64,000 nt of DNA. It comes from Thermoproteota archaeon (GTDB lineage: Archaea > Thermoproteota > Thermoprotei_A > Sulfolobales > Ignisphaeraceae). The stretch is taken from the NCBI GenBank assembly GCA_030550585.1, contig JAUQPB010000001.1, positions 558,001-622,000 on the forward strand, written 5' to 3'. Positions 1 to 64,000 of the stretch are shown one piece after another. Position 1 is the first letter of the stretch. The number at the start of each line of letters is the position of its first letter. Made by a program: the position numbers and the translations under genes. The notes beneath the pieces were generated by a model. That model was given only the letters and a program-made list of their open reading frames with translations. It was not told the origin of the DNA and ran no database searches.

Positions 1-344
1 TACAGACAATGAAAAAGCTTGGCCCCTTAGCCAAAATAATCCAGTTAATACCAGGTCTATCAATGCTGCCGATAGATGATAAGCAGATGAAACTCACTGA
101 AGAGAGGATGAAGAAATGGCTAGCCATAATGGATTCTATGACATTTGAAGAGCTTAGAAATCCAAACATAATTGATAAGAATAGAATGCTAAAAATCGCT
201 ATAGGATCTGGAACAACAGTTGAGGATGTCAAAGAGCTCCTCAAATACTATGAGCTTATGAATACCATGATAAAGAATGTCAAGAGAAGAAAAACATTAT
301 TAAGGAGATTTGGAATAGATCTAACAAAAATTGAAGAAGAGTAG
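1..344 (+). CDS. srp54: Signal recognition particle protein SRP54, C-terminal M domain (5' end outside window)
   Basis: Only the last 110 or so residues are inside the window; the reading frame is already open at base 3, so the GTPase part lies upstream. The visible part is the methionine-rich M domain that binds 7S RNA and signal sequences: it opens with the typical KKLGPLAKIIQLIPG loop, followed by helices rich in Met (MKLTEERMKKWLAIMDSM) and the conserved stretch IIDKNRMLKIAIGSGTTVED. The ending (RRKTLLRRFGIDL) is also typical of archaeal SRP54. It is followed after 23 bases by Pus10 on the same strand, as in other crenarchaea. The ATG at base 9 is internal and not a start. Confidence 0.95.
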   Translation, partial: QTMKKLGPLAKIIQLIPGLSMLPIDDKQMKLTEERMKKWLAIMDSMTFEELRNPNIIDKNRMLKIAIGSGTTVEDVKELLKYYELMNTMIKNVKRRKTLLRRFGIDLTKIEEE

Positions 345-367
345 CAAAATATATTCATGGGAAGAAA

Positions 368-1663
368 ATGGAAAGCGTAATAGACACTACCATAAAGCTT
401 CTGGAAAAGTACCCACTATGCAATAGATGCTTAGGTAGACTATTTGCACGTTTGGGAAGGGGCCTTGGTAATGATGAGCGTGGGAAGGCACTGAAAATAG
501 CGTCTCTGCTTGAACTACACAAAAAGATCTTAAACGGCAACAAGGAGTTAATCGATACGGCGAAAAGAGTTGCATTGAATAGCAAGCTCGAGTCAAAAGA
601 GCTTCTCAAACTTTTTGGTGTTGAGCCCCCCACAAATCCATTAAAGTGTTATATATGTGAGGATAGACTTGATAATATCATTAATAGTTTTGCAGAGATT
701 GTTACAAAGATAGTGAATGAAAAGAATATAGAGAGCTTCATTATAGGGGTGAAGGCTCCAGAGGATCTAATCAAAAGAGAAAACATCTTAGTAAGAGAAT
801 ACCGGTTAGCGTATTGGGAGAGTATAAAAAGAGAGATAAAGAGGGAGGTAGGAAAAAGGGTTCAGACAATTACAAAGGCTAGGGTCGATTTTGACGACCC
901 TCAGACAATATTCATAATAGATTTAAATGATAATACTGTTAAGGAAGAGGTGAGATCTCTTCTTGTCTATGGAAAATATAGAAAATTGGGTAGATTGATT
1001 TCGCAGAATATATGGATTGGAAAGGATGGGAAGAGGAAGTATTCTTTATCAATAGAAGATGTTGCAAAACACTCGCTTGAATATGTTAAAGCCTCTAGCG
1101 TTGTTTTGCATATTGGGGGTAGGGAGGATACTGATGTCAGGGTAATCGGGGATGGAAGGCCAATAGTTCTGGAATACAAATCTCCGAATAGAAAAGATAT
1201 TGATTTGGCTTATCTAAATAAGGTGCTGAACTCCTACACCCCATGGATTCAGTTCAACATCAATATGAGAGTCAAAAAAGCCTTTGTCTCGCGACTAAAA
1301 AGCTTTGCTGGGCAAGCATACAAAATTTATAGAGCTCTGATATTCTCCGAGCAGGAAATTACCGTAGAAAAGCTTCAATCACTAGAGAAATTCTTTGAAA
1401 ATAAGTTGATTCTGCAGAGAACCCCTACGCGGGTTCTTAGAAGAAAAAGTGATAGGCTTCGCAAAAAGATGGTGCACCAAGTAAAAACAATTCTTATTTC
1501 GCCACATATCTTCCTAGCACTTATAAAATGTGATGGAGGCTTATATGTGAAAGAATTGATAACAGGCGATAATGGTAGGACATCGCCAAGTTTCTCAGAA
1601 TTTCTAGGATCGCCACTACAATGCTTAATGCTAGACGTGATGCACGTTCATGAATATATATAA
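368..1663 (+). CDS. pus10: tRNA pseudouridine synthase Pus10
   Basis: Predicted to make pseudouridine 54 and 55 in the T-loop of tRNA, the archaeal replacement for TruB in that role. The 431-residue length is usual for archaeal Pus10. The N-terminal zinc site is seen as C18-x2-C21 and C94-x2-C97, in a THUMP-like domain (CNRCLGRLFARLGRG). The catalytic domain has the Pus10 signature GGREDTDVR at residues 250-258; the second Asp (about 256) is the expected nucleophile, followed by GDGRPIVLE. It lies in a tight plus-strand run between srp54 and rpl21e. Family assignment is secure; the exact sites modified are inferred from the family. Confidence 0.95.
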   Translation: MESVIDTTIKLLEKYPLCNRCLGRLFARLGRGLGNDERGKALKIASLLELHKKILNGNKELIDTAKRVALNSKLESKELLKLFGVEPPTNPLKCYICEDRLDNIINSFAEIVTKIVNEKNIESFIIGVKAPEDLIKRENILVREYRLAYWESIKREIKREVGKRVQTITKARVDFDDPQTIFIIDLNDNTVKEEVRSLLVYGKYRKLGRLISQNIWIGKDGKRKYSLSIEDVAKHSLEYVKASSVVLHIGGREDTDVRVIGDGRPIVLEYKSPNRKDIDLAYLNKVLNSYTPWIQFNINMRVKKAFVSRLKSFAGQAYKIYRALIFSEQEITVEKLQSLEKFFENKLILQRTPTRVLRRKSDRLRKKMVHQVKTILISPHIFLALIKCDGGLYVKELITGDNGRTSPSFSEFLGSPLQCLMLDVMHVHEYI

Positions 1664-1676
1664 GGGTATTCAAAAG

Positions 1677-1685
1677 GTTTTTATG
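1677..1685 (+). promoter_or_regulatory. TATA box before rpl21e
   Basis: GTTTTTATG lies about 26 bp before the position where a short leader (about 10 nt) would start ahead of the ATG at 1718. This suggests a secondary promoter inside the operon that boosts the ribosomal protein and polymerase genes. Confidence 0.45.
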
Positions 1686-1717
1686 TAGTTAACGATTTTT
1701 TGTAGGTTGTTCGGATT

Positions 1718-2113
1718 ATGGTCAAAGCACCCCAAGGATTGAGACACAGAACAAGAAAACTGATGAAGAAGAGTGTTAGAGAGAGGGGAGCAATCCCTCC
1801 ACTTAGCAGAGTGCTAATCGAGTATAGAGTAGGTGATAAAGTCTACATAGATGTTAATCCAGCGATACACAGAGGGATGCCCCACAGAAGATACATTGGA
1901 AAAGTTGGCAAAGTAGTTGGGTTTAGAGGTAGAGCACTTATAGTAGAGGTAGAGGTTGGCTCAAAAATCAAGAAACTTTTCTTGTTGCCGGAACATGTAA
2001 AGCCGGCTTTTGATGTTAAGGAAAGAGTAAGCGAATTACTACAGAAACTAGCTGAAATATCAAAGGCTAGGAAAGAGCAAAGGACAATAATGTTGAAACT
2101 TCTAAAAAAGTAG
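1718..2113 (+). CDS. rpl21e: 50S ribosomal protein L21e
   Basis: Large-subunit ribosomal protein eL21. The family signature runs from MVKAPQGLRHRTRKLMKK through VGDKVYIDVNPAIHRGMPHRRYIGKVGKVVGFRG to LPEHVKP. The family is usually about 95-105 residues. This copy has 131 because of a basic helical tail of about 30 residues after the conserved VKPAF (KERVSELLQKLAEISKARKE region). It sits between Pus10 and Rpo4, a conserved archaeal arrangement. Confidence 0.96.
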   Translation: MVKAPQGLRHRTRKLMKKSVRERGAIPPLSRVLIEYRVGDKVYIDVNPAIHRGMPHRRYIGKVGKVVGFRGRALIVEVEVGSKIKKLFLLPEHVKPAFDVKERVSELLQKLAEISKARKEQRTIMLKLLKK

Positions 2114-2168
2114 TCTTCTGATGTAACTAATCATCGGATTCTATGATATATTTTTAGAGGGATGCAAA

Positions 2169-2513
2169 ATGCCATACGAGATTATAGAGTATCACGATAT
2201 CCCCAATTCGATAGCAAAAAGAATTCTCGAAAAATATATCGCAAATTTGAGAGGAGAGGCATCAGAAATTGTGAAGGTAACACTCGAATATTTGGATAAA
2301 GTTGAGAAATGTGATTATGAAAAGATAGAGAATTTGTATAATGAATTGAAGAAATTTGGATTTAAAGAGACAACACTTGCAATGATTCTAAATATTCTTC
2401 CGAGATCGGTTGATGAACTTAGAGCTCTTCTTGTCTTCGAGGATAGAGTTCCAGAGGAGGATGTACTAAAGAATGTTGTAGAAATTATTTCAAATACTTG
2501 TAAAACAGAGTAA
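2169..2513 (+). CDS. rpo4: DNA-directed RNA polymerase subunit Rpo4 (RpoF)
   Basis: Homologue of eukaryotic Rpb4, which with Rpo7 forms the stalk of archaeal RNA polymerase. The 114-residue helical protein shows the family pattern: an N-terminal segment followed by an HRDC-like domain ending in ILPRSVDELRALLVFEDR, the best conserved part. Gene position after rpl21e and before a DUF655 gene is the standard archaeal order. No Rpo7 gene is visible in the window. Confidence 0.93.
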   Translation: MPYEIIEYHDIPNSIAKRILEKYIANLRGEASEIVKVTLEYLDKVEKCDYEKIENLYNELKKFGFKETTLAMILNILPRSVDELRALLVFEDRVPEEDVLKNVVEIISNTCKTE

Positions 2514-2524
2514 AAAGACAGCCC

Positions 2525-3196
2525 ATGGGCAGGCTTTGGAATATGAGACCGCGTCCCAAGAGATTTCAGATTGTGCCAGACGAGTTTGCCATTGTCTTGG
2601 ATTACATGCCCATGGGCAATCCATACGATAAGCATACCCACCACAGAACAATGCCCATAGCCCAAGGTATAGGCACAAAATATTTCTCCCTCGTAGAGAT
2701 AGTGCCTGCAAGAGGGCAGGCGCTTGTAATTGGCGATAGAATTCCAATTTCCACAGCACCTGACAGACCTGGTTTAAAGGTTTTCGAGAGGCTGTTGTAC
2801 GAGGATTTAAGTACAATAGCAAAGGAAAATCTGGGTAAGGTTCTTACAAAAATTATTGAGGAAAAGGAGAAGGTTTTTGTAGAGTTTTTTAATGTTGCAG
2901 AGCCAATAAACATAAGGTTGCACAGCCTAGAGCTTTTACCAGGTATAGGAAAGAAGACATTGAGTATGATATTAGACGAAAGGAGGAAGAGCCCCTTTAC
3001 CAGTTTCGAGGATGTTAAAAGAAGGGTGAAGATTTCAGATCCAATAAAACTTTTTGTTGATAGAATCATTACTGAGCTACAGAGGATAGAGAGGTACTAC
3101 CTGTTTGTTGAGCCATACCCACCATCACCTGAATACAAATTCCTCAACTATTTAGAGTTGCTCTATAAGATAACTGGATATAGTGAGCCATGGTAA
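2525..3196 (+). CDS. DUF655 family putative nucleic-acid-binding protein with helix-hairpin-helix
   Basis: Archaeal protein of the DUF655 (COG1491) family, function unproven. The N-terminal half is an OB-like beta region (DEFAIVLDYMPMGNP, then YFSLVEIVPARGQALVIGDRI). The C-terminal half contains a helix-hairpin-helix loop, LLPGIGKKT, at residues 137-145, which suggests binding to RNA or DNA. Start could be ATG 2525 or ATG 2543; both keep the conserved part. It overlaps the next gene, ksgA, by 7 bases, so translation is probably coupled. A role with rRNA or the polymerase is only guessed from its neighbours. Confidence 0.85.
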   Translation: MGRLWNMRPRPKRFQIVPDEFAIVLDYMPMGNPYDKHTHHRTMPIAQGIGTKYFSLVEIVPARGQALVIGDRIPISTAPDRPGLKVFERLLYEDLSTIAKENLGKVLTKIIEEKEKVFVEFFNVAEPINIRLHSLELLPGIGKKTLSMILDERRKSPFTSFEDVKRRVKISDPIKLFVDRIITELQRIERYYLFVEPYPPSPEYKFLNYLELLYKITGYSEPW

Positions 3197-4044
3197 AAGA
3201 TCTCATCAACATTTCATCTAAACAAGAGTTCAAGAATCGAGTAAGGGATATTCTGACCGAGAATGCTATAGCCATAAAGAAGAAACTGAGTCAAACATTT
3301 TTAGTCGACCCACATGAGCTGAAACTCATTGCTAAAATCGTTAAAAAAGAATCTGTGGATAAGCCATGTATTATGGAGATAGGTTCTGGCATAGGAAATC
3401 TAACAGTTTTTCTTGCCTTTGAGAACATAGACAAAACTATAATATCAGTTGAATATGATCAGCGATTCGCTAAGATATTGAAAGAGTTGCAAGAGGATTT
3501 CTATAACGTTGATGTTGTCATAGGAGATGCAAGACAGATCATTGCAAGTGTGAGGGGCTGTAATGTTGTAGTAGGCAACCTGCCTTACCATATAACCTCC
3601 CAACTACTGCTATCCATTGCAAAGGGCGTTTTCGACACCGTAATCGTGACCGTGCAGAAAGAGGTGGCTGGAAGAATAGCTTCTAGGCCTGGTACCAGAG
3701 GCTACGGAAAACTAACAGCTTTTTTGCAACACATGTTCTCGGTTAACTACATAAAAACCATTCCACTAAACAAATTTTATCCCAGACCAGAGGTTCATTC
3801 AGCTGTTTTGCTTCTCAAGCGCAAACACTATTATGATAGTTTTTCAGAGGTTTTTGAAGATATAGTTAAATGCTTATTTTTTTACAGAAGAAAGGTTGTT
3901 GCAAAAGCACTGAGTAGATGTATAGATAAAGAGATAGATGAAAAAATCGAGGGACTCGAAGAAATATGGAGAAAGAGGGTATATCAATTATCAGTAGAGG
4001 AGCTGGAGAAGATAGCACATATTTTTGCAAAGCTAAAGAGATAG
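3190..4044 (+). CDS. ksgA: 16S rRNA dimethyladenosine transferase KsgA/Dim1
   Basis: Dimethylates the two adjacent adenines in the 3'-terminal hairpin of 16S rRNA, using S-adenosylmethionine. Motifs: QTFLVDPHELKLIA at the N terminus (KsgA signature), SAM-binding MEIGSGIGNLT at 63-72, and the catalytic motif NLPY at 130-133. The length of 284 residues is normal. ATG start overlaps the DUF655 gene by 7 bases. Confidence 0.95.
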   Translation: MVKDLINISSKQEFKNRVRDILTENAIAIKKKLSQTFLVDPHELKLIAKIVKKESVDKPCIMEIGSGIGNLTVFLAFENIDKTIISVEYDQRFAKILKELQEDFYNVDVVIGDARQIIASVRGCNVVVGNLPYHITSQLLLSIAKGVFDTVIVTVQKEVAGRIASRPGTRGYGKLTAFLQHMFSVNYIKTIPLNKFYPRPEVHSAVLLLKRKHYYDSFSEVFEDIVKCLFFYRRKVVAKALSRCIDKEIDEKIEGLEEIWRKRVYQLSVEELEKIAHIFAKLKR

Positions 4045-4067
4045 AAACAATAAGTATTGATAATATT

Positions 4068-4667
4068 ATGGTAGAACTCAATGAGGAGGTATACAAACCC
4101 TCTGACGATACATATATCGTTGTTGACACATTCAACGACTTGATGTATAAATCAGAGAAATCAATCAATTTGCTAATAGAGATAGGGTCTGGATCAGGCT
4201 ACATAACCATATCAATACTCAAGACAATATTGTCAAAGAGCGCACCTTATGCAATACTTATAGACATTTCTCCATGTGCCACAGCCAGCTCTTGGAACTC
4301 CATTAAACTCAACGGTTTGGATCCATATTCTGATGTTATACAATGCGATGGTTTATCATGCATACGCAACTTTGTAGCAGATACAATTGTTTTTAACCCA
4401 CCCTATCTCCCAGTAGAGGATAGTGGTTCGTGGTTAGCAAGGTCGTGGAGTGGTGGAGCTGACGGCATGTCTATATGGCTAAAGTTCTTTGTAGAGTCGT
4501 TGGATAGATGCAAACCGTCTGTATGCACTATAATATTCACATTATCGACATTGCAGGATCTAGAAAAAGCTTTGAGTTTGCTGGAGAGAAGCTGTATTGC
4601 TGTAGATTTTTATAGATGTAAAAGCTTCTTTTTTGAGACAATATGTGCAGCTGGCTGTAGTAGGTGA
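4068..4667 (+). CDS. HemK/Mtq2-like protein or RNA methyltransferase
   Basis: SAM-dependent methyltransferase of the HemK/PrmC/Mtq2 class. With start at ATG 4068 the protein has 199 residues and begins with the family hallmark VYKPSDDTYIVVD (residues 8-20), followed by IEIGSGSGYITI (motif I) and the catalytic NPPYLP at 110-115. The reading frame is open upstream to 3966, but that start would overlap ksgA by 79 bases and adds nothing conserved, so I chose 4068. In archaea this family is thought to methylate glutamine of release factor aRF1, with a Trm112 partner; the true substrate here is inferred. Confidence 0.85.
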   Translation: MVELNEEVYKPSDDTYIVVDTFNDLMYKSEKSINLLIEIGSGSGYITISILKTILSKSAPYAILIDISPCATASSWNSIKLNGLDPYSDVIQCDGLSCIRNFVADTIVFNPPYLPVEDSGSWLARSWSGGADGMSIWLKFFVESLDRCKPSVCTIIFTLSTLQDLEKALSLLERSCIAVDFYRCKSFFFETICAAGCSR

Positions 4668-4672
4668 TTAAA

Positions 4673-5389
4673 TTGCTAAAGGTTGTTGTTGTTGGGATTG
4701 AAGGGGAGGCCAACCTAGGATTTATCATAAGGCTTTGCAGAAATTTTGATGTTGATGAACTGGCCCTAGTGTCTCCAATAGCCAATGTGTGGTCTGATGA
4801 AGTCAAAAGGTTTGCTGCAAACGGTATAGACTTCCTTCTAAGTGGCAGGGTGAAGATATACCAAAATCTAGAGGACAGTTTAAAGGATGTTGGTATAGCA
4901 GCGTGCACCTCATCAGTTGTAGACACTAAAAGTGGCGATGTGCTCAGAAAAGCTATTGAGCTCGAAGATTTCATCAAAATAGCGTCGGCTTACTCAAGCA
5001 TTGCGGTAGTATTCGGAAGAGAGAGTGTTGGTTTGACACGAGAAGAGATAGCAAAGTGCCATATTCTTGTTCATATTGCGTCAAATCCAGAGTACCCTGT
5101 GCTGAATCTTAGCCACGCAGTAGCAATTATTTTGTACGAGCTTTATAAAGGATTGAAAAAACCCTCCCTCATAGAGAAAATCGATAGAGCAGATGAGGAA
5201 AGTCTAAAAATAGCAGAGAAGTATATAGATGTGTTGGCAAAATCGGTTGCAAGTGATGAGAGACAATATGAGATGTTTTCTCTAACACTCAAAAGACTCA
5301 TTAGAAAAGCTCCGCTATCAAAAGCTGAAATAGGTTTTCTAGTAACATTTATAAGGAGGTTGGCAAACAAAATACAGAAACAAGAGTAG
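4673..5389 (+). CDS. SpoU-family tRNA ribose methyltransferase (TrmJ-like)
   Basis: SPOUT-class 2'-O-methyltransferase. The N-terminal motif VVGIEGEANLGFIIRLCRNF and the knot motifs VVFGRESVGLT and PVLNLSHAVAI identify the TrmJ/TrmH group; archaeal TrmJ methylates C32 in the tRNA anticodon loop. A C-terminal helical extension follows. The frame opens at GTG 4664, but a GGTGAT Shine-Dalgarno at 4663-4668 followed by 4 bases points to TTG 4673 as start, which gives 238 residues. The open frame overlaps the end of the HemK-like gene. Exact tRNA position is inferred. Confidence 0.88.
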   Translation: MLKVVVVGIEGEANLGFIIRLCRNFDVDELALVSPIANVWSDEVKRFAANGIDFLLSGRVKIYQNLEDSLKDVGIAACTSSVVDTKSGDVLRKAIELEDFIKIASAYSSIAVVFGRESVGLTREEIAKCHILVHIASNPEYPVLNLSHAVAIILYELYKGLKKPSLIEKIDRADEESLKIAEKYIDVLAKSVASDERQYEMFSLTLKRLIRKAPLSKAEIGFLVTFIRRLANKIQKQE

Positions 5390-5404
5390 CTGGGGGTTTG
5401 AGGA

Positions 5405-5911
5405 ATGCCCCAAAAACCGGCTAGGTGCTATACCAATCAGAGAAAGCCTCCATATACTAGAAAAGAGTATATTCATGGAATCCCACCCCCAAAAATAACA
5501 AAGTTTGTAATGGGAAACACAAAACTCAACGCTGAGGTAGTAGCAGTTCTCAAAGCGATGGAAAGAGGTGTTATAAGGCATAATGCATTAGAAGCTGCAA
5601 GAGTAATTGCCCACAAGTTCCTTAGCGGCGAGATTGGCGAGCAGAACTTTGTTTTAATAATAAGGAAGTATCCTCACCAAGTGTTAAGAGAGCATAAGAT
5701 GATGGCGTTTGCCGGAGCAGACAGGCTTCAAGAAGGTATGAGAAGAGCTTTTGGAAAGCCGGTTGGTGTTGGAGCTGTGGTAGAACCTCTGGATGAGCTA
5801 ATAGAGATTAGGGGTCTGGCACAACATACGGAGTTGTTAAAGGAGGCACTTAGAAGAGCGTCGTCAAAGCTTCCTGTTAGATGTACTATAGAGATAAGGC
5901 GGCTGAAGTAG
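5405..5911 (+). CDS. rpl10e: 50S ribosomal protein L10e (uL16)
   Basis: Archaeal/eukaryotic form of bacterial L16, next to the A-site tRNA in the large subunit. The signature MPQKPARCYTNQRKPPYTRK at the start, then YIHGIPPPKITKFVMGN and the loop EHKMMAFAGADRLQEGM are diagnostic. The 168-residue length is typical. It starts 15 bases after the TrmJ-like gene and ends 7 bases before dph2. Confidence 0.96.
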   Translation: MPQKPARCYTNQRKPPYTRKEYIHGIPPPKITKFVMGNTKLNAEVVAVLKAMERGVIRHNALEAARVIAHKFLSGEIGEQNFVLIIRKYPHQVLREHKMMAFAGADRLQEGMRRAFGKPVGVGAVVEPLDELIEIRGLAQHTELLKEALRRASSKLPVRCTIEIRRLK

Positions 5912-5918
5912 CAAAGCC

Positions 5919-6908
5919 ATGAGTTTTTGTAATGACTATGACTTTGAAATAGATAATATAGTTAAATTTATTGAGGAGAATAAAGCTAGGAAAATTCTTT
6001 TGCAGATGCCAGAAGGGCTACAAGTATGCTCATCACTTATTGTAGATTCTTTAAAGAACAGGCTTGGCGATTCGATAGAGATATATCTCTCGCTGAATCC
6101 ATCGTACGGTTCTTGCCTTGTTGACGAATATGGCGCTTCTGAGATTGGAGCTGATGTGGTTATTCATATTGGGCATGATGAATATCCATTATACAAGCCT
6201 AGAAAGCCTACTCTATTTATACGAGGCGACTACAAGAAGATCGATAAAGAAAAAATTAGAGAAACGTTAAAAAGTATATGCAATGAATATCCGCAACCAG
6301 TTTGTGTTGCGTCAACGGCTCAACATATTAAAGAATTAAATGGTATTTTAAATAATATAGATGCTTGTAGCACATTGTTCAAAGGGATTATACTGGGCTG
6401 TGTTCCCGCAGATACAAAAGAATGTGGTATTGATGTTATTGTTGCCGGCGGCAGGTTCCATTGTATTGCTCAAGCACTCAACAACTATTCGAAATATGGA
6501 CGCGCAAAAACCATTTGCATAGATCCCTATACTAATATTGTTTGGAATCCAGAGAAGGAGGTTGAAAAAATTTTGCGTGTTAGACTATGGAAAGTTAGGG
6601 AGGCATTTGATGCTAGGAAATGGCTTATAATCGACGGCTTTTATGGGCAACATAGACAAAGTGTAGTTGATCTGATAACAAACGAAATAAAGAAGCGTGG
6701 TATGGGCTATCTAATTGTTAAGGCGCTGAAGATTGACAGAAGTCTTCTAGACAATATATATGCAGGTGAAGGCTTTGACGCTGTTGCAGTTGTTGCATGT
6801 CCACACATAGCGTTTGATTTGATGGATTATAGCAGACCTGTACTAACAGTGGGAGAGGCTTTGATGGCTCTACACAAGGATATTACTAGGTATAGATATC
6901 CATGGTAG
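5919..6908 (+). CDS. dph2: 2-(3-amino-3-carboxypropyl)histidine synthase Dph2
   Basis: First step of diphthamide synthesis on elongation factor 2: an unusual [4Fe-4S] enzyme that transfers the aminocarboxypropyl group of SAM to a histidine. The three cluster cysteines of the archaeal enzyme can be placed at C66 (NPSYGSC), C161 (GCVPAD) and C294 (ACPHIAFD). LLQMPEGLQ near the start and GEALMAL near the end are also typical. The gene overlaps the next methyltransferase by 7 bases. A possible last-step diphthamide enzyme (Dph6-like) is encoded at 18323. Confidence 0.94.
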   Translation: MSFCNDYDFEIDNIVKFIEENKARKILLQMPEGLQVCSSLIVDSLKNRLGDSIEIYLSLNPSYGSCLVDEYGASEIGADVVIHIGHDEYPLYKPRKPTLFIRGDYKKIDKEKIRETLKSICNEYPQPVCVASTAQHIKELNGILNNIDACSTLFKGIILGCVPADTKECGIDVIVAGGRFHCIAQALNNYSKYGRAKTICIDPYTNIVWNPEKEVEKILRVRLWKVREAFDARKWLIIDGFYGQHRQSVVDLITNEIKKRGMGYLIVKALKIDRSLLDNIYAGEGFDAVAVVACPHIAFDLMDYSRPVLTVGEALMALHKDITRYRYPW

Positions 6909-7546
6909 TGAGAACCAAGAAAGAGCTGGAGATGTTGCTGAACCAAACACCCCCTTTTCCAAGACCAAAACAATTTTTAGAGCAGTATCTGTGTGATAGC
7001 AGAATTGCTAGCGAAATGCTTTGGAATGCCTACATATCTGGTGACATAAGGGATAAGATCGTTGCTGATCTGGGTTGCGGCACCGGGATGCTTGCGTACG
7101 GAGCTCTAATTCTCGGCTCTAAAGAAGTGATATGCATAGATATTGACTGTGAGGCCATTCTAACTGCAAAAAACTTTTTGTCTAGCAAAAACCTTTTTAA
7201 TGCTAGTTTCATATGCGCTGATGTAAACGTGTTGAGCCTGAGGGCTGTGGATACAATAGTTATGAATCCCCCATTTGGTGTTTATAGACAAAAATCGGAT
7301 ATGCAGTTTTTGGAAAGTGCATTGAGATTAAGGCCTAGAGCCATATACACAATACATAAATACTCTCAAAAGCTATTTAATATTATAAAAAGTAAGTTGG
7401 ATATGCGTGAAGATGATTTTAAGATGTTGCCACTGCTTTTAGATAACATGATTATTCACGCATCATATGGTCACCATAGGAAACGCGTACATAGGTTCCG
7501 CATAATTGTGCTAAAAATTAAAAGAGAGGTGGAAGCACATGGATAA
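6902..7546 (+). CDS. METTL5-like rRNA N6-adenine methyltransferase
   Basis: SAM-dependent N6-adenine methyltransferase resembling METTL5, which modifies small-subunit rRNA in eukaryotes. The N-terminal FLEQYLCDSRIASEML matches the METTL5 LEQY motif, DLGCGTG is at 56-62, and the N6-adenine catalytic motif NPPF is at 122-125, followed by the family-typical DMQFLESAL. Archaeal METTL5 works with Trm112. It overlaps dph2 at its start and csl4 at its end, so it is translationally coupled to both. rRNA target is inferred from the family. Confidence 0.87.
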   Translation: MVVRTKKELEMLLNQTPPFPRPKQFLEQYLCDSRIASEMLWNAYISGDIRDKIVADLGCGTGMLAYGALILGSKEVICIDIDCEAILTAKNFLSSKNLFNASFICADVNVLSLRAVDTIVMNPPFGVYRQKSDMQFLESALRLRPRAIYTIHKYSQKLFNIIKSKLDMREDDFKMLPLLLDNMIIHASYGHHRKRVHRFRIIVLKIKREVEAHG

Positions 7547-8102
7547 CAAAATCGTGGTTCCAGGAGAATTCTTGTGTACAGAAGAGGAGTTCATGGCGTA
7601 TACCGGCACCTATGTAGAGGAAGGCATAATAAGAGCTGTTGTCATGGGCCGTCCAGTGTTTGACCTAATCAATAGAAGGGTATACATAAAACCTGTAAAG
7701 GATGTTAAAATACCGAAAAGCGGGGATGTTGTAATAGGTCTTGTGGAGCAGATGAGAGATGAAATTGCTATGATAAGGCTTTTAGGATATGATGTAAATA
7801 AGCCGTTTAAACATGAGTTTAGGGGCGTGCTGCACATCTCACAAGCATCGAATTCTAGGATCCAGAGTTTATATGATGTTATCAGAATTGGTGATATAAT
7901 AAGGGTGAAGATACTTAATAGCTATATACCATATGTTGTAACAGCCAAAGATGTGAAACTAGGTGTTATAGCAGCATATTGCTCTAGATGTGGAGCTCCA
8001 CTAGTGAAGGAGAAAAACAGTGATGCTCTAAGATGCAGCAGTTGTGGAAATGTTGAGACAAGAAAAATAGCACCAGATTACATGTTCACTAATAAAAGGT
8101 GA
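7539..8102 (+). CDS. csl4: Exosome RNA-binding subunit Csl4
   Basis: Cap subunit of the archaeal RNA exosome. N-terminal domain (VVPGEFLCTEEEFMAYTGTYVEEG) is the classic Csl4 start, a central S1 domain follows (PKSGDVVIGLVEQM through GVLHIS and VRVKIL), and a C-terminal zinc ribbon has C148-x2-C151 and C166-x2-C169. The 187-residue length fits. The ATG overlaps the METTL5-like gene and follows a GAGGTG Shine-Dalgarno. Rrp4 and Rrp41/42 genes are not in this window. Confidence 0.94.
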   Translation: MDNKIVVPGEFLCTEEEFMAYTGTYVEEGIIRAVVMGRPVFDLINRRVYIKPVKDVKIPKSGDVVIGLVEQMRDEIAMIRLLGYDVNKPFKHEFRGVLHISQASNSRIQSLYDVIRIGDIIRVKILNSYIPYVVTAKDVKLGVIAAYCSRCGAPLVKEKNSDALRCSSCGNVETRKIAPDYMFTNKR

Positions 8103-8106
8103 TCTT

Positions 8107-8721
8107 ATGGGTGGGGTTTTCATAGAGAGAACATTTTCATATTCTTGTCCGTCAAGAACCTTGTGCCTAGAGCTTTTAGAAAAAATAGATGAGGAGTTAT
8201 CTCTAGAAGCAGAATTGTTTGCAGAACTGAAGCACGATAAAATTGTTTTTAGAGTAGTGGGTCTAGAACCATATGTAGAATCGGCCATAAAAAAGATTAG
8301 AGAGTACATATCACAGTTTATGATGATAAAATCGATTAACCCACGAAATGGGGTATCGGCTGAGCAATTGGCGAAGCTAGTGCGTAGAACAATACCACTA
8401 GATGTTTTGGCAGAGGTTTTGCGAAGGCAGGGGGTACGAAACATTATTTTGAGAGGTTCTATAATCTATGCAGACACGGATTTAGAAACTATCGAGATGT
8501 TTGCACAGCACATAGCAAAAGCTTTTGACAGGGTTTCTAATGCTGGGTACTCATATAATTTGAAAAAATTGATTGTAGCTGCAGTTGCTCTCTACAATAT
8601 TGGAGAGTCTGAGGTGCTCGACATGTTAAGCGAAATAAATGCTATTGATGATAAGTTGGAGCTTAAGGTGCCGTGGCAAGAAGCGTTAAAATACATTGAA
8701 GAAAGACTTATTTCGACTTAA
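8107..8721 (+). CDS. Conserved archaeal protein of unknown function, probably DUF2067
   Basis: 204-residue protein next to csl4 and rpo11. From memory, crenarchaeal operons carry a DUF2067 gene in this slot, and the size agrees, but I cannot search. It has an N-terminal alpha/beta region (IERTFSYSCPSRTLCLELLEKID), a middle segment that looks like a second related unit (LVRRTIPLDVLAEVLRRQGV) and a helical C terminus. No catalytic motif, no membrane segment and no cysteine cluster. The ATG has a clear GGTGAT Shine-Dalgarno three bases upstream. A role in RNA decay or polymerase biology is only suggested by its neighbours. Confidence 0.7.
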   Translation: MGGVFIERTFSYSCPSRTLCLELLEKIDEELSLEAELFAELKHDKIVFRVVGLEPYVESAIKKIREYISQFMMIKSINPRNGVSAEQLAKLVRRTIPLDVLAEVLRRQGVRNIILRGSIIYADTDLETIEMFAQHIAKAFDRVSNAGYSYNLKKLIVAAVALYNIGESEVLDMLSEINAIDDKLELKVPWQEALKYIEERLIST

Positions 8722-8782
8722 AAAATATAAGCTTTGATTATGCTGTGAAATTATATCTTAAGCTAGTTAAATGGTGATTTAA

Positions 8783-9091
8783 TTGCCTATACGTTTAGAG
8801 CTAAAAAAGCTTACTGATAGAGAACTGAGGGTGGTTATCTATGATGAGGATAAGCACTCTTTGCCAAATCTATTATCGAAGCTTGCCTTGAAAAAACCTG
8901 GAGTGGTTTACGCAGCATACATGATTGAGCATCCAATAACGTCCTACCCAGAGGTTGTCATAGTGACTGATGGTAGCAGAAAACCGCTGGAGATATTCGA
9001 AGAGGTTGTCCAAGATGCGCAGAAACTTGTTGAAGAGTTTTCTCTAAAGCTTGAAGAGGCCTTGAAAAATGCAACTAAAGAAAGAAAGTAG
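8783..9091 (+). CDS. rpo11: DNA-directed RNA polymerase subunit Rpo11 (RpoL)
   Basis: Counterpart of Rpb11, which pairs with Rpo3 in the polymerase assembly platform. The 102-residue sequence has the family core: LRVVIYDEDKHSLPNLLSKLAL, then VVYAAYMIEHPITSYPEVVI and a long C-terminal helix. Start is TTG 8783, supported by GGTGAT four bases upstream and by there being no ATG at the conserved N terminus. The 3' end overlaps the start of the following small frameshifted gene by 23 bases. Confidence 0.94.
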   Translation: MPIRLELKKLTDRELRVVIYDEDKHSLPNLLSKLALKKPGVVYAAYMIEHPITSYPEVVIVTDGSRKPLEIFEEVVQDAQKLVEEFSLKLEEALKNATKERK

Positions 9092-9421
9092 AATTTTTGT
9101 AGTTGACGCTCTAGACGATGAGATCATAGGATTTGTTATAAGAGGTTTGATAGGCATAGAAGATGCTGTCATATTCAAGGATTGCGATGCACTAGAAAAT
9201 TTTTAAAGAGTAAGCGGGGTCTTGCAGGAGAGATAAACTATATAATTGATTTGACGGGCAAATGCCAGTACAAGTCTGTTTCAATTGGGAGAATCATAAA
9301 AATTGATGACATTGAGGATGATCAGTTACGAAATGTTGTAAACAATGTCATTGATGTTATAAAACTTATAAAGGTAAGGCTTTTAGTAATGAAAACAGTT
9401 CTTAGTTTGGGAGATGATTAA
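9069..9421 (+). CDS. Small unknown gene interrupted by a -1 frameshift at AAATTTT (possible recoding)
   Basis: An ATG at 9069, inside the end of rpo11, opens a frame that stops at TAA 9204-9206 after 45 residues (ending CDALENF). The -1 frame then continues without a stop to 9421 with equally protein-like sequence (LKSKRGLAGEINYIIDLTG and a helical C terminus). The two halves join at 9197-9203, A AAT TTT followed directly by TAA, which is a canonical X XXY YYZ slippery heptamer. Joined, they give 117 residues beginning MQLKKESRIFVVDALDDE. Read in the second frame alone, the only start is TTG 9182 and the first half is lost. I do not recognise the family. Alternatives are a true inactivating indel or a sequencing error in the A4T5 run. 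Confidence 0.55.
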
Positions 9422-9456
9422 GGTTTTAAGATCTGACAACTGATGAAAAACCCACG

Positions 9457-10920
9457 CTATGATCCGGTGTTTTTCATCTTATCAAGCATACTTAATATAA
9501 TCTCTCTTACGAGTTGGGGATCAGCTCTTCCACCAGTTTTCTTCATAACAAGGCCAATGAGATAATTTATAGCCTTTGGATTCTCTAAAGCATCTTGAAC
9601 AGCCTTTGGACTTTCTCTAAACACCTCTTCAACAACGCTCTTAAGATATTCCTTATCAGCTAGTCTTGTATAGCCAGATGATTTAACATAGTCTTCAACA
9701 TCAATGCCATCTCTTATTATCTGTGGCAACAGTTCTTTGACCATTTTAACTGAAAGTGTTCCCTCATCCCACAGCCTCAAAAGTTTGACTATCTGCAATG
9801 GGTCTAGCCTCAAGTTTTTATAGTCGATATTGAATTCATTTATCCATCTGAGAAAATCTGTTATGAGTAAATCAGCCAACTTTTTGTATTTGTCGTAGTG
9901 CTTGGCACACGTCTCAAATAAGTCGGCAAGCCATTTGTTTAGAACTAGGACGGTTGCTCTATATTCATCTAGGCTATACTGCTTCATAAATCTATCTATT
10001 CTTTCGTCTGGTAGCTCTGGAAGAGACTTTGTTATTTGTTCTATGAGTTCCTTGCTTATCCTTAGAGGGGGCAGATCAGGGTCCGGGAAATATCTATAGT
10101 CCTCTTCAAATTCTTTAGATCTTAAAGATATGGTCACCCCTTTATTAGAATCCCAATGCCTGGTCTCTCTTTCTATCTTCCCCCCTCCTGCAATAATTCT
10201 CCTCTGTCTAACAATTTCATAGGTTAAAGCCTTTTCAACATCCCTTATAGACCCAATATTCTTTATTTCAACTCTTCCAAACCCCTCAAAAGAAATATTT
10301 GCATCAACTCTGAAGGCCCCTTCAAGCCCTGGGTCTGTAACTCCTAGGTATTCTAGTATTGCTATGAGCTTCTCTAGGAATATTCTAGCCTCTTTTGGAC
10401 TTTCAATATCTGGCTCTGTAACAATTTCCAAAAGTGCTACACCAGATCTATTATAATCTATGAGACTATATGGACTTGTCTCAATACTTCCTAAATATAC
10501 GATTCTCCCCGGATCCTCCTCAATATTGATCCTTCTAATCCTTACAATTTTTGGCTTTCCATCCACTATTATCTTTACATAGCCATTTTTAGCAATTGGG
10601 GCGAAGCCCGGCCCTATATACTGAGAGATCTGATAGTTCTTAGGGAGATCTGGGTAGAAATAGTGCTTTCTCACAAACATTAATCTATCGCTTATTTCAC
10701 AGTTCAGCGCTTTGGCAACAGCAATAGCATATTCAACAGCTTTTCTGTTCACTGTAGGCAGGGTTCCAGGAAGCCCTAAGCAAACAGGGCATACATGTGT
10801 GTTCGGCTTCTTCTCTCTATAATCAGCTGAGGTCGCGCAAAACAGCTTTGTCTTCAACTTTGTTAACTGCACATGGATCTCAAGACCTATAATTGTTTTT
10901 AGAGTCTGGTTGCTGCTCAT
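9457..10920 (-). CDS. gatB: Aspartyl/glutamyl-tRNA amidotransferase subunit B
   Basis: tRNA-binding and kinase-like subunit of GatCAB, which amidates misacylated Asp-tRNA(Asn) (in archaea Glu-tRNA(Gln) is handled by GatDE). The N-terminal signature IIGLEIHVQLTKLKTKLFC, CPVCLGLPGTLP with its metal-site cysteines, YFYPDLPKNYQISQY and RYFPDPDLPPL are diagnostic; the C-terminal YqeY-like domain is complete (PKAINYLIGLVMKKTGG). 487 residues is full length. An AGGTGGGG Shine-Dalgarno precedes the ATG, 8 bases after gatA. The gene converges with the rpo11 operon. Confidence 0.96.
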   Translation of the reverse strand: MSSNQTLKTIIGLEIHVQLTKLKTKLFCATSADYREKKPNTHVCPVCLGLPGTLPTVNRKAVEYAIAVAKALNCEISDRLMFVRKHYFYPDLPKNYQISQYIGPGFAPIAKNGYVKIIVDGKPKIVRIRRINIEEDPGRIVYLGSIETSPYSLIDYNRSGVALLEIVTEPDIESPKEARIFLEKLIAILEYLGVTDPGLEGAFRVDANISFEGFGRVEIKNIGSIRDVEKALTYEIVRQRRIIAGGGKIERETRHWDSNKGVTISLRSKEFEEDYRYFPDPDLPPLRISKELIEQITKSLPELPDERIDRFMKQYSLDEYRATVLVLNKWLADLFETCAKHYDKYKKLADLLITDFLRWINEFNIDYKNLRLDPLQIVKLLRLWDEGTLSVKMVKELLPQIIRDGIDVEDYVKSSGYTRLADKEYLKSVVEEVFRESPKAVQDALENPKAINYLIGLVMKKTGGRADPQLVREIILSMLDKMKNTGS

Positions 10921-10928
10921 AACCCCAC

Positions 10929-12401
10929 CTAAGGCTGCGCCAAAATGTCTCTAAAGCCAGTTCTATCCTCTAGTTGTTTAGCTACATACAATAGCAATGG
11001 CTCGGAGAACTGTTTCGCCATTGCTTGTAGCCCTACTGGAAGACCATTATAGAAGTCCACTGGAATGCTAATTGCAGGTATGCCAACAAGATTCGCTGCT
11101 ACGGTATTTACATCTGCTAGGTAGATTCTCAATGGATCCTTAAAAAATTCGCCTAGTCTAGGTGGTAAAATTGGCATTGTAGGGCTTACAACAATGTCGT
11201 GGTCCTTGAATATTTGATCGAATCTCTCCTTGAGAACTCTTCTCAATTTTAGAGCTCTAATATAGTACATGTCTCGGTAACCAGCGCTAAGTATGTATGC
11301 TCCTATGGCAATTCTCTTTCTAACTTCATAGCCGAAACCCTTTGTCCTAACCTCTGTGAAAGCTTCGTCCCAGCTCCTATTGGTAAAATCTATCTTCATA
11401 CCATATCTAACCCCATCAAATCTTGCAAGATTCGAGCTGGCCTCAGCCATTGCAATAATGTAGTATGCGGCGATTATTTGTTTTGAGAATGGCAATGAAA
11501 TTTCTTGGCATTCGTGGTACGAGCATAGCAAATCCACGGCTTTAGTAGCCGCTTTTTTAACAGGTTCTTCAGATCCCTCGAAAAATTCCTTTATAATACC
11601 TATTCTAAGTTTAGGCTCTTTGTGATAGAGTTTATACAGCTCTTGAACATAGTCAACGCTTTGTACAAAGGGTACAGAAGTTGAATCGCGAGGGTCGTGA
11701 CCAGCTATAACACTTAGCAAAATCGCTAAATCAACCACGTTTCGGGCCATCGGACCTATCTGATCCATGCTACTGGCATAAGCTATTAATCCATATCTGC
11801 TAACCAGGCCGTATGTCGGCTTCAAACCATAAACTCCGCAAAAGGATGCAGGATTTCTTATAGAACCCCCAGTATCGGATCCTAATGCAAGAGGGGCTTC
11901 TCCAGATGCTAATGCAGTAGCGCTGCCCCCAGAGGATCCGCCAGGAACTCTTGTCGTATCCCAAGGATTTTTGGTGGGGTAAAAAGCGCTTGTCTCTGTG
12001 GTAGAGCCCATGGCAAATTCATCCATGTTTGTCTTGCCTATTATTATACCACCTTCTCTCATTATTTTCTCAACAACTGTGGCATTATATGGAGGAACAT
12101 AGTTTTCAAGCATCTTCGAGGCGCAAGTTGTTCTAATACCTTTGGTTGAGATGTTATCCTTAACAGCTATCGGTATTCCAAAAAGCTTTAGGTTGTCAAT
12201 TCTATGCTTGTTTTCCTTGATCAGATTTTCTACATATCTATCTAAAGTCTCTTGTGGTATGATGGTAATAAAGGACTGGATTTTGTTTTCAACTCTTTTT
12301 ATATTATCGTATAAAGAATCGAGATAGTCAAAAACCTTTGATGGATCTATCTTAAACTCTTCAACAAGTTTGTGGACAGGCATCGACAGATATTTACTCA
12401 T
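10929..12401 (-). CDS. gatA: Aspartyl/glutamyl-tRNA amidotransferase subunit A
   Basis: Amidase-signature subunit of GatCAB that releases ammonia from glutamine. The Ser-cisSer-Lys triad is visible as K81 (AVKDNI), S156 (in GGSSGGS) and S180 (GSDTGGSIRNPA). The 490-residue length is normal. It lies between gatC and gatB in the order C-A-B, with gaps of 2 and 8 bases, so the three are one transcript. Confidence 0.96.
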   Translation of the reverse strand: MSKYLSMPVHKLVEEFKIDPSKVFDYLDSLYDNIKRVENKIQSFITIIPQETLDRYVENLIKENKHRIDNLKLFGIPIAVKDNISTKGIRTTCASKMLENYVPPYNATVVEKIMREGGIIIGKTNMDEFAMGSTTETSAFYPTKNPWDTTRVPGGSSGGSATALASGEAPLALGSDTGGSIRNPASFCGVYGLKPTYGLVSRYGLIAYASSMDQIGPMARNVVDLAILLSVIAGHDPRDSTSVPFVQSVDYVQELYKLYHKEPKLRIGIIKEFFEGSEEPVKKAATKAVDLLCSYHECQEISLPFSKQIIAAYYIIAMAEASSNLARFDGVRYGMKIDFTNRSWDEAFTEVRTKGFGYEVRKRIAIGAYILSAGYRDMYYIRALKLRRVLKERFDQIFKDHDIVVSPTMPILPPRLGEFFKDPLRIYLADVNTVAANLVGIPAISIPVDFYNGLPVGLQAMAKQFSEPLLLYVAKQLEDRTGFRDILAQP

Positions 12402-12403
12402 TT

Positions 12404-12706
12404 TTATGCACCAACAGTTTTGGGGGCTTTAACGTAGTCGTTCTCTAGAATGGCATTATCCTTGAGTAGCTCATGATTCTCGTCAATGGCATCCAATACC
12501 TCATCTTCTCTCAGAGGCAGCTCTATCTCAACAACATGATATAGTGGCTCAACATTGTCAAGACCTTCAACCTTCATAACCTCATTGAATAGTTCTATCA
12601 CTTTTTTAATCTCTTCATAAACCCTCTTTTTCTCTTCCTCATTAAACTTAATAAGCGTTAATCGCTCCAAATACTCTAAAATATTGCTATCGCTTGAGCT
12701 CAACAA
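12404..12706 (-). CDS. gatC: Aspartyl/glutamyl-tRNA amidotransferase subunit C
   Basis: Small clamp subunit that stabilises the GatA-GatB pair. The 100-residue sequence shows the GatC pattern: EYLERLTLIKFNEEEKK, then the linker VEGLDNVEPLYHV and the C-terminal LREDEV and VKAPKTVG, which wrap GatA. Translation starts at one of two tandem TTG codons (12706-12701). It is first in the gatCAB transcript; TTATATC on the minus strand around 12733 may be the promoter. Confidence 0.92.
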   Translation of the reverse strand: MLSSSDSNILEYLERLTLIKFNEEEKKRVYEEIKKVIELFNEVMKVEGLDNVEPLYHVVEIELPLREDEVLDAIDENHELLKDNAILENDYVKAPKTVGA

Positions 12707-12769
12707 ATATACACCCTTAGTCTAGGCTAGATATAACACTATTTTAGTCTAAAAATCTATTTAAGAACC

Positions 12770-13234
12770 TTGAAAATATGGTGCAAGTCCACGAAGCCTG
12801 AAGAAGTTATAGAATCTTTGAAGAACTTCTTAGAGAATGATACAATAGTATTTACCGCAGTTGAAGAAGCAAATACTCTAGGCTATAACGTAATACAATT
12901 TTTAATTGGTCTAGACATAGATGGTGTATCTAGTTATGTGGTATTTCAATATACCCCATTAGCTGATGAGCTAATTCCAATAGCTCTCATAGTAGAGTTC
13001 AACGACGCTCTTTCCAAAGAAATCAATTTTAACTCTATAGCAGGTCTTGTAATGGATTCTGGTGGATTTATATTTGGCTCGGGAGAGGCGACAGGAATTC
13101 TATTTCCACTATCAAGTATAGATGACGTTAAAAAGGCTTTGAATAGTGTTCTGCCCACACTTATATCAAAGCTTTTTAACAAAGTCGTTAGAGTTGTTAT
13201 TAATGGGTACAAACTAGATTACATTCAGATATAA
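12770..13234 (+). CDS. Hypothetical protein, 154 residues
   Basis: Not recognised. Soluble alpha/beta protein without signal peptide or membrane segment. Features: MKIWCKSTKPEEVIESLKNFL at the start, a glycine-rich stretch VMDSGGFIFGSGEATG near residues 96-111, and a final helix-strand. It starts at TTG 12770 (no in-frame ATG upstream); CTATTTTAG at 12739-12747 is placed such that the transcript could begin at the start codon, i.e. be leaderless. It is divergent from gatC and ends 86 bases before the alanine dehydrogenase-like gene. Confidence 0.7.
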   Translation: MKIWCKSTKPEEVIESLKNFLENDTIVFTAVEEANTLGYNVIQFLIGLDIDGVSSYVVFQYTPLADELIPIALIVEFNDALSKEINFNSIAGLVMDSGGFIFGSGEATGILFPLSSIDDVKKALNSVLPTLISKLFNKVVRVVINGYKLDYIQI

Positions 13235-13320
13235 CCCTGCTTATGACCGCCAATCACTGTTTTTATAACTCATTAAAAAATTTTAATCTTCTGCATAAAT
13301 CAGGCTATAAGTGATACAAG

Positions 13321-14310
13321 ATGGTTGACATATTATTTTTGAATGCTAACGAAATTGAGAAAATTATCGATATAAAGAGGGTTATAGAGTTAGTTGAGGT
13401 AGCGTTTAAGGAAAAGGGTTTGAAGAGAGTTCAGATGCCTCCTAAAACATACCTGTTTTTCACAAAGTACGATGGAGATTTAAGAACAATGCCAGCCTAT
13501 TTAGAGTCCCTAGATATAGCAGCTGTGAAGGTGGTTAATTCCCATCCGAAGAATTCACAAAGATATGGATTGCCTACTGTAATGGCTGTAATAATATTGG
13601 TCGAACCACACTCAGGAAGACCTCTTGCCATAATGGATGGAACTGTTATAACTAGGTATAGGACAGGGGCGGCAGTTGCTATAGCAACAAAGTATTTGTG
13701 GGGGATGAAGGAGGCTCATGTAGGACTTATTGGAGCAGGTTCTGTGGCTACACACTCCCTTGAGGCATTGGTGCACGTGGTTAAAGTACGTTCTGTAGCG
13801 ATATATGACATCGATTATGAAAAGGCTGCTAAGCTAGCGCAAAACGTTCAGAACAGATATGGTATAGAGTCGAGAGCTGTTAAATCTCCCTATGAAGCTG
13901 TAAAAGAAGCTGAAGTCATAGTAACTGCAACACCTTCGAGAAGCCCTATTATAAAGAATGAGTGGGTAAGAGAGGGTATTCATATAAATGCTATGGGTGC
14001 TGATGCACCGGGCAAAGAAGAGTTAGATCCACTCATATTAAAGAGAGCTAAAATAGTTGTTGACGACTATGACCAAGCTATACATAGTGGGGAAATCAAT
14101 GTACCTATATCATCAGGTCTTCTAAAACCGAGTGATATATATGCCGAACTCGGTGAAATAGTTGCTGGATTGAAGAAGGGCAGGGAATCAGATGAAGAGA
14201 TAACGGTGTTTACCTCAACTGGGCTGGCTATACAAGATGCTATAACAGCTTGGTACATATATAATGAGGCTATCAAGAAGGGTGTTGGAACAACCCTAAA
14301 ACTTTTGTAA
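13321..14310 (+). CDS. Alanine dehydrogenase / ornithine cyclodeaminase family protein
   Basis: NAD-dependent enzyme of the ornithine cyclodeaminase/mu-crystallin family. The archaeal branch with this start is usually alanine dehydrogenase, making alanine from pyruvate and ammonia; that activity is inferred. Seen: an N-terminal substrate domain (MPPKTYLFF, MPAYLESLDIAAVKVVNSHP), the Rossmann motif GLIGAGSVATHSLEAL, and the NAD-region segment INAMGADAPGKEELDP. 329 residues is typical. A GTGAT Shine-Dalgarno lies 5 bases before the ATG, and an AT-rich box (ATTTTAATC, about 13280) fits a promoter. Confidence 0.88.
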   Translation: MVDILFLNANEIEKIIDIKRVIELVEVAFKEKGLKRVQMPPKTYLFFTKYDGDLRTMPAYLESLDIAAVKVVNSHPKNSQRYGLPTVMAVIILVEPHSGRPLAIMDGTVITRYRTGAAVAIATKYLWGMKEAHVGLIGAGSVATHSLEALVHVVKVRSVAIYDIDYEKAAKLAQNVQNRYGIESRAVKSPYEAVKEAEVIVTATPSRSPIIKNEWVREGIHINAMGADAPGKEELDPLILKRAKIVVDDYDQAIHSGEINVPISSGLLKPSDIYAELGEIVAGLKKGRESDEEITVFTSTGLAIQDAITAWYIYNEAIKKGVGTTLKLL

Positions 14311-14364
14311 ACGTATCAGATAAAGGAATTCCAATCATATATTCTCATGAGGGGTGGAGTATCA

Positions 14365-15096
14365 TCATCTACCGAAAAACTTTTGAAGAGTTGTCTGCTT
14401 TGATATAAGAGTCTTTATCTGCGGATCATCTGTTGCAATGCCGTCTACACCATATCCAATCACCTTCAATGCTATAGCAACATCGTTAACAGTCCACGTA
14501 TACACCCTCAATCTTTTTGAGCGGATCTCTTTAACCACTCTTGGAGAAATGGTATTAAACCTTGGTAGTATGGCAAACGCCTTTATCTTCAAGGCAAATT
14601 CTATTGGCATTAGATGAGAATATGTTAATAAGCCTACTTCAAGCTTTTCATCTAAGCCCTTTAGTTTTGCTAAAACATCATAATTAAATGATATCAATAG
14701 ACAGTTTTCATAAATGTTGTACTGTTTTATCAGAGTTGCTACAACATTTTCTATCCCTTCATCTTTTAGCTCAATAAACATTGGTATCTTATTGCCAAAC
14801 TCCTGCAAAACCTCCTCGAAGGTGGGTATAGTTTCCTCTCCAAAAATTTTAATGTTTTTCAATTCATTTACCCGTAGCTCAGAAACTTTCTTAGGTATGC
14901 CAGCAACTCTCTTTAGATCCTCATCATGTAGAACTATAGGCACTCCATCAAGAGTTCTACGAAGATCAAATTCAATTGCATCTGCACCCATCTCTATGGC
15001 TTTTCTAAAAGATTTTATTGTGTTCTCTGGTGCGTGTGCAGAGGCCCCTCTGTGTGCAATAACTAAAAACTTCTCCTTCCAACTCATATTCTTCAT
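14365..15096 (-). CDS. Glycerophosphodiester phosphodiesterase family protein
   Basis: Cleaves glycerophosphodiesters to sn-glycerol phosphate and an alcohol. The GDPD fold motifs are present: AHRGASAHAPENTIKSF with H15 and R16, the metal-binding EFDLRRTLDG and the second catalytic His in VLHDEDL (about H57). 243 residues and no signal peptide, so it is probably cytoplasmic. The ATG overlaps the stop of the upstream unknown gene by four bases (ATGA). In archaea it may act on ether-lipid headgroups; that is inference. Confidence 0.92.
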   Translation of the reverse strand: MKNMSWKEKFLVIAHRGASAHAPENTIKSFRKAIEMGADAIEFDLRRTLDGVPIVLHDEDLKRVAGIPKKVSELRVNELKNIKIFGEETIPTFEEVLQEFGNKIPMFIELKDEGIENVVATLIKQYNIYENCLLISFNYDVLAKLKGLDEKLEVGLLTYSHLMPIEFALKIKAFAILPRFNTISPRVVKEIRSKRLRVYTWTVNDVAIALKVIGYGVDGIATDDPQIKTLISKQTTLQKFFGR

Positions 15097-15920
15097 CCCT
15101 TTGTAACACTTCTCGAGGCTATTTCCTGGTAGAGGTGGTATAGCTCTGATTTTGATGGATCTGAGTTTGCTGAAATCAAATCATTGTACATTTTTCTGGC
15201 AAGCGTTTCAACGTCTATTCCAGGCTCAATACAGATTTGAGCATCTTTGTGATGGCGCATAATTGTTATGAGGGTTAATGAAAATGCTGCTAAATCATCG
15301 TTGCTGACCTTCGATTCCTCTACTTTTCTCTTCATCAAATCTATAAGCTGTGTAAAATAGGGATCTTCTCCAAGTTCTTTCACAGTCTCTAAATCTCTTA
15401 AAATTATCTTTGTAGCAACTTCAGCAAAGGCATTTAGTGGTGGAAGCATATCATCACTATTTACACATGGAATTCTGAGCCGCTTTTGATCAACAGTCGC
15501 TTGTTGTGAGATTATGGACATTAGCGAAATGACTTCTCTAAGCATATTCATCAATTTGATAATATCGGCAACCTTCTGATACTCTATTAAACACCTTCTT
15601 GAAACAGAGTGTGCATCAAAACCGAACTTGGATGGTGCCAGTCCCACAAGCCTCTCTAGAAAAGCTATCTCATTTTTTTCAGCTCTAAGCAAAAACTGTG
15701 CAAGTCTTCTTTGTAATAAGACTATATCGCTATAGCTAATGCCATGCATTCTAGCAACATTGATACTATGTAAAGCTATGGTTATTGCTAGAGCTGCATA
15801 AGGTTTGGTAAGAAAATCAATCTTGCTTATCACATCGCTGCTTAGAACTCCTTGAACTCTATAACACTTATGCAGCTTCAGTATAGCATCGACAAAGTCG
15901 TTGTATTTAGTTAAGCTCAT
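15093..15920 (-). CDS. Hypothetical helical protein, 275 residues
   Basis: Not recognised. It is predicted to be almost all alpha-helical and soluble, with repeated amphipathic segments (YSDIVLLQRRLAQFLLRAEK, VADIIKLMNMLREVISLMS) and no obvious catalytic motif. It overlaps the start of the glycerophosphodiesterase gene by four bases, so the two are co-translated. Four Cys are scattered without a metal-binding pattern. Coding is supported by the overlap and by normal codon use. Confidence 0.65.
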   Translation of the reverse strand: MSLTKYNDFVDAILKLHKCYRVQGVLSSDVISKIDFLTKPYAALAITIALHSINVARMHGISYSDIVLLQRRLAQFLLRAEKNEIAFLERLVGLAPSKFGFDAHSVSRRCLIEYQKVADIIKLMNMLREVISLMSIISQQATVDQKRLRIPCVNSDDMLPPLNAFAEVATKIILRDLETVKELGEDPYFTQLIDLMKRKVEESKVSNDDLAAFSLTLITIMRHHKDAQICIEPGIDVETLARKMYNDLISANSDPSKSELYHLYQEIASRSVTKG

Positions 15921-16043
15921 TATATATCACTAGATCGTCAGTAGACCAGCAGTGTAGTATTCCAGAGAAGAGAGTAAAAAATTTATGGTGACGATGATGC
16001 TTATAGCCAAGAACGACATCTAATACAATATTCAAGATTATTG

Positions 16044-16277
16044 TTACCTTTCAACAACAATAAGTGTTGTTGTTGCTTTGATGTGGGGCAACCTTCTAAT
16101 TCTTGATATAACAGCATTTCTCAATTTATCAAAGTTTTCAGCTTCGACTATGGCCACCACATCGTATATACCATAAACTATGTGAACCTCTTTAACCTCT
16201 GGGATTTGTGATAAAAGTTTCACAACCTCTTCCTCCATACCAACATCAGTATTTAGTAATACGATGGCTTTTGCCAA
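16044..16277 (-). CDS. Stand-alone Lrp/AsnC effector (RAM) domain protein
   Basis: The 77 residues match the ligand-binding RAM domain of Lrp/AsnC regulators without a DNA-binding helix-turn-helix: AIVLLNTDVGMEEEVVKLL, EVKEVHIVYGIYDVVAIVEA, IRRLPHIKATTTLIVV. Such small proteins form rings or decamers and may bind amino acids or modulate full-length Lrp proteins. No DNA-binding partner lies next to it. Its own transcript seems likely, since the gaps on both sides are non-coding. Confidence 0.87.
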   Translation of the reverse strand: MAKAIVLLNTDVGMEEEVVKLLSQIPEVKEVHIVYGIYDVVAIVEAENFDKLRNAVISRIRRLPHIKATTTLIVVER

Positions 16278-16337
16278 GACTAGTCCCCAGTATATAATTA
16301 GGAAGAGGCAGTATAAAAAGCTTAATTAATATAACAC

Positions 16338-16754
16338 TTAATCTCCAATAACAACAATTATAACATTCCTAACAGATCTAGGCCCATCCATTTCAACTAA
16401 AAATATGTTTTGCCAAGTACCTCTAACAAGCCGGCCATTTATTACTGGAAAAACTCTTTCAGCACCTATTATGGCTGAGCCTATGTGAGCATGAGCATTG
16501 GTGTCAATAATATTGTGCTTCCACTCCCTCTCAGGTTTTACAAGCTCTTTAATAAACGTTATTATATCGTTGAGGAGGCCAGACTCACTCTCATTGGCAA
16601 TTATCGCAGCTGTTGCATGAGGTGCGAAAACAAGGCAAAGACCATTCTTGATTCCACTCCTTTTTACTGTGTTTTCAACGTGTTCTGTTATATCGATTAG
16701 CTCAAATTGCTTTGTTGTCGAAATTTTTATAGTCTCGTAAAAAACCTTGCACAA
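16338..16754 (-). CDS. YjbQ/UPF0047 family protein
   Basis: Member of the YjbQ (UPF0047) family, small trimeric proteins with a conserved His/Glu metal site; some bacterial members have weak thiamine-phosphate synthase activity. Motifs: FAPHATAAIIANESESG, NAHAHIGSAIIG and GTWQNIFLVEMDGPR. The frame is open from TTG 16787, but TTG 16754 (MCKVFYETIKI) gives about 138 residues and the usual family N terminus, so I prefer it. A link to the ThiDN gene at 33096 is possible but only by function. Confidence 0.85.
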   Translation of the reverse strand: MCKVFYETIKISTTKQFELIDITEHVENTVKRSGIKNGLCLVFAPHATAAIIANESESGLLNDIITFIKELVKPEREWKHNIIDTNAHAHIGSAIIGAERVFPVINGRLVRGTWQNIFLVEMDGPRSVRNVIIVVIGD

Positions 16755-16820
16755 GATGTTTGCACCTAGGTATAGAGGATAGAACAACGTTAAAAACTGT
16801 TATGTTTTATTTGTTTACCT

Positions 16821-17228
16821 TTACGATGCTTGAAGCGATTCTGTTTGCGACCCTTGCTGTGGGATGGGCTTCAGCATCTTATATACAGCATCCTTGATTC
16901 CTGCCCTAATCAATAACCTCTCTAGTCTATATAGTTGCTCATGGGCAACATCAATTGTTTTGGCCATTTGGGCTATTGGAATACCGTTAGCTCTCGCATA
17001 GAGAAGGTATATCAGAGTTCTTATACTGTGTGGATGCCTAAGTGATGATGCAATAGCCGAATCGAATACGAGCCAGTCCAGCAACTCTATGTGTGCTTTT
17101 GCCCATTCTGCGATTTCTGGAGGTAATTCGAATGAGTGTTCAACTCTTTTTCTAAATACAACTCTATTATCTAGTATCATAAGCTTTCTTTTCTTCCTCC
17201 TTCTTTTCTCAATCATAACCTCCGACAT
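16821..17228 (-). CDS. Hypothetical helix-turn-helix-like protein
   Basis: 135 residues with a very basic N terminus (EKRRRKKRKLMILD) and a helical core. The stretch ANGIPIAQMAKTIDVAHEQLYRLERLLIRAG reads like a helix-turn-helix, so a DNA-binding or transcription role is plausible. The tail is polar (PIPQQGSQTESLQAS) and probably disordered. Two starts are possible, ATG 17228 or ATG 17216. No family name comes to mind. It is divergent from the UPF0216 gene. Confidence 0.65.
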   Translation of the reverse strand: MSEVMIEKRRRKKRKLMILDNRVVFRKRVEHSFELPPEIAEWAKAHIELLDWLVFDSAIASSLRHPHSIRTLIYLLYARANGIPIAQMAKTIDVAHEQLYRLERLLIRAGIKDAVYKMLKPIPQQGSQTESLQAS

Positions 17229-17369
17229 GTTCTTGGCACCTTCAACTCTTACTCCAATAAGAATATGGAATTCTAGTTAATAAATTTTATTGTTTCTAGC
17301 TCTGCAAACCAGATTCTGAAAACACAAAACATTTTAACCAATCTAGGACATACGGCAACTAGAGCAAAC

Positions 17370-17819
17370 ATGGTGGAAGATAGTTTTAAGATTGAGAAAC
17401 TATTAGAGCTTGAGCTCAGAGTTGTAAATAGACACTTACCACTTCAGAGACTCCCAATCGATGAGCTAATTAACATGCCACAACCTTATGTAAAACTGCG
17501 TGACGGGTCGTTGCACGTATTTAAGAGGTCTGAGCTTAAAAAACTTAGATCTCATCTTACTGATGAAGAGGCAAAGAAATTGCTTCTCCCCATAATAATC
17601 GTATTGAGACCAGATCTAGGTGAGGGAGTAGCTGTTATAGAGGATCCAATTGCAGCGCGTGTGGTGGCAAAAATCCTCGGTATCAAGTACAGCGATGCCA
17701 ATAAACTTACTCTCTACAAGCCTCATATCGCTCTTCTCAGAAGCTCCTATGACACGCTATTCCAATTTGCGCTCTCAATAGATTTTTCGTCAGAGCGAGA
17801 AAGTCAGATCAGTCCTTAG
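17370..17819 (+). CDS. UPF0216 (DUF61) family protein
   Basis: Archaeal family of unknown function. The match rests on VVNRHLPLQRLPIDELIN, YVKLRDGSLHVFKRSEL and LLLPIIIVLRPDLGEGVAVIED, which are the conserved blocks of DUF61 as I know them. 149 residues, soluble. A TATA-like ACATTTTAACC (17326-17336) lies where a leader of about 12 nt would result before the ATG at 17370. Role unknown. Confidence 0.8.
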   Translation: MVEDSFKIEKLLELELRVVNRHLPLQRLPIDELINMPQPYVKLRDGSLHVFKRSELKKLRSHLTDEEAKKLLLPIIIVLRPDLGEGVAVIEDPIAARVVAKILGIKYSDANKLTLYKPHIALLRSSYDTLFQFALSIDFSSERESQISP

Positions 17820-17877
17820 AAAATGGTCAGTAATATTTTTATATATTATTGCCGCAAATAAATTATCGGAGATATTC

Positions 17878-18207
17878 ATGTCTAAAAACATTCCGGAGGT
17901 CGAGGGCGCGGGGCTCAGAACAGAGTTAATAATTGATAACAATGTGTTTAGCATTTATTGCGATCCCGATGAAATTTTAGAGTGCAATGACGATGCTTGT
18001 GCATTGGACATCTACAATACATGTCTAGCCGATGTCACAAACATCGGAATAGAACAAGTTCGTGTTGATGCAATAAAATTTGTTAAAGGAGGTAAAATAA
18101 TAGTGTATGATGTTAGCAACAAGAAGTGTTGTCTATGCGTTCACAGATATGAAATTAGTGGAATAGAAATGTGTAGAGAGGTCGTGGCAAAAGACTCTAC
18201 TCTTTGA
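17878..18207 (+). CDS. Hypothetical cysteine-rich protein, 109 residues
   Basis: Not recognised. It has eight cysteines in 109 residues, high for a cytoplasmic protein of a hyperthermophile, including a KKCCLCVHRYE cluster near residue 85 and four acidic-region cysteines between 28 and 50 (YCDP, ECND, ACAL, TCLA). This pattern could bind zinc or an iron-sulfur cluster, or form disulfides, which are common in crenarchaeal intracellular proteins. A TTTTTATATA box (about 17833) and GGAGAT before the ATG support expression. It converges with the Dph6-like gene. Confidence 0.65.
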   Translation: MSKNIPEVEGAGLRTELIIDNNVFSIYCDPDEILECNDDACALDIYNTCLADVTNIGIEQVRVDAIKFVKGGKIIVYDVSNKKCCLCVHRYEISGIEMCREVVAKDSTL

Positions 18208-18322
18208 ATATAAACTTCAGCGATAATGAAAGCTGTTTTCGCCAAAGCGTCAAAGCCATTATGTTGAGCAGATTTTAACGATGCAGAGACCTCTCAATGA
18301 ACATCAAATTTCATAAACAAAG

Positions 18323-19024
18323 TTAAGAAGCCTTACACACAGAAACGTTTTTTGGCTTAACATAGCCTTCATATTCGCTCACCGCTACGACATCATATTC
18401 TATGCAGATTTTATATTGTCCAAAGAGTGGGGTATAGGTCACAAATGTCTCAGCCTCACCCCCTTCAAAAGATGGGTTGAAGCCATATTTCTTTGAAAGC
18501 TCTATAATCTTCAAAGCAAGGTCATGGTCTATAGAGAGACCGAGAAAAGCTTTTGACAGCCCCCACGCATTTACAGAGGTTATTATAAACTCAATGCCGC
18601 TTGAGATAATATCGAGAAGATGTTTGCTAGGGTCTTTACCCCAAAAGGGGGTGTATAATTTGACTCCTAGATCTTCACAAACATCTACAAAAAACATTCG
18701 TTGTGAATCACTTGCAATAACCCCAAGAATCACATAGTCAAAATCAATTTCTTTGGCTATATTCCTCAAAGCCCTTCTAATCTCTACCTGTTCTGCGAGC
18801 TTATTATCGCTATTTATATCAATGACAATGTGCCTATCCTCCATATGTAATAGTTTGGCCTGAATCCTTGTGTAGTCCACAAACGGGCTATGAACATACC
18901 ATGGATATGCGGAAGAAGGTTTAAGGGTGATCAGCGCAGCTATTTCAAAGCCTTGTAAAAGTGCTGTATGTAAAGCAAATGTACTGTCTTTACCACCACT
19001 GAACATTATAATGGCTTTGGCTAT
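18323..19024 (-). CDS. Dph6-like ATP-pyrophosphatase (putative diphthine-ammonia ligase)
   Basis: N-type ATP-pyrophosphatase of the MJ0570/Dph6 group; the eukaryotic relative makes the final amide of diphthamide. The PP-loop is SGGKDST, followed by FALHTALLQGFEIAALITL; WGLSKAFLGLSIDHDLALKI and FEGGEAETFVTYTPLF are typical of the family. If translation begins at ATG 19006 the first strand is cut to MFSGGKDS. A GGTGAT Shine-Dalgarno at 19036-19031 lies 6 bases before an ATA codon at 19024-19022, which would give MAKAIIMFSGGKDS, the normal family start. I annotate from that ATA; non-AUG start is inference. Confidence 0.8.
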   Translation of the reverse strand: MAKAIIMFSGGKDSTFALHTALLQGFEIAALITLKPSSAYPWYVHSPFVDYTRIQAKLLHMEDRHIVIDINSDNKLAEQVEIRRALRNIAKEIDFDYVILGVIASDSQRMFFVDVCEDLGVKLYTPFWGKDPSKHLLDIISSGIEFIITSVNAWGLSKAFLGLSIDHDLALKIIELSKKYGFNPSFEGGEAETFVTYTPLFGQYKICIEYDVVAVSEYEGYVKPKNVSVCKAS

Positions 19025-19035
19025 GGCGTCATCAC

Positions 19036-19491
19036 CTAACTGTAGAACTTTATCTTTGCATAGAAAACCCTTTTTACCAAATAACCACCAAATAAATCAA
19101 GAGATGCAAATCCTTGTAGAAGCAATTCAAACCCCATGTTCCTGATGGTATTAGAAAACTGTTTTGAGAAGACGGCCATAGAGTTGTCATCGAGCGTGTG
19201 GAATGTGGTATCAGCAATAACCACATCTATACTATTATCAGCATTGAATTTTAGCCACAGTAGATCAGGGTCAGGCCCAAGGTTTTCTGCATTTTCTATA
19301 AATTCTCTTCTAATAGTATATCCCTTGCTTTTTAGCGTTTCGATAATAGCTCTTCTGAAAGCTTTTATAATAGAATTTTCTATTTTTTTCAGTTTATCGC
19401 TATCAATATACTCACGATTTATATACAACCTTTTATGCTTTTCTCTATCAATTTTTCGAGGCAGATACCTAACAATCTCTTCTAAAACCAT
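19036..19491 (-). CDS. Hypothetical protein, 151 residues
   Basis: Not recognised. Basic, soluble alpha/beta protein: an N-terminal region rich in Lys and Arg (YLPRKIDREKHKRLYINRE), then a helix, then beta strands (NSIDVVIADTTFH, LLLQGFASLDLFGGYLVKR). Its stop codon overlaps the Shine-Dalgarno of the Dph6-like gene, so the two are co-transcribed. No motif suggests a reaction. Confidence 0.62.
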   Translation of the reverse strand: MVLEEIVRYLPRKIDREKHKRLYINREYIDSDKLKKIENSIIKAFRRAIIETLKSKGYTIRREFIENAENLGPDPDLLWLKFNADNSIDVVIADTTFHTLDDNSMAVFSKQFSNTIRNMGFELLLQGFASLDLFGGYLVKRVFYAKIKFYS

Positions 19492-19532
19492 TTTACAATA
19501 TCCTTGTCTAGCACTATATCAATATCTAGTAT

Positions 19533-19937
19533 CTAGTAAAGAACTTGCCTAGCATACTTAATACTTTTATGCAAATCCTCTAGCGAAATAGCTATGTGGA
19601 TAAGCATCAGAGCCAATAAAACACTAGAATATGTAAACATGTATAATATTGCAAGAAACAGGCTAATTGCTTGTGGGGCTAATGCAATAGCAATGAAATC
19701 TTCAATTCTTTCAACGCTAACATTAAATCCGATGTAGAGACCCTTCATCACGAACTTGTATTGCGCTTTAACAGCATTGATCACCATAAAATGTAGCATC
19801 TCATGTAGTAGTCCTATAAATGGTAGGGAGATAATTGCAATGGTGCTCTGCTCTACATTCATCATTTTTGATGTTATTAGCGACATTGCAAAGCCTATGC
19901 ACATATATGCAAATGTCTTTAGTTTCGCCATCCCCAC
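19533..19937 (-). CDS. Membrane protein with HExxH motif (DUF3267-like putative zincin)
   Basis: 134-residue protein with about four hydrophobic segments. HEMLH at residues 45-49 inside a membrane segment (IGLLHEMLHFMV) is an HExxH zinc-protease signature and resembles the DUF3267 putative membrane metallopeptidases. A third ligand is not obvious; Glu/Asp near the C terminus (ISLEDLHKSIKY) is a candidate. Activity is unproven. It lies between an unknown gene and carS with non-coding gaps. Confidence 0.68.
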   Translation of the reverse strand: MGMAKLKTFAYMCIGFAMSLITSKMMNVEQSTIAIISLPFIGLLHEMLHFMVINAVKAQYKFVMKGLYIGFNVSVERIEDFIAIALAPQAISLFLAILYMFTYSSVLLALMLIHIAISLEDLHKSIKYARQVLY

Positions 19938-20042
19938 ACCCTGGTATAGCTACATAAAACTAATCCATGATGACATAATATATTCAACTGTAAGACCGAG
20001 TAGGTGACAAAAATAGTTGCTCTACCGGTTTTACCGAAACTT

Positions 20043-20573
20043 TTACCAAGGAACATTCTTCAACTTCAAAAGGTATGCAATATAGTTTGTTAGAATATGC
20101 AACAAAAATGTTAATACTAGCGCGTAAAACCACATTTCATAGGTCATCACAATGAGTTTGAATACTATGCCAAGATATAGTGCCACAATCAAGAATAGTA
20201 GCTGGTCAACTAATGGCAAAGGCTCGCCTGGTCTCAGACCCAATCTTCTTTTAATGAATGCACCAACTAGATCTCCTATCATAGCTCCAAGGCCCAAAAC
20301 AAAACCCGTTAATATGCCCTTCGCAATCAAGTCATTCGTTAAAGAGCTTTGAATAAAACCAGTCAGAACACCTCCCATTATACCAGCAACCAACCCCTCC
20401 CAGCTCTTGCTATCACCAAATATCCTCTTACCATCTAGAAAATTCTTGCCGAAGTCTATTGGATGTCTTCTTAAACCGAGTTTCGATAGAAGCTTTGCCG
20501 CTACGACAGGTGCTCCATTTGCTACATATGCCGGTAAAACAATCCAAATAACATCAACTAGCTCTTTGAGCAA
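20043..20573 (-). CDS. carS: CDP-archaeol synthase CarS
   Basis: Integral membrane cytidylyltransferase that converts digeranylgeranylglyceryl phosphate and CTP to CDP-archaeol, a central step of archaeal lipid synthesis. The family (former DUF46) is shown by LPAYVANGAPVVAAKLL, PIDFGKNFLDGKRIFGDSKS WEG (the cytosolic loop), LGAMIGDLVGAFIKRRLGL and PLPLVDQLLFL. About five membrane segments; 176 residues is the usual size. It is divergent from the oxidoreductase operon. Confidence 0.94.
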   Translation of the reverse strand: MLKELVDVIWIVLPAYVANGAPVVAAKLLSKLGLRRHPIDFGKNFLDGKRIFGDSKSWEGLVAGIMGGVLTGFIQSSLTNDLIAKGILTGFVLGLGAMIGDLVGAFIKRRLGLRPGEPLPLVDQLLFLIVALYLGIVFKLIVMTYEMWFYALVLTFLLHILTNYIAYLLKLKNVPW

Positions 20574-20688
20574 CTTTAAAACCTCAGCTTTTTAGCTTAT
20601 TTTTGATTAAGAAGACCTGGAATTAAAATCATTAACACTTTTATTTTTCACTAGCAAAATCTTTAAGCACTGTAATTAGGTGGGTTGA

Positions 20689-21249
20689 TTGGATTTAAAG
20701 CGTGTTGAAATCAGATGGCATGGTCGTGGAGGGCAGGGAGCTGTAACAGCTTCTATGATACTTGCTGAAGCCGCTATATACCAAGGAAAGTATGCACAAG
20801 CATTTCCAGAGTTTGGTGCAGAGAGAAGAGGGGCTCCCGTGAGAGCATATACCAGAATATCGGAAAAGCCTATTTTTTCAAGAGCGCCAATTATTGAACC
20901 AGATGTTGTAGTTGTTCTCGACCCATCCCTAGATAAATCGCTTTACATTGGCGGCTTAAAAAGCAATGGTGTTTTAATTATAAATACTAGGAAGAGTGTA
21001 AGTGATATTGTGAAGGATATTGGTAGAAGCGATATTAAGATTGCTCGTGTAGATGCAACAAAAATAGCTTTAGAGGTTTTGAAAGCGCCTTTTGTCAATA
21101 TGGCCATGTTAGGTGCAGTAGCTAAGGCAGTTCCAATTGTTGATACAACTTATATCGAAGAAGCGATAAAAGAGAACTTTAGACCCAAGGTAGCAGAGGC
21201 AAATATACAGGCAATGAGAAGAGCTTTCAATGAGGTGGAGATTTCATGA
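20689..21249 (+). CDS. porC: 2-oxoacid:ferredoxin oxidoreductase, gamma subunit
   Basis: Gamma chain of a four-subunit oxidoreductase that oxidatively decarboxylates pyruvate (or a related 2-oxoacid) to the acyl-CoA. The sequence [22 protein letters not shown] and [16 protein letters not shown] are the family signature. Translation begins at TTG 20689 after an AGGTGGG Shine-Dalgarno. First of four overlapping or adjacent genes gamma-delta-alpha-beta; it overlaps delta by 4 bases (ATGA). Two AT-rich boxes (20636-20650 and 20661-20668) could drive the operon. Confidence 0.95.
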
Positions 21250-21575
21250 GTTCAAGCACAAAAAGATTGGCTAGCTGGAGAGAGATTCCAATTGGAGGAG
21301 CAATTACAGAGCCTGGCAATAGCGTTAAAAGACCTACCGGCGATTGGAGGGTTTTCAAACCCGTGATAAACCAAGAGAGGTGTGTTAGATGTTATCTCTG
21401 CTGGGTCTTCTGCCCAGAACCAGCTATAAAAATACTTGACAAGCCATATAAGACAGCGAGTGGCAGGGAATGGAAAGTAACTTTTGAGGTAGACTACGAT
21501 TTCTGTAAAGGATGTGGAATATGTGTGGAGGAGTGTCCGGTTAAAGCAATAGACTTTATTGAAGAGGTGAAGTAG
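21246..21575 (+). CDS. porD: 2-oxoacid:ferredoxin oxidoreductase, delta (ferredoxin-like) subunit
   Basis: Carries two [4Fe-4S] clusters that pass electrons from the thiamine site to ferredoxin. Cysteines C46, C49, C52, C56 ([13 protein letters not shown]) and C87, C90, C93, C97 ([13 protein letters not shown]) form both motifs. 109 residues is typical for POR delta. It ends 3 bases before the alpha gene. Confidence 0.95.
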
Positions 21576-21578
21576 GCA

Positions 21579-22781
21579 ATGGAAAAGGATTTATGGATTA
21601 GAATACCTCTAAGCTCAAACTATGCTGCAGCATATGCTGTCAAAGATGTTGATGTGGATGTTGTTGCGGCATATCCTATAACACCACAGACGACAGTTGT
21701 TGAGAAAATTGCAGAGTTTATAGCTAATGGAGAGTTAAATGCTGAGATGATTCATGTTGAAAGCGAGCACTCGGCTCTTAGTGCATGCATTGGGGCGTCG
21801 GCTGCTGGGGCAAGAGTATTTACAGCTACATCAGCTCAAGGACTAGAGCTTATGCATGAGATGTTACATATAGCATCTGGACTAAGACTGCCGATAGTCA
21901 TGGCAATAGCTGCCAGAGCTCTATCGGCTCCTCTAAGCATTTGGGGAGACTATAGCGATGTTATGAACACCAGAGACTCTTCGTGGATAACAATAATTGC
22001 TTCAACAGCTCAAGAAGTCTACGACAGCATCATACAAGCATACAAAGTTGCTGAAAATCCAGACATTTTGTTGCCTGTAATGGTCGCATACGATGGTTTT
22101 ACAATGAGCCATACCTATGAGCCTGTTTATGTAGCCAGGGACAGATCGATAATACTAGACTATGTGCCCAAGAAGAGACCTTCTTGGAATGTACTAGATG
22201 TCGAGAAGCCAATCACTATGGGAGTTGTTGCTAACCCTGATTGGTATTACGAGTTTAAATATCAGCAAGTTGTTGCAATGGAAAAATCTCCTGAGGTGTT
22301 AAAGGAAGCATTTCAAGAGTTTGAGAAGAGGTTTGGCAGAAGCTATGGGTTTATTGAGACCTACAATCTAGAGAATAGTAAAATCGGGATACTAACCTAC
22401 GGCGGATTGTATGGCACTGTGACAGAGGCCATAGATTATATGAAGAAGATGGGAATGAATGTAGCCGCCATTAGGCTTAGGGTCTTCAGACCGTTCCCCT
22501 ACGAAGAGCTTCTAAAGGTTGTTAAAAACCTAGAAGCCCTTATCGTTATCGATAGAGCGATAAGCTTTGGGGCAACATTAGAGGGTCCTGTGGCCATGGA
22601 GCTAGCCACTATGGCCTATAAGAAAGGGTTGGATATAGCATTGCATAGCTATATAGCATCAATTGGTCAAAGAACTGTGACAGAAGAGGATGTTATTGCC
22701 ATTGTCAAGAACACTACCGCACTTCTAGAGAAAGGTGTGAAGGTGACAGAAAAATCCATTTATTGGGGTGTCAGACTATGA
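21579..22781 (+). CDS. porA: 2-oxoacid:ferredoxin oxidoreductase, alpha subunit
   Basis: Alpha chain, 400 residues, with the pyrimidine-domain start AAYPITPQTTVVEKIAEFI and the conserved HVESEHSALSACIGASAAGARVF and TSAQGLELMHEML. The four-subunit arrangement and the alpha sequence favour pyruvate as substrate, but 2-oxoisovalerate cannot be excluded by reading alone. It overlaps beta by 4 bases. Confidence 0.94.
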   Translation: MEKDLWIRIPLSSNYAAAYAVKDVDVDVVAAYPITPQTTVVEKIAEFIANGELNAEMIHVESEHSALSACIGASAAGARVFTATSAQGLELMHEMLHIASGLRLPIVMAIAARALSAPLSIWGDYSDVMNTRDSSWITIIASTAQEVYDSIIQAYKVAENPDILLPVMVAYDGFTMSHTYEPVYVARDRSIILDYVPKKRPSWNVLDVEKPITMGVVANPDWYYEFKYQQVVAMEKSPEVLKEAFQEFEKRFGRSYGFIETYNLENSKIGILTYGGLYGTVTEAIDYMKKMGMNVAAIRLRVFRPFPYEELLKVVKNLEALIVIDRAISFGATLEGPVAMELATMAYKKGLDIALHSYIASIGQRTVTEEDVIAIVKNTTALLEKGVKVTEKSIYWGVRL

Positions 22782-23737
22782 GCTCCTCCACAAAGCCAGG
22801 CTATAAAACTGTGTTCGACATACCCAGAGAAGAGTATCAGGCACCAGGCCACGGACTGTGTGCAGGCTGTACAGCAGGGACAATAGTAAGGCTCTTGCTA
22901 AAGGTTGCAGGGCCTAATACTATCGTGGTTAATGCTACTGGCTGTGTAGAGGTATCAACAACAACGTTTCCATATACATCTTGGAGGGTGCCCTACATCC
23001 ATGTAGCCTTTGAAAACACTGCAGCCGTGGCGAGCGGTATAGAAGCCGCCATAAAGATTCTGAAACAAAAAGGTGTTATAGACCCCAACAAACAGATAAA
23101 TATAATTGCGCTTGCAGGCGATGGCGGTACAGCAGACATTGGTATACAAGCACTTAGCGGAATGCTTGAAAGAGGGCACAAGGTAATGTATGTAATGTAC
23201 GACAATGAGGCCTATATGAACACAGGCATTCAAAGAAGTGGTGCAACACCAAAGCTAGCATGGACCACTACAACACCTGTCGGAAAGGTGTTGAAAGGCA
23301 AACTACAAATTAAAAAGCCTATGGCCGAGATAGTAGCAGCCCACAAGATACCATATGTAGCTACGGCGAATCCAGCCTATTTCCTCGATATGATGAACAA
23401 GTTTAGGAGAGGTCTCGAAGTCGAAGGCCCATCATTTATCCACGTGCTACAACCTTGTACAACTGGCTGGAGATTTGATCCAAGACTAGGCATAAAGATT
23501 GCTAGGCTAGCCACAGAAACAGCTATGTGGATAAACTGGGAGCTTGACCACGACGAGTTTAGGGTAACGGTGCCCGTGCCCAAGAGAAAGCATGTAAAGC
23601 ACTATATAAGACTCCAAGGCAGATTCAACCACCTAACAGATGCTGATATAGAAGAGATTCAGAAAATGGTGGATAAGGAGGTTGAGAGAATAAATAAGAT
23701 GGTCGGTAAAGAGGTTATAGGACCTGTTGTAGAGTAG
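22778..23737 (+). CDS. porB: 2-oxoacid:ferredoxin oxidoreductase, beta subunit
   Basis: Thiamine-diphosphate-binding chain with its own [4Fe-4S] cluster: GHGLCAGCTAG with C28 and C31, VNATGCVEV and the TPP motif ALAGDGGTADIGIQAL, then YDNEAYMNTGIQRSG. The frame is open from TTG 22763, but ATG 22778 overlaps the alpha stop as ATGA and gives the usual N terminus (319 residues). The stop lies next to the stop of the convergent rad50 gene, with a single base between them. Confidence 0.95.
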   Translation: MSSSTKPGYKTVFDIPREEYQAPGHGLCAGCTAGTIVRLLLKVAGPNTIVVNATGCVEVSTTTFPYTSWRVPYIHVAFENTAAVASGIEAAIKILKQKGVIDPNKQINIIALAGDGGTADIGIQALSGMLERGHKVMYVMYDNEAYMNTGIQRSGATPKLAWTTTTPVGKVLKGKLQIKKPMAEIVAAHKIPYVATANPAYFLDMMNKFRRGLEVEGPSFIHVLQPCTTGWRFDPRLGIKIARLATETAMWINWELDHDEFRVTVPVPKRKHVKHYIRLQGRFNHLTDADIEEIQKMVDKEVERINKMVGKEVIGPVVE

Positions 23738-23738
23738 A

Positions 23739-26054
23739 TTACGGTGCAATCTCTTCAAAAACAGCGCTTTTTTCTCTAACAACAGATCTGTTACCATCTT
23801 TATACACATAAAACACATGGTCTGCTATATCAATAACCTCTCTATCATGTGTAACAACAATTACTTGTGGCATTCTCTGTGAAAGCCTCCTTATGATCTC
23901 GAATACTATTCTTCTCCTCTCCTCATCAAGAAACTGAGTCGGCTCATCTAATATGAAGAAGCCTGGCAATTTTCCAAATATGGTGTATGCTATGGCTATC
24001 CGAAGAGCTATTGCAAGCGCTATGCTCTCACCACCACTCAGCCCCCTCAGATCAATTCTTCCTAGAGGGCTATAAACATCTATGTCAAAGTCCTCATTGA
24101 TTCTTATTTGAAAGTCCATTCCCAATTCATTTAGAATAGAATTTGTATATAGCTCCATTAGTCTTCTAGCCTCTTTTGTGAGGGTTTTTGCTATTAGTCC
24201 ATCTCTACCCATTATGTTGTTGGCTATGATGTCCAAGGCGCCGATTATTTCAACATCTTTTCTAAGCTTCTTAATATCGCTTTCTAAAGACTCTATCTTT
24301 TTTAACAGGCTATCTTTAGTAGTTTCAAGTTCTTTTAGCCTTCCCTCAATAAAATTGGCTTCACTTCTAATTTTCTGCAAATTCATGTTGAGCTCCTTGT
24401 ACTTCAATTCAATATCTTCGTATCTTGTCTTTTCAACGTCTATGCCAAGATCAATAAGCGTCTTTTGAAGCGATTGCAACTCGGTTGAAAGGGTTTGTAG
24501 ATTTGTTCTAAGATCGTTCAGCATCTTTTCAAGCTTTTCTCTTCTATCCTTTAATATTTTCAAGCTTTCTACGGCTTTTCTCTGTAGACATTGCATAGTT
24601 TTAATAATACCAAAATCGTTTAGTTCTATGCACTCGCTGAACTCATCATACAGCTTAGCATCTTCAAGTATCTTCATACCCCGTTGCTTATATTTGGAGT
24701 ATTCCTCTAAGGCCTTTTCTATTTGTTCGCTTAGCGTATCCATTTTTGTACGGAGTTCTGCCAATCTCTCTTTCAATGATTTCAAAGAATTCAGATAATT
24801 CTTTAGAGTAGCCTCAATATTGTCAAGCTCATTTAGAATCTTCTTGCTTTCCCTAATTCTGCCTCCAATATTCGTAAGAATTGATCTCTTAAGATGCTCC
24901 TCAAGAGGTCTTTCACAAACAGGACATGTAGAAGAAGTTGCTATAACATTGACTGATTTTTCGCTTATCTCAATCTCAACTTTTTTCAACTGTTTCTTTT
25001 CTCTAATCTCATCAATTTTGCTTTCTATAATTTTAATATACGCATCTATGTCGTTGGTAGGTGGCGCTTGCTCCAGATGTAGGAAATCTCTAATGTTATT
25101 TAAAAGCGTTTGAAGCTTTGCTTCTTCATCTTTCAATTGTCTCGCTATTTCATCTGCTCTTCTCTTAGCATTTTTATAAATCTCCAGTTTTGAGGCCATT
25201 GAACTCAGATCGAAGTTTGTTATCTCATTGCATATGCTCTCCAATCTCTCATATTTCGAAATTTCATCAAGAATTTCTTTCGCTTGTTTAAGCTTTTCAA
25301 ACTTGTATAACGCGCTTTTCGCCTTCTCTAGTGTCGACACCTCGTTTTCTAGTGGAATCATCTCTTTTTCGAGTTGCTCCTTTCTTTTCTTAAGATTCTC
25401 CAGCTCCTTTTCAATGTGTTCTAACTCTTTTTTGGCTTCATTTAACTGCCTATTTCTCTCATCATACAAAGTCTTTGCTTTGCTCATCTCACTTAAAATG
25501 TCTTTCAAAATCTCCTTTGCTTTTTCAAGCTCGTCTAGACCTAAGAGCTTAAGAATAATCTCTTTTCTCTTTGTTTCACTCTCATCGATGAACTTGGTCA
25601 ACTCATTTTGTCTGGAAATTACAGAGTATCTTATAGCGTCTGACGATGGAACAGAAAGAAGTTTTTCTATGGTGTTTATAACATTTTGCACACCTGTAGC
25701 CAAGGTCCTTTTTATGTTGTCCGGCCCAATCTCTATGAGGTATGCCATGTCAGCCTTTTGATTACTAACAAATCTTTGTACAATGTAGTTTCTTCCACCT
25801 ATATTCATTTCCACTTCTATAAAACCATCAGATGCACCCACCCTCAGAATACCTCTTTTACCCTCTCCTCTAATGCCTTTAGCTGCAGAGGGTGTTGCAA
25901 AAAGCGCATAAAATATAGAGTCGATAATAGAGCTTTTTCCAGCTCCATTGGGGCCTACAAACGCTATTAAGCCGTTTGGCAGTGTTATCTCGGTGTTTTC
26001 ATGGGATAGAATATTTTTTATCTTAATTCTCTTAATGAGTATAGTCTCACTCAT
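23739..26054 (-). CDS. rad50: DNA double-strand break repair ATPase Rad50
   Basis: SMC-like ATPase that works with Mre11 at double-strand breaks. From ATG 26054 (771 residues): Walker A GPNGAGKSS at 34-42, long coiled coils, zinc hook CPVC at 377-380, ABC signature LSGGE at 672-676, Walker B FFILDEPTQFLDEE from about 699, and the His switch in VVTHDRE. The open frame extends to GTG 26069 overlapping the mre11 stop, but that GTG is part of the GAGGTGAT Shine-Dalgarno, so I chose the ATG. Archaeal Rad50 is often 850 residues or more; this one has a shorter coiled coil. Confidence 0.95.
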   Translation of the reverse strand: MSETILIKRIKIKNILSHENTEITLPNGLIAFVGPNGAGKSSIIDSIFYALFATPSAAKGIRGEGKRGILRVGASDGFIEVEMNIGGRNYIVQRFVSNQKADMAYLIEIGPDNIKRTLATGVQNVINTIEKLLSVPSSDAIRYSVISRQNELTKFIDESETKRKEIILKLLGLDELEKAKEILKDILSEMSKAKTLYDERNRQLNEAKKELEHIEKELENLKKRKEQLEKEMIPLENEVSTLEKAKSALYKFEKLKQAKEILDEISKYERLESICNEITNFDLSSMASKLEIYKNAKRRADEIARQLKDEEAKLQTLLNNIRDFLHLEQAPPTNDIDAYIKIIESKIDEIREKKQLKKVEIEISEKSVNVIATSSTCPVCERPLEEHLKRSILTNIGGRIRESKKILNELDNIEATLKNYLNSLKSLKERLAELRTKMDTLSEQIEKALEEYSKYKQRGMKILEDAKLYDEFSECIELNDFGIIKTMQCLQRKAVESLKILKDRREKLEKMLNDLRTNLQTLSTELQSLQKTLIDLGIDVEKTRYEDIELKYKELNMNLQKIRSEANFIEGRLKELETTKDSLLKKIESLESDIKKLRKDVEIIGALDIIANNIMGRDGLIAKTLTKEARRLMELYTNSILNELGMDFQIRINEDFDIDVYSPLGRIDLRGLSGGESIALAIALRIAIAYTIFGKLPGFFILDEPTQFLDEERRRIVFEIIRRLSQRMPQVIVVTHDREVIDIADHVFYVYKDGNRSVVREKSAVFEEIAP

Positions 26055-26065
26055 ACTGTCTGCAA

Positions 26066-27262
26066 TCACCTCAACGGCTTTGTCTTGTTCTTCATAAACG
26101 TTGTTAAACTATTGGTGTTGAACTCCATTTCTATCTTTTTTGCTATTTCAGGTCGTTCTTTCAGATAATCGATAATCTTGGTTGCTATAGCCTTTGAAGG
26201 CTCTCTAGCTAGATTGGTAAGAAGGGTTGCAAGTTCATGGTCTTTAACTATAGACTCCATAATTTTCTGCAAATCTAGATACTCAAGATCTTCAGTAACC
26301 GGCTTCTGTGTTGTAGTCTCCTTCGGTCTCTCATCTGATGACACTATTCTAAAGAACTCTATCTCACCATTACTTCGTAGAGATAGCAAATATTTTTCGA
26401 GAATCTCTATGTTAGAACCAAGCACCTCTACGATGACCATTGGCTGTTTAGAGCTCTGCTTTCTAATCTCAGAGAGCATAGCAGTAAGTTCATTTTGAAA
26501 CTTTTGAAAATCTCTATAGGTAATTCTGATCCAGGGTCTTGTACTAGATAGTTTTATGTATTGCGGCGATGGGTAATCTATGTCTAAATCGATCAATACC
26601 ACATATTTTTCGCAACACTCATTCAGTCTGAAAACCTCTGTAGCACCAGGATAAACAACGTGGCAGGGTCCATGTCTGAAATCAGTCTTTATATGGTAGT
26701 CACCCAGAGCTATGTAGTTAGCCCAGTTCGGGAATTGGCTAAGCGAGATATCAGCATATTCGCTTGGAATTCCAAGTTCCTTTAATAGTAGATGGGCTAC
26801 TATAACAGTCTTTGTATTGTTTGCCAAGGGTTTCGCCAATTTTGATATAGAGTGTCTTTGAGGGTAGGGCACCAACACCAGATGTATCTTTTTGTCCTGT
26901 CCAACATCAACATCTTTTTGAACGATTTCGCCTATGGCAAGCACATCAACAACGTTGAGATCTTGTAGCATGTGGAGAGGTGAGGTTGAATATCTCTTTG
27001 GAATATCATGTTGACCTGCTATCACAACTACCTTGATGTTCTTCTCTTTTAATTTTTTCAAGCCTTTGTATGCAACAATATATGCTTCAGGCGGTGGGTT
27101 TGGGGAGTCAAAGAAGTCTCCAGCATGTATATAAAGATTCACCCTCTCCCTCAAAGCGATTTCTATAGTCTCTCCAAATGCTGAGTAAACATCCTTAGCT
27201 CTGGATAGAAGCCCGTATTGTATTGCCCCCAAATGTGTGTCGCTAACATGTAGAGCGAGCAT
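26066..27262 (-). CDS. mre11: DNA double-strand break repair nuclease Mre11
   Basis: Calcineurin-like manganese nuclease, 398 residues, partner of Rad50. Metal-site motifs: SDTHLG (D8, H10), HAGDFFD (D49), AGQHD (83-86), VAHLL (H157) and LGDYH (187-190). Compared with the Pyrococcus enzyme, the Asn of GNHD is Gln (Q84) and the first His of GHxH is Asp (D188); both are ligands of the second manganese. C-terminal capping and Rad50-binding regions are present. It ends at the rad50 ribosome-binding site. A TATA box of its own lies in the 66-base gap after herA. Confidence 0.94.
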   Translation of the reverse strand: MLALHVSDTHLGAIQYGLLSRAKDVYSAFGETIEIALRERVNLYIHAGDFFDSPNPPPEAYIVAYKGLKKLKEKNIKVVVIAGQHDIPKRYSTSPLHMLQDLNVVDVLAIGEIVQKDVDVGQDKKIHLVLVPYPQRHSISKLAKPLANNTKTVIVAHLLLKELGIPSEYADISLSQFPNWANYIALGDYHIKTDFRHGPCHVVYPGATEVFRLNECCEKYVVLIDLDIDYPSPQYIKLSSTRPWIRITYRDFQKFQNELTAMLSEIRKQSSKQPMVIVEVLGSNIEILEKYLLSLRSNGEIEFFRIVSSDERPKETTTQKPVTEDLEYLDLQKIMESIVKDHELATLLTNLAREPSKAIATKIIDYLKERPEIAKKIEMEFNTNSLTTFMKNKTKPLR

Positions 27263-27289
27263 TATCAGCGGCCTTGCACACAGTTAATC

Positions 27290-27300
27290 ATTTATATAGA
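27290..27300 (-). promoter_or_regulatory. TATA box for mre11-rad50
   Basis: Minus-strand TCTATATAAAT lies about 30-38 bases before the mre11 ATG, predicting a transcript start near 27270 with a leader of under 10 nt. This suggests mre11-rad50 can be expressed apart from herA. Confidence 0.5.
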
Positions 27301-27328
27301 TACTGTTTGCAATGTTATAAACTAGTTG

Positions 27329-29041
27329 CTATATCAGATTAGATATATCTCTATATGCATCCTCACTTTCTTTTGCAAGCCTATTATACATGTCTTTTCT
27401 CGTCTTCAAGGCACTCCAAATACTCGCTATATCAAGTGTAGCGCCAGCCCGCTTGCCACTATGCTTATCTATCTTCACATAGGCTGGGAACCTGCCAATC
27501 CATTCGCCAAGGACTATCGCCTCTCCAACACCAAGAGATGCAAGTGATGTTGCAATATCCTCTGTCAACATATCCGATATGTTCATTATGGCCTGCTGAT
27601 CAGCCTCTTGAACAAGCTTCATAAACACAAAGTTCTGAACCTGGCTCACAGTATTCGAATCTATATTTCTAGGCCTCTGAGACACTATTGCCAATGCCAA
27701 ACCAAATTTTCTACCCTCTCTCGCCACCCTCTCTATGGAGCTCCTAGATATTGTGTGTCTAGATGATGAGAGAAATAGATGCGCCTCTTCAATGAATACT
27801 AGAATCGGATGAGGAGAGTTTCTAGCCAGCATCTGCTTCGAATACGATAAGAGTTCATCCATAACACTCTTTAAACTATAATCCTTCTGTTCGTCGGCGA
27901 GATCAGAAACATTCAAAACAGTTATAGAGGCAGGCTTCAAGAATTCCACTATGCTTGGCGTCGAAAAACTCACTGATACAATATCGAAAAACTCCTCTAT
28001 TTTCGACAACGCCTTTAATGCAGACTCTTTTTCGTTAGTTGAGCTGCTCAAGAAAACTGATACAATCTTTTTGAATAGCTCGAGTAAAATATCATCGGCA
28101 CTAGTGGCATTAGCAATCTCTTCATCGATGTTGATGGATATTTTTTGCCCTCCAAAAAGCTGCTTATGACCCAAATCCGCAAGCAACTCATTTATTTTAC
28201 CACTGCTAACAGCTTCGATGAGTTCCGCACCTGTCCCAAAGCTTGTAATGGCCTTTTCCACAACCTTTTTGGCGACGTCGATTGCTTTTGCAGTCAAAGC
28301 TCTTTGTCTCGTTGCACCCGCCTCTGGTATTATCATCCTCGTCAGCATTCTTGTGGGTATCTTCAGAGGATTGAGCCTATAATCAATTCTCTGGATATCA
28401 ACGTCTGGCGACTGTGGTACAAGATTCCAGTACTCGCCATGAACATCGAATATCAGAACCGTACCGCCTATCGACGCAACTCTATCTGCTATTATGGCGA
28501 CAGTGTTGCTTTTTCCAGAGCCTGTGGTTCCTGTGATGAATAGGTGTTTCGAGAGTGCATTTACATCGACATTTATTTCAACATCGCTTCTCCCTATCAG
28601 ATGGCCAAGTCTGATAGAACCTGTTTTCCCAGATCCAAATATCTTTGAAAGGATATGGGATGGTGCAAGGTATATCTCTGTATCTGGTGGGGGTGGGACA
28701 CTCGGTGTCTCAACATTTCCGTTGATTATATCTGCAAAGATTCTTGCCCTCGAGGGTGCATACCTTAGATTTTCGTCGTCGATACCGATGTTTGTTGATG
28801 AAGATGCTATGAATGTTGGTGTGACAGGAACTATTTTCCTGTAAGACGTTACGCTGATAACTCCGACGGCACAGTGGCTTTTCTTATCGCCTGTCGAAAT
28901 ATCGTAGGCATCGAAAGGTATGGAGACATATGTTCCTAGAGGTATTGGGAGTTTTGAGATTATCTGAACCATGTTAGGGTATGATTCTTCCCCGACTCTG
29001 CCAATGATTATGTCAGATCTACAAAGCGAATTATCCATCAT
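27329..29041 (-). CDS. herA: DNA end-resection helicase HerA
   Basis: Hexameric FtsK/VirB4-type DNA translocase that feeds DNA to NurA during end resection. An N-terminal HAS-barrel (IIIGRVGEESYPNMVQIIS) is followed by the Walker A FITGTTGSGKSNT near residue 170, FDVHGEYW, the Walker B VFIEEAHLF and the C-terminal QRPRNIDSNTVSQVQNFVFMKL. About 570 residues. The frame begins TTG-ATG-ATG; I used the first ATG. Its usual operon partner NurA is not found next to it; the upstream neighbour is an XPB-like helicase. Confidence 0.94.
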   Translation of the reverse strand: MMDNSLCRSDIIIGRVGEESYPNMVQIISKLPIPLGTYVSIPFDAYDISTGDKKSHCAVGVISVTSYRKIVPVTPTFIASSSTNIGIDDENLRYAPSRARIFADIINGNVETPSVPPPPDTEIYLAPSHILSKIFGSGKTGSIRLGHLIGRSDVEINVDVNALSKHLFITGTTGSGKSNTVAIIADRVASIGGTVLIFDVHGEYWNLVPQSPDVDIQRIDYRLNPLKIPTRMLTRMIIPEAGATRQRALTAKAIDVAKKVVEKAITSFGTGAELIEAVSSGKINELLADLGHKQLFGGQKISINIDEEIANATSADDILLELFKKIVSVFLSSSTNEKESALKALSKIEEFFDIVSVSFSTPSIVEFLKPASITVLNVSDLADEQKDYSLKSVMDELLSYSKQMLARNSPHPILVFIEEAHLFLSSSRHTISRSSIERVAREGRKFGLALAIVSQRPRNIDSNTVSQVQNFVFMKLVQEADQQAIMNISDMLTEDIATSLASLGVGEAIVLGEWIGRFPAYVKIDKHSGKRAGATLDIASIWSALKTRKDMYNRLAKESEDAYRDISNLI

Positions 29042-29087
29042 CAAAACCTGTCTGCCTTACCTATAGCTAATGTAGTGTTCTGGATGA

Positions 29088-30767
29088 TTAATAAGCCTCA
29101 CTCAGTGTTATGAGATCCTCGAACAGCATTTTCAAAGCCTCTCTTCTCTTTCTCGATTCAGCCTCTTCAAACGTATTCTTAACTACGACCTCATATAGTC
29201 TAGCCTCCTTTCCAGGAGCAGGTCTAAGAATTCTACCCAATCTTTGTATAAACTGTCTTCTAGACCCTGTTCCAGCGGCTATTATGCCAACATTTGCATC
29301 CGGTATATCTATACCCTCGTCTCCAACTGTGGTTAGGACAAGCACTCTGATAAGCCCTGACTTAAACAGCTCCAACCTGCGCTTTCTAGTGTTTTCATCG
29401 AGCTCGCCAACTATGTAGTGTGTTGCCAGCTGATCGGCTATATTCTTGGCCTGATCAACATACTGCGTAAAGATGAGTATCTTGCTCCCCTTTGCCAGCT
29501 CTTCTTCAACAATCTTTTTAATTGCATCGATCTTCTGCTTTGCATTGGCTACCAACGATCTTATCTCGCTTCTTATTTTAAGCGCCTCCATAGCCTCTGC
29601 ATCACCTTTCTTTGCATCCTCTAAAAGCTGGTTGAACTCCCTTCCTTTAGCAAGCTTTCTGTACCTATCCAGCAACTCTCTATACCTCTTCTTCTCCTCC
29701 TCGGTAAGAGAAACCTTGACCGTTGTAACCTTAAATGGCGCTACATAGCCCCTGTCTGCAAGCTCTTGAAGGGTTTTTGCATAGACGACTCCTCCCATAA
29801 GTGGAAACAATTCAATGTGTTTACCATCTTCTCGTACAACTGTTGCCGATAAACCCATTCTCATCGGGGCAAAGGCATTCTCAGCTATGGCCCTAAACTT
29901 TTCGGCGGGAAGATGATGAACCTCATCAACAATAAGCAAAGAAAATTGGTGGGCAAGGCTATCTATATACCTATATGCTGATTGATATGTTGATATTGTT
30001 ATCGGTGCAACTCTCTTTTCACTACTGTAGAAAAATCCTATGAAGCTCTTTGGAGTATCTGTGAACTCAACTATTTTGTCTCCCCATTGAAACATCTGCT
30101 CCTTAGTATATGTAACAATCAGCGTTTTTACGCCAAGCTCTGCAATAGCTGCAATGGCTATGATGGTTTTGCCTGTACCTGTTGGAAGAGCTATGATCCC
30201 TTTAAAACCATTCTTTCTCCAAGCATCTAGAGCCTCTTTTTGATAGTCTCTCAAATCCCCTTTGAAAGATATTTTTATTGGTAACCTAAGCTCCTTCTCA
30301 ATATTAGTCTTGTTAACAACTTCTATACCCCTCTTCTTTAAATGTTCTAAAACATCGAAGAAATACATTGGCTTAGCTATCTTGAATGCCTTCTTATCTT
30401 TGTTGTAGATGATTATATTCTTCTCTCGGAAATCCTTAATGAGATCCCCTATATAGAAATTGGGTTTGAGGTACACACCATCCACATCCTTAGCAACAAT
30501 AACAACAGGTATATAGCTAGAAACAAGCCTCTTGACATCCTCAATAGATCCTCTTTCAAACTCAACATCATAACCGGCTAGCAGATCTAGGACATCTGCA
30601 GGACTAATTTCTTTGTTGCGTAGAGAATCAGCAAGCTTGTTAACATCTATAACGAATTTGGCTCCGTGATAGTCCTTTCCAACATATTTTGCAAACTTTA
30701 AGAATGTTTTAAAATCTGAGTCGTCTATCCACTCTCTAACATAGAAAACTATTGCATCTCTACTCAC
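29088..30767 (-). CDS. XPB/Rad25-family DNA helicase
   Basis: SF2 helicase, 559 residues. An N-terminal region of about 165 residues resembles the damage-recognition part of archaeal XPB. The motor follows: LRDYQKEAL, Walker A LPTGTGKT at 194-201, DEVHH at 281-285, LSATVVREDG, then IFTQYVD and RLGRILRP. A charged segment (AKGREFNQLLEDAKKGDAEAME) between the two RecA domains fits the XPB thumb region. GTG start with GGTGAT six bases upstream. Archaeal XPB usually pairs with the Bax1 nuclease; no Bax1 gene lies next to it. Lies upstream of herA, so it may belong to the repair transcript. Confidence 0.88.
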   Translation of the reverse strand: MSRDAIVFYVREWIDDSDFKTFLKFAKYVGKDYHGAKFVIDVNKLADSLRNKEISPADVLDLLAGYDVEFERGSIEDVKRLVSSYIPVVIVAKDVDGVYLKPNFYIGDLIKDFREKNIIIYNKDKKAFKIAKPMYFFDVLEHLKKRGIEVVNKTNIEKELRLPIKISFKGDLRDYQKEALDAWRKNGFKGIIALPTGTGKTIIAIAAIAELGVKTLIVTYTKEQMFQWGDKIVEFTDTPKSFIGFFYSSEKRVAPITISTYQSAYRYIDSLAHQFSLLIVDEVHHLPAEKFRAIAENAFAPMRMGLSATVVREDGKHIELFPLMGGVVYAKTLQELADRGYVAPFKVTTVKVSLTEEEKKRYRELLDRYRKLAKGREFNQLLEDAKKGDAEAMEALKIRSEIRSLVANAKQKIDAIKKIVEEELAKGSKILIFTQYVDQAKNIADQLATHYIVGELDENTRKRRLELFKSGLIRVLVLTTVGDEGIDIPDANVGIIAAGTGSRRQFIQRLGRILRPAPGKEARLYEVVVKNTFEEAESRKRREALKMLFEDLITLSEAY

Positions 30768-30878
30768 AAACTAATCACCATGCGTTAAACTGCTAAAACT
30801 CTTTGTTCGCATATACTACAATGGCTATTTTTATCATAGCCTAGCAGGCTATATATGCTAGACACCTGCTCGCAACTA

Positions 30879-31793
30879 TTATATTCCGAGGATACGTAGC
30901 TCCCCGGACTCAGTTATGAAGCCCCACGGCATTGCATGCGTGTTATATAGTCCAGCCACTCTACCAAATCTGTCCAATGCTATAAACCCTGCCACACCAG
31001 ATCCGTACACACTGTCTATAGACTTTAATACACTGCCTACAGCTTCTTGCACATCTTTACCTTTGCATATATCCTCAACAATTCTAAAGGTTGCATGGGT
31101 CAATATAATGTATTCACCAACACCTGTTGCAACAGCGGCTCCGCACTCATTTGCATAGAAGCCTGCTCCAGGTATAGGAGAATCGCCAACCCTTCCAGGC
31201 ATCTTCAAAAACACTCCGCCGGTGCTTACACCAGCTGCTAAATCTCCATTTCTATCTAGTGCCACAGCACCGACTGTATCTCCAAGCGAAAGCCACGCGG
31301 CTAAACTTTTTGGATATGGAATACTCTTTGCCTCTCCTTTCACAATCCTATTTAGATAGTCTTTGTACAACTCCAACACCTTTTTGGAAGGGCCTGGATG
31401 GGGCTCCAAACCTATCTTCTTAGCTATATTATCAGCAGCATCACCAGCAATAATTACATGATCTGTCTTCTCAAGAACGAATCTAGCTAATTTTATGGGG
31501 TTTTTTGGGTATTTAACATATGCTACAGCTCCAGCTCTTCCACGATACATTACACCAGCATCCATAGAAATAGAGCCGCTTAGGTCAACAACGCTTCCAA
31601 TGCCAGCATTGAAGACTCCCGAGTTCTCCAAAACCTCAACCGCGGAGACCACCATGTCTAAACTTGATCCGCTGTGGTATGCCTTGAACCCCTCTTCCAA
31701 AGCCTGCTTAATTGTCATTTTTACCGTTGCCAACGTTGTGGCGTCAACTCTCCAGCTACCAGCACCACCATGAACAGCTAGCACAACCCTCAT
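30879..31793 (-). CDS. Plant-type L-asparaginase / isoaspartyl aminopeptidase (Ntn hydrolase)
   Basis: Precursor of an N-terminal nucleophile hydrolase that hydrolyses asparagine or isoaspartyl peptides. Seen: VVLAVHGGAGSW at the start, FNAGIGSVVDLSGSISMDA, and the autocleavage site GDTVGAVALD, where T173 would become the new N terminus and nucleophile. ATGVGEYI downstream binds substrate. 304 residues is the normal length. Isoaspartyl repair would suit a hyperthermophile, but the substrate is not decided by sequence. Confidence 0.93.
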   Translation of the reverse strand: MRVVLAVHGGAGSWRVDATTLATVKMTIKQALEEGFKAYHSGSSLDMVVSAVEVLENSGVFNAGIGSVVDLSGSISMDAGVMYRGRAGAVAYVKYPKNPIKLARFVLEKTDHVIIAGDAADNIAKKIGLEPHPGPSKKVLELYKDYLNRIVKGEAKSIPYPKSLAAWLSLGDTVGAVALDRNGDLAAGVSTGGVFLKMPGRVGDSPIPGAGFYANECGAAVATGVGEYIILTHATFRIVEDICKGKDVQEAVGSVLKSIDSVYGSGVAGFIALDRFGRVAGLYNTHAMPWGFITESGELRILGI

Positions 31794-31815
31794 TTTAATA
31801 GCCTTTGCATAATAT

Positions 31816-32271
31816 TTATTTGTATATCAAAATTTTGACTAGGCCGCGCTTTTTCAACACCTTAACTTTGTCGGGGTCTATTTTTGTTGGTATCTCAATA
31901 ACCTCTCTGTATTCGTGGAACCTTGTCTCCCCTCCTTTGCCGCTCCAATGGCTAAATCTAATCTCCTCCTTAAGTCTAGCTCTAATATATATGGTATTGC
32001 CATGAAATCTCACATCTATTGATCCTTCATCAGATTTCGGCAGATCTATCAAAATCTCGTAGTAGTTTCCCCTATCATAGATTGTGTACAAAGGTCTCAG
32101 ATACCCTTCGTGGTGCCACATTGGATACATCATTTCCTTGAAGTGCGACATATCCTCTCTAAAATCTTCTAGGATTTTTCTGAACTCGCTTTCTATCAAA
32201 TCTCTAACACTTCTTTCAATCTCTCTAATTCTCTTGAACAACCTGTCAAATTCTTCGTCAGTCATATCCAC
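31816..32271 (-). CDS. Hsp20/alpha-crystallin family small heat-shock protein
   Basis: 151 residues: a helical, charged N-terminal arm (EEFDRLFKRIREIERSVRDL) followed by a divergent alpha-crystallin domain (YYEILIDLPKSDEGSIDVRFHGNTIYIRA, then REVIEIPTKIDPDKVKVLKKRGLVKI). The GVL motif near the end is RGLVKI; the usual C-terminal I-x-I/V extension is missing apart from ILIYK. Six bases separate it from the PAC2 gene, so they are probably one transcript. Confidence 0.85.
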   Translation of the reverse strand: MDMTDEEFDRLFKRIREIERSVRDLIESEFRKILEDFREDMSHFKEMMYPMWHHEGYLRPLYTIYDRGNYYEILIDLPKSDEGSIDVRFHGNTIYIRARLKEEIRFSHWSGKGGETRFHEYREVIEIPTKIDPDKVKVLKKRGLVKILIYK

Positions 32272-32277
32272 ACCTAA

Positions 32278-33054
32278 TTATGTGTATAGCGGTGGTGTGT
32301 ACTCAAGATCTTTTCTCATCTGGGCCAGTCCTCTAACAACATTTTTCATGGCGTCTCTAGCCCTGATTCTAATAGCCTCGGCTTCGTCAAGAAGCTCTTT
32401 AACATCTATGGCCTTTCCTATAATCCTCGATATTATGTCGACATTTTTTGCTGAGGCTTCTGGATCTGGGAACTCGAGAAAGGACTCTGTTAAGAGTAGG
32501 ATTGTGTTTAGCTTTGCTCTGACAAATTCTTTCAATAGTATTGCATATGGACCTGCGAAGAAGCCGTTTTCAAATGGTATCAAATCAAGGTTTTTAACAA
32601 GTTCGAAAGCCTTTTGTGATGTGGCTAAGTAGAATGTTCTTAGTTTCTCTACCTCAAATCTGTTTTGTATGGGCATTCCTGTGGCCAGAAATATGTAGTC
32701 TATACCCTTTCTCTCTAGATAATTTGCCAAAAGCTTTGACAGTTTAATCATGCCCAGTTGTGAAGGCATGAACTCGCTGTAGACAATAAACAGGTTATTG
32801 CCTGCAAAAACTCTGATGGGCGTTCTAAGGGTTTTATTGCTTATCACAGCTACTGGAGGGAGATGAATATAGGAGTCTATGCCCCCAACCTCAGGTAGTT
32901 GAAGGGTTTTTATTATATGCCAAGCACCTATAACACTTACAAGACCGGTATCGGGAAGTGAGATCAATGCGAAACTGGGTTTTTCAATCTCTATGTGCCT
33001 ATACTCAACAATTATGAAATCCTCAAAAAGCTCCTCCTTAAAGATCTCAAACAA
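32278..33054 (-). CDS. PAC2 family protein (proteasome assembly chaperone-like)
   Basis: 258 residues of the PAC2 family, related to proteasome assembly chaperones (PbaA/PbaB in archaea). Seen: ALISLPDTGLVSVIGAWHIIKTL, FIVYSEFMPSQLGMIKLSKLL, FLATGMPIQNRF, GFFAGPYAILLKEF. The C terminus ends in YTPPLYT; archaeal PbaB-type chaperones can carry a C-terminal HbYX-like tail, and this terminal sequence is not a perfect HbYX. Client is inferred. Neighbouring Hsp20 also suggests protein quality control. Confidence 0.87.
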   Translation of the reverse strand: MFEIFKEELFEDFIIVEYRHIEIEKPSFALISLPDTGLVSVIGAWHIIKTLQLPEVGGIDSYIHLPPVAVISNKTLRTPIRVFAGNNLFIVYSEFMPSQLGMIKLSKLLANYLERKGIDYIFLATGMPIQNRFEVEKLRTFYLATSQKAFELVKNLDLIPFENGFFAGPYAILLKEFVRAKLNTILLLTESFLEFPDPEASAKNVDIISRIIGKAIDVKELLDEAEAIRIRARDAMKNVVRGLAQMRKDLEYTPPLYT

Positions 33055-33095
33055 TTCTGATCCCGATAGCTACACCGTTGCAGAAAATATAAAGT

Positions 33096-34457
33096 TTATT
33101 TATTGTTATAGAGCTTTGCAATTCTAATTATCTTCTCCGCCACATCTGTTGCTGTAAAACCGAAGATGTTTATCATAGGCTCCTTCCCCCAGTCACCTCT
33201 ATGATAAACTATATCAGGCACAAACCCAGCTCTTTTAACAGCTTGTTCAATGCCCCACGGTATTGTAGCCCCCTCTAAATTCTTTATCTCTAGAGGCTCT
33301 TGAGACCTGTCGTAAAATGATGTTGTGAATCCGAGTAGCTTAGCTATCTCCAGAATCCTTTCATCGAATCTTATATTGGCTGCTGCCCTGACTCTCTCAT
33401 CGAATTCCATAGCCTTTAAAACAGCTTTTGCCATGTGCCTCGAAGCCCCAAAAGCTATGTTTCCAACAACCTTTATCTTCTTGCCAAACCTCACTATTCT
33501 ACCCACAACACCAGCAACATCATCTATATTTTGCGCATATGGCTTTGGAATAGCCATTACAATGTTCATTCCAACCTCTGGTATGAGAGGGGCTATTAAC
33601 TCACCGTTCTCCTCTAAAATCTCTACAGCTCTAGCAACATTCTCTACAACTCTATATTTCTCAGCTGGTATCATAACCCATGCAACAGGGTTTACAGGTC
33701 CGTGGCCCCTCCCAATATTTAGACCATATCTTATAGCTGTGGTTATGAACTCCTTAGCCGTCTTCACAGCATCTTCAATTGTTTTCCCCTTTGCCAGCTC
33801 AGCTGCTATAGCAGCTGAAAAACTGCATCCAGTTCCATGGGTAGCCTTTGTGTTTATTCTATCAGCCTCAAACTCCTTGAACTTACCATTGTAGTAGAGA
33901 ATGTCTATGGATTTGTCACCCTCTATGTGGCCGCCCTTGACTATGGCAGCCTTTGCCCCAAGCTCTTCAACAATGTATTTCGCAGCTTTCCTAGCATCCT
34001 CAACAGATTTTATCTCCATGCCCACTATCCTCTCAGCCTCAAATCTATTGGGTGTAACAACTGTCGCCACAGGTATGAGATACCTTATCACAGCGTCTAC
34101 AGCATCGCTTCTCAGTAGTGGGGCACCGCTTTTGGCAATCATAACTGGGTCGACGACTGTTGGTATGTTATAGCTCTTCAGAAGCGATGAAACGAGTTTG
34201 ACTATATCGGCATTGCTTAGCATACCGGTTTTCGCAGCATCAACTCCAATGTCCTCTACAACAGCTCTGAACTGCGCCTCGATGATGTGTAGAGGCAAGT
34301 CGAAAACAGCTCTAACCTCGTATGTGTTCTGAGCTGTTATAGAGGTTATGACGCTCATTCCGTGGACTCCCAAAGAAGCAAATGTCTTTAGATCGGCCTG
34401 TATGCCAGCTCCGCCACCAGAATCACTACCTGCTATGGTAAGAGCTTTTCTAATCAT
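33096..34457 (-). CDS. thiDN: Bifunctional HMP/HMP-P kinase and thiamine-phosphate synthase ThiDN
   Basis: Fusion typical of archaea. The N-terminal half (about 1-265) is ThiD, a ribokinase-like enzyme phosphorylating the thiamine pyrimidine: [20 protein letters not shown] and [20 protein letters not shown] are its substrate and anion-hole motifs. The C-terminal part (about 285-453) is ThiN, the archaeal thiamine-phosphate synthase unrelated to Thi[32 protein letters not shown] and [19 protein letters not shown]. 453 residues. No riboswitch is visible upstream. Confidence 0.94.
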
Positions 34458-34567
34458 TGTTCACACCACTGCTGAATAGAGATGTAAGGCTTTTTAATCT
34501 TGATTGCTATGAATGTGGTGTTATGTCGAAGCTTAAGTAAAGCTTTTAAGTTTTAATACTGAACTAG

Positions 34568-35263
34568 TTGCTGTATAGCCTATGGGTGTCCAGCTCTTTG
34601 TCTACAGCGCAAAAGTTTAGGCTAACCGGAAGAGAGAGATGGAGACTCAAAAAGTGGTATAATGTCATAGCTCCAGAGTACTTTGGGTCAGTAACCATAG
34701 CCACAACGCCAGCTGACGAACCCTGGAAGTTGCTTGGCAGGAGAGTTTCTGCCACACTCTATGATTTGACTGGAGATATAACGCAAGTCCATGTGAACAT
34801 ATATTTCCAGATATGGAAGATCGAGGGAGAGAACGCATATACGATATTCAAGGGCCACGAACTTGCAAGAGACTATATAAGGAGTTTGACAAGGAGAAAA
34901 AGTAGCAGAATATCGGCAATACTCAACGTCACTACGAAAGACGGTTACGTTCTAAGATTAAATGTTATGGCTTGGACAACATACCGCTGTGGCACCAGTC
35001 AGAGACATGCAATAAGAAAGATTTTAATGGATCTATCATCGAAGATAGCATCTGAGAAAACATTTGGAGAATTCGTTGTTGGCATGGTATTCGGAGACTA
35101 CAATCAAATGCTATTTAATGAAGCAAAGAAGATATATCCCCTGAGGAAAGTAGAGTTTGCAAAGTCAAAGCTTGTAGCAGTGCCAACGCCAGAGGGGCTA
35201 AAGAAAGCTGTTATAATTCCCAAGCCAGGTGTTTTAGAGGCTCCCCATGGGACATCTCTCTAG
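34568..35263 (+). CDS. rps3ae: 30S ribosomal protein S3Ae (eS1)
   Basis: Small-subunit protein eS1. The family signature is clear: WRLKKWYNVIAPEYFG, RRVSATLYDLTGDITQVHVNIYFQI, RDYIRSLTRRKSSRI, MAWTTYRCGTSQRHAIRKI and VGMVFGDYNQMLFNEAKKIYPLRKVE. The start is uncertain: TTG 34568, GTG 34586 and TTG 34598 are in frame, none with a clear Shine-Dalgarno; the family N terminus fits any of them. A CTTTTAAG box near 34541-34548 predicts transcription from about 34570, favouring GTG 34586 with a short leader. Confidence 0.93.
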   Translation: MLYSLWVSSSLSTAQKFRLTGRERWRLKKWYNVIAPEYFGSVTIATTPADEPWKLLGRRVSATLYDLTGDITQVHVNIYFQIWKIEGENAYTIFKGHELARDYIRSLTRRKSSRISAILNVTTKDGYVLRLNVMAWTTYRCGTSQRHAIRKILMDLSSKIASEKTFGEFVVGMVFGDYNQMLFNEAKKIYPLRKVEFAKSKLVAVPTPEGLKKAVIIPKPGVLEAPHGTSL

Positions 35264-35299
35264 AGCTAAACTAATCACATTCTCCCCATTTTACCTTCG

Positions 35300-36559
35300 G
35301 TGTACGTTTTGATTGGCATTGTTCTAGCGGCTGGCGAAGGCAAAAGGCTAAGGCCATTAACTGAAACAAGACCCAAGGCACTGGTGCCAGTTGCTGGCAA
35401 GCCTGTAATATACTATTCTCTTGATTTGCTTGCTAGACTAGGGGTTAAAGAGATCTATGTAGTTGTTTCGTATATGAAGGAACTTGTTGTTGAAAGCGTT
35501 AAGAAAATTGCCAACGAGCTTCTAATCGATGTTAAGTTTGTTGACCAGGAGAATACTCTGGGCACAGGCCATGCCGTTAAAAAGGTTGTTGAAAAAGCTC
35601 TAGACGATGCTGTCATCGTCTATGGAGATCTATATCTAAACCCTACCAGCATATACAATTCTATGAAACCGCTCATAGAGAAGAAGATAAATACCTTAGT
35701 CGGTGTGAGAGTATCAAATATTTCCAAGTATGGAAAACTCATTGTTGAAGGTGATAGAGTCCTTGGAATAGCTGAAAAGCCCGCTGAAAGCGGTGAAGGG
35801 CTTGCCAACGCCGGTATATACTTCGCTAAATCGAATATCCTCAAACTTGTCAACGACCTGAAAACCTCGCCCAGAGGAGAGTATGAGCTAACAGATATTG
35901 TATCCATTGCTAGGAATAGAGGTGAGGAGTTCAAGTATATCACAATAGACTCTAGCGATTGGCAGGACATTGGATACCCATGGGATTTGCTAAAAGCCAA
36001 TAGACTAGCTCTCGAAAAAATGGCTGACAGAAAGATTCTTGGTGATGTATCTATCTACACAACTATAAAGGGACGTGTATACATAGGGGAGGGTGCAACA
36101 ATAAAGGGTTGCACATACATAGAGGGCCCAGCCTACATAGGCAACGACGCAACAATAGGGCCAAACGCATACATAAGGCCATATACAATAATACTTAGCA
36201 AAGCGCATATAGGATTCTCAACAGAAGTTAAAGAGAGTATAGTGATGGAAGAAACACATGCAGCACATTTAACATACATCGGGGACAGCATAATAGCTGA
36301 AAACGTTAATCTAGGAGCAGGAACAAAACTAGCCAATTTGAGATTCGACGAAAAAACGGTGAAAATGGTCATAGAAGGTATGGTAATAGATAGCGGAAGA
36401 AGGAAACTGGGAGCGGTGATAGGAGGGTACGTAAAAACAGGTATAAACGTATCTATAATGCCAGGCGTAAAGATAGGATCTCACTCAATAATATACCCAG
36501 GGGTAACAGTATATAGAGACGTCCCACCGAAAACAATAGTGAAAAAAGATTGGGTATAA
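35300..36559 (+). CDS. Bifunctional sugar-1-phosphate nucleotidylyltransferase/acetyltransferase
   Basis: GlmU-like archaeal enzyme. The N-terminal nucleotidyltransferase domain begins IGIVLAAGEGKRLRPLTETRPKALVPVAGKP and continues with ENTLGTGHAV, VYGDLYLN and GRGEYELTDI-like PRGEYELTDI. From about residue 245 a left-handed beta-helix of hexapeptide repeats follows (GRVYIGEGATIKGCTYIEG, NLGAGTKLANLRF, IGGYVKTGINVSIMPGVKIG). Archaeal relatives make UDP-GlcNAc or dTDP-glucose and acetylate glucosamine-1-phosphate. GTG 35300 or TTG 35309 are the possible starts. No glycan cluster adjoins it. Confidence 0.91.
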   Translation: MYVLIGIVLAAGEGKRLRPLTETRPKALVPVAGKPVIYYSLDLLARLGVKEIYVVVSYMKELVVESVKKIANELLIDVKFVDQENTLGTGHAVKKVVEKALDDAVIVYGDLYLNPTSIYNSMKPLIEKKINTLVGVRVSNISKYGKLIVEGDRVLGIAEKPAESGEGLANAGIYFAKSNILKLVNDLKTSPRGEYELTDIVSIARNRGEEFKYITIDSSDWQDIGYPWDLLKANRLALEKMADRKILGDVSIYTTIKGRVYIGEGATIKGCTYIEGPAYIGNDATIGPNAYIRPYTIILSKAHIGFSTEVKESIVMEETHAAHLTYIGDSIIAENVNLGAGTKLANLRFDEKTVKMVIEGMVIDSGRRKLGAVIGGYVKTGINVSIMPGVKIGSHSIIYPGVTVYRDVPPKTIVKKDWV

Positions 36560-36576
36560 AGGTATAAACCAAAACA

Positions 36577-36585
36577 GCTTTTAAC
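36577..36585 (+). promoter_or_regulatory. TATA box for tRNA-Gly
   Basis: GCTTTTAAC centred about 30 bp before the tRNA start predicts transcription from 3-6 bases upstream of base 36611, the usual layout for archaeal tRNA genes. Confidence 0.6.
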
Positions 36586-36610
36586 CACAACCACACAACG
36601 TTTCTATAGA

Positions 36611-36689
36611 GCGGCGGTCGTCTAGCCTGGTCTAGGACGCCGGCCTGCCAAGCCGGAGATCCCGGGTTCAAATCCCGGCCGCCGCACCA
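36611..36689 (+). tRNA. tRNA-Gly (anticodon GCC), CCA encoded
   Basis: Perfect 7-bp acceptor stem (GCGGCGG with CCGCCGC), anticodon stem CCGGC/GCCGG around loop CTGCCAA with anticodon GCC, T-arm CCGGG TTCAAAT CCCGG, discriminator A at 36686 and CCA encoded at 36687-36689. No intron. The 3' side is followed by an integrase-like remnant. Confidence 0.96.
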
Positions 36690-37095
36690 AACAATTGACT
36701 TCTCACTTTAAAAGAATTTATTAGTCTTCTTGGGTTCACACAAAATTGTTTGACGTGAGCTAGTGAATAGATGGTACGCAAACTCTATAGCCTCATGGTG
36801 AACTGTTTAAACAATGGTAAATATTTCATCTTTTGTGGACTATGTCCGTAGAATCGTTAGAAAGGTTAGGTGTATACTTGGCTATAACAAGACTGTTGAA
36901 TCTCTTGGGATATCCAAGAGCTCTCTGAGCAATGACCCCCATTTCTTTGTTTTATCATCTCTTTTGATTAGCGTTTAGTTAAGGGTTTTAGCAGGTTTCT
37001 TAAAAATTGTATGTATGCGTAGATTTAATGGGAAGGGTCTGTCTATTGTTTATTTCATATTTGTAATGCGACTAAAGAAATGGTTTTTATCAAAA
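36690..37095. other. Mostly non-coding stretch between tRNA-Gly and the amino-acid ABC operon
   Basis: Apart from the integrase-like fragment, this 400-base stretch shows no convincing gene. A frame open from 37015 into the ABC binding protein is not its true N terminus. It contains GTTTAAAC (about 36804-36811). I found no second copy of the tRNA-Gly 3' end here that would mark an attachment site. Confidence 0.5.
36814..36978 (+). pseudogene. Integrase-like N-terminal helix-turn-helix remnant downstream of tRNA-Gly
   Basis: A 54-codon frame from ATG 36814 to TAG 36976 reads MVNISSFVDYVRRIVRKV then CILGYNKTVESLGISKSSLSN. This resembles the N-terminal helix-turn-helix that precedes the catalytic part of archaeal (SSV/pNOB8-type) tyrosine integrases, with the usual spacing of a basic helix, LGYN and GISKSSL. 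After SLSN the similarity stops (DPHFFVLSSLLISV then stop), so no catalytic domain remains. Its position 125 bases after a tRNA gene fits a left-over from element integration. Call is from pattern memory; chance similarity is possible. Confidence 0.4.
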
Positions 37096-37103
37096 CTTTT
37101 ATA
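37096..37103 (+). promoter_or_regulatory. TATA box for the amino-acid ABC operon
   Basis: CTTTTATA predicts transcription near 37126, 12 bases before ATG 37138. This decides the start of the binding protein, because the longer open frame from 37015 would begin upstream of the promoter. Confidence 0.5.
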
Positions 37104-37137
37104 CCTACCGAATCAGAGGATCTGTAGGCATTCAAAG

Positions 37138-37902
37138 ATGAGTAAGTGGTTATATGCAATAGTAGCTGTCATAGTTATTGCAGCAATTACCTTTGCAGTC
37201 TATTACTTGTCCTTCTCAAAGCCTGCAGAAAAAGTCTTAAGAGTTGGTACCTCGCCTGATTTCCCACCTTTTGAGTTCATAAACGAGAGCAATGGGGAGA
37301 TTGTTGGCATAGACATCGATTTGATTAAGGCTATAGCCAATAAGCTTGGTTACAAGGTTCAGATTGTGAGCATGGATTTCGATGGGCTTATACCAGCTCT
37401 TGAACAGGGTCAGGTAGATGTTGTTATATCTGGTATGACTATAACTGAGGAGAGGGCTAAGAGAGTTGATTTTAGTATACCGTATTGGAAAGCCGATCAA
37501 GCTATAATAGTTGTTAAAGGATCTTCCTATAGACCATCATCTATAGAGGATCTGGCCGGCCATGCTGTTGGTGTTCAAAGTGGTACCACTGCTGAGGAGC
37601 TTCTCGACGAATATGTCAGTAAGGGGCTTAGCATAAATGTTAAGAAGTATTCTTCATATACACTAGCAGTTCAAGACCTGCTTAATGGCAGGGTTGATGC
37701 TGTAGTTGTTGATTCTCCTGTGGCTAAGGCCCTTGCAAAGAAATACAATGTTGAGGTGACAGCAACTATACAAACTGGTGAAGAGTATGGAATAGCTGTT
37801 AAAAAGGGCAACAAAGATCTTTTAGACCAGATAAACAAGGCTTTGAACGAGATTCTCAATAGCAGTGAGTGGGATGCTATAGTCTCTAAATACACGGGCT
37901 AG
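37138..37902 (+). CDS. Polar amino-acid ABC transporter, substrate-binding protein
   Basis: Extracellular solute-binding protein family 3, binding a polar amino acid outside the membrane. From ATG 37138 the 254-residue protein starts with a single membrane anchor (YAIVAVIVIAAITFAVYYL), then the family core LRVGTSPDFPPFEFINES, GIDIDLIKAIANKLG, FDGLIPALEQGQVDVVISGM with TITEERAKRVDFSIPYW. No lipobox Cys. It is followed by permease, ATPase and permease genes in one operon. Ligand (Gln, Glu, His, Arg or other) is not decided. Confidence 0.92.
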   Translation: MSKWLYAIVAVIVIAAITFAVYYLSFSKPAEKVLRVGTSPDFPPFEFINESNGEIVGIDIDLIKAIANKLGYKVQIVSMDFDGLIPALEQGQVDVVISGMTITEERAKRVDFSIPYWKADQAIIVVKGSSYRPSSIEDLAGHAVGVQSGTTAEELLDEYVSKGLSINVKKYSSYTLAVQDLLNGRVDAVVVDSPVAKALAKKYNVEVTATIQTGEEYGIAVKKGNKDLLDQINKALNEILNSSEWDAIVSKYTG

Positions 37903-37909
37903 AGCCCAG

Positions 37910-38563
37910 ATGAACCTTACACAACTTTTTCAAACAATTTCATTCATAGCTTTGAAAGGCATTGCAAACACCTTTCTACTGTCTTTTGGAGCTTTTGCAC
38001 TAGGTCTCGCACTTGGCTCGCTACTCGCCTTTCTACAAGTTCTTGGGGCTGGTTTTCTAGCTAAGGTGATAGACTATGTCACAAGGATTCTCCGTAGCAT
38101 TCCACCGGTTCTAATGCTTTTTATAGTGTTCTACGGTTTTAGAATAGATAATGTTGTTGCCGCTATAGTTGGGCTTGGGATTATAAGCTCTTCATACCAG
38201 TCGCAGATTTTTAGAGGTATTATAGAAGCTGTTGCGGCGAGGCAGCTTGAGGCCGCTTTTTCAATAGGTTTTAGCAGGTGGGATGCATTTCGCAATGTTA
38301 TCTTCCCACAAGTGATATTGTTGTCTATCCCGGCTTTGCTAAACGAATTTACAACGATTCTAAAGGATTCGTCGATAGCTTATGCTATAGGGGTTGTAGA
38401 GATATTTACTGTTGCGATAAACTTGGCTAACGCTAGAATGGAGTACACCCTCCCCTTAATATCTGTGTCAATTCTATACATAATAATATGTCTTAGCATA
38501 TCATATCTAGCAAATCTAATACACAAGAAAATAGCTTTGCTAGGCTATGGTGAGTCAATATGA
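37910..38563 (+). CDS. Polar amino-acid ABC transporter, permease 1
   Basis: 217-residue membrane protein of the HisM/GlnP group. Five or so membrane segments; the EAA loop that contacts the ATPase is seen at EAAFSIGFSRWDAFRNVIFPQ. ATG 37910 follows the binding-protein gene by 7 bases; the end overlaps the ATPase gene by 4 bases (ATGA). Confidence 0.92.
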   Translation: MNLTQLFQTISFIALKGIANTFLLSFGAFALGLALGSLLAFLQVLGAGFLAKVIDYVTRILRSIPPVLMLFIVFYGFRIDNVVAAIVGLGIISSSYQSQIFRGIIEAVAARQLEAAFSIGFSRWDAFRNVIFPQVILLSIPALLNEFTTILKDSSIAYAIGVVEIFTVAINLANARMEYTLPLISVSILYIIICLSISYLANLIHKKIALLGYGESI

Positions 38564-39324
38564 GGGTGTTGTTAGAGGCTATAGATATACACAAGTACTT
38601 TGGCAGGCAACACATTCTAAAAGGTGTTAACCTATCTGTACCTGAGGGAGAAACAATTGTAATCATAGGCCCTTCGGGCTCCGGAAAATCAACTCTTCTA
38701 AGATGTCTCAATCTTCTAATAAAGCCTGATAGGGGGAGGATAATATTCGATGGAATAGATATAACAGGCAAAGATGTAGATATCCACAAAATTAGGCAAG
38801 AGATAGGGTTTGTATTTCAGAGCTACAATCTATTCGCGCATTTAACTGCAATAGAAAATGTTATGCTAGGTCTTGTAAAGGTTAAGAAGATGGGTAGAGA
38901 GGAGGCCAAGAAAATTGCGGCCGAGGCTCTCTTGTCAGTTGGGATAACAGAAGATCTTTGGAGCAAGTACCCAGCCCAGCTATCTGGTGGCCAGCAGCAG
39001 AGGGTTGCAATAGCGAGGGCTATAGCCATGAACCCGAGGCTTCTACTCCTAGACGAGCCAACCTCTGCCCTAGACCCAGAGCTTACTGTAGAGGTTTTGA
39101 AGGTTCTTGAAAAGCTATCTGAAAAGAGAATGACGATGGTTATTGTTACCCACGAGCTCGGGTTTGCTATGAGGGTGGCAGACGAGGTTGTGTTTATGGA
39201 GGATGGCACAATAGTTGAAAGGGGCCCTCCCGAAAAGATTTTGATCAATCCTGAGAAGGAGAGGACAAGAGCCTTTGTTTCAAAGCTCATGGAGCTATAC
39301 AAGATGGAGAGGATGCATAGATGA
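38560..39324 (+). CDS. Polar amino-acid ABC transporter, ATP-binding protein
   Basis: 254-residue ATPase of the GlnQ/HisP group. Walker A GPSGSGKST at 37-45, Q-loop VFQSYNLFAHLTAIENV, signature LSGGQQQRVAIARA, Walker B LLLLDEPTSALDPE and the His switch VTHELGFA. Overlaps both neighbouring permease genes by 4 bases, so expression is tightly coupled. Confidence 0.95.
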   Translation: MRVLLEAIDIHKYFGRQHILKGVNLSVPEGETIVIIGPSGSGKSTLLRCLNLLIKPDRGRIIFDGIDITGKDVDIHKIRQEIGFVFQSYNLFAHLTAIENVMLGLVKVKKMGREEAKKIAAEALLSVGITEDLWSKYPAQLSGGQQQRVAIARAIAMNPRLLLLDEPTSALDPELTVEVLKVLEKLSEKRMTMVIVTHELGFAMRVADEVVFMEDGTIVERGPPEKILINPEKERTRAFVSKLMELYKMERMHR

Positions 39325-39998
39325 TAGAGGAAGTAATAAGGATTTTTACAAGCTATGGCCCAGAATTGCTGTCTGCTTTAATTCTAACACTTGAGGTAAC
39401 GTTCATCTCTTTTGCTATTGGCCTTGGTGGAGGGGCTCTCATAGCAATTCTAAGAGCGTCTTCACCAAAGCCAATAAAAGCATTGATAATGCTGTTAGTA
39501 GAGCTTGTGAGAGGAACTCCAATGCTTGTACAGCTCTTCTTCATATACTATGCATTACCGCAAGTTGGTGTGAAACTAGATTCGTTTACAGCAAGTGTTG
39601 TGGCAATGGGTCTAAACTCGGCTGTTTACCAGTCAGAGTATTGGAGAACAGCGATAGGCTCTATCCCAAGAACACAGTGGGAAGCTGCATACTCTCTTGG
39701 GCTAAACACCTTTGGTGTGCTGACAAATGTTGTTATGCCCCAAGCCCTTAGAATAGTCATGCCACTGCTCTCAAATGAGCTGATATACCTACTGAAATTC
39801 AGCTCTATAGCATATTTCGTTGCCTTGCCCGAGCTCGTCTACACAGGGAAGTGGATAGCCTCAAAAACATTTGCATACATAGAGATCTATGTAATTATAG
39901 CAATATTCTACATCGTTATAACATTGTTTTTAAGCGAGATACTAAACAGAATAGAAAAGAAACTGTATATACCAGGACTAGCAATAAAAAGAATATAG
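39321..39998 (+). CDS. Polar amino-acid ABC transporter, permease 2
   Basis: Second permease, 225 residues, forming a heterodimeric pore with the first. Features: ELVRGTPMLVQLFFIYYALPQ (family motif), YQSEYWRTAIGSIPRTQWEAAYSLG with the EAA loop. It completes the operon; a decayed nucleotidyltransferase gene follows after 60 bases. Confidence 0.93.
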   Translation: MIEEVIRIFTSYGPELLSALILTLEVTFISFAIGLGGGALIAILRASSPKPIKALIMLLVELVRGTPMLVQLFFIYYALPQVGVKLDSFTASVVAMGLNSAVYQSEYWRTAIGSIPRTQWEAAYSLGLNTFGVLTNVVMPQALRIVMPLLSNELIYLLKFSSIAYFVALPELVYTGKWIASKTFAYIEIYVIIAIFYIVITLFLSEILNRIEKKLYIPGLAIKRI

Positions 39999-40058
39999 GG
40001 ATATAGGGCAGTAAAAAGAGTTGGAGCCGAGATATACCCCTCCTTAAAGGTTTAAGCT

Positions 40059-40841
40059 ATGTACCCCAATAACAAATTTAGAGAGGTGTTCAAAATCTCT
40101 TACACGAGCAGGGGTAGATACAGGACTTCGAGGAGAAACCTAGATGACCTAGTAAAGCTAGCCAAAACCGGTAAAGAGCTTATAGATCTGTATATTGAGG
40201 TGGTTGAGTGGAAGGGATTCCAAAGAGTATTAGCGATAAAGATGTAGAAGAGGTTGTTGAAAAACTCTATAGAGACTTTATGAAGAGGATTTTTCCAAGG
40301 CTCCAGAAGATCTCTGATGAGGGTAAAAGATATTTATTCTTTATAGCATGGCTAAACAGCGCCTTTGAGTAGATGGGGATTGGAAGAATTGTTGTTACAA
40401 GTGGGTTTGCTGTGGAGATATATACTGGAAGGGTGTATAGAACTATGGATATAGATGTAATTGTTGAGGGGGAGAAGGCAAAAGTGTGTTAGAGCTATTT
40501 TTAGAGAGGTTTTCAGAGAGGATCGGCAGAGGATATCTGCCAACCTATAAAATTCTTCAGCTAAAATCCATAGACATTGTCTCAACAGCTTACAGAAGAA
40601 AGGTTCAGCCAACAAAAATTATAGTATATAACCAGCATGTCTATCTAGACCCTATAGAAGAACTTATAGTGGCGTATCTTGTTGGATGGAAGTACTGGGG
40701 TCTACAGAGGATAGGGACAAGGCCTAATGGCTCTATGCCATGTGGAGAGATAGAATAGATCAAAGCTATCTAGATTCAAGAGCTAGAGAAGAGAATGTAG
40801 AGGACTATCTAGAGATTCTCGGAGGCATGCAAACACCATAA
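40059..40841 (+). pseudogene. Decayed nucleotidyltransferase-like gene
   Basis: About 780 bases with continuous protein-like sequence spread over three frames. Frame A (40059-40247) has GRYRTSRRNLDDLVKLAKTG; near 40214 it shifts to a frame with IPKSISDKDVEEVVEKLYRD up to an in-frame TAG at 40370. The same frame goes on with VVTSGFAVEIYTGRVYRTMD and IDVIVEG, the GG/S...D-x-D core of a minimal nucleotidyltransferase (TMDIDV), to TAG 40490. A third frame (40486-40758) continues LELFLERFSERIG to LIVAYLVGWKYWG, and the end (SYLDSRAREENVEDYLEILGG) shifts back, stopping at 40839-40841. Several independent lesions make sequencing error unlikely. May have been part of an AbiEii-type or similar module. 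Confidence 0.75.
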
Positions 40842-40897
40842 TCAATATATTACTGCCATTATTTATTTGTGCTATGTATAAGAGTCATTAGATATGT

Positions 40898-40906
40898 AAA
40901 CCTTAT
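40898..40906 (+). promoter_or_regulatory. TATA box for the first sugar-locus binding protein
   Basis: CTTATAAGC predicts transcription near 40928, 24 bases before ATG 40952, with GGTGGG as Shine-Dalgarno. It is followed at once by ATTTAACTGT (40911-40920), an element also seen before the next gene. Confidence 0.5.
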
Positions 40907-40951
40907 AAGCATTTAACTGTTTACAATATTTCTATAGTGATAGGTGGGAAA

Positions 40952-42406
40952 ATGAAGAAAAAGAATGTTTTACTCATAGCGGTAGCCATCGTATTAATCG
41001 CTGTAGTAGCATCAATAGTTTACATATATTGGCCAAAGCCCGGAGGCGGTGCCTCAATCTCAGAGCAAACTCTCAAGCCTGTTTCCCTTAGAATTATGAC
41101 TACATGGAGTCAGTGGTCCGCTGACGACTTTAACAGGTACTTCTTTGCTGAAAGCGGTATGCCCAGAGCAGGTGTTGTACAACCTTCAGCAGCGATGATA
41201 TTGAATATAACAAATATAACGTTTATACGTGTTGAAGATCCCAAGATATGGCGTGAGGCAGGCCTTAATGGTAGTGTCGATGGGTTCATAGGACAGAATA
41301 GATATAATATAACCACATTGTGTAATGAGGGTGCTTTGCACCCAATACAAGATCCCAAGATACTTGAGCTCGCAAAATATATACCTGACGCACTCAAAGG
41401 CTATACAAAAGATGGGAAGCTGTGCTGGGTTGCCATATACTTTATGCCGTATGTATGGCTTGTTAATCTGGATTATGCGAAGAAAGTGGGGGTTGAAGTG
41501 CCCAGCACATGGTCTGATTTGCTAAAACCAGAGTATCTGTCTATAATTACCCAAGGTGCCTATCTTATGGCGGTTTATCCGGTTCCAAATAGAGATCCTA
41601 TGGTGAATAGCGTGAACACCATTCTTGCTAAATATGGTTGGGAGAAGGGGTGGAGCATAATAGCAGTTGTTATGGGCGCAGCTTCAAGGCTTGAAACAAG
41701 CAGTAAGGCAGCAGGAGATTCTGTAGCATTTGGAAAAGCTCTGCTAACAGTGCTGGCATTCGACTCAGCATTCACGGAGTACTCTATGTTCCCAGGCAAA
41801 CTCGACATAGTGTTCCCCAAGAACGAAACAGGCTATTGGTTTACACCCATAGCTATAGCAGCTAACATTTCCAGCGATAGACTAGACGGTATGTATAGAC
41901 TCATTAGATGGGCTCTAACAGACATGCAAGACAAGATGCTTTTCAACAGATCTGGCTGGAGCTTCAACATGCCGGTTCTAGGATTCAACAATACAAGCCC
42001 TAGAATGGCATATAAGGAAAAAGCCATACAAAACCTCTTTGTTACACCAACAGACCTAGATCTAGCCTTAGGCGAAGCAGCCCCAGCAACAACACTTTAC
42101 GCAAACATACTTGTGTCAGATAAAGATGTGAGAAACCTCCTAAAAGAGGTTGTGACAAAGATTATTGAGAAATATAAATCAAATCAGATAAGCCTTGACG
42201 ACTACTATCGATACATTGAGATGATAGGCCAGCCGCCCAAATTCAAAGATCCTTTAACAGGTAATGAAACAACATTCTCATTGGACGAAGCACGGCGGCT
42301 GGGTAATGCAATACGGAGCGGTGCTATAAAAGGAGAGGATCTTGAAAAAGAGCTGAAAAGTGCTATCATAAACAACCTCAACACCATTTTGCAAGCCCTT
42401 GGCTAG
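40952..42406 (+). CDS. ABC transporter substrate-binding protein (family 1-like), orphan
   Basis: 484 residues from ATG 40952, supported by GGTGGG Shine-Dalgarno; a longer frame from GTG 40937 adds only five residues. One N-terminal membrane anchor (VLLIAVAIVLIAVVASIVYIYW) then a short linker (GGGASISEQT) and a periplasmic-binding-type fold: LRIMTTWSQWSADDFNRYFF, YIPDALKGYTKDGKLCWVAIY, MPYVWLVNLDYAKKVGVEVP with STWSDLLKPEY. This last part is typical of extracellular binding proteins for sugars, iron or polyamines. No permease or ATPase of the same class adjoins it. It opens the polysaccharide locus, so a carbohydrate ligand is likely but inferred. Confidence 0.83.
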   Translation: MKKKNVLLIAVAIVLIAVVASIVYIYWPKPGGGASISEQTLKPVSLRIMTTWSQWSADDFNRYFFAESGMPRAGVVQPSAAMILNITNITFIRVEDPKIWREAGLNGSVDGFIGQNRYNITTLCNEGALHPIQDPKILELAKYIPDALKGYTKDGKLCWVAIYFMPYVWLVNLDYAKKVGVEVPSTWSDLLKPEYLSIITQGAYLMAVYPVPNRDPMVNSVNTILAKYGWEKGWSIIAVVMGAASRLETSSKAAGDSVAFGKALLTVLAFDSAFTEYSMFPGKLDIVFPKNETGYWFTPIAIAANISSDRLDGMYRLIRWALTDMQDKMLFNRSGWSFNMPVLGFNNTSPRMAYKEKAIQNLFVTPTDLDLALGEAAPATTLYANILVSDKDVRNLLKEVVTKIIEKYKSNQISLDDYYRYIEMIGQPPKFKDPLTGNETTFSLDEARRLGNAIRSGAIKGEDLEKELKSAIINNLNTILQALG

Positions 42407-42437
42407 AAAACTACAATCTCTACTCCAATAACACCTA

Positions 42438-42466
42438 TTTAAACTGTAGATAAATTTTTAAACTGT
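42438..42466 (+). promoter_or_regulatory. Promoter with direct repeats before the family 5 binding protein
   Basis: TTTAAACTGT occurs at 42438-42447 and again at 42457-42466, 19 bases apart start to start. The second copy overlaps a TATA-like AAATTTTTAAAC (42452-42463) that predicts transcription near 42484, just before the AGGTGA Shine-Dalgarno. A related ATTTAACTGT sits at the promoter of the preceding gene. The repeats may be operators. Confidence 0.4.
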
Positions 42467-42501
42467 CAACCTAATTTCTTTTCAGATATAAGGTGAACTA
42501 G

Positions 42502-44793
42502 GTGCCTGCAAAGATATCTAAGAAAATGAAAATGGCATATGCATTCACCCTCTTAATGTTGCTAGGAACGCTATCCACATTGGTTATTCAATCGATCCAA
42601 GCACAAGAATTGAAAAGAAGTGAAACGTTTGTCGAAGGCACTGTTGGTGCTCCAGTACTTAACTGGAACATCTTCGCGCCTGGAGGAACTGGGGGCATGG
42701 AGTGGGGCACATGGCAACTCCTATATCTGCCAGTAGCAATGCAAAACACGCTAACACAAGATTGGCTTCTACTGCTTATAGACAGAATAGTGTTTAATGG
42801 AAGTGACATGACGATAACTATTCACATAAGAGACGAGGCTAAGTGGAGCGATGGAACTCCAATAACAAGCAACGATCTAATACAAGGCTACAAGCTAAGT
42901 AGGCAGGTAGGAGCTGGTTTGTGGGGCGATTGGTGTATATACAACTATGAGATAATCGATGATAAGACATTGAAGTACTACATAGGTAGATCGCCAGGAC
43001 AGGAAGCACCACCAAGGGAAGAGGTGTCTATGGATTGGCTTGGAGGGCCCATTGGATGCATACTGTTTGTAAGACCAGTACCCGTACACGTGTTTGGACC
43101 TATTGTTGATCAGATGGGCGATAGTATGAGAGTTAATTGGAGAAACGATGACCCGTCAAAACAGGTTGTATCAGGGCCTTTCAAGCTTTACTATGCCGAT
43201 GCTACAAAGGTTATATATGAGAGGATAGATGATTGGTGGGGCAAGGACATCTTTGGGCTTCCAAAATTCAAGTATCTCGAATTCGTCTACTTCAAGGATG
43301 TGAACCTAGCCATATCTGCAATGCTTAATGGCGATGTCGATGGATTCACACTGCTTGGCGGTGTCTTTGTGCCAAATGTTGCAGATTTGATAGCCAAGGG
43401 CTTGCATGTGTGGTCCAATACAACGCCATACTTCATACCATCTGCTATATACTGGCTGTTCCTGAATTTGAATAACCCAGTTTTCAAGTCTGTTGAGGTT
43501 AGGAGAGCCATTGCATGGGCAATACCATGGGAGGATATTACCAAATACGGCTTATACAATATGGTTGAACAGGCACCTATCGTGGGATTTGTGGCCGAGG
43601 GTGCATACAAGGACTACATTAATCACACTGCATGCATGCAATTCTGGGGCAACCCAGACTGTCTAATGAAGCAGGATATAAACAAAGCGAAGCAGATACT
43701 AGATAGTGCTGGCATTGTAGACAGGGACGGTGATGGCATTAGAGAGCTCCCAGATGGAACAAAGCTAAAATTCACAATAACTGTGGTGGCAGGAGATGTA
43801 ATACAAAATAGTGTAGCCTCGCTAATAGCAGACGCTCTAAGCTCGATTGGTATACAAGCCACAGTTCAAGCGCTAGATTCCAGGGTATGGTGGAACAACT
43901 TCCAAAATGGTCAATTCGATGCAACTCTATGTTGGAGCGCGGGAGCATATGAGGTCGGCCATGTCAGAAACTCTTATGGAAATGCTCTATATCCTTCATG
44001 GGGTAACATGGCTAAGTGGATCGGGTACTCCAACGACAGGCTCAATGCATTGTTTGATGAACTGATGAGGTCTACTATCGATCCAGAGAAAGAGAAGGAG
44101 CTTGTATATGCTATCCAGGAGATATTATTTGAAGACCTGCCATCAATACCATTATACTACACACCACTATTCTGGCTATACAACACAAAATACTGGGACG
44201 GGTGGCCAAATGCAGCAAGGCCGTGGTGGATACCGTCTTGGTGGGGCTCGTTACCAATACTATTCTTCATAGTACCTGCTGGACAGCCTGTAGAAAAGCC
44301 GTGGTGGTTGAAGCAATACGATGAAGGAGGAGCACTAATATCGATGAGCAAATACAATGAATATCTTAGAAAATCCATATACGAAGGACAAAGCTTTGTT
44401 GTAGAATCGGGTAAGCCACCTACAACTACCACTCCACAAACTACCACTACTACTCCTCCGGCCACAACAACTCCTCCTGCTACAACAACATCTCCATCAC
44501 CAACAACTTCGTCTCCAACGCCAACTACGCCAACATTTCCACAAACTACCACTTCGCCAACAGCTCCAACAACTTCACCAACCGCTCCAACACAAGTAGT
44601 AACAGTCACAATTCCATACACAGTTACTGCTACTGCCACAGTCACATCAGTGGCTACAGTCACAACAACATCGGTATCAGTATCACCAACAACAACAACA
44701 GTAGAGGTGACAAACTGGACAATAACAGCAGCACTAGCAATAGCACTACTCATAGTAGGATTCGCAATCGGATGGCTCATAAAAAGAAAATAA
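42502..44793 (+). CDS. ABC transporter family 5 substrate-binding protein with Thr/Pro stalk and C-terminal membrane anchor
   Basis: 763-residue surface protein, probably an oligosaccharide binder rather than a peptide binder given its neighbours. GTG start with AGGTGA five bases upstream. N-terminal signal peptide (MAYAFTLLMLLGTLSTLVIQ, cut near SIQAQ), SBP_bac_5 domain (LTQDWLLLLIDRI, IRDEAKWSDGTPITSNDLI, KQVVSGPFKLYY), a DRDGDGIRELPDG loop that looks calcium-binding, and FDATLCWSAGAYE. From about residue 637 a Thr/Pro/Ser stalk of roughly 100 residues, then EVTNWTITAALAIA, a membrane helix and the final KRK. The stalk and anchor match those of the gene at 46993. Two permease genes follow. 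Confidence 0.9.
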   Translation: MPAKISKKMKMAYAFTLLMLLGTLSTLVIQSIQAQELKRSETFVEGTVGAPVLNWNIFAPGGTGGMEWGTWQLLYLPVAMQNTLTQDWLLLLIDRIVFNGSDMTITIHIRDEAKWSDGTPITSNDLIQGYKLSRQVGAGLWGDWCIYNYEIIDDKTLKYYIGRSPGQEAPPREEVSMDWLGGPIGCILFVRPVPVHVFGPIVDQMGDSMRVNWRNDDPSKQVVSGPFKLYYADATKVIYERIDDWWGKDIFGLPKFKYLEFVYFKDVNLAISAMLNGDVDGFTLLGGVFVPNVADLIAKGLHVWSNTTPYFIPSAIYWLFLNLNNPVFKSVEVRRAIAWAIPWEDITKYGLYNMVEQAPIVGFVAEGAYKDYINHTACMQFWGNPDCLMKQDINKAKQILDSAGIVDRDGDGIRELPDGTKLKFTITVVAGDVIQNSVASLIADALSSIGIQATVQALDSRVWWNNFQNGQFDATLCWSAGAYEVGHVRNSYGNALYPSWGNMAKWIGYSNDRLNALFDELMRSTIDPEKEKELVYAIQEILFEDLPSIPLYYTPLFWLYNTKYWDGWPNAARPWWIPSWWGSLPILFFIVPAGQPVEKPWWLKQYDEGGALISMSKYNEYLRKSIYEGQSFVVESGKPPTTTTPQTTTTTPPATTTPPATTTSPSPTTSSPTPTTPTFPQTTTSPTAPTTSPTAPTQVVTVTIPYTVTATATVTSVATVTTTSVSVSPTTTTVEVTNWTITAALAIALLIVGFAIGWLIKRK

Positions 44794-44807
44794 AATAAAA
44801 CAAAACA

Positions 44808-44820
44808 CTCTTTTTTAATT
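44808..44820 (+). terminator. Oligo-T terminator after the family 5 binding protein gene
   Basis: CTCTTTTTTAATT with six T residues 14 bases past the stop. The same T6 string occurs after two other genes of the locus, fitting intrinsic archaeal termination, which needs only a T-run. Confidence 0.45.
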
Positions 44821-45010
44821 ATTTAACTTTATAGTTCTTTTAAAATGTCTATTCTATATAATAAACAAGAATAGAGGAACTTTTGAGGAACGAAGATTTG
44901 AAATATTTATTGCTTCACGCATAGATTGGTTTACTATAAACTTATTTACAGGTACAAACATTAGTGTTTTAGTGAGTTAGTGAAAAGAGATAATGTGGGG
45001 TATCTAAACA

Positions 45011-46042
45011 ATGGCTAGGCTATCAATAGATAGAAGTGTAGTCATATATCTAATCAGAAAAATTGTGTTGTTGATTGTAACATATTTTATTGCAGTTACA
45101 ATAGTCTTTATATTGCCTAGGCTAATACCAGGCAACCCACTGGCTATGAAAATGCAACAAATTATTCAGCAGTACATATATAATCCTGCGCTAGTTCCAC
45201 AGGTATATAAAGAGCTTTTAAATATATTCCAATTTGATAAGCCGTGGTATGTACAATATGTGACGTTTTTGAGCATGGCTTTTAGAGGGGATTTTGGAAT
45301 ATCTACTGATATGTTTCCACTAAAGGTTACCGACATTATTGCAATGGCATTGCCGTGGACATTGGCGCTGGTGGTTCCAGCTATATTAGCGTCTTGGTTT
45401 GTAGGAAATATTATCGGTGCTTATGCTGGGTATAAAAGAGGGAGTCTATCAGAAAAGGTTATTGTTGGCTATTCACTTATAGTGTCGAGAATACCTTACT
45501 ACTGGTTGGCAATGCTACTGCTGTTTGCCTTTGCATTCCAGTTGCGCATATTTCCTGTAGGTGGAATAACATCTGCGGGTATAAGACCTTCGCTATCAAT
45601 CCAATTTATCGTCGACTATCTATGGCATTACACACTACCGTTTCTGTCGATATTCATAGTCGAATCAGCAGGTTGGATGGGCTCTATGAGAATTTTGGTA
45701 GGTAGCGAGCTAGGCTCAGACTATATACTATATGCTGACTCTCTCGGCACAAAGGATAGAGTCATATTTAGATATGCCTATAGGAACTCTTTGTTGCCTC
45801 AAGTAACAGGGCTTGCTTTAAGCCTAGGGTTTTCGATAACCGGTGTGCTGGTAACAGAAACTGTGTTTAACTATCCAGGGCTTGGATACTTCCTATCAAG
45901 AGCCATTGGATCTCTAGACTATCCTGTTATACAAGGAATATTCCTGATAGTCATAGCAACAGTTTTCATGGCCAACTTCATTGTAGACTTCATATATGCC
46001 TTGATAGACCCGAGAATTAGACTTGGTGGCAGGGGGGTGTAG
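45011..46042 (+). CDS. Dpp/Opp-type ABC transporter permease B
   Basis: 343 residues, about six membrane segments. VIYLIRKIVLLIVTYFIAVT starts the usual DppB N terminus, followed by PRLIPGNPLAMKMQQI, RGDFGISTDMFPLKVTDI and the EAA-type loop ILYADSLGTKDRVIFRYAYRNSLLPQ. In archaea this transporter class often carries sugars (cellobiose, maltose and others). The 217-base gap upstream holds a GTTTACTATAAAC palindrome (44929-44941) overlapping a TATA-like box. Confidence 0.92.
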   Translation: MARLSIDRSVVIYLIRKIVLLIVTYFIAVTIVFILPRLIPGNPLAMKMQQIIQQYIYNPALVPQVYKELLNIFQFDKPWYVQYVTFLSMAFRGDFGISTDMFPLKVTDIIAMALPWTLALVVPAILASWFVGNIIGAYAGYKRGSLSEKVIVGYSLIVSRIPYYWLAMLLLFAFAFQLRIFPVGGITSAGIRPSLSIQFIVDYLWHYTLPFLSIFIVESAGWMGSMRILVGSELGSDYILYADSLGTKDRVIFRYAYRNSLLPQVTGLALSLGFSITGVLVTETVFNYPGLGYFLSRAIGSLDYPVIQGIFLIVIATVFMANFIVDFIYALIDPRIRLGGRGV

Positions 46043-46046
46043 AGCT

Positions 46047-46898
46047 ATGAAAATACCCCTAATGTTATACGCTGTTTTAACAAACAAGAGATTTTTAATA
46101 GGGATTACGGTATTCATGGCAATAGTTTTGCTAGGTCTTATAGGGCCTCTCGTATATCCTAGAAGCCCGTTTGAGAGAGGTCCTCAAAACTTGCCACCAT
46201 CGCTAGAGTATCCCTTGGGCACTGACGGACTTGGCAGAGATGTTTTTGCACAGTTTCTATATGCTATAAGAACCTCTCTCTTCATAGGACTTGTAACAGC
46301 TCTAATAGCATTGCCTATAGGATTGGTGATAGGGGCTGTTGCAGGAATTAAAGGCGGTCTTATAGACGATGCTCTGATGTCTTTAACAAACATCTTCTTA
46401 GCTATTCCAAACTGGCTTGTGGCTGTCCTCATAGCATCTTATCTGCCGCCGGAGCAGCGAGGTCCTCACATAATAGCAACCTTGATAGGGTTGTTTAGCT
46501 GGCCCTGGTTTGCAAGAGCTATCAGAGCACAGCTTATGAGTTTAAAGGAAAGAGAGTTCATATACCTATCTAGAATGGCTGGCTGGGGAGACCTGAAAAT
46601 AGTTTTTGTAGATCTTCTACCAAATCTAGGGCCGTATATAGTAAGCGCCTTTGCAGCATTTATGGCTGGTGGCATAGCTGGAGAAGCAGGATTAGCACTA
46701 CTACTCTCAACACAGATGGTGAAATACGTCTCACTAGGTATGATGCTATATTGGGCCAGCTACTTTGTAGCCTATGTAACTGGTGCGTGGTGGCTTTTCC
46801 TACCGCCAGGAATAACAATAGTAGCATTGACAACATCTCTAACGCTAGTTGCTTTAGGATTGGAAGACGTGTTCAATCCAAGGCTTAGAGGAATATAA
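46047..46898 (+). CDS. Dpp/Opp-type ABC transporter permease C
   Basis: Second permease, 283 residues from ATG 46047; the open frame reaches TTG 46023 but that overlaps permease B, and GGGGTG precedes the ATG. Typical DppC features: EYPLGTDGLGRDVFAQFLYAIR, GLVIGAVAGIKGGLIDDALM and the EAA loop EFIYLSRMAGWGDLKIVFVDLLPN. No DppD/DppF ATPase gene follows, so the importer must use an ATPase encoded elsewhere. Confidence 0.92.
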   Translation: MKIPLMLYAVLTNKRFLIGITVFMAIVLLGLIGPLVYPRSPFERGPQNLPPSLEYPLGTDGLGRDVFAQFLYAIRTSLFIGLVTALIALPIGLVIGAVAGIKGGLIDDALMSLTNIFLAIPNWLVAVLIASYLPPEQRGPHIIATLIGLFSWPWFARAIRAQLMSLKEREFIYLSRMAGWGDLKIVFVDLLPNLGPYIVSAFAAFMAGGIAGEAGLALLLSTQMVKYVSLGMMLYWASYFVAYVTGAWWLFLPPGITIVALTTSLTLVALGLEDVFNPRLRGI

Positions 46899-46904
46899 AA
46901 TTAA

Positions 46905-46917
46905 ATGTCTTTTTTAA
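46905..46917 (+). terminator. Oligo-T terminator after the permease genes
   Basis: TGTCTTTTTTAAT, six T residues about 11 bases after the permease C stop; nearly the same as the strings at 44808 and 54324. Confidence 0.45.
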
Positions 46918-46944
46918 TTAATGCGTCTTCCCCATTTTAATATA

Positions 46945-46965
46945 GATTTATATAGTGGTTACTAT
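46945..46965 (+). promoter_or_regulatory. TATA box and adjacent inverted repeat before the GH12-like gene
   Basis: GATTTATATA (46945-46954) predicts transcription near 46976, about 16 bases before ATG 46993. Between box and start site lies ATAGT-GGTT-ACTAT (46952-46965), a perfect inverted repeat that could let a repressor block the polymerase. Confidence 0.45.
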
Positions 46966-46992
46966 CCTTATATCAAGTAAAGGGTAGACAAT

Positions 46993-48294
46993 ATGTCAAA
47001 TACAAAACTACTTGCAATAACATTTATAGCTGTAATACAGGTAGTACTGTTATTGCTATACGCCTCAAGCGCCTATGCTGAAGCCGCTGGTGTTGCTGTG
47101 TTGTTCCCACCTCCAACACCGGTTAAGGGTGTTAAAACAGCTGATCCGAGCAATCGGTGGACTAGCGTAGATCTTGATAATGCCCAGTTTATGGCTAATC
47201 TGTGGAATCTTGCAACTGGTGCTCAAGGCAGTATGATAATGAATTTTACTGGCTCATATGTGGAGGTTTTTGGGAACTTTACAAATCTTCCAAAATCGGT
47301 AACGGTACAAGGTGGTCCTGGGATTAGATATGGTCAGGGTATATGGGGTGGTCTACCACCTGCACACCCACTATACAACATACCTAAGAAGGTAACTGCA
47401 CTTCCGTATGCAATATTCTTTGCAAACTATACCATATATGAGAAAGAATCTACACTCCCATTAACAGCAGCACTATATCTATGGACTGTAGAAGCTCTTC
47501 GCAGTAGCGGTACTCAGGCAGGGGATGTGCTTGTCATAGTTAGAGTCTATAGGCATCCCGGAGCACCTTTAACAGGAACTCCCCAAGCTCAAGCTAATGT
47601 AACAGCACCGCTCATAGTTAACAACACCCTTGTCTATGGTAACTTCGAGGTATTTGTCGGCAATCTTGATAGATCAGCAAATACACATACAACTGTGGTC
47701 TTCGAGCTTACAGCCCCTATTAGGAGTGGTAGAGTTGGTATACCAGTGCAAGACTACATAGCTCTTGCAGCAAACATTCTAGAGTCTCTAGCACCAAAGG
47801 TTTGGAGCAGAGCAATGGTGCTAAACAACACACTTCAAATGATAGACTTCACAATCGAGTGGTATTCCAACCAACAAGGTGGGGGTGTGTTTAAGTGGAG
47901 GCTATACGAAGTCTCATTCCTTGTGGGGGCAAAGCCCATACTAACAACAGTTACACTAACAAAAACAGCTACATCCACATTAACAACAACCTCCACAATC
48001 GTTAGTACTGTTGTTAATACTGTTCCAACTACGGTTGTATCCACGGTGACCTCCTCCATTCCAACAACAGTAACTTCTATTGTGACAACACCGACAACAG
48101 TTTTAGTGCCTGTGACTACTACTGCTACCACTACAGTTAGATCTGTTGCCACAGTTACGTCCACCACTACGGTTGTATCCACATCGACCTCTCCAATAAC
48201 GCAGACTGTGACCAACTGGTCAACAGCAATAGCCCTAGGAATAGTGTTGCTGATAATCGGGTTTGTAATTGGGTGGGTTGTAAAAAGAAAATAA
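46993..48294 (+). CDS. Secreted, membrane-anchored protein with a possible divergent GH12 (endoglucanase-like) domain
   Basis: 433 residues. Signal peptide 1-30 (VIQVVLLLLYASSAYAEAAG). The globular part (about 35-312) is beta-rich and shows several features I associate with glycoside hydrolase family 12: ANLWNLATGAQGSMIMNFTG, an aromatic/glycine stretch RYGQGIWGGLP, GDVLVIVRVYRHPGAPLTG where the family has its nucleophile strand, FEVFVGNLDRSANTHTTVVF and DFTIEWYSNQQ near the usual acid/base Glu (E289). The nucleophile Glu would be D178, so activity is doubtful. Residues 318-405 are a Thr/Val/Ser stalk, then VTNWSTAIALGIVLLIIGF, a membrane helix and KRK. Could instead be a carbohydrate-binding surface protein. 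Confidence 0.6.
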   Translation: MSNTKLLAITFIAVIQVVLLLLYASSAYAEAAGVAVLFPPPTPVKGVKTADPSNRWTSVDLDNAQFMANLWNLATGAQGSMIMNFTGSYVEVFGNFTNLPKSVTVQGGPGIRYGQGIWGGLPPAHPLYNIPKKVTALPYAIFFANYTIYEKESTLPLTAALYLWTVEALRSSGTQAGDVLVIVRVYRHPGAPLTGTPQAQANVTAPLIVNNTLVYGNFEVFVGNLDRSANTHTTVVFELTAPIRSGRVGIPVQDYIALAANILESLAPKVWSRAMVLNNTLQMIDFTIEWYSNQQGGGVFKWRLYEVSFLVGAKPILTTVTLTKTATSTLTTTSTIVSTVVNTVPTTVVSTVTSSIPTTVTSIVTTPTTVLVPVTTTATTTVRSVATVTSTTTVVSTSTSPITQTVTNWSTAIALGIVLLIIGFVIGWVVKRK

Positions 48295-48297
48295 ATA

Positions 48298-48303
48298 TTT
48301 TTT
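48298..48303 (+). terminator. Oligo-T terminator after the GH12-like gene
   Basis: Six T residues (ATATTTTTTAAATT) starting 4 bases after the stop codon. Confidence 0.35.
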
Positions 48304-48399
48304 AAATTAATATTTCATGTATTTTTGTTCTGTGCATTGGTGTTCCTTTGTGTTGTGCTATACACGTTGAGAGAGCCCTAGTTTTTTTGCTTGGGCATA

Positions 48400-48422
48400 G
48401 ACATGCAAATTAGTTGCAAGTC
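48400..48422. promoter_or_regulatory. Inverted repeat upstream of the URO-D-family gene, candidate operator
   Basis: GACATGCAA-ATTAG-TTGCAAGTC: arms match at 8 of 9 positions. It lies just upstream of the TATA box at 48431, the usual place for an archaeal activator or repressor site. The left arm with its flank (ATAGACATGCAA, 48397-48408) recurs at 55806-55817. Confidence 0.45.
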
Positions 48423-48430
48423 TCATGTAT

Positions 48431-48440
48431 GTTTAAATAC
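48431..48440 (+). promoter_or_regulatory. TATA box for the URO-D-family gene
   Basis: GTTTAAATAC predicts transcription near 48460, leaving a leader of about 5 nt before ATG 48465, i.e. a nearly leaderless mRNA. Confidence 0.5.
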
Positions 48441-48464
48441 TAACATTCGGTTTTTGGATTATTT

Positions 48465-49793
48465 ATGAGAGAAGTCGTATATAAGTCTAGGGAAAGGGTT
48501 TTAATAGCTTTAAGACATGAAGAGGCTGATAGGATACCAATTGATTTGGGCTCTACGCATGTATCAACAATAAATCCTTTATCCTACACCAATCTGAGAA
48601 GATACTTGGGCTTCTCCGAAAAGCCTGCTAGGGTTAAGGATGTTGTGGCACAGCTTACTGAGATAGATCTAGATGTTCTACGAGTTTTCCATGTAGATTT
48701 GATAGATGTTAATAGGCACTTGCCTCCATCACCTGGAGAAGAATATTACAGAGATGTGTTCTACCAATGTATGTCCTGTCCATATAGAAACCCCGAAACA
48801 GGCAGGGCTGAGATATTCGAGAACAACTGGAAGATTTGGAGCCATCCACACCACGGATTTTCAGAAGAGGTTCCAGCATGTATTGATATTGTTGAAAAAG
48901 AGAATAACTTATTAATATACCTCTATAAAACTGTTCTAATTGGTGGAGGCCCCAAAACATCCACAACGTTTTCTCCACTTGATGCACATGGAGTCAATCC
49001 TTTGGCTGATGCAAAAAGTGTTGAAGATGTTAAGAAATTTGACTGGGATTTGTTTAAGGTCAGCGACAAATATGTTGACTATCTAAGGAAGAAGGCCGAG
49101 TATCTCTATAAGAATACAGACTATGCATTGGTATATTCTCTAGCTGGTCGCATGCATGCCTGGGCACAGGCACTAAGGGGTTGGACTAGGTGGCTTGCAG
49201 ATCTCCGGCTTAGAAAGGTGTTGGCAGAGGCGGTTCTTGATAACATAATGGATGTGTTGATGTACAATGTAAAGAGGTTTGTAGACGCTTTTGGAGAGTA
49301 TGTCCAGGTTATAGGTTTTGCAGATGACTTGGGGACTGAAGAAGGGCCTCAAATACCTGTTCAGCTCTTTAGGGATATGTATAAACATAGGTATGAAGAA
49401 TTGTTTGGCTATATCAAGAAACATTCTAAGATGTACATATTCTTGCATAGTGATGGAGCTATATTTCCACTCATAAAAGAGTTCATAGATGCTGGACTCG
49501 ATATAATTAACCCCATTCAGCTGTCGGCAAAGGGTATGGATCCCGAAAAGCTTAAGAAGGAATATGGGGAACAAATCACCTTTTGGGGAGGTGGAGCAGA
49601 TGTTCAACGCATTCTACCATTCGCCAACAAGGATGAAGTGGTTCAGCATGTTAAAAACCTTATAAAGATCTTTGCACCCGGTGGAGGTTTCGTGTTTGCG
49701 GCAACACACAATATTCAGCCTCCTACACCACCAGAAAACATAGTAGCAGTGTTTGAGACTGCATACAAATATGGCAAATACCCTATTATCTAA
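48465..49793 (+). CDS. Uroporphyrinogen decarboxylase-family protein (methyltransferase-like)
   Basis: 442 residues of the URO-D superfamily, the group that includes corrinoid methyltransferases MtaA/MtbA, not true HemE. Seen: SRERVLIALRHEEADRIPIDLGS at the start, LVYSLAGRMHAWAQALRGW, VIGFADDLGTEEGPQIPVQLF, FLHSDGAIFPLIKEFIDAG with IINPIQLSAKGMDPEKLKKEYG, and VFAATHNIQPPTPPENIVAVFE. The MtaA-type H-x-C zinc motif is not conserved (HSDG instead). Proteins of this branch are often found near sugar-utilisation genes, with unknown reaction. Its place between two surface hydrolase genes suggests a role with a methylated or modified sugar; that is inference. Confidence 0.83.
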   Translation: MREVVYKSRERVLIALRHEEADRIPIDLGSTHVSTINPLSYTNLRRYLGFSEKPARVKDVVAQLTEIDLDVLRVFHVDLIDVNRHLPPSPGEEYYRDVFYQCMSCPYRNPETGRAEIFENNWKIWSHPHHGFSEEVPACIDIVEKENNLLIYLYKTVLIGGGPKTSTTFSPLDAHGVNPLADAKSVEDVKKFDWDLFKVSDKYVDYLRKKAEYLYKNTDYALVYSLAGRMHAWAQALRGWTRWLADLRLRKVLAEAVLDNIMDVLMYNVKRFVDAFGEYVQVIGFADDLGTEEGPQIPVQLFRDMYKHRYEELFGYIKKHSKMYIFLHSDGAIFPLIKEFIDAGLDIINPIQLSAKGMDPEKLKKEYGEQITFWGGGADVQRILPFANKDEVVQHVKNLIKIFAPGGGFVFAATHNIQPPTPPENIVAVFETAYKYGKYPII

Positions 49794-49940
49794 ACTTTTG
49801 AGGTTCTGGCGAAAAGCAGCTCATATTCAGTATAATGAATTTATCTTTGTCTTCAGCGGAAATGTATCGTGAAGACGGTTGTAGACATTGCTCCTCTCTA
49901 ACTTAACTATAGTATGTGTTACCACTCTGTTGCACCATAA

Positions 49941-49951
49941 TTTTTTTTAAG
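49941..49951 (+). promoter_or_regulatory. TATA-like box for the DUF2139-like gene
   Basis: TTTTTTTTAAG predicts transcription near 49972, 16 bases before ATG 49988, and so favours that start over GTG 49916. Confidence 0.4.
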
Positions 49952-49987
49952 ATGCTATCCAATAGTATATTCTCACGGTCATTGAGT

Positions 49988-51478
49988 ATGTCTGGTCACA
50001 AACTACATCTAAGAAAATTCATAACCCATGAAGAAGTTGGTATGGGGCAAAATCAGTTTAGGTGCTTTTATCTAGCGTTCCATCCAGTAAATGGTTCGCT
50101 GGTTGTACATGAGGGGCACTCAGGAAGAGTTTACATGGATGGAAGGCTCATCTATGGGTATGAACTGGTTGGCAAACCTCCAAGAGCTGGGGGAGACACC
50201 CACGGGGCTATCACATGGAATAGAGACTATGTCTTCTTTGGCGGTTGGGTGAAGGCGCCTCCAGGGCTTTTGATTGCAAGTGATAGAACCTTGGCTAAAC
50301 AGGATATGAGGGAGAAGTATAGTCATATACATGCTATTGATGATGGTGGTAGGGTGGAGCTTATATGGTCTAGGAAATGGGATGATAAACTCCCTCCAAA
50401 TCACTGGTATGGGGAGGTGACAGATCTTCTTTATGATGGGCATGAGGATGCAATCTATTTTACGAGAGCCGATGGATATGCAGAGCTTGGTCTCTGGAGA
50501 ATAAACGTGTCGAGTAGAAGAGCCGAGTGGATTGTTCGAAACAGAACTGTTTACAAGATGGAAATGAAGGACGACAAGATATTTGCCACCTTATTTAACC
50601 CTGCTCACATGGAGAAATCGGCTATTGTAGTTTTCGACACCTTGAGAAATGAAACTAGAATTGTAGAGGAATTCAACTTTGCTTTAGAGCCTGGAAGAAA
50701 AGTTTCTATGTATCGCGATGGCGGTCAGATAGTCCAATTACAGAATAGATTGATAGCATTTTACGGAGGTTCTATGATAGTTGTTGATCCCTATAGAGAT
50801 AGCTACACCTTGTATCCATTTCTAGAGGTAGCAGGTTCGAAGGAAAATGCTGTTATACCCAACCCAGAAAGACCCCTATATATACCCGGGCTAAGAACAC
50901 AGAAAATATATCCAATGGGGGTTCCAGTAATCGCTGCAAACCCATATGAGGGCTCTACAGAGCCGTTCCACAAAACAACATTCGGAATGATATTGAGAAT
51001 AGATTCTGTATCGCCACAGATAATATCATCTGCAGGATTCATATCAGGTATAGCAACAGATGGAGAATATGCATACTTTGGAGCATCATATGCTAACCAC
51101 TGCCCACATTACACATATAGAACAGGCGATGGAGGCATATTTGCAGTACCAATAAAAGATCTGTTCGCAAAGCCGTGGAATCCCATAAGACTATGGATAT
51201 ACGATGGAATGTACAGCCAAGAATCGTCAGGGTTATTCGGATGGTTTGGAGGCATACCACTAAAAGGCTTTGAAAAGAAGATTCTTAGAATATACACATC
51301 AAAAGAAGCAAAGATTAGAATAGCGGAATACACAATGCTAGGCATAAGCATAGAAGAAGATGTTGCAGTGAAAACGGGTTGGAACACAATATCACTTGAA
51401 AACCACTATGACATAGTAGCATTCAAGATCCTAGAAAATGTTGATAAAATCCTTGCCGAAATAATTTTAGAGCCGTAG
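49988..51478 (+). CDS. DUF2139-like protein, probable beta-propeller
   Basis: 496 residues from ATG 49988; the open frame reaches 49916 but that part (LPLCCTIIFF) is not protein-like and lies over the promoter. The sequence is made of beta-rich repeats, as in a propeller: AFHPVNGSLVVHEGHSGRVY, DTHGAITWNRDYVFFGGWVK, GHEDAIYFTRADGYAELGLW, GIATDGEYAYFGASYANHCP. I recall a mostly crenarchaeal family, DUF2139, of this kind and size. No signal peptide, so it is probably cytoplasmic. Its position in the sugar locus hints at a lyase, hydrolase or binding role, but no catalytic residues can be named. Confidence 0.72.
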   Translation: MSGHKLHLRKFITHEEVGMGQNQFRCFYLAFHPVNGSLVVHEGHSGRVYMDGRLIYGYELVGKPPRAGGDTHGAITWNRDYVFFGGWVKAPPGLLIASDRTLAKQDMREKYSHIHAIDDGGRVELIWSRKWDDKLPPNHWYGEVTDLLYDGHEDAIYFTRADGYAELGLWRINVSSRRAEWIVRNRTVYKMEMKDDKIFATLFNPAHMEKSAIVVFDTLRNETRIVEEFNFALEPGRKVSMYRDGGQIVQLQNRLIAFYGGSMIVVDPYRDSYTLYPFLEVAGSKENAVIPNPERPLYIPGLRTQKIYPMGVPVIAANPYEGSTEPFHKTTFGMILRIDSVSPQIISSAGFISGIATDGEYAYFGASYANHCPHYTYRTGDGGIFAVPIKDLFAKPWNPIRLWIYDGMYSQESSGLFGWFGGIPLKGFEKKILRIYTSKEAKIRIAEYTMLGISIEEDVAVKTGWNTISLENHYDIVAFKILENVDKILAEIILEP

Positions 51479-51727
51479 GCAACATTTAAAACACAATCGT
51501 TTCTTGCATTTCCATTTTTTATAAAAATCGTAGGAGGTCAAAACTCTCTATCAGCAATCTCAAAGCTTCTGAAAGAAGTATAGGAACTTGTATGAGCAAC
51601 TTCAGATGAGGTCGTAGATAGCATAGCTTTTATACTTTAGCATACATCCAAAAACCTTTGTCTCTATAACAACTTATTGTCAGTTAATATTTTATTTAAA
51701 GTTTTTATAGATAGGTATATAACAATA
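51479..51727. other. Non-coding gap before the GH-A hydrolase gene
   Basis: About 250 bases without a convincing gene; only short frames. It holds TTTTTTATAAAAA (about 51516) near the upstream gene end, and AT-rich blocks TATTTTATTTAAAG (around 51691) that could be extra promoter or enhancer elements. Nothing else seen. Confidence 0.4.
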
Positions 51728-51738
51728 GGTTTATAAAG
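51728..51738 (+). promoter_or_regulatory. TATA box for the GH-A hydrolase gene
   Basis: GGTTTATAAAG predicts transcription near 51758; a GAGGAGGGT Shine-Dalgarno at 51760-51768 follows, 5 bases before ATG 51774. Confidence 0.5.
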
Positions 51739-51773
51739 TAAAGAATGGCATCAAAATATGAGGAGGGTAATGT

Positions 51774-54317
51774 ATGACAAACACAAAAATGAGTATTTCA
51801 GCATTGGCAGCATTATTGATCATCATAATGTCTATTGTATCTGGTGTGGCAGGATATTTGATAGGCTCCTCAAAATCTTCGACCATGACTCAAACCTATG
51901 TTTACACATCGATAATTTCAAATACAATAGAGGTGCCAACAACCATAACCGTTCCTACAACAATTCCTACAACACTGTCGTTACCGCCCTCCACAGTTAT
52001 AATACCTTACACAACAACAATATCAAGTGTCATGCCCACAACTGTTTTTACTACTACAACTACGATTAGCACTATTACAATGAGGAGCACTATTACAGTC
52101 ACAGTGACGGGTCAGCCTATGACTATACCAACTGGCGATAGACTATTCCCATTTTACTTTCCTTGGAACGATGCAATGCAAACAGATATAAGCTTAGCTA
52201 CATATATAGACAAGCCCGCCGGTAAATACGGGCCTGTTACTGTTGGGTCTGATGGTCATTTGTATGTTGGTGGTAAGAGGATTAGGTTCTTGGGCGTTAG
52301 TGTTGTAGCTACCGGCGCGTTTCCATCGAAAGAAGAGGCTGACATTATAGCAGCTAGACTGGCAAAATATGGTATAAATCTTGTTAGATTCCATGCCATA
52401 GACGCTAATTGGGAGCCTAACAACAACATATTCTCGCCTCCAGGAACAAGACAACTGAATTTGAAGAACTTAGACAGAATGGACTATTTTATTGCCGCTC
52501 TAAAAAGAAATGGAATATACATTGACCTCAATCTTATGTGTTATAGACAATTCTCTTCAGCCGATGGGTTGCCGAGCGAGGTAAATACAATGCAGGTTAA
52601 GGATCAGCATCTCCTACCATTCTTCTATGATCCTGCTAGGCAGCTTGTAAAGGAGTTTGCAAGGCAGTTGCTGACGCATGTGAATCCGTATACGGGCTTG
52701 TCGTATGCTGATGACCCTGCAGTAGCCTTTATAGAGATCTTGAATGAGTATGGAATGACATTTGGTTGGTTTGATGGCGCTGTTGACAGGCTTCCACAGG
52801 TCTTTAGAAATGCCTTGAGAGAGAAGTGGAATGAATTTCTAATAAGCAAGTATGGCACAACAGAAAATCTTGCCAAGGCATGGGGAAAAAGCCTTTTACC
52901 TGGCGAGAGTCTAGAGAACAAAACAGTTGATGTATTCAACTATGCAGACATTATGATAAAAAGACCTACTCTTCAAGCAAGGCTTGACTGGGCTGAGTTT
53001 CTATGGCAGCTCGACTACGACTATTTTATGGATATGTACAGTTTTTTGAAGAATGAGTTGAAGGTTAAGGCTGTTGTTATTGGTACGCAGTCTGCTTGGG
53101 GTGGGCTGCCGAATGTTATGGCTCGGCTTGATGCTGTTGATTCTCATCATTATTGGAGGTATCCTGAGGGTAGTGGCAGTATTTGGTATGTTGTGAACGA
53201 CCCTATGGTGAACAATCCAACCTTTAACACAATGTCCCAGCTAGCATTTAGAAGCGTATATGGAAAGCCATTTACTGTCAGCGAGTATAACCACCCAGCA
53301 CCAAACATGTATAGAGCCGAAGGATTTGCATTCCTACCAGCTTTCGCAGCATTCCAAGACTGGGACGCCATAATGCCATACAACTACGGCCCGTGGACCT
53401 CAAGACAGATGGCGCTTGCTAGCTGGAACTCAGGAAGAATGAGAGGAACACTAGACTTTGATCAAGACCCTGTTAGATGGGCTCTAATGCTAACATCATA
53501 CTTCCTATTTGTTAGAGGAGATGTAAGCCCAGCAAAACAACTTGTAGTTGCCGAAATGACGAAATCTAAGGAGCTGGATCTAGTAGCAAATAGGGTTGCA
53601 AGTGTCTGGAATCTTCCAAACGCTGGACAACTAAATGTTCCATACTATGTCCCACTAATACACGGATTCAGAATGATTGTAGATAATACCACCCTACCGA
53701 CAGACGCTCTTTCACCAGAGGATGTAGCACCTCCAACAGATAATGTTATTAGGTCTGATACTGGAGAGCTTGTATGGGATTGCAGCATTCCCAATAGATG
53801 TGTGTTTATTGTTAATACGAGTAAGAGTATTGTTTTGACGGGTTATGTGAGTGGGAGGAGATTCGACTTTGGAGCAGTATCTATAGAGGTTGGAGACACT
53901 CTACTAGATGGCTGGGCAACAATAGCTCTACACGTTCTAGATGGCAATAGCTTCCAAGACGCAAAAAGAATACTTGTCATAGCCATTGGAACAGGATTCA
54001 ACAACAACATGCCCATATACAACTACGACAACAGACAACTACTATTCAGAACATCAACAAACCTAACAAAAGACCAGCTAGCTAGTTTATATAGAATGAG
54101 AATATCCACATTTGATAATTGGGGCTCGGCTCCAACCATTGTAGAGGGTATTGAGGCTAACATAACTATCAAGACCAATAAAAATGTTATATGCTGGGCT
54201 CTAGACAATATAGGCGAAAAGGCTGGAACACTAAGCCCAATTAGATCTGGAGATCAATGGAATATAAAAATATTGCCGACATATAGAACACTATTATATG
54301 AAATATTAGTATATTAA
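51774..54317 (+). CDS. Large membrane-anchored glycoside hydrolase, GH-A clan (GH5-like, cellulase-like)
   Basis: 847 residues. An N-terminal membrane helix (about 8-31) anchors the protein, followed by a Thr/Pro/Ser linker (about 35-118). The catalytic TIM barrel starts near 150: GGKRIRFLGVSVVATGAFP, KYGINLVRFHAIDANWEP, NGIYIDLNLMCYRQF, then FIEILNEYG with acid/base E325, VDSHHYWRYP, and PFTVSEYNHP with nucleophile E504, the layout of clan GH-A enzymes. Residues from about 600 are beta-rich domains. The layout resembles the archaeal multidomain cellulase reported as EBI-244, from memory. Beta-glucan or related hemicellulose is the likely substrate. Codon use is mosaic within the gene. Confidence 0.87.
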   Translation: MTNTKMSISALAALLIIIMSIVSGVAGYLIGSSKSSTMTQTYVYTSIISNTIEVPTTITVPTTIPTTLSLPPSTVIIPYTTTISSVMPTTVFTTTTTISTITMRSTITVTVTGQPMTIPTGDRLFPFYFPWNDAMQTDISLATYIDKPAGKYGPVTVGSDGHLYVGGKRIRFLGVSVVATGAFPSKEEADIIAARLAKYGINLVRFHAIDANWEPNNNIFSPPGTRQLNLKNLDRMDYFIAALKRNGIYIDLNLMCYRQFSSADGLPSEVNTMQVKDQHLLPFFYDPARQLVKEFARQLLTHVNPYTGLSYADDPAVAFIEILNEYGMTFGWFDGAVDRLPQVFRNALREKWNEFLISKYGTTENLAKAWGKSLLPGESLENKTVDVFNYADIMIKRPTLQARLDWAEFLWQLDYDYFMDMYSFLKNELKVKAVVIGTQSAWGGLPNVMARLDAVDSHHYWRYPEGSGSIWYVVNDPMVNNPTFNTMSQLAFRSVYGKPFTVSEYNHPAPNMYRAEGFAFLPAFAAFQDWDAIMPYNYGPWTSRQMALASWNSGRMRGTLDFDQDPVRWALMLTSYFLFVRGDVSPAKQLVVAEMTKSKELDLVANRVASVWNLPNAGQLNVPYYVPLIHGFRMIVDNTTLPTDALSPEDVAPPTDNVIRSDTGELVWDCSIPNRCVFIVNTSKSIVLTGYVSGRRFDFGAVSIEVGDTLLDGWATIALHVLDGNSFQDAKRILVIAIGTGFNNNMPIYNYDNRQLLFRTSTNLTKDQLASLYRMRISTFDNWGSAPTIVEGIEANITIKTNKNVICWALDNIGEKAGTLSPIRSGDQWNIKILPTYRTLLYEILVY

Positions 54318-54323
54318 ACATTA

Positions 54324-54334
54324 CTCTTTTTTAA
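54324..54334 (+). terminator. Oligo-T terminator after the GH-A hydrolase gene
   Basis: CTCTTTTTTAAG region with six T residues at 54327-54332, ten bases after the stop; same string as after two other genes of the locus. The convergent M20 peptidase gene ends at 54360. Confidence 0.45.
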
Positions 54335-54359
54335 GATCTTAGCCTACTTCTTCAAAACT

Positions 54360-55616
54360 TTACGACCTCATCATCAGATATGCCATTATCTTTGCATCCT
54401 CAATCAAGTTGTTTATATTGCTATACTCGTTTGGCATGTGAGCAGTATTGTCTATTGTTGCCCATGCAACAGCTGGTATACCCAGTTTCCTGAAGCTGGA
54501 CGCCAATGTTCCACCTCCTATCCCTCCAATAACCGGCTCTACACCTCTCAGCTCTTTTAGTGCTTGAATCAATGTTTTTACTATTGGAGAGTCTGCTGAT
54601 GTTGGTGGTGGAGAGTCGAATCGATTTATGACCTCAATCTCTATCTCTGGATACACATTCTTTTCGACCTCTTTTAAAAACACCTCCCTTACAGTAGAGG
54701 CAACGTTTTTGAAGCTCTTTAGAAGTTCGTCAACGGGATACTCGGGCAATATTCTGCAGTCTATAACAACTTCGTGTTCTCCTGGAATAATGTTTGGTGA
54801 TCCGGCTGTGTTTCTAGCCATTGTCGGTTCACAAGTTGTGTATGGAGGGTCGAATAAGGGGTTTTCTGATCCAAATCTATTGGCTATAAGGATGTTCACT
54901 AAGTGCAGAAACTCTATAGCAACTTTATGTGGGTTAACACCTCTATGTGGAGTACTAGCATGTACTTGAAGGCCCTTGAACCTGATTTTTAGCCATAGAA
55001 TGCTCTTTTCAGCAATCTCTATGAACCTCCCATCGCTTTTCCCATAGTCTGGAACCAGAGCAACATCGTTTTTGTTGAAAAGCTCTGGATAGTTACTGAC
55101 AATGTATTCCATTCCATATCTAGAGCCAGCCTCTTCATCGCTAACAAATGCAAGTACAATGGTTCTCCTAGGCTTGGCCCCAGCATCGATAACAGCTTTT
55201 GCTGCTAGAAGAGATGACACTATCGCCTGTCCATTATCTTCAGCGCCTCTTCCATAAACCCTTCCACCAATAAACCTAGGCTCAAAAGGTTTTGTAATGG
55301 TCCACGCATTTAGATTCCCAGGTGGTACAACATCTAAGTGTGACACTATCCAAAGTTTTTCGCTGGTCTCACCCCTAATAAAGACCAGTATGTTTGGTCT
55401 AACACCATTTTTAGCCCTAGAATCATTCACATAGATTGTCTTAACCTCGCCAAGACCCCAGTTCTTGACAGTTTCGAGAATATACATAGCTTTATCATAT
55501 TCGCCTTCACCACCATAATCAGGGTTCACACCCCCCTTCGATATAATGTCCATCAAAAGCTTTACAGCATATTCGCGCATTCCGTCAATTCTATTCAAAA
55601 TATCTTTGAGCATCAT
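54360..55616 (-). CDS. M20 family metallopeptidase (ArgE/DapE-like)
   Basis: 418 residues with the di-zinc M20 motifs: VSHLDVVPPG (H93, catalytic D95), GRGAEDNGQ (bridging D127), SDEEAGS (general base E161, zinc ligand E162), VHASTPHRG in the lid domain and a C-terminal GGIGGGTLASSF. Hydrolyses an N-acyl or peptide bond; aminoacylase, DapE-like and carboxypeptidase roles cannot be told apart. No signal peptide. ATG 55616 or the next ATG 55613 is the start. Confidence 0.9.
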   Translation of the reverse strand: MMLKDILNRIDGMREYAVKLLMDIISKGGVNPDYGGEGEYDKAMYILETVKNWGLGEVKTIYVNDSRAKNGVRPNILVFIRGETSEKLWIVSHLDVVPPGNLNAWTITKPFEPRFIGGRVYGRGAEDNGQAIVSSLLAAKAVIDAGAKPRRTIVLAFVSDEEAGSRYGMEYIVSNYPELFNKNDVALVPDYGKSDGRFIEIAEKSILWLKIRFKGLQVHASTPHRGVNPHKVAIEFLHLVNILIANRFGSENPLFDPPYTTCEPTMARNTAGSPNIIPGEHEVVIDCRILPEYPVDELLKSFKNVASTVREVFLKEVEKNVYPEIEIEVINRFDSPPPTSADSPIVKTLIQALKELRGVEPVIGGIGGGTLASSFRKLGIPAVAWATIDNTAHMPNEYSNINNLIEDAKIMAYLMMRS

Positions 55617-55859
55617 TTACTTCACCAGCTATCAATCTACGACAAACTTTCTAAACCCTTTCTAAATGCTTATGAAGTTTGGGTAAAACAAAAACTTTGT
55701 TGAAATCAAATAGACTATATTCTCAAATTCGTCTTAAATGTTTCAATGGTGCTCTAGAGCTTTAAACACTGTTTGTAGCTTGTTGGCTCATATGCTCTTT
55801 CATCTATAGACATGCAATGCTAAATTTATGCGAAATTCTTGTGTGCATAAGCATAAGAG
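55617..55859. other. Non-coding region between the M20 gene and tRNA-Trp
   Basis: About 240 bases without a convincing gene. It contains ATAGACATGCAA (55806-55817), also present in the operator-like repeat before the URO-D-family gene. The minus-strand part next to 55616 probably holds the M20 promoter, but I cannot point to a clear box. Confidence 0.4.
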
Positions 55860-55868
55860 TATATAAAG
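55860..55868 (+). promoter_or_regulatory. TATA box for tRNA-Trp
   Basis: TATATAAAG, a near-consensus box, predicts transcription about 18 bases before the tRNA gene start at 55907. Confidence 0.6.
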
Positions 55869-55906
55869 GCTGGGAGGCAATGACTATTATCTGGATGAAA
55901 TTTGGA

Positions 55907-56043
55907 GGGCCCGTAGCTCAGCTAGGTAGAGCGGCGGGCTCCAGCTAGACTCTATGGGTCTGTCGACCGTATGGGATGAGAGGAGGCTGGAGCGTTGAGG
56001 GGAGACCCGTAGGTCGGGGGTTCAAATCCCCCCGGGCCCACCA
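55907..56043 (+). tRNA. tRNA-Trp (anticodon CCA) with a 60-nt intron, CCA end encoded
   Basis: Acceptor GGGCCCG pairs perfectly with CGGGCCC (56033-56039), D-arm GCTC/GAGC, anticodon stem GCGGG with CCCGT after splicing, loop CTCCAGA with anticodon CCA at 55941-55943, T-arm GGGGG TTCAAAT CCCCC, discriminator A 56040 and CCA 56041-56043. The intron falls after base 37, the standard position for archaeal tRNA introns. Confidence 0.93.
55945..56004 (+). other. tRNA-Trp intron, 60 nt, with bulge-helix-bulge junction
   Basis: Splice sites can be drawn as a canonical bulge-helix-bulge: 3-nt bulges AG^C (55943-55945) and AG^A (56003-56005) separated by four pairs, CTCC (55939-55942) with GGGG (55999-56002, one G-U). 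The intron is too short and lacks clear C and D boxes, so it does not look like the box C/D guide intron of euryarchaeal tRNA-Trp. Confidence 0.85.
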
Positions 56044-56048
56044 CCTAC

Positions 56049-56717
56049 CTATTCCAAACACTTGGCTAGATGTGGAAAGCTTGTTTTAATTGTCTCTATC
56101 CTAGTGATCGCTGGAGGGTGGGCAGAGAGAAGCGTTGAAACAACATCTCTACTGTTTTTCTCTCCTTGGCTAAGAAGTATAAGGAGTCTTAGATAGGAGC
56201 AGGGGTTTGAAGCATTCGACACAGCGAATAGATCTGCTTCTAACTCATATCTTCTTGCTATATACCTTAGAGTTATCTGAATGATGATGTACACGGCTAC
56301 AAACATCGATATTAGCAATATCATATCTGTTAATGTTTCTACAAATTGCAGAATATAGATAGTGGTGCCAACGATTATAGAGAGTAGTGCTACAGCGATG
56401 AGCGTCATCTTTATGCTGTGTCTAAATTTGCAATGAGCATATTCGTGTAGCAATACAGCCTCTATATAATCTGCCGGAAGATTGCGAAGAGCACTAGTCA
56501 CAACAACTGTTCTACATGTAATTCCGAATACAAGTGCGTTATAGAATGGCGCATCCGATTCTTTGATATTTTTAAAGGGTTTTACACCTATTCTCATTGC
56601 TATCCTATTTGAGAGACTTGAGAGTAGCAAATCGTTTATAGGTCTTGCTCTAAGCCACCATAGCCTAAGTCTTATAAATCTCGCCAACATATTTTGGCGC
56701 TGTTTACCAGTTGCCAT
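56049..56717 (-). CDS. M48 family (HtpX-like) membrane metallopeptidase
   Basis: 222 residues. Zinc motif HEYAH at 91-95 with a third ligand in RYELEADLFAV, and two membrane segments between them (TLIAVALLSIIVGTTIYI and MILLISMFVAVYIIIQI). HtpX-type proteases are usually 280-300 residues and begin with two membrane helices; this one lacks that N-terminal pair, so its active site may face the cytosol in another arrangement. Role in membrane protein quality control is inferred. A minus-strand CATTTAAAGA box at 56771-56780 fits its promoter. Confidence 0.87.
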   Translation of the reverse strand: MATGKQRQNMLARFIRLRLWWLRARPINDLLLSSLSNRIAMRIGVKPFKNIKESDAPFYNALVFGITCRTVVVTSALRNLPADYIEAVLLHEYAHCKFRHSIKMTLIAVALLSIIVGTTIYILQFVETLTDMILLISMFVAVYIIIQITLRYIARRYELEADLFAVSNASNPCSYLRLLILLSQGEKNSRDVVSTLLSAHPPAITRIETIKTSFPHLAKCLE

Positions 56718-56780
56718 AGCATCGAATCACATTCGACAAGGCTTTGAATATAATTGATATTATGTAATCATCTTTAAATG

Positions 56781-56974
56781 TTTTTGATACTGGATTAACC
56801 CACTTCATTATCAGGATACCTGCTGCATATCCGAAACTTGTATAAAATGCTTGATATAGCTATCACAAGATCTTTATAAAGTGTGATGTGTGGCAAGCAG
56901 AGAATGTGTGGCGTTGATTAATAGTGTAAGATAATATAATAATGGGTTAGAATTTATCGATGTAATATGAAGGT
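56781..56974. other. Non-coding gap between the M48 and phoU genes
   Basis: No convincing gene. It contains a symmetrical CTTTATAAAG at about 56870-56879 that could act as a TATA box in either direction, but no gene or structured RNA lies within reach on the plus strand. Confidence 0.4.
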
Positions 56975-57598
56975 TTATATAACCTCTGAGAGGTGTTGCT
57001 CTATATACTGTGCATGGTCAACTATCCTCTCTATGTGCCTCATTAGCAGCGCCTTTACAGCTTTTTCTCTTGGTACAACATCGCTAGTTGTTATCTCTCT
57101 TAGTATCTCCTGGTACTCTTTATCAACATGTTCGTCAACTTCGTTGACTATGGCTATTCTCTTTGGTGAAAAGTCTATGAGATCGTTTAGTGCAGCATCC
57201 AATGCCTTTAGAGCTTCTTTAAATATGCTGGAAATGTTTTGTATGGTTGATATTGCCGAGACTGGTGCTAGCAAAGAGTCTATTCTCGCTATTTCTCTAC
57301 AGTAACGAGATATTCTATACACATCATATGCTATGCTTATTAATGCATGTGCCGATAGAAGCTCTTTGCCTAGGGGCTGTCTCCTAGCTATGAAAACCAG
57401 AACCTCTGTAACAAATTCTCTTCTAATTTTATCTAATATCATTGACAAATTGTCTATCTCTTTCCAGAGCCTCTTTCTATCCTCTAAATTACTCGTTGAA
57501 ATCAAGCTCATTGTATGTTTGGCTATAGCCTTGGTGTTTTCAGCCATGTGAAGCAATATCACTTTGAGTTTCTCAAGCTCTGAGACCGTTATAGACAA
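56975..57598 (-). CDS. phoU: PhoU-like phosphate transport regulator
   Basis: 207-residue, all-helical PhoU protein with two PhoU repeats; the acidic metal-binding pattern (E/DxxxD) is seen in segments such as EIDNLSMILDKIRREF and NEVDEHVDKEYQEI, and ALLMRHIERIVDHAQYI near the end. TTG start directly after the pstB stop, with a GAGGTGA Shine-Dalgarno inside the pstB end. It modulates the Pst importer in response to phosphate; no two-component kinase is nearby, as expected for archaea. Confidence 0.9.
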   Translation of the reverse strand: MSITVSELEKLKVILLHMAENTKAIAKHTMSLISTSNLEDRKRLWKEIDNLSMILDKIRREFVTEVLVFIARRQPLGKELLSAHALISIAYDVYRISRYCREIARIDSLLAPVSAISTIQNISSIFKEALKALDAALNDLIDFSPKRIAIVNEVDEHVDKEYQEILREITTSDVVPREKAVKALLMRHIERIVDHAQYIEQHLSEVI

Positions 57599-58348
57599 TT
57601 ATATCTCACCTCTCAAAAGCTTTTGAGCAAGTTCTGTGGTTGGTCTTAAAAATATTTGGTTTGCTGGTCCCTGCTCAACAATTCTACCATCGTAAACAAT
57701 GGTTACATAGTCTGCAACTCTTGCTGCTTGATGCGGGTAGTGTGTAACCATAATAACTGTAATCTCATCTTTTAGAGAGACTATAGCCTCCTCAAGTTTT
57801 CTGGCATTAACAGGGTCTATGTTTGCAGTTGGCTCGTCTAGCAATAGAAGCTTTGGCTTCATGGCAAGAGCCCTTGCTAGACAGAGTCTCTGTTTTTGCC
57901 CTCCGCTAAGCTGATGAGGATAGTCATAGAGTCTATCTTTAACCTCGTCCCAAAGCATGGCCTTTTCAAGAGCCCATCTAACAACAGCATCAAGGTCTTT
58001 TCTATTCTTAGCAACGCCATTGATTTTGGCTGCTATCGCAACATTGTCATATATGGTCATATGTGGGAATGGGTTGGGGGTTTGGAACACCATCCCTATA
58101 TATCTTCTGAGCTCATATGGATCCTTCTTCAGCGCATCAAAGCCTAGGACTTTTACCGTACCCTCAACTCTAGCATCACGATTTACATCTATAAGTCTGT
58201 TTATAACCCTGAGGATGGTTGTTTTTCCAGAGCCTGAGGGGCCCATAATGACATAGACGGAGTTGTACGGAATCTTCAAACTTATGTTCTTTAGTATATG
58301 TCTATTGCCTATATACACATTGACATTCTCCATCTCAACAGCATACAC
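57599..58348 (-). CDS. pstB: Phosphate ABC transporter ATP-binding protein PstB
   Basis: 249 residues. Walker A GPSGSGKTT at 36-44, the PstB-specific RYIGMVFQTPNPFPHMTIYDNV, LSGGQKQRLCLARA, LLLDEPTANIDPVN and VTHYPHQAARVAD. GTG start overlaps the pstA stop by one base (TAGTG). Confidence 0.95.
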   Translation of the reverse strand: MYAVEMENVNVYIGNRHILKNISLKIPYNSVYVIMGPSGSGKTTILRVINRLIDVNRDARVEGTVKVLGFDALKKDPYELRRYIGMVFQTPNPFPHMTIYDNVAIAAKINGVAKNRKDLDAVVRWALEKAMLWDEVKDRLYDYPHQLSGGQKQRLCLARALAMKPKLLLLDEPTANIDPVNARKLEEAIVSLKDEITVIMVTHYPHQAARVADYVTIVYDGRIVEQGPANQIFLRPTTELAQKLLRGEI

Positions 58349-59193
58349 TATAACTTCACCCCTCTAACAGCTAACTTAGTGGCAATGAAAATAATTAGAT
58401 ATGCAATTAACAGCAGTGCTGCAGCACCCCATGCAATCTCCTGGAAGTTTCTGTAGGGGGTAAGTATATAGTCGAATATTAGAAGTGGTAATGCATCTGT
58501 TGGCCCTAGAATAGATGTTGATACACCTATTCTATACCTCCCAACAGTAAATAGCAGCGCGGCTGTTTCGCCGAGTATTCTAGCCATGGTCATAAGAACT
58601 GTCACTAAAACACCTCTTCTTATAATTGGCAGAAAAACCCTTGTGACTGTTTTCCATCTAGACATAGCTATAGAATATGCGGCTTCTCTATATGTTTCTG
58701 GTATTGAGCGCAGATATGTTGAGAAGTATGTGTATGCATATGGGAGAGAAACTATTGTTAATGCCACAACACCTGCAAGAGTTGAGAAGGTTCCCATGGG
58801 AACTACAACAAGGAGGTATACAACCATTGAAACCGCTATTGTTGGAATACTAGCCAGAGACTTTGCAACAACATCAACAGCTATCGACAGAGGATTTCTA
58901 GGAAACTCGTTAACCATGATGGAAGAGAACAAGGCTATCACAATTGTTATTGGGAGGGCTAGTGCTGTTAGCATTAGAGAGCCTACTAGCGACGGTGCTA
59001 TACCGCCAACATCTTTTGATGTTGGTGCTGGTGGGATGCTTGTGAAGAAACTGGGGCCAGCTCTAATGATAACTGACAGTCCGTTAGCCAAGGTTACTAC
59101 TATCAAGTGTATGACTGGTGTGATGGCTATGATAGACAGTATCAGTATTACGGCAAAAAATATTCTATCCTTTAATTTTCTCCACTTATACAA
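58348..59193 (-). CDS. pstA: Phosphate ABC transporter permease PstA
   Basis: 281 residues, six membrane segments, EAA loop EAAYSIAMSRWKTVTRVFLP and ARILGETAALLFTVG typical of PstA. TTG start preceded by a purine-rich GGAGGAGGG Shine-Dalgarno; it overlaps pstC by 8 bases. Confidence 0.93.
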   Translation of the reverse strand: MYKWRKLKDRIFFAVILILSIIAITPVIHLIVVTLANGLSVIIRAGPSFFTSIPPAPTSKDVGGIAPSLVGSLMLTALALPITIVIALFSSIMVNEFPRNPLSIAVDVVAKSLASIPTIAVSMVVYLLVVVPMGTFSTLAGVVALTIVSLPYAYTYFSTYLRSIPETYREAAYSIAMSRWKTVTRVFLPIIRRGVLVTVLMTMARILGETAALLFTVGRYRIGVSTSILGPTDALPLLIFDYILTPYRNFQEIAWGAAALLLIAYLIIFIATKLAVRGVKL

Positions 59194-60103
59194 CTACCCT
59201 CCTCCTCCACCTACTCATTAAAGATAGTCCAATAAAGCTAAGTATAATTGCAACAACTAGAACAACTAATGCCGAGGAATACAAAACAGATTCTGCATAT
59301 CTATACAAGTAAGCATTGCCAAACTGAGAAGCTATTAGAGCAGAGACTGTGTACCCTGGCGAGAATATGCATGAGCCTAGATACATTGAGTTGCCAATTG
59401 TTGTCACAGCTATTGTTGTTTCGCCCAAGGCTCTTGCAAATCCGAGTATAATCGATGCTATTACGGCTGGTTTTGCCAGTGATAACAACACCTTTACTGT
59501 TTCATATCTTGTCGCTCCAATGCCTAGGCAAGCCTCTCTATAGGTGGTTGGGATACTCTCATAAGATTCAAAGATCATTGCAGTAACGTAGGGCGTTATC
59601 GATATTCCTATGGATATTCCTGCGGTAAATATTGTGAAGGCTGTGATTGGTTTGCAGGAGAATATGGGTATGAAGGATAGGTATATACTTAGAGGATCCA
59701 TAACATAGGTCTTCAATATTGGTGCTAGGTACATGGACGCCCACATAGCATAGATGATTGTTGGCACACCACTCATAAGCTCGACAATAGACGATAGAAT
59801 ATCTCTAACCAAATCATGCACATACTCAGCCAATAGAATGGCTAGTGGAACTGAAAATACAAGTGCTGTCACTGTAGCTAGAATAGATGTTGTGATAGAG
59901 CCTACTATCGGTGCTAATAGGCCATATCTGCTATGTTCAGGATCCCATATACTGGATGTGAAGAGACTAAGACCAAAGGCGTTAAAGGCTTCAAAAGATC
60001 TTGAAATAAGGATAAGAATAGCTATGACAAGTATGGCTAGGAGAGATATTGAAAAGGGTGTGAGTGTTAGAAAAAATAGCATGTCTTTTCTACTGGCCTT
60101 CAT
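59186..60103 (-). CDS. pstC: Phosphate ABC transporter permease PstC
   Basis: 305 residues, six membrane segments. Motifs: SRYGLLAPIVGSITTSILAT, LMSGVPTIIYAMWASMYL, EACLGIGATRYETVKVLL (EAA loop) and GFARALGETTIAVTTIGN. The start lies 11 bases after pstS. Confidence 0.94.
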   Translation of the reverse strand: MKASRKDMLFFLTLTPFSISLLAILVIAILILISRSFEAFNAFGLSLFTSSIWDPEHSRYGLLAPIVGSITTSILATVTALVFSVPLAILLAEYVHDLVRDILSSIVELMSGVPTIIYAMWASMYLAPILKTYVMDPLSIYLSFIPIFSCKPITAFTIFTAGISIGISITPYVTAMIFESYESIPTTYREACLGIGATRYETVKVLLSLAKPAVIASIILGFARALGETTIAVTTIGNSMYLGSCIFSPGYTVSALIASQFGNAYLYRYAESVLYSSALVVLVVAIILSFIGLSLMSRWRRRVVV

Positions 60104-60114
60104 AATGCTTTGCC

Positions 60115-61242
60115 CTAAGATGATATCATGTTTGCAGCCTCAATTAAAAGGTTTCTAATGTTTTCAGGTGGTGCAACATACCCTTGTATAACATGTTTAT
60201 ACCCTTCTTCGGCGACCCACATCAGAAACTCCTTTACTGCCAAAGCCTTTGACTGATCCCCATATTTCTTCCAGAGGATTATATGTGTTGGCGCTACTAT
60301 GGGGTAGCTATCCTCGCCAGGAGCATAAACAATTTGATATGCATCTTCGCTAAAGTCGCTGAGTGGTGATTGGGGTAAAACAGCTTTTTCTAGAGAAGCC
60401 ATTATCGATTTGTTAGATGGTGCCACAAAAGCCCCTGCAGCATTCTTTATTGCTGCAATAGGAAGGTTATTCATTATTGCATAGCTCCACTCAACGTATC
60501 CAATGGAATATGGTGTTTGCATAACTATTTGCGTTACCCCTTCGCTACCCTTGCCACCTATACCCCTACCAGTTGATGTAACAGGCCAGTTAACGGTTTT
60601 CCCCACAAGGTCTTTAGACCACGAACCATTGGTTGACTTGTATAGAAATATTGTGAATATCTCTGTTGTTCCACTAGCATCAGTTCTATAGACAGGTATT
60701 ATCTCCTTGTGTGGAAGCTTATCTGCTATATCGGTATTGAGGCTTTTTATCCGTGGGTCGTCCCAGTAAACTATAGACCCTTTATAGATATCTGCTAAAA
60801 CAGATCCATCAAGTTTCAATGTATAGTTGGTAGGAATGCCAGGCACATTATATACTATTGCAACTGCTCCAGCCAGCCAAGGAATCTGTAGGACGCTTCC
60901 ATTATACTTTAGCCACATATCTCTAGATAGAGGCGGATCTGAACAGGCAAAGTCGACCACATTCTGGAAGAACATGCTTAGACCTGCACCACTTCCCACA
61001 GATTGGTAGCTTATCTTTATACCTTTTTGAGAATAGAACAACTGGATCCACTCATTCAGCTGTGGATATACAAGTGTCGAGCCCGCTCCCTGGATTATAA
61101 CATTGTATGTGGTCTGAGGTGTTTGGGTTGTTATTATTGTTTGTGGTGAGGTAGAGGAATACATTATCTTTATGAATAGATATGGTAGAACAACTGCAAC
61201 AATAATCACTATTATGATTGCTACAAAGGTTTTTCTATCCAT
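60115..61242 (-). CDS. pstS: Phosphate-binding protein PstS
   Basis: 375 residues. An uncleaved or signal N-terminal helix (FVAIIIVIIVAVVLPYLFI), a short Thr/Gln/Ser linker (TIITTQTPQTT) and the phosphate-binding fold: IQGAGSTLVYPQLNEWIQLF, YQSVGSGAGLSMFFQ, FACSDPPLSRDMW, RTDASGTTEIF. The last motif, with S/T-G-T, grips phosphate. First gene of pstSCAB-phoU, all on the minus strand with small gaps or overlaps. Confidence 0.94.
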   Translation of the reverse strand: MDRKTFVAIIIVIIVAVVLPYLFIKIMYSSTSPQTIITTQTPQTTYNVIIQGAGSTLVYPQLNEWIQLFYSQKGIKISYQSVGSGAGLSMFFQNVVDFACSDPPLSRDMWLKYNGSVLQIPWLAGAVAIVYNVPGIPTNYTLKLDGSVLADIYKGSIVYWDDPRIKSLNTDIADKLPHKEIIPVYRTDASGTTEIFTIFLYKSTNGSWSKDLVGKTVNWPVTSTGRGIGGKGSEGVTQIVMQTPYSIGYVEWSYAIMNNLPIAAIKNAAGAFVAPSNKSIMASLEKAVLPQSPLSDFSEDAYQIVYAPGEDSYPIVAPTHIILWKKYGDQSKALAVKEFLMWVAEEGYKHVIQGYVAPPENIRNLLIEAANMISS

Positions 61243-61275
61243 CTTTTACGCCAGGGTCTATATTTGAAGATAAAA

Positions 61276-61286
61276 GTATATAAATC
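61276..61286 (-). promoter_or_regulatory. TATA box for the pst-phoU operon
   Basis: Minus-strand GATTTATATAC predicts transcription near 61255, 13 bases before the pstS ATG. Confidence 0.55.
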
Positions 61287-61306
61287 TTGCTAATGAATGT
61301 TTATAG

Positions 61307-61334
61307 AACATAAGTATAGCATTATAAGTATGTT
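61307..61334. promoter_or_regulatory. Imperfect 28-bp palindrome upstream of the pst promoter
   Basis: AACATA at 61307-61312 and TATGTT at 61329-61334 frame AGTATA-GCAT-TATAAG; arms match at 10 of 12 positions. It lies about 20 bp upstream of the TATA box, where an archaeal activator would bind. Candidate phosphate-response operator. Confidence 0.35.
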
Positions 61335-61394
61335 ATTGAATATGTATAAAAAATTCGCAGGTTTAAAGAAACGCATACACAGATTTGCATCTAG

Positions 61395-63416
61395 TTATTT
61401 AATAGCTTTTTTCTTCTGCACAATCTTTATGTTAGTGATTCTAATACTCTTTAAAGGCTGTGTATAACTACCATTATCAGAGCCTCTTTTAGTGCATGTA
61501 ACCATATTTGCTTTTCTATGCCACGGAATGGCTACAACCCCCCTAGGAACCTTATCGTTGGTTTTTGCATAGAATATCTCTTTGCCACACTCTGTCTCGA
61601 TTTCTATTACATCTCCATCGTCTATTCCAATAGCTTTGGCGTCAAATCTATTTATTATAGCAATATCAATGTTTTTATCTATACATAGGGATGTGTTGTA
61701 GCACAAACTCGATCTATATGTTGTTAATATGAGGTATTCTCTCTTGTCATCTTCCTCTTTGTCTGTAATCCTCGAGAAAATTGCTTTGCCCAGAGGAGTT
61801 TCAAATCTATTTTGATACAACCTAGAGGTACATTCTCCATTTTCGCAAGGCCATATAACTCCATTTTCATTTTCTTTCAGTTTCTGCGGTGTAATACCTC
61901 TATATATGGGTACCACACTACTTATTTCAATAGTTATATCCTCTACTGATCCATATTCTCTCCAGCTATCTAATCCAATCATTCTGCCTAGCTGCTCAAC
62001 TATAACCCAGTCTGGCAGCACCTTTCCCGGAGGATCTAATATCTTGTATGACCATTGAACTCTTCTCTCCGAGTTTGTGTAGGAACCTTCCTTTTCTAAA
62101 CGAGTTGCTACAGGTAGTACATAGTCGGCGTATTGTGTGGTCTCACTCCATCTTATCTCATGAACAACCACAAGCTCGATGTTTTGAAGAGCTTTCCTAA
62201 CCATTGTCGAGTTTGGGTGGCTTAGAACAGGATTTTCACCAATTATGAATAGAGCCCTTATATCTCCTTTCAAAGCTTTTTCAAAAATCTCGATGCTTGT
62301 ATATCCCGGTTCACTTGGAATGTTATCGATGTTCCATGCATCTTGGAATAGCCTTTTCTTGTACTCATCATCAACTCTTACATAGCCTGGAAGGTAATTT
62401 GGTAGTGCACCCATATCGCAAGCTCCCTGGACATTGCTCTGACCCCTTACCGGGTACAATCCGCAACCTCTTCTACCAATATAGCCTAGAAGCAAAGCCA
62501 GATTAACTATAGCTGAGACGTTGTTCTTGGCTGTCACATGTTGTGTTATACCCATTCCCCATAGTATAGAGCCGCAACCAGCCGAAGCAAACTCTCTTGC
62601 CACCTCCTCAACCAGGCTACTTTCAACACCAAGCTCCCTACATTTCGATATGTCATAACGTTTTGCAATTTGATAGAACCCCTCGAAACCTTCTGTCATT
62701 TGATGAACGAATCTCTTGTTGTATAATCCGCTAGAGATTATTATGTTTGCCATGCAGAGAAGAAGCTTGTAGTCCTCTCCAGGTCTACCTATCTGAATAA
62801 ATATATCAGCTAGTTCAGCCGTTTCGCTTCTCCTAACATCGATTACGATTATCTTGGCGCCCCTCTTCTTAGCCTCTAAAATCAAGGCTGCTAGAGGAGG
62901 ATGTGTAGCAACAGGATTATAGCCAATTATCAGAATAGCTTTTGAATACAATAGATCTGAAAAAGGGTTTGTCTGAGCTCCAAACCCAAGCGATTTGGCA
63001 AGGACATCAACACTTATTGCATGGCATAGCCTTGCACAATTATCTATATTATTGCTTCCAAGAAACCTAGCAAGCTTCTGAATCAAATAATTCTCCTCGT
63101 TAGAGCATTGTGAGCATCCTATAAAAGCTATGGAGGAGCCCCCATATACCTTGACAATCTTTCTCAGCTCTGTAGCTATATCATTTAAGACACTGTTCCA
63201 TGTAGCTTCTGAAAAGATATCGCCTCTTCTAACATATGGATATAGAACCCTATTGGATGGAGAGGTAAGATTCGTTATCAAAGAGCCTTTGAAGCATCCA
63301 TAGCCATACGCAGAACCATTTTCTTTATTTATGTAAATACTGCAACCATATCCGCAAAAAGGGCAAACAATTCTTGAAGCCAATCTAGATCGCACCAATG
63401 AAAAATATGTTAACAA
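61395..63416 (-). CDS. Molybdopterin oxidoreductase, formate dehydrogenase alpha-type
   Basis: 673 residues, cytoplasmic (no Tat signal). An N-terminal [4Fe-4S] motif is C18-x2-C21-x3-C25-x15-C41, shorter between the last two Cys than the usual 26-30. The active-site motif NCARLCHAIS puts Cys130-His131 where formate dehydrogenases have Cys or selenocysteine, followed by GFGAQTNPF. GYNPVATHP, RGQSNVQGACDMG, TTQYADYVLPVATRLEKEGSYTNSERR are cofactor-binding regions of FdhA. The C-terminal molybdopterin domain is complete. No electron-transfer or membrane subunit lies beside it within the window. Formate is the best guess; other substrates are possible. Confidence 0.87.
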   Translation of the reverse strand: MLTYFSLVRSRLASRIVCPFCGYGCSIYINKENGSAYGYGCFKGSLITNLTSPSNRVLYPYVRRGDIFSEATWNSVLNDIATELRKIVKVYGGSSIAFIGCSQCSNEENYLIQKLARFLGSNNIDNCARLCHAISVDVLAKSLGFGAQTNPFSDLLYSKAILIIGYNPVATHPPLAALILEAKKRGAKIIVIDVRRSETAELADIFIQIGRPGEDYKLLLCMANIIISSGLYNKRFVHQMTEGFEGFYQIAKRYDISKCRELGVESSLVEEVAREFASAGCGSILWGMGITQHVTAKNNVSAIVNLALLLGYIGRRGCGLYPVRGQSNVQGACDMGALPNYLPGYVRVDDEYKKRLFQDAWNIDNIPSEPGYTSIEIFEKALKGDIRALFIIGENPVLSHPNSTMVRKALQNIELVVVHEIRWSETTQYADYVLPVATRLEKEGSYTNSERRVQWSYKILDPPGKVLPDWVIVEQLGRMIGLDSWREYGSVEDITIEISSVVPIYRGITPQKLKENENGVIWPCENGECTSRLYQNRFETPLGKAIFSRITDKEEDDKREYLILTTYRSSLCYNTSLCIDKNIDIAIINRFDAKAIGIDDGDVIEIETECGKEIFYAKTNDKVPRGVVAIPWHRKANMVTCTKRGSDNGSYTQPLKSIRITNIKIVQKKKAIK

Positions 63417-63574
63417 ATCCCAATTTAAGCAACGTATTTACATAAATTATGTAATGAGGCGATTATAATAAAGCAATTTAAGTATTGCAACCACACAAAC
63501 CCTTCTAGAGTAAGGCAAATCCATGATGACCCCTTCATGCTCTGAACTCCACATGATGTGTGCTGGGATATCTG

Positions 63575-64000
63575 ATGAATTTTCGTAAGCAACTAAGAAG
63601 GGATATAAGAGATCTCATAACCAACATCATTTCATATAATGCTATAGGTGTTGGCTATAGTTTTTGGAGGCAGAGACCATGGGCCATAGCAACCATTGCT
63701 AAGGGGAAAGCTGTTCTGGATCTTGGCTCAGGCCCTTGCATAAACGGTGTAGCAACGGCTCTTAGAAATGGCGGATATGTAGTCTGTCTCGACATTTCAA
63801 AGACGATGGCTAGCATGGCTAGATATACCCTCAAGAAGTTCAATGTGCTTGGCGACGCTGTGATAGCCGATGCTTTGAAAACACCTTTTAGAAGCAACTC
63901 TTTCGATGCTATCCTCGCTATTGCTGTTGTTCACCATATTCCAAAATCTCTTTTGCCCATATTATTTTCAGAGGCTAGGAGAATTCTAAAGGTGTTGGGC
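63575..64000 (+). CDS. SAM-dependent methyltransferase (3' end outside window)
   Basis: 142 residues are visible before the window edge. Class I methyltransferase: a helical start with YNAIGVGYSFWRQRPWAIAT (a pattern shared with Trm9/ALKBH8-type tRNA methyltransferases), motif I VLDLGSGPCING, acidic motif II VVCLDISKTM, ADALKTPF and FDAILAIAVVHHIP, SEARRILKVLG. ATG 63575 was chosen; GTG 63560 is also in frame. Similarity to Trm9-type wobble-uridine methyltransferases is suggestive only. Confidence 0.8.
   Translation, partial: MNFRKQLRRDIRDLITNIISYNAIGVGYSFWRQRPWAIATIAKGKAVLDLGSGPCINGVATALRNGGYVVCLDISKTMASMARYTLKKFNVLGDAVIADALKTPFRSNSFDAILAIAVVHHIPKSLLPILFSEARRILKVLG

Follow-up and report, generated by a model that had tools for sequence, protein, structure and literature searches.

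A gene that overlaps the 3′ end of rpo11 in Ignisphaera is very probably expressed by programmed −1 ribosomal frameshifting, as judged from sequence comparison. It was found in the window, the whole stretch of 64,000 nucleotides analyzed here, which belongs to a genome of 1.76 Mb in 7 contigs from the genus Ignisphaera. Such a shift had been proposed in the earlier note on this DNA, and the proposal is backed by a frame break and a slippery heptamer which are kept across a clade of six species. The locus comprises the following features:

7539..8102, + strand: upstream gene, Csl4-like exosome protein (ECR1_N above cut-off, weaker S1 and zinc-ribbon matches)
8107..8721, + strand: upstream gene, DUF2067 protein (PF09840, E 5e-20)
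8783..9091, + strand: rpo11, RNA polymerase subunit L (PF13656, E 1.6e-15), with a 23-base overlap with ORF1
9069..9206, + strand: ORF1 in the 0 frame, ATG start, 45 amino acids, TAA at 9204-9206; first part of an uncharacterised archaeal protein
9197..9203, + strand: slippery heptamer A AAT TTT, in frame in the X XXY YYZ register
9197-9204, + strand: AAATTTTT, the same in all six split species
9203..9421, + strand: ORF2 in the −1 frame, 72 codons past the shift and a stop codon, with a GLAGEINYI motif and the second invariant cysteine

The start of ORF1 lies inside the 3′ end of rpo11. At the junction the codons read CTA GAA AAT TTT TAA, with the stop codon TAA directly after the heptamer. 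The −1 frame runs from TTA at 9203-9205 onward to the stop codon at 9419-9421, and the trans-frame protein has a length of 45 + 72 = 117 amino acids. The earlier note had described the heptamer A AAT TTT at 9197-9203 with a stop codon next to it, two abutting coding frames with a joint product of 117 residues, and an overlap of the gene with rpo11. All of this was borne out by reading the codons, by the lengths of the two frames, and by the coordinates (ORF1 from 9069, rpo11 to 9091).

Sixty genomes, the window's own among them, were searched with the joined reading, and E <= 1 was taken as a match. Matches were obtained in 18 genomes, three of them weak (E 0.07 to 0.25), and these include all 11 Ignisphaera genomes, in each of which the gene was also found at E <= 0.001 in a genus-wide search. 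Six Ignisphaera genomes carry the gene split and five carry it intact in one frame. The junction reads GAA AAT TTT TAA in the window's genome (G000) and in G005, ATA AAT TTT TAA in G004, GTA AAT TTT TGA in G010, ATA AAT TTT TGA in G002 and AAA AAT TTT TGC in G006. All six split species have the heptamer at the same codon, in an unchanged register, and five of them have a stop codon directly after it. In G006, which has no adjacent stop and a 0 frame that is 10 codons longer, A AAT TTT is overlapped by a second heptamer that is also in frame, A AAA AAT, and this may make up for the missing adjacent stop. ORF1 aligns without gaps across the six split species, and in these the protein continues downstream in the −1 frame.

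The intact genes of G009, G008, G007, G003, and G001 each form one open frame without the heptamer, and at the place of the shift the five species read TTT CTA, TTT CTT, TTT CTC, TTC CTG, and GTT TTG. The earlier note had counted intact relatives lacking a slippery site against a frameshift; such relatives do exist in these five Ignisphaera species, but the six-species clade keeps both the break and the heptamer.

An order-wide profile search gave a family match in 95 of 214 genomes, and among these 95 two-piece genes occur only in the six members of the genus. Outside the genus, one stop codon lies inside the match in five rows (G031, G094, G072, G157, and G108); the one of the five that was read, in G031, is the gene's own end stop. 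According to the coordinates, the gene overlaps or adjoins rpo11 in all 11 Ignisphaera genomes as well as in G011, G014, and G012 of the same family. In G015, also of this family (L041), the gene and the guide-RNA-like block described below occur together, although the stretch has no match to the ORFs that surround the gene in the window.

A tree was built from 12 neighbouring genes, or from 10 for G008, G007, and G011, whose stretches lack two of them; G015, G012, and G031 are not part of it. All six split species group in one clade with a bootstrap value of 100, (((G000,G005),G006),((G010,G004),G002)), whereas the branching order of the intact species is weakly supported (bootstrap 43 and 54). 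Since the split species are a single clade, the frame change arose, most simply, once in their ancestor. Divergence within the clade amounts to approximately 1.5 amino-acid substitutions per site (sum of branch lengths). The ten genes before the split gene have full-length-like ORFs in all 11 genomes, which makes the break special to this gene; for the two genes after it this holds in 9 of 11.

Selection was analyzed on both sides of the junction. In an alignment of 15 proteins (nine intact and six joined, with G012 left out), eight columns are invariant, namely K4, E6, R8, R25, G26, and C39 before the shift and E55 and C66 after it. In all 15 pairs of split species, dN is smaller than dS in both halves. 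For ORF1, dS is at least 1.7 or undefined in 13 of the 15 pairs, being saturated or nearly so, and dN ranges from 0.11 to 0.39 outside the close pair. Between G000 and G005, dS is 0.20 and dN 0.03 in ORF1, and dS is 0.33 and dN 0.09 in the 72 codons of ORF2; the two wrong frames, with stop codons dropped, show no such excess (0.13/0.17 and 0.14/0.10). The first 16 codons past the shift also have dN below dS in 15 of 15 pairs, with few sites and with dS below 0.7 in three of the pairs.

At the junction itself, AAATTTTT is identical in the six species despite the synonymous turnover of ORF1, although it is not the longest invariant run, as runs of 11, 9, and 8 bases are found in the downstream RNA-like block and the rpo11 end. 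The codon before AAT encodes E, E, K, V, I, and I, always with A as third base, and AAT and TTT are themselves codon-invariant. Among the 16 residue-invariant columns of ORF1, five are codon-invariant, two of these being AAT and TTT; an invariant third base occurs in two of its 28 variable columns, one of which is the X of the heptamer. The neighbouring genes have 1502 residue-invariant columns, of which 189 keep one codon throughout (Asn 8/51, Phe 25/78), and 1589 variable ones, of which 59 always end in A. The combination of a variable codon whose third base is fixed and two codon-invariant columns directly after it was observed there in 3 of 319 comparable triples. Counting G000 and G005 once and thus considering five lineages, the chance expected from codon usage is 0.023 for A at X, 0.13 for AAT, and 0.22 for TTT. 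These sequence-derived figures lend support to the heptamer, none of them being overwhelming singly, and the break common to the whole clade is the stronger argument.

In the proposed frameshift, the ribosome would read the 0 frame up to AAT TTT, with the stop codon next. The Asn-tRNA on AAT and the Phe-tRNA on TTT would then slip one base back, onto AAA TTT; alternatively, the Phe-tRNA alone might slip while the stop codon is in the A site. The next codon after the slip would be TTA or TTG (Leu), and translation would go on to a product of approximately 117 amino acids. The shifted reading gives a Phe-Leu pair, as present at the same place in six of nine aligned intact proteins. It is most likely the full-length protein that is functional; the 45-amino-acid product of termination probably arises as a by-product or serves to hold the level low. 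A +2 shift was considered as well, but −1 is preferred, since a +2 shift would lose the nearly invariant leucine that the family has at column 46. Loss of the wyosine modification of tRNA-Phe, considered as a cause of slippage, was rejected as a difference between the split and the intact species, as TYW3 (PF02676) and Wyosine_form (PF08608) are present in all 11 genomes of the genus. Genes with a programmed −1 shift usually, though not necessarily, have a stimulatory element (a stem-loop, a pseudoknot, an SD-like sequence, or rare codons). At the present site, none of 18 simple folds (six species, three lengths) is clearly stabler than its shuffles (z −1.86 to +2.33), and no upstream SD-like element was noticed by eye.

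How rare such sites are was determined by a scan of the whole 64-kb window on either strand. A site was counted if its X XXY YYZ heptamer had 40 or more open codons upstream in the 0 frame, a stop in that frame no more than 3 codons on, and 50 or more open codons downstream in the −1 frame. Two sites were obtained, A AAT TTT at 9197 and AAAGGGA at 15102 on the − strand. The latter is followed by TGA and lies between open frames of 275 and 243 codons, which are possibly two adjoining genes. The same scan of 16 regions gave six further sites (in G004, G002, G007, and G031, and two in G008); G006 falls outside the scan, as its 0-frame stop follows 10 codons further on. The sister species G008 and G007 have an AAAGGGG in common, located at the boundary of two full-length genes. 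In the neighbouring genes of the clade, A AAT TTT occurs in frame four times (18,922 positions), compared to 7.2 ± 2.2 in 50 synonymous shuffles. Given these in-frame copies, the heptamer by itself may not be strongly shift-prone, and the adjacent stop codon may therefore matter.

For the intact protein of G009, a structure was predicted with a pLDDT of 89.8 and a pTM of 0.82. The model consists of strands 8-15, 18-25, and 29-36, a helix 39-48, a strand 56-61, and a long helix 85-113. The shift falls in helix 39-48, the first helix of the fold, and the short product, which the earlier note had supposed beside a long one, would end inside this helix. The 45-amino-acid form is without strand 56-61 and the long helix; modelled alone it reaches a pLDDT of 80.2 and a pTM of 0.50, which says little on its stability. 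The best VIA-align hit of the model is 2qh9 with a Z of 6.8, a score that lies below the guide value of 8 and is shared by retroviral integrase and UvrC rows, and Foldseek gave no match for the model at E <= 0.001. The model suggests an RNase H-like arrangement, at a score under the guide level. Sequence searches gave nothing usable: the best E values were 0.18 (joined protein) and 0.024 (nine intact members) in Pfam, 0.029 in NCBIfam, and 0.55 among PDB sequences. From its position next to rpo11, the protein may take part in gene expression.

The same protein would also result from transcriptional slippage, in which the RNA polymerase would give a share of the transcripts a T run of another length, so that these read in one frame and the ribosomes do not shift. 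rU:dA hybrids are weak, and this weakness as well as the invariance of T5 in the six split species would fit such a process. However, it seems improbable, since the run is short, never exceeding five T in the six species, and since slippage on the T run leaves the kept AAA, including the third base of a variable codon, unexplained. A ribosomal slip explains why the AAA before the T run is kept. For the RNA polymerase of E. coli to slip, a run of at least 7 T is needed (PMC6260861), although the T7 polymerase slips on four. No open-access paper combining archaeal RNA polymerase with transcriptional slippage was found.

Expression as two separate proteins would require that ORF1 ends at its stop codon, that ORF2 is translated by termination-reinitiation, and that the halves assemble. 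Possible starts are present in some of the species: the −1 frame has a TTG at the junction in G010, G002, and G006, which overlaps the TGA in G010 and G002, and G000 has one five codons upstream of the AAA codon. In G005 and G004, however, this frame has its first ATG, GTG, or TTG after the conserved motif, at a distance of 18 and 44 codons from the AAA codon, respectively, and earlier than that only the rarer starts ATA and ATT occur. Reinitiation can therefore not explain the clade. The junction also cuts the first helix of the predicted fold, and this mode of expression is considered highly improbable.

A decaying pseudogene would account for the broken frame and is compatible with the patchy occurrence of the family in the order, but the likelihood of such a loss is very slight, because one break is common to six species over a long tree and both frames are otherwise open in all six, with dN below dS on either side. 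An error of sequencing or assembly has hardly any probability at all: although A4T5 is an indel-prone kind of sequence and most of the genomes are drafts, the same break is found in six separate genomes with differing flanking bases, and the neighbouring genes that were followed are unbroken. The earlier note had kept both error and real loss as alternatives, and with six species of one clade keeping break and heptamer they have become very unlikely. Programmed −1 frameshifting is accordingly retained as the preferred reading of the locus.

A conserved C/D-box-like guide RNA was identified at approximately 9413-9463 on the + strand, where it overlaps the stop codon of the −1 ORF. Its order is GATGAT, CTGA, TGATGA, then the guide AAACCCACGC and a degenerate last box. 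Rfam gave no more than sub-threshold C/D matches, at 9410-9464 (sR17 with 17.6 bits against 36, sR1 with 15.5 against 45). In a pattern search of 16 regions the element was detected in 11, the guide with similar flanks in two more, and none in G008, G007, and G031. As it is also present in the intact G009 and G003, the RNA is not tied to the frameshift. The complement of the guide, GCGTGGGTTY, has six matches in the window's genome. Four of them are GCGTGGGTTC inside tRNA-Leu genes at positions 59-68 (L076-L079, 1501-1510; anticodons TAA, CAG, TAG, and GAG), and of the other two, one is the locus of the RNA and one lies where there is no tRNA. Based on this sequence match, the RNA may guide methylation in the T arm of tRNA-Leu.

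Long-term retention of a frame break by selection has reportedly been described by Wernegreen and colleagues for ancient frameshifts in homopolymers of an insect endosymbiont, which are said to be attributed to transcriptional slippage in long runs; the Ignisphaera gene, in contrast, has only T5. The dnaX site of bacteria has an SD-like element before it and a stem-loop after it, and both products of the gene are used. These two elements have no counterpart seen at the Ignisphaera site. A cellular −1 programmed frameshift with a long and a short product, as proposed for the gene described here, is stated for dnaX in a 2021 review (PMC8211752).

For Archaea, this review gives one reported case of −1 programmed frameshifting, fucA1, calls its use by other archaeal genes not known, and also mentions archaeal viruses and predicted magnesium chelatase genes (PMC8211752). 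Among open-access papers, none was found with a title or abstract start on the present gene; subscription journals were largely outside the search. It is conceivable, though rather doubtful, that this is, apart from the predicted magnesium chelatase genes, the first clade-wide, selectively kept −1 ribosomal shift in a chromosomal gene of an archaeon, one that would require no RNA structure but a slippery heptamer only, with the stop codon adjoining in most members, and through which the amount of an rpo11-adjacent protein would depend on the translation state (termination speed or Phe-tRNA). Within one genus, nature has provided six recoded orthologues and five unrecoded ones, by which the needs of the archaeal ribosome for shifting become testable and a regulated shift can be tested against a merely tolerated one.

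The magnesium chelatase cluster of Methanocaldococcus, Methanococcus, and bacteria is similar in that a −1 transition is conserved across genera and includes archaeal genes; it differs in its poly-A sites and in being an unrelated gene, and three of its cassettes were tested in E. coli (PMC3711429). The closest likeness is to the α-L-fucosidase gene fucA1 of Saccharolobus solfataricus, likewise an archaeal chromosomal gene with an A/T-rich X XXY YYZ site and a −1 shift, and with some intact homologues that lack the site, as described in the review (PMC8211752). Its heptamer, A AAA AAT, is the same as the second one of G006. Tandem rare codons, a putative stem-loop, and an ORF overlap of 40 bases are given there as features of fucA1 (PMC8211752), whereas at the Ignisphaera gene no stem-loop was found and the stop codon follows the heptamer directly in five of six species. 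The fucA1 shift was shown experimentally and the Ignisphaera case is proposed from the comparison of genomes; in the same account the interruption of fucA1 is confined to S. solfataricus P2 and 98/2 (PMC8211752), whereas the proposed Ignisphaera shift is kept in six species.

Follow-up and report, generated by a model that had tools for sequence, protein, structure and literature searches.

Gene content and transcription signals of the locus

The window, that is, the whole 64,000-nucleotide stretch of DNA analyzed here, contains all eight open reading frames claimed for this locus by the first-pass annotation, every one on the plus strand between positions 40937 and 54317. We denote them A and B (binding proteins), C and D (permeases), E (GH12-like), F (URO-D), G (DUF2139) and H (GH-A). 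ORF A (40937..42406, alternative start ATG 40952) encodes an extracellular solute-binding protein of the SBP_bac_8/6 type (Pfam, E 2e-9) with an N-terminal membrane segment, and B (42502..44793) a family 5 solute-binding protein (SBP_bac_5, E 6e-47) that carries a Thr-rich stalk and a TM anchor at its C-terminus. A is without a recognized ligand; for family 5 binding proteins generally, homology is a weak guide to solute specificity. C (45011..46042) and D (46047..46898) are permeases of the DppB/OppB and the Opp4C-like DppC/OppC type, respectively, both matching BPD_transp_1 (E 5e-35 and E 1e-17). The frame of D is open from TTG 46023, and its start is probably ATG 46047; that of G is open from 49916, with a probable start at ATG 49988, since the alignment with four other DUF2139 members begins at Met25 of this longer frame.

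TATA-like boxes, short motifs recognized by sequence alone, lie roughly 30–55 nt upstream of A, B, E, F, G and H; the box of E, TTTATATA (46947..46954, plus strand), exemplifies these putative separate promoters. Runs of six T occur no more than 25 nt past the stop codons of B, D, E and H (four of seven stops; expectation about 0.01 per site). The earlier proposal that several genes have their own TATA box and T6 terminator thus agrees with what we find.

The probable importer block and its likely ATPases

ORFs A–E (40937–48294) form a conserved five-gene block, SBP8-SBP5-DppB-DppC-GH12-like, in 4 of the 11 searched genomes of the genus. Orthologues of A (60–76% identical) occupy the same block position in genomes G044, G002 and G013, and the block orthologues of C are 74–84% identical. 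A had been described as an orphan binding protein; since it is the first block gene in all four genomes, and its paralogues adjoin other Dpp modules, we no longer regard it as one. The anchored family 5 binding protein and the two Dpp-type permeases are as first described, and together they supply these parts of an Opp/Dpp-type ABC importer, as in the PepT/CUT-like sugar members of that class.

The nearest solved chain to B is 2o7i, an Opp-type binding protein from Thermotoga, which it matches along approximately 590 residues (E 1e-98); the top PDB matches also include 4jsd (E ~1e-98) and the mannoside-binding 4pfu (E 3e-42). 2o7i/3i5o is the Thermotoga TM0031-type protein, which binds cellulose oligosaccharides. 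B is accordingly a predicted β-gluco-oligosaccharide receptor, and the A–E block is probably a sugar importer, because the nearest solved relative of its family 5 component is a Thermotoga Opp-type sugar-binding protein. The Dpp/Opp family names, together with NCBIfam oligopeptide permease matches that fall under the cut-off, would instead fit an importer of peptides with glycosidase genes as mere neighbors. We consider this very improbable, as the top solved relatives of B are Thermotoga sugar-binding proteins, a GH12-fold gene is the fixed fifth member of the block, and GH12 genes are also carried by other Dpp-type loci (L106, L113 and L197).

The DppD and DppF ATPase genes are absent from the importer block in the window. 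An unattached DppD-DppF pair is encoded elsewhere in this genome (G000:C4:148446-150268), and in G002 the gene order is DppD-DppF-242aa-A-B-C-D-E, where DppD is 74% identical to the unattached copy. Since the orthologue of the pair immediately precedes the G002 block, the unattached pair likely powers the A–E importer. Of the import system proposed earlier, the binding protein and permeases are therefore in place, but the importer is incomplete at the locus itself because its ATPase genes lie outside.

The glycosidase-related proteins E and H

E (46993..48294) consists of a GH12-fold domain, a Thr-rich stalk and a C-terminal TM anchor. A Pfam search gave no match; against the PDB, E matches the Pyrococcus GH12 enzyme EGPf (E 1.5e-14), and the AF2 model of its domain (residues 31–311, pLDDT mostly >85) has the β-jelly-roll fold of GH12 as judged by Foldseek (TM-score to target ~0.85). 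The description of E as an anchored GH12-like protein is thus borne out. In the alignment, the catalytic nucleophile, Glu in 22 of 22 relatives, is replaced by Leu180 in all four orthologues, and the surrounding motif is altered as well (Met to Ile and Trp to Arg). The acid/base residue Glu289 is kept in all four; loss of both catalytic glutamates was considered and rejected on a wider alignment, in which only the nucleophile is lost. E is under purifying selection (dN/dS 0.085).

Because its nucleophile is replaced in all four orthologues, E is probably not a cutting enzyme. The conserved Glu289 leaves room for activity by another mechanism, for example as an inverting hydrolase or with a different nucleophile, but with the nucleophile replaced throughout and its motif altered we judge this improbable. 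Nor need catalysis depend on E, since two other proteins of this genome have GH12 motifs with the nucleophile Glu. Structures of GH12 nucleophile mutants with bound sugars are available in the PDB (3wy6, EGPf E197A with laminaribiose; 3amp/3amq, TmCel12A E134C). We propose that E is probably a surface glucan-binding pseudo-cellulase; an inactive GH12 that selection has retained would offer a natural module for binding glucan, stable even at very high temperatures.

H (51774..54317) has an N-terminal TM anchor and a Thr-rich linker. Its Pfam matches are weak (Glyco_hydro_42, E 3e-6; Cellulase, E 7e-3), and its PDB matches are GH5 mannanases (E 8e-5). Glu325, the acid/base residue in the motif N324-E325, and the nucleophile Glu504 are invariant in six homologues, so that the first-pass assignment of an anchored clan GH-A hydrolase can be retained. 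With both catalytic glutamates kept, H is the probable polysaccharide cutter. One GH-A copy in G013 is fused to an intact GH12.

The URO-D and DUF2139 proteins

F (48465..49793) matches Pfam URO-D (E 4e-16), as expected from its earlier family assignment, and matches NCBIfam profiles of UroD-superfamily corrinoid methyltransferases far under the cut-off (E ~1e-5); a URO-D profile search returned no solved structure. Relatives of F adjoin corrinoid proteins in G013, G034, G068, G074 and G024, the nearest of them being the 80% identical orthologue in G013. Orthologues extend beyond the four block genomes (72% identical in G034). No corrinoid gene lies beside F in the window; the genome has a gene for a corrinoid protein at another place (G000:C4:695657-696319). 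The putative Zn ligands are His328, Asp330 and His415, the third presumably so by alignment to MtaA. A His-Cys-Cys zinc site, which F does not have, marks the S-methyltransferase type, and O-methyltransferases have a non-His-Cys-Cys motif (PMC10418091). F is thus probably a corrinoid methyltransferase and perhaps an O-demethylase. A pterin-binding protein encoded upstream of GH-A in G013 was considered as a second methyl-transfer link and rejected; it occurs in 10 of 11 genomes and is therefore probably housekeeping.

G (49988..51478) belongs to a second subfamily of DUF2139 (Pfam, E 6e-36), in line with its first description, and is probably cytosolic. Its model is all-β with low confidence (pLDDT 57, pTM 0.58), and the Foldseek matches are propellers of many kinds; G is a probable β-propeller, and we rejected assigning it a chemistry from structure, the model confidence being too low and the propeller matches too varied. 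Members of the subfamily adjoin SBP5/Dpp operons in G002 and G013 and an intact GH12 in the distant genome G190. A literature search surfaced no paper on DUF2139. For F, one of the two members first listed as of unknown chemistry, the corrinoid neighbors of its relatives and its own Zn motif point to probable corrinoid methyl transfer.

Distribution across genomes and a proposed surface system

Exactly the same genomes, 4 of the 11 in the genus, carry the importer block, the pseudo-GH12, the DUF2139 subfamily of G and the GH-A hydrolase, a joint distribution that requires about three gains or losses rather than one gain on a tree of these 11 genomes built from a single marker gene, gatB, with weakly supported inner branches. 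In the sister species G024, which lacks the importer block and GH-A, a DUF2139 copy is present in decayed form. The notion of one compact conserved locus fails on gene order: the conserved block is A–E only, F and G are adjacent in two genomes, H lies away from the block in the other three (G044, G002 and G013), and all three genes are mostly unlinked to A–E in other genomes.

Could two or three unrelated sugar-use modules (A–E, F–G and H) simply lie side by side? Their separation in G044, G002 and G013, the promoter-like boxes before most genes and the T6 runs past several stops would all fit, as would the synonymous divergence of F–G to G044, which is lower than that of A–E and H and possibly reflects a different history. 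Such an arrangement, however, would require repeated parallel gain or loss to place the importer block, the DUF2139 subfamily and GH-A in the same four genomes, and the decayed DUF2139 in G024, where the others are missing, also speaks against it. We regard it as unlikely, though a serious contender.

The co-occurrence instead supports a functional module for capture, cutting and import of a β-glucan-like polymer, as first suggested. One operon is not supported, E is probably not a cutter, and the importer is incomplete at the locus. As the best explanation, held with a modest lean in its favor, we propose a cell-surface system feeding on a β-1,4-glucan-type polysaccharide, which would be cellulose or else a glucan/hemicellulose in which some sugars are methylated. 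Anchored H would cut the polymer outside the membrane, while anchored E would bind glucan chains in its cleft, leave them uncut and keep the substrate at the surface. Oligosaccharides would be taken by anchored B, perhaps with A, and passed to the C–D permease, driven by the DppD-DppF pair encoded elsewhere. Inside the cell, F would transfer methyl groups from imported sugars onto a corrinoid protein, and G would act on the sugar.

A bolder version, which we hold to be doubtful, is an archaeal hyperthermophile analogue of bacterial surface glycan capture, in which a dead cellulase serves as a glucan receptor fixed to an importer and is combined with corrinoid-dependent O-demethylation of methylated sugars. 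The latter is not described in the literature found, and our search surfaced nothing linking corrinoid methyltransferases with archaeal glycosidase loci; B12-dependent sugar demethylation would, if it exists, connect one-carbon metabolism with polysaccharide use in a new way. Growth on crystalline polysaccharides at temperatures over 80 °C is known from few archaea, and the genes involved are poorly defined. The locus offers candidates that can be put to the test: H as a GH-A hydrolase, E as a pseudo-cellulase receptor, F as a possible sugar O-demethylase, and the importer with its ATPase pair at a distance.

Among known systems, E resembles the GH12 endoglucanases EGPf (P. furiosus), TmCel12A and TMDG_GH12 in fold and acid/base Glu, and differs from them in its Leu nucleophile position and in the conserved neighbors Met and Trp, now Ile and Arg. 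H, likened by description only, matches the kind of architecture (archaeal multidomain GH5-like extracellular cellulase) of EBI-244 (AEB53062), an unclassified GH5 cellulase from an Ignisphaera-like archaeon with an optimum of 109 °C (PMC3526467, PMC7469102). F is like the UroD-superfamily corrinoid methyltransferases (MtaA/MtbA and the aromatic O-demethylases OdmB/VdmB) in fold, in its relatives' corrinoid neighbors and in its non-His-Cys-Cys Zn motif; unlike them, it is set among glycosidase genes rather than in methanogenesis or lignin aromatics, and the sequence match is weak. Reports on Archaeoglobus fulgidus and Bathyarchaeia describe methoxydotrophy, the anaerobic O-demethylation of methoxylated aromatics (PMC8359953, PMC10989822); F would share the idea of archaeal anaerobic O-demethylation with them, although its substrate is guessed to be sugars from the neighboring glycosidases. 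Finally, the A–E block shares a family 5 binding protein, two Opp-type permeases and a β-glucoside theme with the TM0031-type system and, by description, with that of P. furiosus CbtA, an Opp/Dpp family importer that binds cellobiose (PMC11212667). It departs from both in its lack of ATPase genes, its extra SBP_8-type binding protein, its fixed pseudo-GH12 and the C-terminal TM helix that anchors B. With a cellulase-fold protein that lost its catalytic nucleophile and a probable B12-dependent methyl-removing enzyme, the gene set would be an atypical form of a familiar type of sugar-uptake system.

Gene arrangement across the genus

The eight genes proposed in the first-pass annotation are borne out by checks against Pfam, NCBIfam and the PDB. 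All lie on the + strand at 40937–54317 in the window (G000:C4:558001-622000, from a genome of 1.76 Mb): SBP_8/6 (A, 40937–42406), SBP_5 (B, 42502–44793), DppB (C, 45011–46042), DppC (D, 46047–46898), GH12-like (E, 46993–48294), URO-D (F, 48465–49793), DUF2139 (G, 49988–51478) and GH-A (H, 51774–54317). As had been claimed for several genes, B, D, E and H each have a T6 run after the stop, far more often than chance predicts, and most of the genes have an upstream TATA-like box; A–H thus form several transcription units, not one operon.

The claim that they make up one compact locus holds in part. In the genus comparison, the A–E block is conserved with similar spacing in the window's genome (G000), G044 and G002, and spans a contig break in G013, but F and G are adjacent only in G000 and G044, and H lies away from the block in G044, G013 and G002. 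The compact 13-kb arrangement is therefore peculiar to G000. G013 and G002 have additional copies of H, of which one is a fusion with an intact GH12 and another adjoins a Dpp operon. In a 1365-aa G013 protein (L014 9973-14070), a Thr/Pro-rich linker connects a GH-A hydrolase to a GH12 domain whose two catalytic Glu are both present. For F and G (48465–51478, compared with L036), dS to G044 is ~0.5, versus 0.9–1.5 for A–E and H, which may point to an exchange that was separate or came later.

Whether the genes form one system, as also proposed, is best judged by co-occurrence. Full-length E, H and the DUF2139 subfamily to which G belongs occur in an identical set of four of the 11 genus genomes searched, whereas F orthologues are more widespread. 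On a tree of a single marker gene, gatB, with several weak branches, these four genomes are not one clade; the label takes three changes, two of them forced by starred branches. G024, sister to G000 plus G044, lacks E and H, and its full-length DUF2139 copy (L039 8606-9909) has decayed, with several stops and frameshifts. Within this small set of genomes and on one marker gene, the shared distribution, its more than one change and this decayed copy argue for a functional module.

Glycosidase-related proteins and the importer

E matches EGPf and TmCel12A, and its predicted structure is a confidently modeled GH12 fold. MAFFT and HMMER alignments agree that the nucleophile position is Leu180 in all four E orthologues versus Glu in 22/22 relatives, while the acid/base Glu289 is kept. 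G000 and G044 share 88% identity in the E domain, whose dN/dS of 0.085 is similar to that of neighboring genes; the domain is therefore not decaying. Loss of the nucleophile need not abolish sugar binding, since, by their titles, PDB entries 3wy6, 3amp and 3amq are GH12 nucleophile mutants with bound sugars, and we infer that E acts as a receptor. Two further G000 proteins carry GH12 motifs with both Glu. In H, Glu325 and Glu504 are kept in all six homologues; from the single collection scanned, its relatives beyond the genus are distant bacterial proteins.

G falls in a second DUF2139 subfamily. Other members of this subfamily sit next to SBP5/Dpp operons in G002 and G013, and one (60% identity) in the distant G190 genome adjoins an intact GH12. 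A low-confidence model suggests that G is probably a β-propeller with a β-sandwich.

B is nearest to Thermotoga 2o7i/3i5o. The A–E block contains no ATPase genes, and the G000 genome has 12 DppD/DppF-type matches. Among the loci read, one DppD–DppF pair, L150, has no permeases beside it. Its G002 orthologue (DppD 74% identical) shares the strand of A and sits just upstream of it, with a 242-aa gene of unassigned family in between, and a G013 pair (73–76% identical) lies upstream of a paralogous A–D block. These placements strongly suggest that the remote L150 ATPases pair with permease C–D; in thermophiles, there are known cases of ATPases encoded apart from sugar permeases (PMC11212667). In three genomes (L161 3737-4498, L159 3613-4377, L187 1717-2445), a protein of 242–254 aa, which may be a regulator or an accessory factor, is encoded ahead of the SBP8-SBP5-DppBC block or a paralogue of it; the two of these three that were scanned match no known Pfam family. 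In a genome of another family, G005 (L113 4720-9846), a 1708-aa protein with a GH12-like domain directly adjoins an SBP5-DppBCDF operon.

A probable corrinoid link and comparison with known systems

MtaC/MtbC-type corrinoid proteins adjoin close F relatives in G013, G034, G068, G074 and G024. Glycosidases lie beside several URO-D/corrinoid loci, or beside F itself in G044; they include an α-L-fucosidase (L036) and, beside URO-D and corrinoid gene pairs in two other species of the genus, GH78 α-L-rhamnosidases (L115, L116). In the cluster at L223 3400-9319 (G000:C4 ~690.4–696.3 kb), the G000 corrinoid gene directly adjoins GH35-type and raffinose-synthase/GH36-type genes. His415 of F presumably aligns with the last Cys of MtaA, and F has His-x-Asp at the His-x-Cys of its paralogues. 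His-Cys-Cys marks S-methyltransferases, and in O-methyltransferases carboxylates or non-ligands replace Cys (PMC10418091). Given this rule, the motif of F and the corrinoid and glycosidase genes beside its relatives, our reasoned guess is that F performs O-demethylation of sugars.

The finding is real, and its parts are more interesting than a single-locus reading. An Opp/Dpp-type glucan importer with a surface glycosidase is a known class of system, which takes a new form here through its pseudo-GH12, its remote ATPases and its corrinoid link; H, judged by description, resembles in kind the EBI-244 cellulase of an Ignisphaera-like archaeon.
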